DNA of 22,650 nucleotides from a virus, in the IMG/VR virus record IMGVR_UViG_3300029951_000119, positions 1 through 22,650 of that record; one strand, given 5' to 3'. This document shows, piece by piece, positions 1 to 22,650 of the stretch. The position numbers were made by a program, and so were the translations under genes. The notes below the pieces were generated by a model that worked only from the letters and a program-made list of their open reading frames with translations, searched no databases and was not told where the DNA came from. How positions within the stretch are numbered: position 1 is the stretch's first letter; each line of letters opens with the position of its first letter.

Positions 1-1
1 T

Positions 2-331
2 AACGAGCTTTGCGCTGGCGATATCCACGGGGTCAAGCCGCGCCCGGCGCTCAGTACCGACGTGTACGACCTCTACAAGGTCTGGTGCGCGCGTACTGGG
101 CAGCGGCCTGGGCCCATGCCTCGACTGATCAATGCCCTGGAGCGCAAGCACAACGTGCGTGCTGGGCGGAAACGATACACCGCCGCCGATGGTGCCAAGG
201 GTCCTCACGGCGTATTGCTGTTCCGCGGTGTCGAACTGCCGCCGGGTGAATCGGAGACCAATTGGCTCGGCGATCAGATCAGCGCCTTCAAGCGTTCGGT
301 CAGCGTCTACAAGGGTGAGTCCTTTGACTGA
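2..331 (+). CDS. Phage replication primase/helicase-type protein, C-terminal end (partial)
   Basis: The reading frame is open from the left edge of the window and ends at a TGA at 329-331, so only about 109 C-terminal residues are present and the true start lies outside. The segment contains DVYDLYKVWCARTGQRP followed by RLINALERKHNV and a basic RKRY. This pattern of a small winged-helix-like tail with a Tyr/Trp-rich helix is what I associate with the C-terminus of D5/P4-type phage primase-helicases. The catalytic domains are not visible here, so the family call rests on the tail alone. It lies immediately upstream of the repeat-rich non-coding region and the packaging genes, the usual end of a replication block. 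A different replication protein with the same C-terminal domain is the main alternative. Confidence 0.55.
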   Translation, partial: NELCAGDIHGVKPRPALSTDVYDLYKVWCARTGQRPGPMPRLINALERKHNVRAGRKRYTAADGAKGPHGVLLFRGVELPPGESETNWLGDQISAFKRSVSVYKGESFD

Positions 332-685
332 TCGCCGCGCCCGCCGCGACTGCACGGTCGCCTTGACGATCAGGGATGAACTGCCTGCCTCTGTGCGGTA
401 TGTGCGCCATGGTGTGCGGCATCGCGTGCGGCATCTATCCCTTGTGGCACTAGGCTGTGCGGCATGTACGGCATCCCCTCTACGTGCGGGCGTGCGCACA
501 TCTGCGCGCGCACCCGCGCACCTGCATGCGTGCGCTGTGTATCCGCACATGCCGCACAGCCGCGCTGCTGCGCCATTTGATACCGCACGACGTACCGCAC
601 CGCATACCGCACACACCTACGCGTGCGCTCGTCCTCTCTTTTTTTCGCTTGCCTTGAAAGGGGAAGTGGTAGTGGAGCCATCCCT
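332..685. other. Non-coding region between replication and packaging genes
   Basis: About 350 bases with no convincing gene. Short open frames exist on both strands but their products are runs of Arg, His, Pro and Cys produced by the repeats. The region holds the octamer dyad array (394-611), a pyrimidine-rich stretch with seven consecutive T at 639-645, and then the ribosome binding site of the terminase small-subunit gene (GGAG at 674-677). In lambda-like phages the cos site lies directly upstream of the small terminase gene, so this is the natural place for a packaging site. I do not recognise a cosN sequence. Confidence 0.6.
394..611. repeat. Dyad array of TGCGGYAT octamers (iteron-like)
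   Basis: The left arm carries TGCGGTAT (394), TGCGCCAT (403), TGCGGCAT (415, 427 and 458) and TACGGCAT (467). The right arm carries the reverse-complement forms ATGCCGCA (549), ATACCGCA (580), GTACCGCA (592) and ATACCGCA (604). Spacing is mirrored exactly: 403/415/427 are 12 bp apart, as are 580/592/604, and 427 to 458 is 31 bp, as is 549 to 580. All four pairs share one symmetry centre at position 507. The sequence between octamers is much less conserved, so the selected unit appears to be the octamer and its phasing, not a simple duplicated hairpin. Candidate roles are an iteron origin used by the upstream replication protein, or a cosB-like array bound by the small terminase subunit. Which one is inference. 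Confidence 0.75.
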
Positions 686-1297
686 TTGAACCTGCCTGAA
701 ACCGCCAGCTTCGCTGGCTTCGCCAACATCCTCGGCATCAAGCCCTCGGCGGTCACGGCGCTGCGCCACGCTGGCCGCCTGGTACTCACGGACGACAGCA
801 AGCGCGTGCAGGTTGCCGCTAGCCAGCAGCGCCTGCGCGATACAGCCGACCCGAGTAAGTCCGGTGTTGTCGCTCACCACGCCGCGGAGCGCGCGTCCAA
901 GGGGGCGGGGCAGGGCAACGCCGCCGATGCACCCGCCGGTGCCGCGCACGAGGCGGCACGTGCGGTCACTGAGCCGGCTCCTGCGCAGGATCGCGCTGGC
1001 AGCACCTACCAAGCCTCCCGCGCAGTGCGCGAGCGCTACCTCGCGATGGAGGCCAAGCGTGCCTACGAGGTCGCCATCGGCAAGCTGATGGATGCCAACG
1101 AAGTTGCCGTGGCCGTGGCCCATGCCGCCGCCACGCTGCGCACTCGCCTGGAAAGCCTACCCGATGTACTCGGCCCGCAACTGGCCGCCATCACCGACGA
1201 GGCACAAGCGCGCGCCACCTTGGCAGAAGCAATCCAGCACGCCTTGGAGGAAACCTCGCGCCAGTTCGCCAATATCGCCGAGCGGGGAGCTATATGA
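686..1297 (+). CDS. Terminase small subunit, Nu1-like
   Basis: Predicted DNA-recognition subunit of the packaging motor, which binds the packaging site and directs the large subunit to cut there. I start it at a TTG at 686 because GGAG sits 8 bases upstream (674-677). An earlier GTG at 623 would add 21 residues from the pyrimidine-rich leader and has no such site. The 203-residue product opens with a short helix-turn-helix-like segment (FANILGIKPSAVTALRHAGR), followed by a low-complexity Ala/Gly-rich linker. The C-terminal part has alternating helices around RTRLESLPDVLGPQLA and ALEETSRQFANI, typical of Nu1-type small terminases of proteobacterial prophages. The gene ends with ATATGA; the large-subunit gene would be expected here but is displaced by reverse-strand cargo. 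Confidence 0.75.
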   Translation: MNLPETASFAGFANILGIKPSAVTALRHAGRLVLTDDSKRVQVAASQQRLRDTADPSKSGVVAHHAAERASKGAGQGNAADAPAGAAHEAARAVTEPAPAQDRAGSTYQASRAVRERYLAMEAKRAYEVAIGKLMDANEVAVAVAHAAATLRTRLESLPDVLGPQLAAITDEAQARATLAEAIQHALEETSRQFANIAERGAI

Positions 1298-1305
1298 ATT
1301 TTGCG

Positions 1306-1956
1306 CTAGCCAGTTGCACCCGTTTGTCGTCTTCCGACCATCGCCGGCAACGTGAATGCATAGAGCAAGAATGTCTGAGTGAAGTTCAAGAGGTCCTTGG
1401 CTTCAGCTTCGCTGATTTCATCGTCACCGTGCACGGAGTCATTGCCATTAAGTCGCACCGCATGTGCCCATGCCGCCATGTCATTCGTGATGAGCCCGAT
1501 TTTTTTGAGCTCCTCGATGCGCTGGTAGAGATTTTCAGACTTGGCGACATCTCCTCGAAGAGTTTTCGTGGCCAAGTCCATAGCCTTTCTGCAGAGCATG
1601 GCGCAAGTTTCGAACCTCTTTGCAAGATGATTGTCTTCGGCTTCAACGTAGCTCTTGGCTATAGCTGCTGGAGTGTCAGCGGGCGCAGCAGGTTCGACAC
1701 TTTTTGGGTATACATCGCGCACGAAAAACTGGCTTGCATCGCTCATGTTGGTGTCTTTTTGGTAGGCCATTGGCCCAACACCTCTAGTGGGGTCCGAGAC
1801 TTTTACGATGATTGCGCCCGCGCACGCATTGCAGGTCATGAAGACATTGAATTCTGCACCGCTCCTTGTCGCCATTTCTCTCTGAGCGTGCGAAGTAAAG
1901 CCGGCATTCTTAGTCCCACAGTGCGGGCAGGTCGTCTTGTAATATCCGGTAGCCAT
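1306..1956 (-). CDS. DUF4145-type protein with N-terminal zinc ribbon (cargo gene)
   Basis: Reverse-strand gene wedged between the two terminase genes. The start at 1956 is preceded by GGGGA about 8 bases upstream; the frame also runs open to 2007. The 216-residue product begins with a probable zinc ribbon (CPHC at 10-13 and CNAC at 42-45). The C-terminal half is helical with the R..GN...H signature (residues 168-176, RLNGNDSVH) and a downstream EAxxLLxF helix, which I associate with DUF4145. DUF4145 domains occur in restriction-modification and other defence proteins, and I recall them being linked to the HEPN superfamily. The function here is unknown. The gene is visibly more AT-rich than the surrounding phage genes and only 8 bases separate its stop from the convergent small-terminase stop, both consistent with later acquisition. 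Confidence 0.75.
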   Translation of the reverse strand: MATGYYKTTCPHCGTKNAGFTSHAQREMATRSGAEFNVFMTCNACAGAIIVKVSDPTRGVGPMAYQKDTNMSDASQFFVRDVYPKSVEPAAPADTPAAIAKSYVEAEDNHLAKRFETCAMLCRKAMDLATKTLRGDVAKSENLYQRIEELKKIGLITNDMAAWAHAVRLNGNDSVHGDDEISEAEAKDLLNFTQTFLLYAFTLPAMVGRRQTGATG

Positions 1957-1993
1957 TTCAACGTTCCCCAAAGCAAAGCCAAGTGTCTGGCTG

Positions 1994-2024
1994 ATTCTAT
2001 GACGCATGGTTGGATGAAAAACAA
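1994..2024 (-). promoter_or_regulatory. Possible promoter of the DUF4145-type cargo gene
   Basis: On the reverse strand a TAGAAT hexamer (1999-1994) resembles a sigma-70 -10 element. A TTGTTT (2024-2019) lies upstream with a long 19-base spacer. Transcription would begin roughly 30 bases before the ATG at 1956. A cargo gene opposing the phage operon would need its own promoter, but the -35 match and spacing are poor. Confidence 0.3.
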
Positions 2025-2051
2025 GGGCAGCGATCTGAGCGATGTGCTCAT

Positions 2052-3983
2052 ATGACTGCTGCTAGTGTTCCTCGAATCGCTTCCGCTATCGCCCGCGCAT
2101 TGGCACCGCGCAAGCCGCTTACCGTCTCGCAATGGGCGGACGCGGAGCGCTTCCTGTCCAGCAAGGGCAGCGCGGAGCCGGGCCGGTGGCGTACGCACCG
2201 CAACCCGCCGCTGCGCGAACCGATGGACTGCATGAGCGCGCGCAGCTCGGTGCAGGAGGCGGTGCTCAAGTTCCCGATTCAGGACGGCAAGACCGAGACC
2301 GCGATCAACGTGCTGGGCTACACCATGGACCACAACCCGGGTCCGATCATGGTCTGCCTGCCCGGCGAGGTGAGCATGAACAAGTGGGTGGCGCAGAAGC
2401 TCAACCCGATGCTCGAGGAAACGCCGGCGGCGCAGCGCGCGCTCACCAGCGTGGCCAGCCGAGACAGTAGCAACACGCGCACCTTCAAAGACTTCGCCGG
2501 CGGTCAGCTCTACCTCGAACACGCCGGCAGCCCGAGCCGTCTGAAGTCCACCAGCGTGCGCACGCTGATCGTCGACGAGTTCGATGACTTCGCGGCGAAC
2601 CTCACCAGCGGCGACGATCCGGCGGCCATGCTCGACGGCCGCACCTCTGCGTTCCCTGCGACGTACAAGCGCCTCTACATCGGCACGCCCGGCATCAAGG
2701 GCATCAGTCGTATCGATGCGAAATGGGAAATCAGCGACCAGCGCTTTTACCACGTGGCCTGTCCTGACTGCGGGCATGAGCAGCCGTTCGAGTGGAGCGG
2801 TCTGCATTGGGCGCCGGATGGCCGCCAGTGCTGGTATGTCTGTCGCGAGTGCGGCGTGTGCATCGACGAGCACCACAAGACCGCCATGATCGCCGCCGGC
2901 CGCTGGGTGCCCACGTACCCCGAGCGCAAGGTGCGGGGCTACACACTGAATTGCCTGTACTACTCCATCGGCCTTGGTCCTCGGTGGCTGGACCTGGCCA
3001 ACATGTGGCGCGATGCGCAGAACGATCCGGCCAAGCTCAAGACCTTCGTCAACGACCGCCTGGCCGAAGCCTGGGAGGATCCGGCGATGCGTGCGGTCAA
3101 GCACAACGCCATCGCCGATCGCGCAGAAACCTATCGACTGCGTAGCGCGCAGCTCGGCGTGCTCGCCATCACCGCCGGCGTCGATACGCAGGACAACCGC
3201 CTGGCGGTTCACATCATCGGTTGGGGCCGGGGCTTGGCCAGCTGGACGCTCGACTACATCGAGCTGCCCGGCGATCCGGCCGAGGACAAGGTGTGGGATG
3301 ACCTCACCGATCTGCTTAACCGTCCGATGGAGCATGCCGGCGGCGGTGTGCTGCGTGTGGAAGCCACTGCAATCGATGGCGGTGGTCACCGTACGGAGGC
3401 AGTCAAGCATTTCGCCCGATCGCGTCGCATCCGCCGGCCGATGGTCATCTTTGGTGCTGTCAACAACAATGCGCCGGTGCTCAGCAAAGGCAAGCTTCAC
3501 GACGTCAACTGGCGCGGCCAATACGATAAGCGCGGCGTCACCATCTATCACGTTGGCACCGTGGCAGTGAAACACTTGCTCTACAGCCGCCTAAGCACGG
3601 ATGCGGAAAAGCCGGCCGATGCGCGCCTGGTGCACCTCAGCGAGGATCTGCCGTCGGAATACTTCGCTGGCCTGGTATCGGAAACCTACAACCCGAGCAA
3701 AAACCGATTCGAGAAGCGCGGTGGCCCTCGCAACGAACCGCTCGACACGTGGGTGTATGCGTACGCCGCTGCCCATCATCCTGAATTGCGCTTGCACCGT
3801 CTGACAAAGTTGGACTGGGATACGCGCGAGGCTCGTCTTGCTCAAAAAGAGGGGCCTGATAAGGGCCTGAATAGTGCAACCGACCAAACGCGGCTTGAAC
3901 CTCGCGAAAGTTCGGTGTCCGGACTTCCTGTGCGCGGTAGCAATAACCCTTTCGCATCTTCTGATTGGTTGAGCCGCCGGTGA
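2052..3983 (+). CDS. Terminase large subunit, lambda gpA family
   Basis: Packaging ATPase and endonuclease that cuts concatemeric DNA and drives it through the portal. The 643-residue length matches lambda gpA closely. Visible features in order: the family's atypical P-loop PIQDGKTE at about 75-82 (leading Gly replaced); Walker B LIVDE at 172-176; the coupling segment YIGTPG near 209-214; a zinc-ribbon insert (C237, C240, C264, C267); and the nuclease segment starting ITAGVDTQDN near 373-382, with the first acidic metal ligand at D378. The later conserved block LDTWVYAYAAAHH is near the C-terminus. I start at ATG 2052 because the open extension upstream lies inside the cargo promoter region. 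The stop overlaps the next start as GTGA, so translation is probably coupled. No truncation is apparent. Confidence 0.93.
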   Translation: MTAASVPRIASAIARALAPRKPLTVSQWADAERFLSSKGSAEPGRWRTHRNPPLREPMDCMSARSSVQEAVLKFPIQDGKTETAINVLGYTMDHNPGPIMVCLPGEVSMNKWVAQKLNPMLEETPAAQRALTSVASRDSSNTRTFKDFAGGQLYLEHAGSPSRLKSTSVRTLIVDEFDDFAANLTSGDDPAAMLDGRTSAFPATYKRLYIGTPGIKGISRIDAKWEISDQRFYHVACPDCGHEQPFEWSGLHWAPDGRQCWYVCRECGVCIDEHHKTAMIAAGRWVPTYPERKVRGYTLNCLYYSIGLGPRWLDLANMWRDAQNDPAKLKTFVNDRLAEAWEDPAMRAVKHNAIADRAETYRLRSAQLGVLAITAGVDTQDNRLAVHIIGWGRGLASWTLDYIELPGDPAEDKVWDDLTDLLNRPMEHAGGGVLRVEATAIDGGGHRTEAVKHFARSRRIRRPMVIFGAVNNNAPVLSKGKLHDVNWRGQYDKRGVTIYHVGTVAVKHLLYSRLSTDAEKPADARLVHLSEDLPSEYFAGLVSETYNPSKNRFEKRGGPRNEPLDTWVYAYAAAHHPELRLHRLTKLDWDTREARLAQKEGPDKGLNSATDQTRLEPRESSVSGLPVRGSNNPFASSDWLSRR

Positions 3984-4261
3984 CCAGGCAATTCAATGTC
4001 GCCGAAGCGCTGCAAGACGAGCTGGCCGTCGCGCTGCAGGAATCGCTGGGCCTGGATTTCGATGAGGCAAGTCGGTACGCGGCACCTGTCGTGCGCCACC
4101 TGCAGCAGCGGTACGGAGGGGATGAGCTGTATATTCCGCAACCCTATATGCGGCGCAACGTCGAAGCCATCCTCGCAGCGCGCAACGCTGGCCAGCCAAT
4201 CAAGAAGATCCTCAAGGATTTCAGCATCAGTCGGCGGACGTTCTATCGTCTACTTGAGTAG
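3980..4261 (+). CDS. Mor-like DNA-binding protein
   Basis: Small (93-residue) predicted DNA-binding protein. The start is a GTG at 3980 that overlaps the large-terminase stop (GTGA), which favours it over an earlier TTG at 3965. The centre has GGDELYIPQP followed by RRNVEAILAARNAGQPIKKI and a C-terminal helix-turn-helix ending ISRRTFYRLLE. This order (a tyrosine-isoleucine-proline turn, then a helix-turn-helix ending in a Tyr-Arg-Leu recognition helix) is the pattern of the Mor/C family that activates Mu middle and late genes. It lacks an obvious sensing domain. Its place inside the packaging block is unusual for a Mor regulator, so it may act on phage late transcription or be a DNA-packaging accessory protein. 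No experimental function can be assigned from sequence. Confidence 0.65.
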   Translation: MTRQFNVAEALQDELAVALQESLGLDFDEASRYAAPVVRHLQQRYGGDELYIPQPYMRRNVEAILAARNAGQPIKKILKDFSISRRTFYRLLE

Positions 4262-4271
4262 ACGTTCCGCA
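4234..4271 (+). terminator. Hairpin across the stop codon of the Mor-like gene
   Basis: A perfect 7-bp stem CGTCTAC/GTAGACG with a TTGA loop occupies 4247-4264, and flanking GCGGACG and CGTTCCGC can extend it with one bulge. The stop codon lies in the 3' arm. No strong T-run follows (the next bases are ATTTAG), so it may be a weak terminator or a transcript-end stabiliser where phage transcription meets the reverse cargo. It is the only strong hairpin at this convergent junction. Confidence 0.4.
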
Positions 4272-4328
4272 TTTAGTGCGATTCCTTCAATCCGAGAGCA
4301 ACGGGACCGGCCAGGTCTTCGCACGTAG

Positions 4329-4913
4329 TTAAGCGCCCTTGATATTGATCTGAAGGACTCCGATAGCCCCTGTCTGGACCGAAATGGCACCAGCCTTACC
4401 GCTTTTCACTAAGCGCTCCACTTCGCTCTGGACCGCACTAACAGGCAAGCCAATCCAGGTTCTGGCGTATTGTCCTGGGGCGATCTCGACGCGGTTGGCT
4501 TCCTTGCGCCAATCATCATTGCGCTGGCCACGGGGACCCTCCAATTGCCAGTAATGTTCCTCGACCGTGTCGACATGCAGATCCCCCTCAATCCACCTCG
4601 TTTTCGGACCTACGATGATGGTATCGTCGCTTGCGTTACGCACCGTAATGCGAAGTTTTCGTTTGAATGAAATCTCAGCGCGGTCGTCAGTTACAAACTG
4701 GGTCTTCTCGATCACAAGCGGGTTCTTCCTTCGCCGCTGGCGGCTCCATTGGACCGCGAGGCTAATGGCCATTCCGACCGCGACTCCTAATAGGGCCGGG
4801 ACCATCCAAGGTAGAGCGTTCGCCACTTTTGAGATGGCTGAAAGAGCGAGAGAAGCCGCTGCGGTCAACCACTGTAAGACTTGCCCCCTATTAGAAAACC
4901 ATTTGTTCGGCAC
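4329..4913 (-). CDS. Membrane-anchored protein of unknown function (cargo, next to TIR gene)
   Basis: I start at a GTG at 4913 because GGGGG lies 6 bases upstream; the frame is open to an ATG at 5033, which would add 40 very basic residues. The 194-residue product has two hydrophobic segments close together (about 11-32 and 35-56), then a strongly basic stretch (WSRQRRRKN). This suggests a membrane hairpin with a cytoplasmic C-terminal domain. That domain looks beta-rich, with alternating hydrophobic strands (KLRITVRNASDDTIIVGPK, ARTWIGLPV, AISVQTGAIGVLQINIKG). I do not recognise a named family. It lies downstream of the TIR gene on the same strand, so it may be a partner or membrane-located component of that system, but a 205-base gap containing a hairpin separates them. 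Confidence 0.65.
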   Translation of the reverse strand: MPNKWFSNRGQVLQWLTAAASLALSAISKVANALPWMVPALLGVAVGMAISLAVQWSRQRRRKNPLVIEKTQFVTDDRAEISFKRKLRITVRNASDDTIIVGPKTRWIEGDLHVDTVEEHYWQLEGPRGQRNDDWRKEANRVEIAPGQYARTWIGLPVSAVQSEVERLVKSGKAGAISVQTGAIGVLQINIKGA

Positions 4914-4937
4914 TTCCCGCCCCCAAGTTCTATCGCC

Positions 4938-4958
4938 AAAAAGTCGTCCGCCGACTTT
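4938..4958 (-). terminator. Terminator-like hairpin between TIR gene and membrane-protein gene
   Basis: Read on the reverse strand, AAAGTCG (4958-4952), a five-base loop and CGACTTT (4946-4940) form a perfect 7-bp stem. The run of five T (4942-4938) that completes the 3' arm continues two bases beyond it. It lies about 25 bases upstream of the membrane-protein start, so it could end or attenuate the TIR transcript. The stem is short and moderately AT-rich. Confidence 0.4.
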
Positions 4959-5118
4959 ATCAGCTCTCGTCCTTCTCGTGAGCAGAGCTAGACGTACCCT
5001 TATGCCGAATATTCTCCGGGCCATGCAACGCACTCGTGGAATCAGCTCAGAAGATTTTTAAACGACCTCGAGGATTCCAGCCGGCCAACGAAGAAAACTT
5101 GATAGGCTGATCCAACGG

Positions 5119-6051
5119 CTAAAACGGAATGTCATCGTCGTCAAATGGTTCGGGTGTCTGGTTGGTCTCGACGGGATTGAGTTTGTGCTTCGACAGAAGG
5201 TCGTTTAGTTGCTTAAGCGGATCTCCCGACGAAAGAGCCACCGAGGACGTGGCGCTATCTCGTAGTTTTTCTAAGTATGCGATTGGCATGCTTTCGACGG
5301 AAGCGATGTACTTTAGCTTTTCTAGCGCTTCGTCTGCGGAAGCTGCTCGGATTGTTGTGTCAATGAGACAGGACAACATGCGTGAGCGGGTCTTTGGCGA
5401 CGAAACCAGGACTCGAAAGATGCTCTCGGCAACGCTCGTTACCGTCTTACCCTCAGCCTGAAGGCCTTGGTACTTGGAAATGAACCCATATGGGTTCAGT
5501 CCTCGGATGATAGGAATGACCAGCACACCGCGACCAACGGCAACTCCAACTTCTTGATCTGTCCAATTGCTCTCTTTGAATCCGGGCATGAGGATTGCAG
5601 CCAAGGCATCCATGGAGTAGAGCCCTGCCTCGATCTCGTCCAACCACTCTTTGGTAGGCTCAATGTCAACGTGTGCAACGAACGCTGAGACTCCGTAGTT
5701 GCGTAACGCCGCCTGCAGCAGGCCGGTCGTCTTTTTGAAGCTAGACAGGTGGCTGAGGAACAGCTTGAAATGGAAAGGCTCCCAAAACGTGGCCTCTAGT
5801 GTCGTACTTGAATCCGCGACGGTGTAGTTATGGGAGAGCTCAAGTTCATCGGCTATCCGCACAACGAGCGGATCTTTTTCATCAGAGAGTAGTTCCTTGG
5901 TGTAGACCCACTTACTGTTCACCCCCGAGGTTGGCTTCTTAGTGTCAACGCCGTGGGCTCGTAAGTAGGTGTCAATTTCGCCGTACGACATTCGGCTTTG
6001 CAGCTCTCTGCCGATGCGATCGATGAGCTCGAGTTTGTCCAGAACCTTCAT
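5119..6051 (-). CDS. TIR-domain protein with an SSB-like C-terminal tail (putative defence effector)
   Basis: With a start at ATG 6051 the product is 310 residues; the frame is open to 6207, but that extension runs into the start of the next phage gene. Residues 1-75 form a helical N-terminal region (LIDRIGRELQSRMSYGEIDT, then SKWVYTKELL) like N-terminal domains I associate with abortive-infection proteins. A TIR domain spans about 94-200: KLFLSHLSSF, FVAHVDIEPTKEW, MDALAAILMPGF, and SNWTDQEVG, with E167 in the position of the catalytic Glu of NAD-cleaving TIRs. A helical linker follows. The last residues (303-310) are FDDDDIPF; the final six are identical to the C-terminus of E. coli SSB, which binds replication and repair proteins. 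The gene opposes the phage operon and is more AT-rich, typical of prophage-borne defence cargo. NADase activity and SSB-partner binding are inferences. Confidence 0.85.
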   Translation of the reverse strand: MKVLDKLELIDRIGRELQSRMSYGEIDTYLRAHGVDTKKPTSGVNSKWVYTKELLSDEKDPLVVRIADELELSHNYTVADSSTTLEATFWEPFHFKLFLSHLSSFKKTTGLLQAALRNYGVSAFVAHVDIEPTKEWLDEIEAGLYSMDALAAILMPGFKESNWTDQEVGVAVGRGVLVIPIIRGLNPYGFISKYQGLQAEGKTVTSVAESIFRVLVSSPKTRSRMLSCLIDTTIRAASADEALEKLKYIASVESMPIAYLEKLRDSATSSVALSSGDPLKQLNDLLSKHKLNPVETNQTPEPFDDDDIPF

Positions 6052-6088
6052 GCTTTTGGCCGTCTGACTAATTAATGTGCGAATCAAA

Positions 6089-6119
6089 GTGTGCCAGCTT
6101 TCCGGTAACCATGGCACAC
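6089..6119. promoter_or_regulatory. Inverted repeat in the TIR gene upstream region (possible operator)
   Basis: GTGTGCCA (6089-6096) and TGGCACAC (6112-6119) are perfect reverse complements separated by 15 bases. The element lies upstream of the TIR gene on one side and directly before the gpW-like start on the other. A short AT-rich stretch (TAATTAAT, 6069-6076), which could hold the TIR gene's -10 region, lies between it and the TIR start. The size fits a dimeric repressor site or an RNA hairpin. No binding protein can be named. Confidence 0.4.
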
Positions 6120-6120
6120 G

Positions 6121-6402
6121 ATGTCCGCGATGCTTGCGAGCATGTCCACCGCTTCCGACATGCTTGCCAGTTACCTCGCCGCCGAGTCGGCGATTCTTCG
6201 CGGTCAAAAATTCCGCTGGGGCGACCGGGAGCTAACCCGCGCCGATCTGGCCATGGTGCAAGCGGGACGCCGTGAATGGGAGCGCAAGGCTGCCGCTGAG
6301 TCACGCGGTGGTGGACGGGCCGGCGTCTCGCTGGCCAACCTTTCCGGCATGCCCATGGCGCCCGCGGGCGGCGAGGGCGATGATCCGTTGCGCGGCCGAT
6401 GA
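6121..6402 (+). CDS. gpW-like head-tail joining protein
   Basis: Small helical protein (93 residues from the first ATG) placed between terminase and portal, the position of lambda gene W. The core SYLAAESAILRGQKFRWGDR, then ELTRADLAMVQAGRREWERK, matches the gpW pattern of an N-terminal helix, a short beta-hairpin around a charged Gly turn, and a second helix. In lambda, gpW is added after packaging and is needed before the next joining protein and the tail can attach. A Gly/Ser/Pro-rich tail follows. The start is uncertain: ATG codons at 6121, 6130 and 6142 are in frame, and the first two fall in a partly repeated stretch next to the cargo, with no strong ribosome binding site. The stop overlaps the portal start as ATGA. 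Confidence 0.65.
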   Translation: MSAMLASMSTASDMLASYLAAESAILRGQKFRWGDRELTRADLAMVQAGRREWERKAAAESRGGGRAGVSLANLSGMPMAPAGGEGDDPLRGR

Positions 6403-7949
6403 GCGCGGCGAAAAAACCGGCACTCATCGAGCGCGCGATTTTCGCGCTGTCTCCATCGTGGGCGGCCAGTCGCGCACATAACCGCCTGCGCGCTCAAGCG
6501 TATGGCAACGCTTACGACGCGGTGAACCGTTCGCGCCTGCGCAAGCGGCAGCGTGACTTTGGCAGCGGCAACAACGTGGCCGGCCTGGCGCATCGGGAGC
6601 TGCGCGACATGGCGCGCAACCTCGACCGCAACCACGACCTGAGTCGCGGCATTCTCAACACGCTGGTGCGCAACGTGGTCGGCCCCACCGGCATCGGTGT
6701 GCAGCCGCAGCCGCGTGATGCCGATGGCAACGTGCTGATGGATCTGGCCAAGCAGCTGGATGAGCTGTGGCAGCAGTGGAGCCTTCAGCCGGAAGTCACC
6801 GGCGAATTGAACCGCGCCCGTGCCGAACAGCTGATGGCGCGCACCTGGTTTCGCGATGGCGAGGGTCTGTGGCAATACCTTGAAGGCTCGGTGCCCAAGC
6901 TCAGCCACGGCACCAGCGTGCCGTTTTCGCTGGAGCTGCTGGAGCCCGATCTGCTGCCGATCGACTACAACGACAGTCAGAAGAACATCATCCAAGGCAT
7001 CGAAATTGATGCATGGGGCAAACCGCAGGGCTACTGGTTTTACAAGCAGCACCCCGGCGATCCGTTCGTGGCCGTGCCCACGCTCAAGCGGCTGGCTACC
7101 GATCGCGTTGGCCACATCAAGCTGGTGGACCGCATTGGCCAGCGCCGTGGCGTCAGCATGTTCGCCAGCGTGCTGGCTCGCCTCGATGACCTCAAAGACT
7201 ACGAAGAAAGCGAGCGCATCGCCGCGCGCATCGCGGCCAGCATGGCTGCCGTCATCAAGAAAGGTGACGCACAGTGCTACGAGCCCGAAAAAGCGGGCCA
7301 GCCGCGCAGCATGAACTTTGCCCCGGGCATGATCTTTGACGATCTGCTGCCGGGCGAGTCGGTCGAAACCATCGACAGCAACCGCCCGAACCCGAATGCG
7401 GTGACCTGGCGCGATGGCCAGATTCGCGCGGTGGCATGCGGCACCGACGTGAGCAACAGCAGCGCCAGCAAAAACTACAACGGCACCTATAGCGCGCAGC
7501 GGCAGGAGCTGGTCGAGCAAGACGCCGCGTATGGCGTGCTTCGTCAGGCGTTTATTGATCAGTGCACCAGCGAGGTGTACCGCCGCTTTGTTGCCGCGTG
7601 TCTCGCCGGCGGCCTGATCAAACCGGTCAGGGGCATGAGCTTTGCCCAGCTAAGCCATGCTGTGTATATGCCGCCGGTGATGCCGTGGATCGACCCGATT
7701 AAAGAGGTCACCGGCTGGCAGATGCAGGAAGACCGCTGCTACATCAGCGGCGCCGAGATCGTGCAGCGGCAGGGCCGCAACCCGGCCGACGTCATCCGCG
7801 GTCAGGGCAAATGGCAAAGCGACCTCAAGGCCGCCGGCATTGTCACGCAAGACGCGCCCACCGCACAGCCCATCTACAAAAAGCAGCCGCCGCCGGACGA
7901 CGACACGCCGGAACAAGCGGCCAACCCCGAGGCCACAGCTCATGCGTAA
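6399..7949 (+). CDS. Portal protein, lambda gpB family
   Basis: Forms the ring at one vertex of the head through which DNA enters and leaves and to which the tail attaches. The 516-residue product has the lambda-family opening (RRELRD-type helix NVAGLAHRELRDMARNLDRN, then SRGILNTLVRNVVGPTGIGV), a middle with FRDGEGLWQ and LELLEPDLLP, and the clip/wing blocks HIKLVDRIGQRRGVSMFA and NYNGTYSAQRQELVEQD. The C-terminal part retains MPWIDPIKEVTGWQMQ, as in other lambda-type portals, then a Pro/Asp-rich tail. It begins inside the preceding gene (ATGA) and overlaps the protease gene by 8 bases, so it is translated as part of a coupled operon. Length and conserved blocks look complete. Confidence 0.93.
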   Translation: MSAAKKPALIERAIFALSPSWAASRAHNRLRAQAYGNAYDAVNRSRLRKRQRDFGSGNNVAGLAHRELRDMARNLDRNHDLSRGILNTLVRNVVGPTGIGVQPQPRDADGNVLMDLAKQLDELWQQWSLQPEVTGELNRARAEQLMARTWFRDGEGLWQYLEGSVPKLSHGTSVPFSLELLEPDLLPIDYNDSQKNIIQGIEIDAWGKPQGYWFYKQHPGDPFVAVPTLKRLATDRVGHIKLVDRIGQRRGVSMFASVLARLDDLKDYEESERIAARIAASMAAVIKKGDAQCYEPEKAGQPRSMNFAPGMIFDDLLPGESVETIDSNRPNPNAVTWRDGQIRAVACGTDVSNSSASKNYNGTYSAQRQELVEQDAAYGVLRQAFIDQCTSEVYRRFVAACLAGGLIKPVRGMSFAQLSHAVYMPPVMPWIDPIKEVTGWQMQEDRCYISGAEIVQRQGRNPADVIRGQGKWQSDLKAAGIVTQDAPTAQPIYKKQPPPDDDTPEQAANPEATAHA

Positions 7950-10293
7950 ACACTCCCTCTCGCTTGCCATTGCTGGCCTGATGGCGGCGTGCTCGCCGCA
8001 CGCGCGCCTGTCGTCTCCGGCATTCGCCGCCGCCGATGGCAACGTGCCCACGATCCGCCCGCTGATGGTGCTGCGCCCGATCGCCAACACCACCGAGGCC
8101 GAGCTGCTGGTGTATGGCGATATCGGCGACAGCTGGTGGGGCGAGTCGGTCACTGCACTGAGCGTGGTGCAGCAGCTGCAGGCACTACCGGCCAACACCA
8201 CGCAGATCAATGTGCGGATCAACAGCTACGGCGGCAGCGTGAGCGATGGCATCGCCATCTATAACGCGCTCAAGCGGCACCGTGCCCGCGTCGTCGTCAC
8301 CGTTGACGGCGTGGCCATGTCCAGCGCCAGCTTGATCGCGATGGCGGGCGATGAGATCCAGATGCCGGCCACCTCGCTGTTGATGATCCACGCACCGTGG
8401 GGCGTCGCGCAGGGCAACGCGCAGGACATGCGCGTCATGGCCGACGTGCTCGACACCTACGCCCAGGCGATGGCCGGCGCCTACGCCAACAAAACCGGCA
8501 AGCCTAATGCCGACATGTTGGCGCTGCTGTCGGATGGGCAGGACCACTACTACACAGGTGAGCAATCCGTGGCCGAGGGCTTCGCCGACGCGCTGGTCGC
8601 CGCCACCGCGGACCTCGGCGACGAGGCGGACAACAAGAACGCGAGCGCCCGTGCCGCTGGCGTCCATCGGCTGCTGGCCGGTGCGCCCGATCACATCAAA
8701 CAGATCGCTGTCGCCGCCGCCGCGCGTCATCCGGCCGCGCTGCCCGAACTGGCCAAGCCGCGCATGCGCATGCCGGCGGGTTTCGATGCGCAATCCCTTG
8801 AACAGGCGCTGGCATCCGCCAGCGGTCAACAGGCCCTGATGGCCGCACTCACCACGGCCGCCACGGCCGAATCTGGAGACGACGATATGAAACTTCGCAA
8901 GCTGTTTGCCGCGGGCTTCCGCAACAAGCTCGGCGCGGACGGTGGCGAAGGTGGCGGCGGCGTTGCCGCGACCGTCGCCGACGTCCACGCCGCGTTGCGC
9001 ACCCGCAACGAGGAAATCAAGGCCGTGCTGGAACCGTACATGCGCCGCGAGGGCGTCAGTGCGCTGTACACCGCCGCGCTGGCGGATCCCTCGGCCACCG
9101 TCGACAGCGTCCGCGCGAGCTTGCTGCCGATCCTCGGCGGCGCCTCCGAGCCGGCGGGCAGCGCGATGCACATTCAGATGGGCACCAGCGAAAACGAAAA
9201 AATGCGCGGCGCGGCGGAGCAGCTGCTGATGGCCCGCTATGGCCTGATCCATGGCGATGCGGCCGTGGCCGCACGACAGGGCAACCCGTTCGGCAGTGCG
9301 TCGCTGATCAGTATGGCCGAGCAGATGCTGGTCCGCGGCGGCGCTAATACCCGCCACATGGGCCGCGAAGAAATTGCCCAGCGCGCGCTGGCCGCGGGCG
9401 GTCAGACCACGAGCGATTTCCCGGTGTTGCTGGAGAACGTGCTGCACAAGGCGCTGCTGGGCGGCTATTCCGCCTCGGCATTCACCTGGATGCGCTTCTG
9501 CACCATCGGCACCCTGATCGACTACCGCCCGCACAGCCGTTACCACCTCAGCTCGTTTAGCGATCTGAAAGTGGCCAATGAACGCGGCGAGTATGAGAAC
9601 GGCGTGCTGGGCGATGGCGCCAAGGAAACCATCCAAGGCAAGCGCAAGGGCCGCATTCTGGAGATCACGCCGGAAGTGTTGATCAATGATGACCTCGGTG
9701 CGCTGATCCGTGTATCCGGCGCGCTAGGGCAGGCCGCAGGCCGCACCATCGAAAAAGACGTTTACAGCCTGTTCGCCGCGAACGGTGGCAACGGCCCGAC
9801 GATGAACGACGGCAAGCCGCTGTTTCATGTCGACCACGGCAACATCGCCGCGACCGGCGGCGTGCCGAGCGTCGCGAGCTTCGATGCGGCACGCACGGCG
9901 ATGGCCGGGCAGATGGATCCGGGCGGTAACGACTTCCTCGATATCACCCCGGCCATCTGGCTCGGCCCGTTGGCGCTCGGGGGCTCCGCTCGCGTGATTA
10001 ATCGCGCTGAGTACGACCCGGACACGCCGAACAAGTTGCAGCGCCCGAACATGGTGCAGAACCAGTTCAAGGACCTCATCGATACGCCGCGCCTGGCTGG
10101 GGATCCGTGGTACGCGCTGGCCGACTCCGCTACCGAGGCCGTGTTCGAGGTCGCGTTCCTCGACGGCATCCAGACGCCGACGCTGGAGCAGGAGCTGAAT
10201 TTCCGCAGTGACGGTATCGCGTGGAAAGCCGCCCACCGCTACGGCGTGGCCGCCGTGGGCTGGCGCGGTATCCACAAGAACCCGGGCAAGTAG
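7942..10293 (+). CDS. Prohead protease / major capsid fusion protein (ClpP-type protease + Mu gpT-like capsid)
   Basis: A 783-residue polyprotein. The start at 7942 has GAGG 9 bases upstream and overlaps the portal end. Residues about 45-225 are a ClpP/S14-type protease: NSYGGSVSDG, catalytic Ser127 in GVAMSSAS, His150 in MIHAPWG, and a likely Asp216 in GFADAL. An Ala-rich, probably scaffold-like region follows. From about residue 480 to the end is a Mu gpT-like capsid domain (TWMRFCTIGTLIDYRPHSRY, LFHVDHGN, GVAAVGWRG). Protease-capsid fusions of this kind are known in proteobacterial prophages. Two oddities: residues 1-30 resemble a Sec signal sequence (MRKHSLSLAIAGLMAAC... then PAFA-A), and Met316 (ATG 8887) has its own strong ribosome binding site. 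Confidence 0.9.
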   Translation: MRKHSLSLAIAGLMAACSPHARLSSPAFAAADGNVPTIRPLMVLRPIANTTEAELLVYGDIGDSWWGESVTALSVVQQLQALPANTTQINVRINSYGGSVSDGIAIYNALKRHRARVVVTVDGVAMSSASLIAMAGDEIQMPATSLLMIHAPWGVAQGNAQDMRVMADVLDTYAQAMAGAYANKTGKPNADMLALLSDGQDHYYTGEQSVAEGFADALVAATADLGDEADNKNASARAAGVHRLLAGAPDHIKQIAVAAAARHPAALPELAKPRMRMPAGFDAQSLEQALASASGQQALMAALTTAATAESGDDDMKLRKLFAAGFRNKLGADGGEGGGGVAATVADVHAALRTRNEEIKAVLEPYMRREGVSALYTAALADPSATVDSVRASLLPILGGASEPAGSAMHIQMGTSENEKMRGAAEQLLMARYGLIHGDAAVAARQGNPFGSASLISMAEQMLVRGGANTRHMGREEIAQRALAAGGQTTSDFPVLLENVLHKALLGGYSASAFTWMRFCTIGTLIDYRPHSRYHLSSFSDLKVANERGEYENGVLGDGAKETIQGKRKGRILEITPEVLINDDLGALIRVSGALGQAAGRTIEKDVYSLFAANGGNGPTMNDGKPLFHVDHGNIAATGGVPSVASFDAARTAMAGQMDPGGNDFLDITPAIWLGPLALGGSARVINRAEYDPDTPNKLQRPNMVQNQFKDLIDTPRLAGDPWYALADSATEAVFEVAFLDGIQTPTLEQELNFRSDGIAWKAAHRYGVAAVGWRGIHKNPGK
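8875..8889 (+). promoter_or_regulatory. Internal ribosome binding site and start for free capsid protein
   Basis: Inside the protease/capsid gene, GGAG (8875-8878) lies exactly 8 bases before an in-frame ATG (8887). The product would be a 468-residue scaffold-plus-capsid protein beginning MKLRKLFAAG, made without the protease. The start falls right at the junction after the protease and its linker (ESGDDD). In lambda, nested in-frame starts in gene C similarly provide scaffold in excess over protease. Use in vivo is inference. Confidence 0.55.
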
Positions 10294-10304
10294 TCGCCCA
10301 CGCG

Positions 10305-10326
10305 GTGGCGCGGGTCCCCGCGCCAC
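10305..10326 (+). repeat. Strong GC hairpin between capsid and decoration genes
   Basis: GTGGCGCGGG and CCCGCGCCAC are perfect reverse complements separated by two bases; sterically this is a 9-bp stem with a GTCC loop. It sits 12 bases after the capsid stop and ends 36 bases before the next start. No T-run follows, so it is more likely a transcript-stabilising or partial attenuation element than a true terminator. Confidence 0.6.
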
Positions 10327-10362
10327 GACGGCACACCTCTCTTACGTTTCGGAGCAGAACCC

Positions 10363-10731
10363 ATGACCACGCGATACATCAAGCCTGGCGAAGCGCTTGA
10401 CCATACGAACCACAGCGGTGCTGCCATCAACGTCAACGACGTCATTGTCGCCGGTGCGTTGGTTGCCGTTGCCGCCACCAACATCGCCATCGGCGCCACC
10501 GGCACGATGCTGGCCAACGGCGTGTTCACCCTGCCAAAGAAAGCCGGCACCGCGATACCGGAAGGTACCCGCGTCACTTGGTCGGTGGCGGATAAGGCTT
10601 TCATCGTGGGCGCCGGTGTCGCCGGTGACGTGGCGAATGCCGGCATCGTGGTGGAGGCCGACGCGGCCGCAGGCGATACCAGCGCCCGCGTGCTGATCGC
10701 ACCCGGTCTCGGCACCGTGGTGGCAGCCTAA
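10363..10731 (+). CDS. Capsid decoration/stabilising protein, DUF2190-like
   Basis: The 122-residue product begins with TTRYIKPGEALDHTN and continues with repeated beta-strand turns (VNDVIVAGALVAVAATNIAI and VFTLPKKAGTAIPEGTRVTW). It ends in a C-terminal Gly/Ala/Val-rich stretch with GDTSARVLIAPG. This is the arrangement of DUF2190 proteins, which lie directly after the capsid gene in many phages and are thought to coat the head surface as trimers, like lambda gpD. The start has GGAG about 8 bases upstream. The position straight after the capsid gene supports the role. Nothing unusual is seen apart from the preceding hairpin. Confidence 0.8.
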   Translation: MTTRYIKPGEALDHTNHSGAAINVNDVIVAGALVAVAATNIAIGATGTMLANGVFTLPKKAGTAIPEGTRVTWSVADKAFIVGAGVAGDVANAGIVVEADAAAGDTSARVLIAPGLGTVVAA

Positions 10732-10733
10732 CC

Positions 10734-11027
10734 ATGCTGAGCGACTTCGCCGCCATGCACAGTGATTTGCTTGCCGAACTTGGCGAGCCTGGCACCGTCG
10801 TGCGTGGCGAAGCCGATCCGGTACCGCTGACCCTGTTTGTTGACGATGCCGTGCAGGACGTGGGCCAGTACGGTCGCGTGGTCGGCAACAAGCGCGTGTT
10901 GGGCATGCTGAAAGCCGAGTGGCAGCCCAAGCGCGGCGACACGTTCACTGTGCGCGGCGGCACCAGCAAGGCGGAAGAAATTGCCAGCGACGACGGCATC
11001 GTCGTGGTGGTGGTGATGCATGGCTGA
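10734..11027 (+). CDS. Head-tail joining protein, gpFII-like
   Basis: Small 97-residue protein that starts two bases after the decoration gene. The sequence EADPVPLTLFVDDAVQDVGQ, then GMLKAEWQPKRGDTFTVRGG, then a run of beta-forming Val residues (VVVVVMHG) fits the beta-barrel head-tail joining proteins of the lambda gpFII type found in this position. In lambda, gpFII binds the completed head and forms the knob to which the tail attaches. The last codons overlap the start of the next gene by 8 bases. A head-closure protein of another beta-barrel family is the main alternative. Confidence 0.65.
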   Translation: MLSDFAAMHSDLLAELGEPGTVVRGEADPVPLTLFVDDAVQDVGQYGRVVGNKRVLGMLKAEWQPKRGDTFTVRGGTSKAEEIASDDGIVVVVVMHG

Positions 11028-11505
11028 TCTTCATCGGAGTGCAGCCATCGTCGCCGCGCCATCGCGCACCTGGTCGCTGATCCTCGCGCTACAAGCGCAG
11101 CTCGCGACCATCCGCGTGACCAACGGCTACCTCACCGACCTCGGCGCCCATATCTGGACCACCGACAGCCAGCGCAGCAGTGATGAGGCGCTCGGCCTGA
11201 TGATCTATAGCGAGCCCATTGTCGGTCCCGGCCTGGACCGCGAGCGCCCGGGCAAGCCAGTGCGTGATTTCACTATCCTGCTGGAGTGCATCGTCGGCAC
11301 CGATCTGGACGATGCGCAGCAGCAGATTCACGGCGTTATTGAAGATATCGAGGTGTGCGTGGCGAATTTCGCCAAGCAGCCGGCGGTGCTGGGTGCCCTG
11401 CAATGCACGGCGATGCACGTAGCTGATATCGCCATCCTCGACCGGCCCGAAGGTGCGGCGGTGATCGCTGCGCAGGCGCGCGTCGTCGCGAGGTACTTCC
11501 GATGA
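11020..11505 (+). CDS. Probable tail terminator/completion protein
   Basis: A 161-residue protein with the block QLATIRVTNGYLTDLGAHIW near the N-terminus, followed by LGLMIYSEPIVGP and PVRDFTILLECIVG. This is a mixed alpha/beta layout typical of tail-completion (terminator) proteins that cap the tail tube at the head end. The C-terminal half is an amphipathic helix region and a strand (AAVIAAQARVVARYFR). The position between head-joining and gpZ/tube genes fits this role. It overlaps its neighbours on both sides (8 and 4 bases). The exact family (gpU-like or related) cannot be fixed by eye. Confidence 0.6.
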   Translation: MADLHRSAAIVAAPSRTWSLILALQAQLATIRVTNGYLTDLGAHIWTTDSQRSSDEALGLMIYSEPIVGPGLDRERPGKPVRDFTILLECIVGTDLDDAQQQIHGVIEDIEVCVANFAKQPAVLGALQCTAMHVADIAILDRPEGAAVIAAQARVVARYFR

Positions 11506-12125
11506 GCCGTTACACCCGCCTCGCCGTGGAGTTGACCGGCGCAGTGGACGCTATGCAGGACATGCAGCAGATCCCTGCGCGCATCCTGCTGGCACAGAAA
11601 CGCGCGATCGGCACCGTCCAGCGCAAGCTGCCTACCGAGGCGAAGCGCGATATCGGCGCCGAGTACAACCTGCTCGCCGGCCGCATCGCCGATGGGCTCA
11701 ACACGCGCGTCAGCAGTGATGGCATCAGCCTGGTGGGCAAGGCGCGCGGCATCAACGCCATCCAGTTCGGCGCCACGTGGAGCCGGATCACCGGCAGCGG
11801 TCTGGTCGCCACCAGCAGCCGCCGCCACTTCACCGCCATTCGCTACCGCGGCGCGTTGCGCGGCGACTCCATGCTGGGTGCCAAATTCGCCATGAAGCGC
11901 GGCGCCGCGCCCACCGTCCACGCGGGCAGCTTCATTGCGCGCGGCAAAAACGGCGCGCTGCTGGTATTCGAGCGCAGCGGCGCCAAGCGTCTGCCGCTGC
12001 AGGGCTTGTACGGCCCGAGCGTCGGCCAGATGCTCAAGCACGGCCGCCGCCCCGAGCGCCTCGTGGATTTCGCCATCCGCACCTTGCAGAGCGAGCAGGT
12101 GCGCCTGCTTGGGCGCACCCCATGA
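11502..12125 (+). CDS. Minor tail protein Z-like (gpZ family)
   Basis: A 207-residue protein with features of the gpZ family: an N-terminal helical section with LLAQKRAIGTVQRKLPTEAK and RDIGAEYNLLAGRIADGL, a middle beta region (ISLVGKARGINAIQFGA), and the conserved end LPLQGLYGPSVGQMLKHGRR. In lambda gpZ is needed for a tail that connects correctly with the head and passes DNA properly. The start overlaps the previous gene as ATGA. The protein is close to the length of lambda gpZ and looks intact. Confidence 0.75.
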   Translation: MSRYTRLAVELTGAVDAMQDMQQIPARILLAQKRAIGTVQRKLPTEAKRDIGAEYNLLAGRIADGLNTRVSSDGISLVGKARGINAIQFGATWSRITGSGLVATSSRRHFTAIRYRGALRGDSMLGAKFAMKRGAAPTVHAGSFIARGKNGALLVFERSGAKRLPLQGLYGPSVGQMLKHGRRPERLVDFAIRTLQSEQVRLLGRTP

Positions 12126-12170
12126 AACTCACGTTGACCAAACCGCACACGACCACCGGAGCGCACGACC

Positions 12171-12959
12171 ATGCCCAATCCTGAAACCTATTACTACGGC
12201 CAAGGCCGCGTCTCCATTGCCTTACGCGATGCCGTCACCGGCGTGCTGGGCAAATGGCGCTGGATTGGCGACGTCAGCGCGCTGAGCATCAAGCTCAGCG
12301 TGGACAAGGTGCAGCATAACGAAAGCTATAGCGGCCAGATTTCGCAGACGCGTTCGTTTCCGACCAAGAAAACCGCCACGCTCGACATGACGGTGAACCA
12401 GATCGACGCCGACAACCTGGCGCTGTCCCTGTTCGGCACCACGCAGGTGCAGGCCGGCGGCACCGCTGCAGCTGAAGCTTTGCCGGCGGGCTTGGTCGCT
12501 GGCGACGTCTTCTACCTCGCCAATCCGGGCGTGGCCAGCGTCGTGATTACGGACAGCACCGCGACCCCGAAAACATTGGTGCAAGGCACCGACTACGTGG
12601 TGGAGGATGTCGGCTTTGGTCGCTGCCGTCTTCTCAGTGTCGGCACCTATACGCAGCCGTTCAAGGCCGGCTATACGTACGGCGCGCGCAAGTCGGTCGG
12701 CATGTTCACCGCCGCCCAGCCCAACGTGGCCGTGCGCTATGAGGGCCTGAACCTGGCCGAGGGCAACGCGCCGGTGTTGGTCGATCTGTACAAGGTCGCC
12801 ACCGATCCGCTGCAAGAGCTGGCGCTGATCAGCAGCGGCAACGACGTCACCGGTATGCAGGTGAGTGGCGGCATCTTGCTCGACAGCAGCAAGCCGTCCA
12901 CCGGTGCGCTCGGTCAGTTCGGCGCCATCACGCAGATCACGCAGGCCGTGGCGCCCTGA
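12171..12959 (+). CDS. Major tail tube protein
   Basis: A 262-residue, beta-rich protein preceded by GGAG 9 bases upstream, a good site for a highly expressed gene. It opens with NPETYYYGQGRVSIALRD and contains ETYYYG-type and GNVSALSIKL-like strands; the segment TRSFPTKKTATLDMTVNQID and the C-terminal block EGNAPVLVDLYKV, then SGNDVTGMQVSGGILLD, are typical of siphovirus tube proteins. Subunits stack as rings around the tape measure. A mid-protein insert (residues about 95-185) interrupts the core and may be an outward-facing domain. It is followed directly by the tail chaperone gene, the usual order in lambda-type tails. Confidence 0.85.
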   Translation: MPNPETYYYGQGRVSIALRDAVTGVLGKWRWIGDVSALSIKLSVDKVQHNESYSGQISQTRSFPTKKTATLDMTVNQIDADNLALSLFGTTQVQAGGTAAAEALPAGLVAGDVFYLANPGVASVVITDSTATPKTLVQGTDYVVEDVGFGRCRLLSVGTYTQPFKAGYTYGARKSVGMFTAAQPNVAVRYEGLNLAEGNAPVLVDLYKVATDPLQELALISSGNDVTGMQVSGGILLDSSKPSTGALGQFGAITQITQAVAP

Positions 12960-13441
12960 TGACCACGGCGACCGATAACACCGGTGGCGCGCTGGACACC
13001 GCCATCCTGCTGCCGGATCGCACCACCACCGTCGCCGGCAGGGCGGTGGTGATGCGTGAATACAGCTTTGCCGAAAGCCTGCGGCACTTCGCGCTGATCG
13101 CCGCGCTCAGCGATGCCATGACCGGCATTGCGCTGAATCGCGATTTTCACGATTTCGATTCGCTGCGGGCGGCCTTTGGCGCCAACGCCGACGGCGTGAT
13201 GGAGCTAATTGCGATTGCCTGCGATCAGCCGGTGGCATGGGTGCGCGGTCTGAATGCCGACGATGGCGAAACGGTGCACATGCTGTGGTGGGGAGTGAAC
13301 GCGGATTTTTTTCTGCGACGCGTCCTGCTCAGCGTCAAGCTGCGAAAGGTGCGCGAACTCGCTGGGCTGACATCTTCGCCACCCTCACCGCCGCCGGACA
13401 CGACGCGCGAAGCCTCACCGGATACACCCAGCGGCAGCTGA
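12959..13441 (+). CDS. Tail assembly chaperone, gpG-like (frame-0 product)
   Basis: A 160-residue protein between tube and tape measure genes, the position of lambda gene G. It contains a helical region (VVMREYSFAESLRHFALIAA, DFDSLRAAFGANADGVMELI). The product reads through the slippery heptamer at 13306-13312 (residues DFFLRR) and ends with a Ser/Pro-rich tail produced by reading past the end of the overlap. The -1 frame continues with a sequence typical of the T domain, so this gene is expected to be read partly as a GT fusion. The chaperones coat the tape measure during tail assembly and are absent from the mature tail. Confidence 0.8.
   Translation: MTTATDNTGGALDTAILLPDRTTTVAGRAVVMREYSFAESLRHFALIAALSDAMTGIALNRDFHDFDSLRAAFGANADGVMELIAIACDQPVAWVRGLNADDGETVHMLWWGVNADFFLRRVLLSVKLRKVRELAGLTSSPPSPPPDTTREASPDTPSGS
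13306..13312 (+). promoter_or_regulatory. Programmed -1 frameshift slippery site T_TTT_TTT
   Basis: Seven consecutive T fall in the frame as gaT TTT TTT ctg, a perfect X_XXY_YYZ heptamer, in a very GC-rich gene. A short stem (GACGC 13317-13321 with GCGTC 13332-13336) starts 4 bases downstream. Slippage by -1 joins gene G to the T reading frame. A second weaker candidate is GCGAAAG at 13342-13348, which resembles lambda's GGGAAAG but has a C at position 2. Either gives an uninterrupted GT product. Confidence 0.65.
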
Positions 13442-13566
13442 TGCTGTTCTACGACGCGGCGCTTCGTAAAGAGCGTCGCGATCGTCGGGCACGCGTCACG
13501 GATATGGCGGCCGCCCATGTCGGCGGCAAAGCAGCCACTGACTACATCGCGCACTTGAAGGATTAA
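13313..13566 (+). CDS. T part of the GT tail assembly chaperone (-1 frame extension)
   Basis: This frame has no credible start of its own; the first ATG in frame (13237) gives a junk N-terminus. The part after the G gene overlap is clearly coding: TRWADIFATLTAAGHDARSL, then GYTQRQLMLFYDAALRKERR, and a C-terminal helix ending ATDYIAHLKD. A WADI/GYT helix pair with a basic helix is typical of the T domain that binds tube and tape measure proteins. Translation by -1 frameshift from gene G would give a fusion of about 201 residues. The stop lies 8 bases before the tape measure start, keeping the usual G-GT-H order. Confidence 0.75.
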
Positions 13567-13574
13567 CACCCACG

Positions 13575-16500
13575 ATGGCCGTCCAAGATTACGAGTTGCT
13601 ATTGCGTGTCCGGGCGGACCTGATGGAGGCCGTCAAGGGCATGGACGGCCTGTCCACCAGCATCGGCGGCGCCAAGGCCGCCGCCGATGCGGTGGGCGAA
13701 AGTGCGGACCAAGCCAGCGCCCGCATTCAGAAGATGGTGCAGGCCACCAGCGCGCAGGCGCAGGTGCAGGAGTCGGCGCGATCGCAGGCCGAGCGTGCCG
13801 CGGCAACCGCACGCAACACCATCCAGAGCTATGACGATCAGACGGCTGCTGCGAAGCGGGCGAGCGAAGCGCTCGCATCCTACCGTTCGCGCATGGCCAC
13901 CACCGCCGGCACCGGTGGTGCTGCGGCTGGCATCGCTGCCGAACGCTCGGAGATGGCGAAGCTTGCGGCGCAGATTGATCCAACCCTAAAGGCCCTGGCC
14001 AAGCTCGACGCACAAGAGCAGTCGCTGAACGCCATGCGCAAAGCGGGCGTGGTCGGGCTGGACGATTACACGCGCTTTAAGTCGGTGATCGACCAGAACC
14101 GGGTGGCCATCACGGGCGCCGGTAGCGCCATGCACACGTTCAACTTCAACACGGCGCAGACCCGCATTGAAATGGGGCGGTTGATCAAGGATCTGTCGAC
14201 CGGTCAGTGGAGCCGGCTGGGGCAGACCAGCATGACGCTGGCCAGCCAGGCCGGCCTGATGTCGGTGCTGTTCAGTCCGCTGGGTCTGGCGATCGGTGCG
14301 GTCGTCGGCTCGCTCGGTGCGTTCGTCCTCGCGGCCGAGCAGGTAGCCACGGAAAACGACAAGCTCAACCAGTCGATTGCCGCCACCGGCAACTATGCCG
14401 GCACTACCACGGGGGAGATCGACAAGCTGGCCAGCGGCATCACCACCGCCAATGGCAGCCTCAGCGCCTCGCGTGCGGTCCTCACGCAGCTGGTGGCCAG
14501 CGGCAAGGTCGGCAGTCAAGCGCTGGCTGCGATGGGGCAGGTCGCGGTCGACATGGCCGTGCTCACCGGCCAGAGCGCCGACAAAGCCACGGCCGAAGTG
14601 CTGAAGATGTTTGACGGCACGGCCGCCAGTGCGGTCAAGGCTAACGATCAATATCACTTCCTCACCACCAGCATCTATGACCAGATCAAGGCGCTGGAGG
14701 AAGAAGGCGACACGCAGGCAGCCATGGACGTGGCCGCCGAGGCCTTTCACCGTGCCGCGCAGGAACGCATCGAGCAAATGGATGCTCAGCTGTCCGGTCT
14801 GGCGGCGATGTGGGACAAGGTCAAGAAGTCCGCTGGCGGTGCGTGGGAGCAGATGAAAATCGGCGCGTCGCTGGTGCTGGGCACCGCCGACGATCAAACC
14901 ACCATGTATGCGCTGCTCGGCAAAAAGATGAGCGCGCAGGAGGGTGGTACCAACAACGTCGGTGGTGCGCTCGCCCGTATCGGCGGCGCCGGCACGGGCC
15001 TTACGCCGCTGCTCAATTCGGCCCTGTCCAAGATGCCGGGCACGCGTGCCACGTGGAGTGATGCCGACGAGGCTGAGCTCAAGGCGCTGCAGGCCAAGAT
15101 CGACAAGGCTCAGCAGGATGCCGACGCCGCTGCCACGCGTACGCAGCTCAACGACAAAGCCGTCACCGCCGACGCCGGCCTCGATCGCCTGGCGGCCAGC
15201 ATCGACAAGGCGTATGGCCAAAAGGAAAAGATCAAGGAGCTGAATAAATACTTTGAGGATCTGTGGGCCGGCGCCGATCCGAACACCGCCAAGCTCAACG
15301 GCGTGCAGCGCGTCGTCGGTGCCGATGGCAGTGCCCATTTTAGCGGCGGTCTGTACGACACGCTAATGGCCGATATCGACAAGAAGCCCAAGGCCAAGAG
15401 TGACGCCGCGCAGCAGAAGGCAGCCGCGGCGGCGCACGCCGATCTGATCAAGCGGCTGGGCGACGAACAGGGCGCGCTCGACCCGGTGGCCAAGGTGTGG
15501 GCCGCGTACAACGACGAAGTCACCAAGGCCAACGAACTCGCGGCCAAGGCCAAGACCGAGAAGGGCGCCGACGTCGTGGCGATCAACGCGCAGCGTGACG
15601 CGCTGATTCAGTTGTACGGCGCCGCGCGCGATGCCGCGCTGGACACCATCGCGGACAGGGATCGCGAGGCATTCGTCAAACTGCGCGACAGTTTGAAAGA
15701 CGTCAACGGCGTGGATTTCGGCAAGGCGCTGGCCCAGCTCAAGCAGCTGAACGATGAGCTGAAAAAAGGCACGATCACTGCACAGGAATACCACGACACC
15801 ACCGCGCTGGTGCTCAATCAGAACCTGCCCAAGTTGCCCGAGTATAAGGGCGTGGATGCCACCGTCGGCGGCCCGTTCGGCGAGCTGGACAAGCTCGACG
15901 TGCAGCACAAGGCGCTGGAGGAGGCATATAAAAAGCAGCTCGACACACTGCATAAGTGGCACGCCGCCACACTCGATTCGGACCAAGCGTTCGCCGACAA
16001 AGAGCAGGCCTTGGCCACGGCGCATGCCACCGAGCTGGCCAAGATCGACACCGCACGCCAGCAGGTGATGATGCTCGGCATCACCAGCTCGCTGGATGCC
16101 GCCGCCGTTGCGATCAAACAGGGCTATGGCGAGCAGAGCAAGGCGTACCGTGCCGCGTTCGCGCTGAGCAAGTCCGCGGCGATCGCGCAGGCCAGCGTCA
16201 ACATGTACATGGATATCAGCCAAGCCGCGGCCAAGGGCTGGCCGCAGAACATTCCGCTGATCGCGCAGGCGTTCGCTGAGGGCGTCGGCATCATCGGCAA
16301 TATCCGATCAGTCACGGCCGGATTTAGCGACGGCGGCTACACCGGCCATGGCGGCAAGTATGAACCGGCCGGCACCGTGCACCGCGGTGAGTTTGTGAAC
16401 CGTCAGGAAGTGGTCAAACAGCCTGGTGCGCGCACGTTCCTCGAGGACTTCAATCGGCGCGGCATGGCCGCGGTGGTCGACCGATCACATGCCGGCTTTG

Positions 16501-16748
16501 CCGAGGGCGGTTACGTCAACGGCGGCATGGCTTTCCCCGCGGGCTTTGCGGCGCGCAATGACCCGAGTTTCAACATGAACCAGAAAAGCGGCATGCACGG
16601 TGCCGGTGCGGGTCGGAACCTGCGCCTGATCACCACGCTCGATCCTAACGCGATCAGCGACCACCTCAACAGCAGCGAGGGCGAGCAGGTGATTCTGCAG
16701 GTGCTCGGCCGCAATAAAACCACCCTGAAAACCATGGTGAATCACTGA
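13575..16748 (+). CDS. Tail tape measure protein
   Basis: At 1057 residues, this sets tail length and is ejected with the DNA. It begins AVQDYELLLRVRADLMEAVK, then a long Ala/Gln-rich coiled coil (about 20-160). A hydrophobic stretch, VLFSPLGLAIGAVVGSLGAF (around 235-255), could cross or disturb the host membrane. A second block (NYAGTTTGEIDKLASGITTA, AMDVAAEAFHRAAQERIEQM) matches the lambda gpH-type central domain. Further Ala/Lys-rich helices follow. The C-terminal block FSDGGYTGHGGKYEPAGTVH, then RGEFVNRQEVVKQPGARTFL, is the conserved end of lambda-type tape measures. The start follows the T-domain stop by 8 bases; the stop overlaps the next ATG (TGATG). Tail length would follow from the protein length but I give no number. 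Confidence 0.93.
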   Translation: MAVQDYELLLRVRADLMEAVKGMDGLSTSIGGAKAAADAVGESADQASARIQKMVQATSAQAQVQESARSQAERAAATARNTIQSYDDQTAAAKRASEALASYRSRMATTAGTGGAAAGIAAERSEMAKLAAQIDPTLKALAKLDAQEQSLNAMRKAGVVGLDDYTRFKSVIDQNRVAITGAGSAMHTFNFNTAQTRIEMGRLIKDLSTGQWSRLGQTSMTLASQAGLMSVLFSPLGLAIGAVVGSLGAFVLAAEQVATENDKLNQSIAATGNYAGTTTGEIDKLASGITTANGSLSASRAVLTQLVASGKVGSQALAAMGQVAVDMAVLTGQSADKATAEVLKMFDGTAASAVKANDQYHFLTTSIYDQIKALEEEGDTQAAMDVAAEAFHRAAQERIEQMDAQLSGLAAMWDKVKKSAGGAWEQMKIGASLVLGTADDQTTMYALLGKKMSAQEGGTNNVGGALARIGGAGTGLTPLLNSALSKMPGTRATWSDADEAELKALQAKIDKAQQDADAAATRTQLNDKAVTADAGLDRLAASIDKAYGQKEKIKELNKYFEDLWAGADPNTAKLNGVQRVVGADGSAHFSGGLYDTLMADIDKKPKAKSDAAQQKAAAAAHADLIKRLGDEQGALDPVAKVWAAYNDEVTKANELAAKAKTEKGADVVAINAQRDALIQLYGAARDAALDTIADRDREAFVKLRDSLKDVNGVDFGKALAQLKQLNDELKKGTITAQEYHDTTALVLNQNLPKLPEYKGVDATVGGPFGELDKLDVQHKALEEAYKKQLDTLHKWHAATLDSDQAFADKEQALATAHATELAKIDTARQQVMMLGITSSLDAAAVAIKQGYGEQSKAYRAAFALSKSAAIAQASVNMYMDISQAAAKGWPQNIPLIAQAFAEGVGIIGNIRSVTAGFSDGGYTGHGGKYEPAGTVHRGEFVNRQEVVKQPGARTFLEDFNRRGMAAVVDRSHAGFAEGGYVNGGMAFPAGFAARNDPSFNMNQKSGMHGAGAGRNLRLITTLDPNAISDHLNSSEGEQVILQVLGRNKTTLKTMVNH

Positions 16749-17608
16749 TGGCCTACGAGATCGGCTTTGTCGACAACACCGGCAGCGAAGGCGTTGCCCA
16801 CTGGCAGTTCCTGCTCAAGATCAAAGCCCTGGCTGAGGCCAACGGCTGGACCACGCTGCGCTATCTCAACCCGACGCCCTATACCACCGACACGGTGATC
16901 CGTGAGCTGATTCTGCAAGGTGTCGGTCTGTCCGGCACCGAGCAGATCTTCATTGGCTTTCGCGCGTACCAGAGCGTCAGCGCTGATTACTACAACCTCA
17001 GCTGTGCCGCCTTCACCGGCTATGCCGCCGGCAATACCTTCATCACCCAGCCGGGCTATGTCGAGAGCGGCGTGCCGGCGCACAACAATCGCATCGATTA
17101 CTGGCTCGTTGTGAATGCGCAGCGCATCGCGTTCGGCCTGAAGGTCGGCACACCGGCCTACGAGCATGGCTACGCCGGCAAATTTCTGCCCTATGCCACG
17201 CCGGGTCAATACCCATATCCACTGGCGGTCGGCGGCATGCTCAATGGTGTGCCAGCGACACGTTTCAGCGATACCGCGCACTCGATGCCTTACAAGGGCA
17301 CCCGCGCCAACTTCAAAATCCGCTTTGTCGATGGCGCATGGAAACAGATCGATAGCTGGCCTTGGAATAACGCTTACCTGGCTACCGCCACCCAGCTGCG
17401 CGACACCAACAACAACTACAAGCTCCTGCCGGTCGTGCTGAATGACGCCGGCCCGAATATCTACGGCGAGCTGGATGGCGTTTACTCGATCAGCGGATTT
17501 AACAACGCCACGGAAAATACCCTGACCATCGACGGCATCCCCTACGTCGTGCTGCAGGACGTCTCCCGCAACGGGTTTACCGACTACATTGCTTTGAGGC
17601 TCAACTGA
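16748..17608 (+). CDS. Putative tail/virion structural protein of unknown role (first of a pair)
   Basis: A 286-residue protein translated from an ATG that overlaps the tape measure stop. It starts MAYEIGFVDNTGSEGVAHWQ and has a helical segment with ANGWTTLRYL, then beta-rich repeats (EQIFIGFRAYQSVSADYYNL, KFLPYATPGQYPYPLAVGG, YKGTRANFKIRFVDGAWKQI). The many aromatic and Asn/Gly residues suggest a surface beta-structure. It lies where distal tail proteins are found, but I see no match to a named distal tail or fibre family. It shares the opening (MAY) and an 'ANGW' helix with the next protein, so the two may be distant relatives. Candidate roles are tail-tip component, adhesin carrier or baseplate. 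Confidence 0.6.
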   Translation: MAYEIGFVDNTGSEGVAHWQFLLKIKALAEANGWTTLRYLNPTPYTTDTVIRELILQGVGLSGTEQIFIGFRAYQSVSADYYNLSCAAFTGYAAGNTFITQPGYVESGVPAHNNRIDYWLVVNAQRIAFGLKVGTPAYEHGYAGKFLPYATPGQYPYPLAVGGMLNGVPATRFSDTAHSMPYKGTRANFKIRFVDGAWKQIDSWPWNNAYLATATQLRDTNNNYKLLPVVLNDAGPNIYGELDGVYSISGFNNATENTLTIDGIPYVVLQDVSRNGFTDYIALRLN

Positions 17609-18507
17609 TGGCCTACGTCGCCGGTACCGCCACCAGCGTGGCCGACTTGCTCACCGCGTTGCAGAGCGCCTGCACGGCCAACGGTTGGGCGCTGAGCGGA
17701 ACCATCCTCAGCAAAGGTGCCTGCTACATGCAGGTCAAGGTCGTGGGGGGCTACCTCACGGTGTTGGGTGGCACGGGCAATGCCGGCAGCGACACGCTGG
17801 CGTCTCCCGCGACCCCTGCTGCCGCGCTGGGCCAGTTATGGGCCGCAGACCCCTTCGCGTTTCCTCTGACCTATGAGATCAACGTGCACGCCGCACCCGA
17901 TGAGGTGTACGTGGTCGTCAACTATGCGATTGATCGGCACCAGTGGTTGGCCTTTGGCTGTAGCCCCGCAGCAGGCTTGCCCGGCACCGGTAACTGGTTT
18001 GGAGCCAGCTTGTGCCGCGGCTCCCAGGTCACTGGGATCAGCATGAGCACCTCGCAGGGAGGTTGGAATAATTTTCAGGCGCCCGCGCTGTTCTGGCAGA
18101 CGGGAGCGAGCAATTTCTGGACCGGCGTCCTGCATCACGGTCTTGATGGTCTCACGTGGTCTGCCGGTGCAGGGGGCGGCGTGGCGAACGCTGCCGATGC
18201 ACTGCCCGGTGCCACGTCACTGCTGAGCCGACAACCGAATAGCTGGAACGGCGAGGTGGTGTTGTTGCCCATCCAGCCATGCGTGGCGCGCCCCTCGTCA
18301 AAGGTCAGCATGGTGGGTGATTTGGGTCATGCCCGGTATCTGCGCAACGACAATCTGGCCGCTGGCGACATCATCACGCTGGGTCCCGATCGCTGGAAAG
18401 CTTATCCCTGGTATCGCAAAAACAGTGCGGCGCGGGATGGTGTGTACGCAACCGCCATGGATCACAGCGGCACGCTCGGCTGGGCTATTCGTTACACGGG
18501 CCCATGA
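17608..18507 (+). CDS. Putative tail/virion structural protein of unknown role (second of a pair)
   Basis: A 299-residue protein that begins MAYVAGTATSVADLLTALQS and then CTANGWALSGTILSKGACYM. The helix leading to 'ANGW' is also present in the protein before it. The body is Gly/Ser/Trp/Asn-rich, with FPLTYEINVHAAPDEVYVVV, GNWFGASLCRGSQVTGISMS and GYLTVLGGTGNAGSDTL, suggesting a mostly beta fold. The gene starts in TGATG overlap with its predecessor, using nearly the same bases around the start (CTGATGGCCTACG) as the gene before. It is probably a virion protein near the tail tip. No family name can be assigned by eye. Confidence 0.6.
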   Translation: MAYVAGTATSVADLLTALQSACTANGWALSGTILSKGACYMQVKVVGGYLTVLGGTGNAGSDTLASPATPAAALGQLWAADPFAFPLTYEINVHAAPDEVYVVVNYAIDRHQWLAFGCSPAAGLPGTGNWFGASLCRGSQVTGISMSTSQGGWNNFQAPALFWQTGASNFWTGVLHHGLDGLTWSAGAGGGVANAADALPGATSLLSRQPNSWNGEVVLLPIQPCVARPSSKVSMVGDLGHARYLRNDNLAAGDIITLGPDRWKAYPWYRKNSAARDGVYATAMDHSGTLGWAIRYTGP

Positions 18508-20207
18508 CCATGGCCTCACTTTCCGGCTCTCGTATCACCTCGCCCCTCGGCGGACTGCAGTCGCCAACGGTCAGCGCCGATCTGCGCACCTATGCCGTCG
18601 ACTACTGGCCGCTGCATGCTGCCGTCGTCGGTCGCGCGCCGAATGGTGTGCCTACGTCGTCATGGCCCGTGCAGGCCAACGGGGTCGCGCTCAGCGGAAC
18701 CCACGCGAACAGCTACCTTCTGGACTTCTACAACCGCGTGCAGATCCACCCGGCCACGATCGCGCTGGGCAACCTGGTCAGTTCGCAGACGCGCACCGTG
18801 TCGGTGTGGAATGCGTGGCTCGATCGCTCCGCCACGGTGACCGCCGTGCAGAGCGACAGCGACAGCGCCATCGTGATCAGCGGGCAGGGCAACCCGCCAC
18901 TGGTGATGCCGCCGCTGCAGGAGTTGACGTGGCAACTCAGCGTCGGCGTGGCAGGTACGGCCACGCTCGACACCACCGTGCAGTGGGTGTTTGCCGGCGA
19001 CCCCTCGCTCGGCGTGCGCATCACGGGCCAGCGTGTTACCGCGTGGACGTTCGCGCCCCATTGGGACAGCGGCGTCACCGAGCGGCTGGAGTGGTTGACG
19101 CTGGTGGAGCGCGGGACCAATGGCAACGAAACCAGCACGCCGCTGCGCGAAACGCCACGCCGTAGCTGGGAGTTTGTGCCGGTGGTGGAGGGCGTCAACC
19201 GTCAGCGCATGGAGGCGATGCTGTACGACGCCAGCGCACGCACGTGGGCGGTGCCACTGTGGGCCGAGATCCATGCGTTGCCGACGCCTTTGGCCCTTGG
19301 CGCGCTGAGCATTCCGATGGCCACCGCCGGGCTGGACTTCCACAAGGGCGGTCTAGCTATCCTGATGACGGACGCGCACACGTACGAGACGGTGGAAGTC
19401 GACACCGTGACGGACAGCGCGATCAACCTGGTGCGCGCCACACTCAATGCATGGGATGCCGGCACGAAGCTGTACCCGGCACGCACCGCGCGGCTGGATG
19501 AATACCCGACGCTCAACCGCTTCACCACGCGGCTGGTCGACACGACGGTGCGCTTCGTCAGCATGGACGCCAACGACTACATCGCGACCATGCCGGCGGC
19601 GCGCTACCTCGGCACGCCGGTGCTGGAGGATCGCCCCGAGTGGAGCGACAACCCAACCATGCAATACGGCCGTGATGTGGAACTGATCGACGGCAACACC
19701 GGCGGCGCGCTGGTCGACGATATCAGCGGCAAGCCGTGGCCGATTCAATCGCACCGCTGGCAGGTCTACGGCCGCGCAGCGCATGACAGCCTGCGCCAGC
19801 TGCTGTACGCGCTCGCTGGCAAGGTCGGTCGCGTGTGGCTACCCACCTGGCAGGATGACCTGTATCCGGCCGCCGATGCCGCCGGCAACACCATGGACGT
19901 GACGAACGGCGGCTATACCGTCTATTTGCACGGGCAGAACGGCCGGCGCGACATTCGCGTGCAGTTGGTCGATGGCACCGTGTTCTATCGGCGCATTACG
20001 GCCTCAGCCGAGATCGACACCGATACCGAGCGTCTGCAGCTCGACAGTGCGTGGCCGTCGACCATCGCCAAGGCCAACGTGGTGAGCATCAGCTTTATGG
20101 CGTTGTGCCGGCTCGACACCGATGCGGTGGAGATCCACCACTGGACCGATTCCGTGGGCGCCGCGGCGTGCGCCGTGACGTTTGCGCAGTTGACCGGCAA
20201 TGGCTGA
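18504..20207 (+). CDS. Putative tail structural protein, large (tip/hub region)
   Basis: A 567-residue, beta-rich protein that overlaps the previous gene (ATGA). The N-terminus has a collar of short strands (LRTYAVDYWPLHAAVVGRAP, YNRVQIHPATIALGNLVSSQ). The middle has TRTVSVWNAWLDRSATVTAV and LQELTWQLSVGVAGTATLD, like immunoglobulin-type strands. The C-terminal third has WPIQSHRWQVYGRAAHDSLR, then YALAGKVGRVWLPTWQDDLY, the part most like a domain reused in tail proteins of Mu-like siphophages. It is probably part of the tail tip or hub that precedes the DUF2163-type protein. A cell-surface binding role is possible, but no catalytic motif is visible. Confidence 0.6.
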   Translation: MTMASLSGSRITSPLGGLQSPTVSADLRTYAVDYWPLHAAVVGRAPNGVPTSSWPVQANGVALSGTHANSYLLDFYNRVQIHPATIALGNLVSSQTRTVSVWNAWLDRSATVTAVQSDSDSAIVISGQGNPPLVMPPLQELTWQLSVGVAGTATLDTTVQWVFAGDPSLGVRITGQRVTAWTFAPHWDSGVTERLEWLTLVERGTNGNETSTPLRETPRRSWEFVPVVEGVNRQRMEAMLYDASARTWAVPLWAEIHALPTPLALGALSIPMATAGLDFHKGGLAILMTDAHTYETVEVDTVTDSAINLVRATLNAWDAGTKLYPARTARLDEYPTLNRFTTRLVDTTVRFVSMDANDYIATMPAARYLGTPVLEDRPEWSDNPTMQYGRDVELIDGNTGGALVDDISGKPWPIQSHRWQVYGRAAHDSLRQLLYALAGKVGRVWLPTWQDDLYPAADAAGNTMDVTNGGYTVYLHGQNGRRDIRVQLVDGTVFYRRITASAEIDTDTERLQLDSAWPSTIAKANVVSISFMALCRLDTDAVEIHHWTDSVGAAACAVTFAQLTGNG

Positions 20208-20979
20208 GGTCGAGATTTACACCTTTGCCTGCGGGCTGCAGATGTGGCGCTACACCGACGCCCTGCTGCCGGTCACGTTTCTTGGCAACACTTACGCGGC
20301 AGCGGTGATCAAGCGCGGTGCGATCGAGCAAAGCACGGATCTGGAAAAGGCCACGCTCACCATCACCGTGCCGGTGACGTTGGGGCTGATGGATCTCTTC
20401 CGCCCGGCGCCACCGTTGCGCCGCATCTATGTGACTGTGCAGCGCCTCACGCGCGGCGATACCACGGCGCGCACGTTGTGGAGCGGCACGGTCGGCTCGC
20501 CGGATTCTGGCCAGCACACCGCGGTGCTTACTTGCATGAGCCGGGCGGCGGCACAGCAAAACACTGGACTGCGGCGTAAGTGGACCAAAACTTGCGGCTT
20601 CGCGTTGTACAGCCCAGCGCCCATGTGCGCGGTCGATCGCACCGCGTTTCGCGTGAATGGCACGCTGAGCACTGCCCGCGGCAACGTGATTAAGTCGGGC
20701 GCGTTCGCAAACAAGCCCGACGGCTATTTCGCGGGCGGCTTCATCGAGTGGACGCGCAACGGCGACGAAGCCTGGCGTTTTGTTACGGCGCATGTGGGCG
20801 ACACGCTGACTCTACTGACTGCCGCGCCCTTGCTGGTAGGCGATGTGCTGCAGGCGTACCCGGGCTGCGATCACTCCACCGGCGGCAATGGCTGCGGCCG
20901 GTTCAATAACCTGAGCAACTACGGCGGCCAACCTTACATCCCATCTAAAAACCCGTTCGGCGCGAACAACATTTACTGA
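20200..20979 (+). CDS. DUF2163/BR0599-type tail-tip protein
   Basis: A 259-residue protein. The N-terminal half (VEIYTFACGLQMWRYTDALL, VIKRGAIEQSTDLEKATLTI) is the DUF2163-like domain, and the C-terminal block YPGCDHSTGGNGCGRFNNLS, then NYGGQPYIPSKNPFG, is the conserved Cys-containing end (BR0599-type) found in gene transfer agents and D3112-like siphophages. These proteins form part of the tail-tip hub. The paired Cys in GCDHSTGGNGC could bind metal or form a bridge. It overlaps the preceding gene by 8 bases. Its presence marks the change from lambda-type to GTA/Mu-siphophage-type tail tip. Confidence 0.8.
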   Translation: MAEVEIYTFACGLQMWRYTDALLPVTFLGNTYAAAVIKRGAIEQSTDLEKATLTITVPVTLGLMDLFRPAPPLRRIYVTVQRLTRGDTTARTLWSGTVGSPDSGQHTAVLTCMSRAAAQQNTGLRRKWTKTCGFALYSPAPMCAVDRTAFRVNGTLSTARGNVIKSGAFANKPDGYFAGGFIEWTRNGDEAWRFVTAHVGDTLTLLTAAPLLVGDVLQAYPGCDHSTGGNGCGRFNNLSNYGGQPYIPSKNPFGANNIY

Positions 20980-20986
20980 GGTCCAC

Positions 20987-21223
20987 ATGCCGTTTCTTAT
21001 TTATATGATCATCATGCTGGTGGTGGCGGTGGCGGTCTATGCCAGCATGCCCAAGCCGCCCAGCACCCAGCCGCAGTCGCTGACGGACGGCGGCGTGCCG
21101 CTGGCTTCGGACGGTCGCGACATGTGCGTGGTGTTCGGCGAGGTCTGGATCGACGACAACAACGTCTGCAATTACGGCGGCCTCTACACCGTGGCGATCA
21201 AGTCCAGCGGTGGTGGCAAGTGA
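20987..21223 (+). CDS. Small tail-tip assembly protein with N-terminal membrane segment
   Basis: A 78-residue protein beginning with a hydrophobic segment (FLIYMIIMLVVAVAVYASM, residues 3-21), then a Pro-rich hinge (PKPPSTQPQ) and a C-terminal beta part (DGRDMCVVFGEVWIDDNNVC, then NYGGLYTVAIK). The same layout (a membrane stub, then a VxFG.xWI segment) is found in small tail proteins coded next to tail-tip proteins in related phages. GAGG directly before the start provides the ribosome binding site. The last codon overlaps the next GTG. It may anchor assembly of the tip at the membrane, but the role is inferred. Confidence 0.7.
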   Translation: MPFLIYMIIMLVVAVAVYASMPKPPSTQPQSLTDGGVPLASDGRDMCVVFGEVWIDDNNVCNYGGLYTVAIKSSGGGK

Positions 21224-21456
21224 GCGCTCCCATCGTGGTGATCATGCAACACGTGCGCGCGGCCTCGATGCCGGGCGTCGGCGTGCTATGCGCATCCGGC
21301 GTGCGCGCGTGGTTCGCGCAGCACGATCTGGACTATCGCGCGTTCCTGCACGATGGCCTGCCGCTGGAGACGCTGGAGGCCACCGGCGATGCCTTTGCCT
21401 TGCGCGCCTGTGCGATCGCACGTGCCGAAGTGAGCGAGGTGAGCGATGGGCGGTAA
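21220..21456 (+). CDS. Small conserved phage protein in the tail-tip cluster
   Basis: Starts at a GTG that overlaps the previous stop (GTGA), so the product is 78 residues; an upstream open stretch is a shadow of the membrane-protein gene. It reads SAPIVVIMQHVRAASMPGVG, then WFAQHDLDYRAFLHDGLPLE and TGDAFALRACAIARAEV: a short strand followed by helices and a motif H.LD...FL.DGLP. Small proteins with this helix pattern sit just before the tip gene in related tail clusters. No function is known to me. It overlaps the next gene by 11 bases, which supports a real translated gene. Confidence 0.65.
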   Translation: MSAPIVVIMQHVRAASMPGVGVLCASGVRAWFAQHDLDYRAFLHDGLPLETLEATGDAFALRACAIARAEVSEVSDGR

Positions 21457-22650
21457 GAGCAGCGACGCCACCATCGGCTACTGGTACGGCGGCACGTTCC
21501 ATATGGGGCTGAGCCATGGCCCGCTGGACGAGATTCTGGAGATCCGCGGCGACGATAAGACCATGTTTCCGGCTTCGGGACAGCCCACCATGACCGCCAG
21601 TGGTGCGGTCACCATCAACGCACGTAGCCTGTACGGCGGCGAAAAGCAGGAGGGTGGTGTGCAGGGCACGCTCACCGTGCTGATGGGTGAGGCGACACAG
21701 GTGCCCAGCGCGGCGCTAGCCACCATCGAGCCCATCGTGCGGCCTGCTTACCGCAACATCTGCACCGTGGCATTTACCGGCCTGATCGGCGCGATGAGCC
21801 CCTACGTCAAAGCGTGGCGCTTTCGCGTGCGTCGCCATCTGAAGGGCTGGAATACGCCGGTTTGGCGTCCGGAGCTGTGCAAGGTCGGCCGTGGCATGAA
21901 CCCGGCGCACATCATCTATCAAGTACTCACCGACCCGGTGTGGAGCGCGTCGGAAGATGCCGGGCAGGGCCTCGACGATGCCAGCTTTCTGACAGCCGCG
22001 CAGGCGCTCTACAACGAAGGCATGGGACTCTGCCTCAAGTGGTCGTCGGCGGATGCGGTGGGCGACTTCATCAACATCGTGATCAACCACATCGGCGCAT
22101 TGCGCACCATCGACCCGACCACGAACCGCGCCGGCATCCGGTTGCTGCGCGCCGATTACGACGTGGCCACGTTGGCGGCCAATCCCAACACCGTGCTCGA
22201 TGAAAACGACATACTCGAGATGACCAGCTTTCAGGTGCCGGTACTCGATCAGTCCGTCAATCAGGTCACGGTGACATATCGCGACGTCGATACCAACGAA
22301 GATGCGGCGGTGGTGTACCAGAACCTGGCCAACATTCAGGCGCAGGGCAAGGTGGTGGACCAGTCCACCGCGTACCCAGGCGCGTGGAGTGCGGCGCTCG
22401 CCAGCCGCCTGGCGGCACGGGACTGCCACACGCTTAGCGCGTTGCTGGCCAAGGGCGAGTGCAAGGTCAAGAGCACGCGCTGGAAAACGAAGGTGGGCGA
22501 CGTGCTGCTGCTGAGCTGGGCGCGCGAGAAAGTGGTGCAGATGCCGATCCGCGTGCTCAAGGTCAACTATGGCGACAGCACCGCGCGCAGCCTCACGATC
22601 AGCTGGGCACAGGATGAGTTTGCGCTGCCGTCCACCTCGTACCTCACGCC
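21446..22650 (+). CDS. Tail-tip/host-recognition protein (partial, runs off the window)
   Basis: No stop is found before the right edge, so about 401 N-terminal residues are visible. The start at ATG 21446 lies inside the previous gene, preceded by GAGG (21436-21439). The opening GGKSSDATIGYWYGGTFHMG, then LSHGPLDEILEIRGDDKTMF, and the blocks YGGEKQEGGVQGTLTVLMGE, NPAHIIYQVLTDPVWSASED and LCLKWSSADAVGDFINIVIN are typical of the large tail-tip ('putative phage tail protein') family that plays the gpJ role in Mu-like siphophages and gene transfer agents. The visible part should be the ring-forming N-terminal half; receptor-binding parts would be further right. The frame shows no break. Confidence 0.82.
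   Translation, partial: MGGKSSDATIGYWYGGTFHMGLSHGPLDEILEIRGDDKTMFPASGQPTMTASGAVTINARSLYGGEKQEGGVQGTLTVLMGEATQVPSAALATIEPIVRPAYRNICTVAFTGLIGAMSPYVKAWRFRVRRHLKGWNTPVWRPELCKVGRGMNPAHIIYQVLTDPVWSASEDAGQGLDDASFLTAAQALYNEGMGLCLKWSSADAVGDFINIVINHIGALRTIDPTTNRAGIRLLRADYDVATLAANPNTVLDENDILEMTSFQVPVLDQSVNQVTVTYRDVDTNEDAAVVYQNLANIQAQGKVVDQSTAYPGAWSAALASRLAARDCHTLSALLAKGECKVKSTRWKTKVGDVLLLSWAREKVVQMPIRVLKVNYGDSTARSLTISWAQDEFALPSTSYLT

Follow-up and report, generated by a model that had tools for sequence, protein, structure and literature searches.

A two-armed iteron array behind a Toprim–SF3 primase-helicase gene is the probable replication origin of a group of temperate phages

The closest known systems to the array described here are the crr/ori system of P4 and the origins of PICIs. 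The annotation of P4, a satellite, places the type-1 octamers of crr, which occur in both orientations at spacings of 9, 43, and 18 bp, directly 3′ of alpha, an initiator that combines Toprim and SF3 (DUF5906) domains and ends in a winged helix known from a solved chain (1ka8); in P4, moreover, a 120-bp unit is duplicated and another ori lies at a distance. In PICIs, where a pri-rep-ori order is exemplified by the SaPIs and the initiator is a primase/helicase, a functional ori verified on plasmids lies immediately 3′ of rep, consists of two groups of iterons with an AT-rich region between them and may be followed by terS, and its authors knew of no other bacterial replicon with such an arrangement (PMC6092414). 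A stem-loop origin 3′ of a gene for a protein with primase, SF3 helicase, and winged-helix parts has been described for pRN1 and phage BIP-1 (PMC4234260). Repeated short sites can also serve packaging, as do the R-sites of lambda cosB, which are bound by gpNu1 and situated upstream of the small terminase gene.

The array considered here is located near the left end of a 22.65-kb virus record (the window, by which the whole stretch of DNA analysed is meant), directly behind the stop codon of a primase-helicase gene. The initial annotation had described ten copies or near-copies of TGCGGYAT at 394–611, arranged with mirrored spacing around position 507, and both observations hold. Seven copies are exact (plus strand at 394, 415, 427, and 458; minus strand at 549, 580, and 604) and three carry one mismatch (plus strand at 403 and 467; minus strand at 592), while the pairs 458/549, 427/580, 415/592, and 403/604 share exactly one centre, with steps of 12, 12, and 31 bp in both arms. 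All seven exact copies found in the window fall inside the array, where 0.1 would be expected from dinucleotide shuffles of the region; an additional one-mismatch octamer on the plus strand at 569 is out of register. Comparison with relatives refines the repeat unit to the 9-mer GTGCGGYAT, copies of which also follow one another head to tail with a period of 9 bp at 394/403 and 458/467 (Table 1). To the right of the array, positions 613–660 hold a CG-rich stretch and then a pyrimidine tract, a candidate cos or leader element; such a tract occurs in 14 of 45 loci with the small terminase gene nearby and in 7 of 36 with that gene distant.

Table 1. Features of the array and of the adjoining genes in the window.
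Feature	Position	Strand	Basis or remark
Primase-helicase 3′ end: C-terminal winged-helix domain, 109 aa; inferred array reader	2..331	+	Similarity, AF2
Arg56 codon, first wing strand; covaries with motif base 4	167..169	+	Residue-base counts, tree
Left arm iteron 1, TGCGGTAT	393..401	+	Motif match
Left arm iteron 2, TGCGCCAT, 1 mismatch	402..410	+	Position kept in relatives
Left arm iteron 3	414..422	+	Motif match
Left arm iteron 4	426..434	+	Motif match
Left arm iteron 5	457..465	+	Motif match
Left arm iteron 6, TACGGCAT, 1 mismatch	466..474	+	Relative L044 has intact TGCGGCAT
Central spacer	476..539		Alternating purine-pyrimidine, GC 0.73
Degenerate innermost right-arm iteron, TGCGGATA	540..547	-	Sequence reading; 9-bp tandem register in relatives
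Right arm iteron	549..557	-	Motif match
Right arm iteron	580..588	-	Motif match
Right arm iteron, TGCGGTAC, 1 mismatch	592..600	-	Motif match
Right arm iteron	604..612	-	Motif match
Small terminase subunit TerS, phrog_57; not array reader	686..1297	+	phrog_57, E 1.7e-23
Large terminase subunit (TerL), GpA type	2010..3983	+	PF05876, PF20454

Judged by similarity, the open reading frame at 2–331 is the last 109 residues of a Toprim plus SF3 primase-helicase of about 800 residues, its product sharing 58% identity with the C-terminal end of the 800-residue primase of locus L002 and 46% with that of gp1 of Stenotrophomonas phage S1. The window covers only the C-terminus; the L002 and S1 primases match DUF5906 (E = 9e-22 and 3e-23, respectively) and Toprim_3. 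Proteins of this type are related to P4 alpha (BLASTP, E = 1e-10), and their helicase is related to a solved structure recorded as ‘Primase’, which we take to be the NrS-1 primase. The AlphaFold (AF2) model of the C-terminal domain is a winged helix of the order H-H-E-E-H (pLDDT 90.8), in which residue 40 begins the second main helix and residues 56 and 70 lie in the first and second strands. A Foldseek search of the PDB with this model returned weak matches, none at E ≤ 0.001, hhalign profile comparison of the domain with the P4 alpha C-terminus was not significant, and a plasmid search found no relative over the full length.

Searches with TerL and the primase yielded over 200 loci, which were dereplicated to 116 for array statistics, each array being given a score S that was compared with 20 dinucleotide-preserving shuffles of its locus. 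Behind the primase stop codon the array exceeded all 20 shuffles in 114 of the 116 loci and reached the threshold of S ≥ 60 in 110, a score attained by 0 of 110 and 0 of 96 control regions, which were taken inside the primase gene and 3 kb downstream. The initial annotation had proposed comparing the spacing among related phages, and had regarded relatives lacking any conserved octamer or spacing as telling against a functional array; no such outcome was found, as more than 100 loci keep the spacing while the octamer itself varies by lineage (GTGCGGYAT, GTGCGGGAY, GTGCAGGGT, GTGAAGGGT, TGTTCCAGC, GCGAACGCA, TGCAACGCC, and ACTACGCCA). The conserved plan has about six sites per arm, with left-arm sites at 0, 9, 21, 33, 64–65, and 73–74, a centre of median 78 bp, and right-arm sites at 0, 9, 18, and then about 61, 73, and 82 (0, 9, 18, 49, 61, and 73 in the clade of the window). 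Locus L065 is a perfect 6+6 mirror, and compared with the closely related L044 exactly one 9-bp unit has been lost from the right arm of the window. Pseudomonas phages L234–L237 and L239 adhere to the dyad plan only in part, their outer right-arm sites being on the plus rather than the minus strand.

The centre between the arms is not AT-rich in the manner of PICIs, either in the window (GC 0.73) or over 93 loci, where its median GC of 0.63 equals that of the gene. Purines and pyrimidines instead alternate there, with an alternation of 0.78 at 476–539 in the window and, over the 93 loci, of 0.68 in the centre versus 0.51 in the gene, the centre being higher in 91. Such alternation is Z-DNA-prone, and is seen in those 91 loci regardless of GC content. 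Between relatives the central sequence displays no conservation; of a cosB array, a conserved cosN nick site near the repeats would be expected.

The locus shares with P4 and the PICIs a primase plus SF3 initiator, an array immediately 3′ of its gene and two iteron sets flanking a centre; since the centre is not AT-rich, the array is classed as a variant of the P4/PICI origins. Unlike P4, it has a different octamer and a single two-armed dyad of about 6+6 sites, and belongs to a whole phage; a C-terminal winged helix is predicted here as it is known in P4, but the two domains are not alignable with significance. It is distinguished from the PICI origins by a centre of alternating purines and pyrimidines with average or high GC and by its presence in complete temperate phages, and from the long, iteron-free stem-loop of pRN1 and BIP-1 by iterons that form no continuous stem. 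As far as the sequences can tell, what is new is that whole temperate phages would possess an origin of the P4/PICI style, together with a fixed dyad geometry of roughly 6+6 sites, an alternating purine-pyrimidine centre in place of an AT-rich one, and a candidate recognition code.

Which protein reads the array was approached through covariation across 97 loci, by partial rank correlations with Mantel p-values from which shared ancestry is not fully removed. The motif follows the C-terminus of the primase given the N-terminus of TerS (0.472, p = 0.001) but not the TerS N-terminus given the primase C-terminus (0.006, p = 0.45), and a smaller set of loci agrees. At the level of single residues, Arg56 is present in 76 of the 77 loci in which motif base 4 is C, and absent from all 8 with A, G, or T, where position 56 is S, P, Q, V, I, or L. 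Base 5 is associated with residue 70 (C with R in 6/6, A with T in 17/24, and G with G, A, or S in 51/54), and an A at base 8 is accompanied by P40 in 42 of 43. On the helicase-core tree, base 4 has changed about 5 times, residue 56 about 6 times and their joint label 6 times, with about 5 of the changes at base 4 and residue 56 coincident. The fold and the residue-base covariation are what speak for the C-terminal winged helix on the iterons, and more than 100 related phages probably show which amino acids read which letters.

Two readings had competed in the initial annotation, an iteron origin for the replication protein encoded upstream and a cosB-like array recognized by the small terminase encoded downstream; the former is strongly supported, and the latter contradicted, by the location of the array, by its decoupling from TerS, and by covariation at the level of both the whole motif and single residues and bases. 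A cos/cosB array bound by TerS and cut in a central palindrome-like region is accordingly given very little credence, even though the gene for TerS, a Nu1-like winged-helix protein, has its start in the window about 75 bp beyond the array (similarity begins near 686, the mechanical reading frame at 623) and the GpA-type large terminase would suit a lambda-like cos phage. In 40 loci TerS is more than 800 bp distant, often behind the minor-tail gene phrog_1924, and none of these loci has an array beside TerS; phages with an unrelated TerS still carry one behind the helicase gene, no covariation with the TerS DNA-binding domain is left once the primase is taken into account, and the centre, where cutting would occur, is not conserved. 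Loci L018 and L025 have TerS recognition regions that are 73% identical and completely different motifs. Relatives that share only the helicase half, with unrelated or far terminases, also carry, behind the helicase gene, an array built on a different motif: GTGTTGGGT in Pseudomonas phages pAN, PG1, Presto, and SC_9, TCAGACA in Halomonas H4907, TGGTKCA in Moraxella Mcat7, and likewise an array in KT1. In the annotated members of this set the terminases follow at 2–3 kb, those of PG1 and H4907 being of the Terminase_4/P27 type; TerL of Presto is 12 kb away. Counting against the origin reading, the GpA-terminase lineage always has a TerS gene somewhere downstream. Gene loss could not serve as a test, since L055, L063, L064, and L068, seemingly without TerS, prove on translation to carry it, nor could L033–L035, TerL relatives without this primase, serve as a reciprocal control, since they yielded no TerS homologue.

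An origin that additionally serves packaging or late-gene regulation, with TerS or the bound primase-helicase governing the terminase operon, is unlikely. In its favour, many loci have nothing but the array between the primase-helicase and TerS genes, so that transcription into TerS must cross it, and in plasmids an iteron-binding initiator can regulate neighbouring genes. Against this, the array plan is unchanged although the distance to TerS ranges between about 300 and more than 2000 bp, and the motif does not covary with TerS. It is improbable, too, that the array is an auxiliary region, to which the primase-helicase binds for operator, incompatibility, or copy-control functions while replication starts at another place. 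P4 requires both ori1 and crr, each with type-1 repeats, such that a second site could exist, and the early part of this genome lies outside the window; yet the complete genome of S1 has a single motif cluster, behind the primase, and in pRN1 and PICIs the 3′ element is itself the origin (PMC4234260; PMC6092414). The GC skew of S1 is monotonic and uninformative, showing no switch at the array. Low-complexity or chance repetition, which might be suspected in a GC-rich region with many CG, CA, and TG steps, has a negligible probability and is refuted by the shuffle and control scores.

Downstream of the array are the genes for TerS, a DUF4145 protein on the minus strand, the GpA-type TerL, portal, and capsid proteins. 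The DUF4145 gene (1306–2007; phrog_1305), placed between TerS and TerL, is a possible moron or defence gene with a weak PADLOC match to PD-T7-4 (E = 5e-7), and a second minus-strand gene in the late operon (5119–6207) encodes a TIR-domain protein (TIR_2, E = 4e-10) that is possibly an anti-phage moron, with weak PADLOC matches only. Among relatives, L003, L021, L024, L030, and L063 have the phrog_1924 minor tail/neck-type gene between origin and TerS, which is unusual for a late operon. The TerL proteins of L063 (5669–7915), L071, and L073 (4400–6586) are extended at the N-terminus by a segment similar to the C-terminal part of TerS, which in L073 matches phrog_57 weakly (E = 0.005); a separate TerS-like wHTH reading frame lies upstream, and domain duplication or fusion between TerS and TerL is possible.

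With a probability of roughly 0.9, the array is the phage replication origin, its octamers bound by the C-terminal winged helix of the primase-helicase and its two arms loading the helicase. We infer the binding, the origin function, bidirectional loading of a double hexamer, and central melting along the following lines. The primase-helicase encoded just upstream would attach to the octamers through its winged-helix domain, the two opposed arms of about six sites each would load the SF3 helicase at either side of the centre of about 78 bp, and the centre would be unwound for replication to start. The double-hexamer step is drawn from SF3 biology together with the count of six sites in each arm; if true, six sites would suit one hexamer per arm. 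The central spacer is a possible melting or assembly site; that it is GC-rich in the window, unlike the AT-rich centre of PICIs, is a point against this reading. A broader proposal can be advanced only tentatively, as somewhat less likely than not: that a self-loading primase-helicase origin of fixed, two-armed 6+6 geometry is widespread in complete temperate phages of Proteobacteria, that a simple correspondence of residues to bases, seated in the wing and the recognition helix (R56 for C4, residue 70 for base 5, and P40 for A8), let the origin sequence diversify freely, and that the alternating purine-pyrimidine centre replaces an AT-rich melting element.

The finding would place in whole temperate phages a P4/PICI-style origin that the 2018 paper held to be unique to PICIs (PMC6092414). 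It offers more than 100 natural initiator-iteron pairs of constant geometry and varying motif, which make it directly testable by what code an SF3 primase-helicase recognises its sites and in what geometry it is loaded onto DNA, and it may allow the origins of many uncharacterised prophages to be pointed to from sequence.

What the first reader, a model, noticed from the sequence alone, without database searches (positions are those of the whole stretch)
5119..6051. TIR effector whose C-terminus is an SSB-type recruitment tail (FDDDDIPF)
Read directly from the reverse strand at 5119-5151, the protein ends PEPFDDDDIPF-stop. E. coli SSB ends MDFDDDIPF; the last six residues, DDDIPF, are the same. 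In SSB this terminal peptide, with its final Pro-Phe and free carboxylate, docks onto many replication and repair proteins (for example RecQ, PriA, RecO, ExoI, the chi subunit). Placing it at the very end of a TIR protein suggests the effector is recruited to SSB partners, competes with SSB, or senses phage activity at replication forks. I am not aware of TIR effectors with this tail. The NADase activity and the interaction are inference; the tail itself is seen.
Basis: partly seen in the sequence, partly recalled or inferred. Interest (0 to 1): 0.88.

Follow-up and report, generated by a model that had tools for sequence, protein, structure and literature searches.

The report
Phage TIR effector ending like SSB
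A phage carries a probable cell-suicide (TIR) protein whose last few residues copy the tail of the host's single-stranded-DNA-binding protein, and relatives in several bacterial phyla keep that copy and match it to their own host, which suggests a new way for an immune effector to plug into the replication and repair machinery.

Summary
Window 5119-6051 (-) encodes a 310-aa protein: N-terminal helical domain, TIR domain (Pfam E=3e-10; AF2/Foldseek: SARM1, BtpA, AbTir), helical C-terminal part and a disordered FDDDDIPF-stop.

In 20 diverse members Pro-Phe is invariant, positions -4/-5 are almost always acidic and the linker before them varies freely. Of 28 core-clade proteins, 27 keep the tail; the exception is truncated. 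At the one variable tail position (-3) the protein copies the SSB tail of its own host or close kin: I/I, V/V, L/L, P/P in 19 of 19 pairs. The N-terminal domain is swapped (four kinds) while the tail is usually kept.

The gene sits as a low-GC, opposite-strand insert among lambda-type head genes. Relatives lie on plasmids, a satellite-like element, an integron-like array and inside type I restriction operons.

Most likely the tail docks into SSB-tail pockets of host repair proteins or of phage recombination proteins, and clustering switches the TIR enzyme on. Binding, NADase activity and defence are inferred. No held paper describes an SSB-tailed TIR. An unrelated abortive-infection subfamily (Abi_C) also carries such tails.

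The parts
5119..6051 (-). TIR effector gene (310 aa, ATG start, TAG stop)
   Evidence: Translation; relatives
5842..6051 (-). N-terminal helical domain, residues about 1-70 (type A); no Pfam match; replaced by other domains in relatives
   Evidence: AF2 secondary structure; no family-level Pfam hit there; alignment A1; AbiJ_NTD5 in the L016 relative
5392..5772 (-). TIR domain, residues about 94-220; invariant W136, E139 and E141, consistent with a TIR catalytic glutamate
   Evidence: Pfam TIR_2 E=3.3e-10 over residues 98-184; Foldseek; invariant columns
5188..5388 (-). C-terminal helical part, residues about 222-288
   Evidence: AF2 model, pLDDT about 90 or more
5146..5187 (-). Short linker, residues 289-302; sequence not conserved, partly disordered
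   Evidence: Entropy; AF2 pLDDT
5119..5145 (-). SSB-type C-terminal tail FDDDDIPF and stop, residues 303-310
   Evidence: conserved in homologues and host-matched
4329..5033 (-). Small probable membrane protein on the same strand, ending the low-GC insert (association with the TIR gene uncertain; not found beside other relatives)
   Evidence: ORF; no Pfam match; neighbour lists; GC 51-55% against 62-67% around

Best explanation
A mobile, phage-carried abortive-infection effector: a TIR enzyme with a disordered C-terminal peptide that imitates the tail of the host's SSB. The peptide docks into the SSB-Ct pockets of proteins that read SSB tails: host proteins at forks and gaps (RecO, PriA, RecG, RecJ, RecQ, DnaG) and/or phage proteins that dock on the same tail (single-strand annealing proteins such as Red-beta, Sak, Sak4, and Orf). 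When phage replication gathers such proteins, the tethered TIR proteins are brought together, the TIR domains assemble, and NAD is cut or a signal is made, stopping the infected cell. Shown here: architecture, conservation of the tail, host matching of the tail, and a mobile/defence setting. Inferred: docking (about 0.85 likely), NADase activity (about 0.8), activation by clustering during foreign replication (about 0.5).
For: Tail present in all intact type-A relatives down to 47% identity except one truncated protein, in a 36% relative with AbiJ_NTD5 (L016), in two clear type-B relatives (L081 VDDLPF, L098 VDDLPF) and in an actinobacterial one (L083 SEPPF). It is still readable in disabled copies (L030, L066, L067, L089). 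Position -3 equals that of a PF-tailed SSB of the same genome (for L083, of congeners) in 19 of 19 pairs; collapsed to ten clade-by-residue classes the permutation probability is 1.6e-4. Telling cases: Oleiagrimonas DDDVPF with SSB DDDVPF; a Latescibacterota member (L) inside a clade of I/V tails; Paenarthrobacter SEPPF with SSB SEPPF/AEPPF; L089 LDDEIPF with SSB LDDEIPF; L098 VDDLPF with SSB VDDLPF. The tail is disordered in the model, as in SSB. Setting: low-GC insert in phage head genes; plasmids; beside a primase-helicase resembling satellite primases; integron-like array; type I restriction operons. Precedents from papers: SpbK, a TIR NADase, is activated by clustering on a phage portal (PMC12847820); Red-beta binds the SSB tail peptide with Kd about 10 uM (PMC7496540); Sak4 and Sak80-alpha depend on SSB tails (PMC5928155, PMC11846896); several defence systems are triggered by phage SSB (PMC10732053, PMC13381803).
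Against: No binding, NADase or phage-defence data exist. Two Flavobacterium genomes with a YDDLPF-tailed TIR have a main SSB without the Pro-Phe tip, so host matching is not universal. Some related TIR proteins have no tail (L019, L084, L085, L090, L097), so the tail is not needed for TIR function in general. A single SSB-Ct peptide binds weakly (micromolar), so docking would need several copies or a second contact. Shared ancestry accounts for part of the -3 agreement.
Confidence: 0.6

Rival explanations
1. Integrated decoy: the tail is bait for phage proteins that attack or use host SSB (annealing proteins, Orf-type mediators, helicase loaders). Their ring-shaped or multimeric binding clusters the TIR domains directly; host repair proteins are irrelevant.
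For: Host matching is expected if phage proteins are adapted to the host's SSB tail. Carried by a prophage, phages, plasmids and possible satellites, which compete with other phages. Red-beta, Sak4 and Sak80-alpha read SSB tails (PMC7496540, PMC5928155, PMC11846896); SpbK is clustered by a multimeric phage protein (PMC12847820).
Against: Recruitment to host proteins predicts the same host matching; no phage trigger has been identified.
Confidence: 0.25
2. Guard: the tail keeps the TIR protein bound and inactive on host SSB-interacting proteins; when phage ssDNA and SSB draw those proteins away, the TIR protein is freed and switches on.
For: Host-matched tail; several Abi systems respond to ssDNA/SSB state (PMC10732053).
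Against: SpbK needs assembly rather than release (PMC12847820); ordinary DNA damage would also trigger it.
Confidence: 0.15
3. Competitor: the effector, or a burst of it, blocks SSB-dependent repair by filling SSB-Ct pockets, with TIR activity secondary.
For: Tail nearly identical to the host's SSB tip.
Against: SSB is abundant and tetrameric, so a monovalent weak peptide competes poorly; the putative TIR active-site residues are invariant.
Confidence: 0.07
4. The tail is an ordinary acidic C-terminus or a structural element unrelated to SSB.
For: Acidic C-termini are common; some relatives lack this one.
Against: Invariant Pro-Phe at the very end, free variation just upstream, host matching, retention when the N-terminal domain is swapped, disorder in the model.
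Confidence: 0.04

Closest known systems
AbiJ-NTD-TIR proteins (HEPN/AbiJ survey, PMC3710099)
   Same: Single-gene Abi-type architecture with a swappable N-terminal domain and a TIR domain; the Cloacimonadota relative L016 has AbiJ_NTD5
   Different: The window's own N-terminal domain matches no Pfam family; the passages read in that paper do not mention an SSB tail
SpbK (B. subtilis TIR defence protein, PMC12847820)
   Same: TIR defence protein with the same fold (9phb among the Foldseek hits); likely clustering logic
   Different: PADLOC spbK match is only E=0.026; SpbK's trigger is a portal; no SSB tail is described in the abstract read
Bacterial SSB C-terminal tip (SSB-Ct)
   Same: Disordered acidic tail ending I/V/L/P-Pro-Phe with free carboxylate; residue -3 as in the host
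   Different: No OB fold; the linker is only about 15-25 aa; fused to TIR instead
PrrC-type effectors embedded in type I restriction operons (own knowledge)
   Same: Some TIR relatives lie inside type I restriction operons (L013, L014, L082)
   Different: TIR rather than anticodon nuclease; most members stand alone
Hna, AbpAB, Retron-Eco8, Nhi (SSB-triggered defences; PMC13381803, PMC10732053)
   Same: Defence wired to the SSB/replication machinery
   Different: Those respond to phage SSB; this protein itself carries an SSB tail

Membership tests
TIR domain proteins | TIR sequence profile | tested here: met
   Pfam TIR_2 40.9 bits against cut-off 28
TIR domain proteins | TIR fold | tested here: met
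   AF2 plus Foldseek to SARM1, BtpA and AbTir, probability 1.0
TIR NADases | Catalytic glutamate | tested here: inconclusive
   E139 and E141 are invariant in 21 sequences beside W136; not assigned by superposition
TIR NADases | NAD cleavage | not testable with these tools
   Needs an enzyme assay
SSB family | OB-fold domain (PF00436) | tested here: not met
   No SSB match in the Pfam scan
SSB-Ct mimic (works like an SSB tail) | Acidic residues then hydrophobic-Pro-Phe at the exact C-terminus, conserved | tested here: met
SSB-Ct mimic (works like an SSB tail) | Disordered, exposed tail | tested here: met
   pLDDT below 50 at residues 298-310; prediction only
SSB-Ct mimic (works like an SSB tail) | Binds SSB-Ct pockets | not testable with these tools
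   Complex prediction and binding assays not available
Thoeris (ThsB) | ThsB-family profile and a ThsA partner gene | tested here: not met
   Only weak TIR-level hits (ThcB4 22.5 bits against cut-off 220; PADLOC ThsB E=0.005); no ThsA-like neighbour recognised among the ORFs listed
Retron-TIR (RT-TIR) | Reverse transcriptase domain | tested here: not met
   Matches only the TIR part, 29.1 bits against cut-off 600
AbiJ-NTD-TIR proteins | An AbiJ N-terminal domain | tested here: not met
   No AbiJ_NTD hit for the window protein; met by the relative L016

The most novel reading that the evidence does not exclude
SSB-tail mimicry is a general docking or decoy device of abortive-infection effectors: it has arisen in at least two unrelated effector families (TIR here; an Abi_C subfamily ending WEDDEVPF, WDESIPF, CEDIPF or LNDIPF), adapts to the host's SSB, and lets effectors sense phage annealing or replication proteins as bacterial integrated decoys.
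Probability: 0.35. Interest if true: 0.9.

Novelty: new variant of a known kind. Interest (0 to 1): 0.78.

Why it matters
How TIR defence proteins recognise infection is known in only a few cases. A short, host-matched peptide that should be readable by any SSB-tail-binding protein gives a concrete, testable sensor or address for a whole family, and ties abortive infection to the replication/recombination hub that many phages must use. Removing or changing two residues (Pro-Phe) is a clean experiment. The second effector family with such tails suggests a search rule for unknown defence genes.

Tried and rejected
Chance acidic tail: rejected by conservation, background count and host matching. 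Known named defence system (Thoeris, retron-TIR, SpbK, other PADLOC models): only weak TIR-level hits. A solved relative by sequence: none. A conserved operon partner: none found; neighbours differ between lineages. Relatives in E. coli by DNA and in annotated phages: none. AbiJ_NTD5 survey in 200 Pseudomonadota genomes: no hit, uninformative because controls were silent. Are tails general to Abi_C? No: none of the surveyed Abi_C loci ends in one (17 readable; L137 interrupted), so it is a subfamily trait. Promoter-like sites: none found by a sigma-70 scan. L002 (titled Synechococcus) was left out of the host comparison: that assembly has one SSB ending EEEVPF and a second ending DDDDIPF, so the contig may be contaminant DNA.

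Full report
What is there. The reverse strand at 5119-6051 encodes 310 residues ending TPEPFDDDDIPF. It has a Pfam TIR_2 domain at 98-184 (E=3.3e-10). The AlphaFold2 model (mean pLDDT 82, 18-sequence alignment) shows four N-terminal helices, the TIR fold, further helices and a disordered last 13 residues. Foldseek places the TIR part with SARM1, BtpA/TcpB, BtTir, AbTir and SpbK. W136, E139 and E141 are invariant in 21 aligned sequences, consistent with, but not proof of, a TIR NADase active site.

Setting. The window is a 22,650-base virus record with lambda-type head genes: terminase gpA and portal. The TIR gene is on the opposite strand between them, in a dip to 51-55% G+C against 62-67% around, followed by a small probable membrane protein without a Pfam match. 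This is the look of a moron (an added gene). The same protein is encoded, 100% identical, on five other IMG/VR contigs.

Relatives. The tail test was done on relatives from genome contigs, viral contigs, plasmids and whole genomes. The family is rare: 7 of 400 Flavobacteriaceae genomes sampled carry a close relative. Every intact type-A relative ends in an SSB-type tail: EDDDIPF (Lysobacter), FDDDIPF, SDDDVPF (Oleiagrimonas), SPDDLPF (Latescibacterota), YDDLPF/SDDLPF/LDDLPF (Bacteroidota), EDDLPF (Balneolota), ESDDIPF (Klebsiella plasmids), WDDIPF/WEDIPF, NDEIPF, LDDDLPF. Only L096, cut short near its end, lacks it. Disabled copies still show it after a stop or in a shifted frame: L030 NDEEIPF, L066 YDDLPF, L067 YDNLPF, L089 LDDEIPF.

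Domain swapping. Relatives with other N-terminal domains also have the tail: L016 with AbiJ_NTD5 (Pfam E=2e-29) ends FDSDIPF; L081, in a phage with a portal gene nearby, and L098 end VDDLPF; L083 on a Paenarthrobacter plasmid ends ARSEPPF; L082 has a weaker SEAIPF. Other related or more distant TIR proteins (L018, L019, L020, L084, L085, L090, L097, L100) have none. On a TIR-region tree the tail needs five changes in 40 rows; the core clade keeps it in 27 of 28. Deep branches there are long and uncertain.

Conservation. Aligned from the C-terminus, 20 diverse members have entropy 0 at -1 and -2, 0.61 and 0.75 bits at -4 and -5, 1.46 at -3 and 2.3-3.4 bits at -6 to -30. So five positions are constrained, directly after a freely varying linker.

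Host matching. The SSB genes of the host genomes were fetched (for Paenarthrobacter from congeners' plasmids) and their ends read. In 19 of 19 pairs with a PF-tailed SSB, residue -3 agrees (I, V, L or P). Collapsed to ten clade-by-residue classes the permutation probability is 1.6e-4; this does not fully remove shared ancestry. The strongest single cases are Oleiagrimonas (V/V beside I relatives), Latescibacterota (L/L within an I/V clade), Paenarthrobacter (SEPPF with SEPPF), L089 (LDDEIPF with LDDEIPF) and L098 (VDDLPF with VDDLPF). Limits: the pairs were assembled by hand from genomes in which a PF-tailed SSB was seen; where several SSBs exist I used the main tailed one (G845 has both an I and an L form). 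Two Flavobacterium genomes have a main SSB ending APDDYNV or APDDSSY, without Pro-Phe: a counter-example, or a sign of a different reader of the tail. G005, G008 and L002 were left out (no PF-tailed SSB fetched, or doubtful assembly).

Mobile and defence surroundings. Klebsiella conjugative plasmids; L079 beside a primase-helicase with Zn-ribbon, Toprim and D5 domains, resembling satellite primases; L080 near an integrase; Polaribacter L006 in an array of repeats that looks like an integron cassette array; Fodinibius L013 and L014 and viral contig L082 inside type I restriction operons (HsdM and HsdS confirmed for L013 and L082, HsdR downstream for L014 and L082).

How it probably works. Established knowledge: the SSB tip docks with its terminal Phe carboxylate into pockets of RecO, PriA, RecQ, RecG, ExoI, chi, DnaG and others. 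Papers show that phage proteins read it too: Red-beta binds the nine-residue SSB peptide with Kd about 10 uM (PMC7496540); Sak4 needs the tail of its SSB (PMC5928155); so does Sak80-alpha for efficient annealing (PMC11846896). SpbK shows that a TIR NADase is switched on by clustering on a multimeric phage protein (PMC12847820). The simplest reading is a TIR enzyme addressed by an SSB-tail mimic to SSB-tail-reading proteins, with clustering there as the switch.

Known or new. AbiJ-NTD-TIR architectures were described in 2013 (PMC3710099); SSB-triggered defences are known (PMC10732053, PMC13381803). No paper found joins TIR proteins with an SSB tail, within a library of open-access papers only. 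I therefore call it a new variant of a known kind.

A second family. Beside the tail-less TIR gene in L019 lies an Abi_C (PF14355) protein ending WNLNDIPF. Its plasmid relatives end WEDDEVPF, WEDDDVPF, WDESIPF and CEDIPF, while two alphaproteobacterial ones do not. Abi_C proteins at large do not. If confirmed, SSB-tail mimicry arose in unrelated effectors.

Noticed in passing
L019:3095-3898; L124-L127: An unrelated abortive-infection subfamily (Abi_C, PF14355) also ends in SSB-like tails (LNDIPF, WEDDEVPF, WEDDDVPF, WDESIPF, CEDIPF), while general Abi_C proteins do not.
   Followed up: partly
L059, L060 (genomes G011, G012): The main SSB of two Flavobacterium genomes ends APDDYNV / APDDSSY, lacking the usual Pro-Phe tip, although their TIR proteins end YDDLPF.
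   Followed up: no
L006:900-10600: The Polaribacter TIR gene lies in an array of head-to-tail genes separated by about ten related repeats with CGTT cores, resembling an integron cassette array.
   Followed up: partly
L013, L014, L082: TIR relatives sit inside type I restriction-modification operons after hsdM and hsdS (hsdR downstream shown in L014 and L082); in L082 an FRG-domain gene lies between hsdS and the TIR gene.
   Followed up: yes
window:1306-2007: A second low-GC, opposite-strand gene in the same phage: a DUF4145 (HEPN-like) protein (Pfam E=4e-16), possibly another defence moron.
   Followed up: partly
L081:923-5675: A tail-bearing TIR gene with a different N-terminal domain lies downstream of an SPP1-type portal gene, again near head genes.
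   Followed up: partly
L005:8822-9205: A DUF3127 protein ending SDDLPF is encoded about 3 kb from the TIR gene.
   Followed up: no
L017, L066, L067, L089, L030: Several TIR copies are broken by a stop or frameshift but keep a readable tail, as expected for a defence gene that is gained and lost often.
   Followed up: partly
L240: A phage helicase-like protein of 585 aa ends FDDDIPF, so SSB-type tails also occur on phage proteins outside the SSB family.
   Followed up: no
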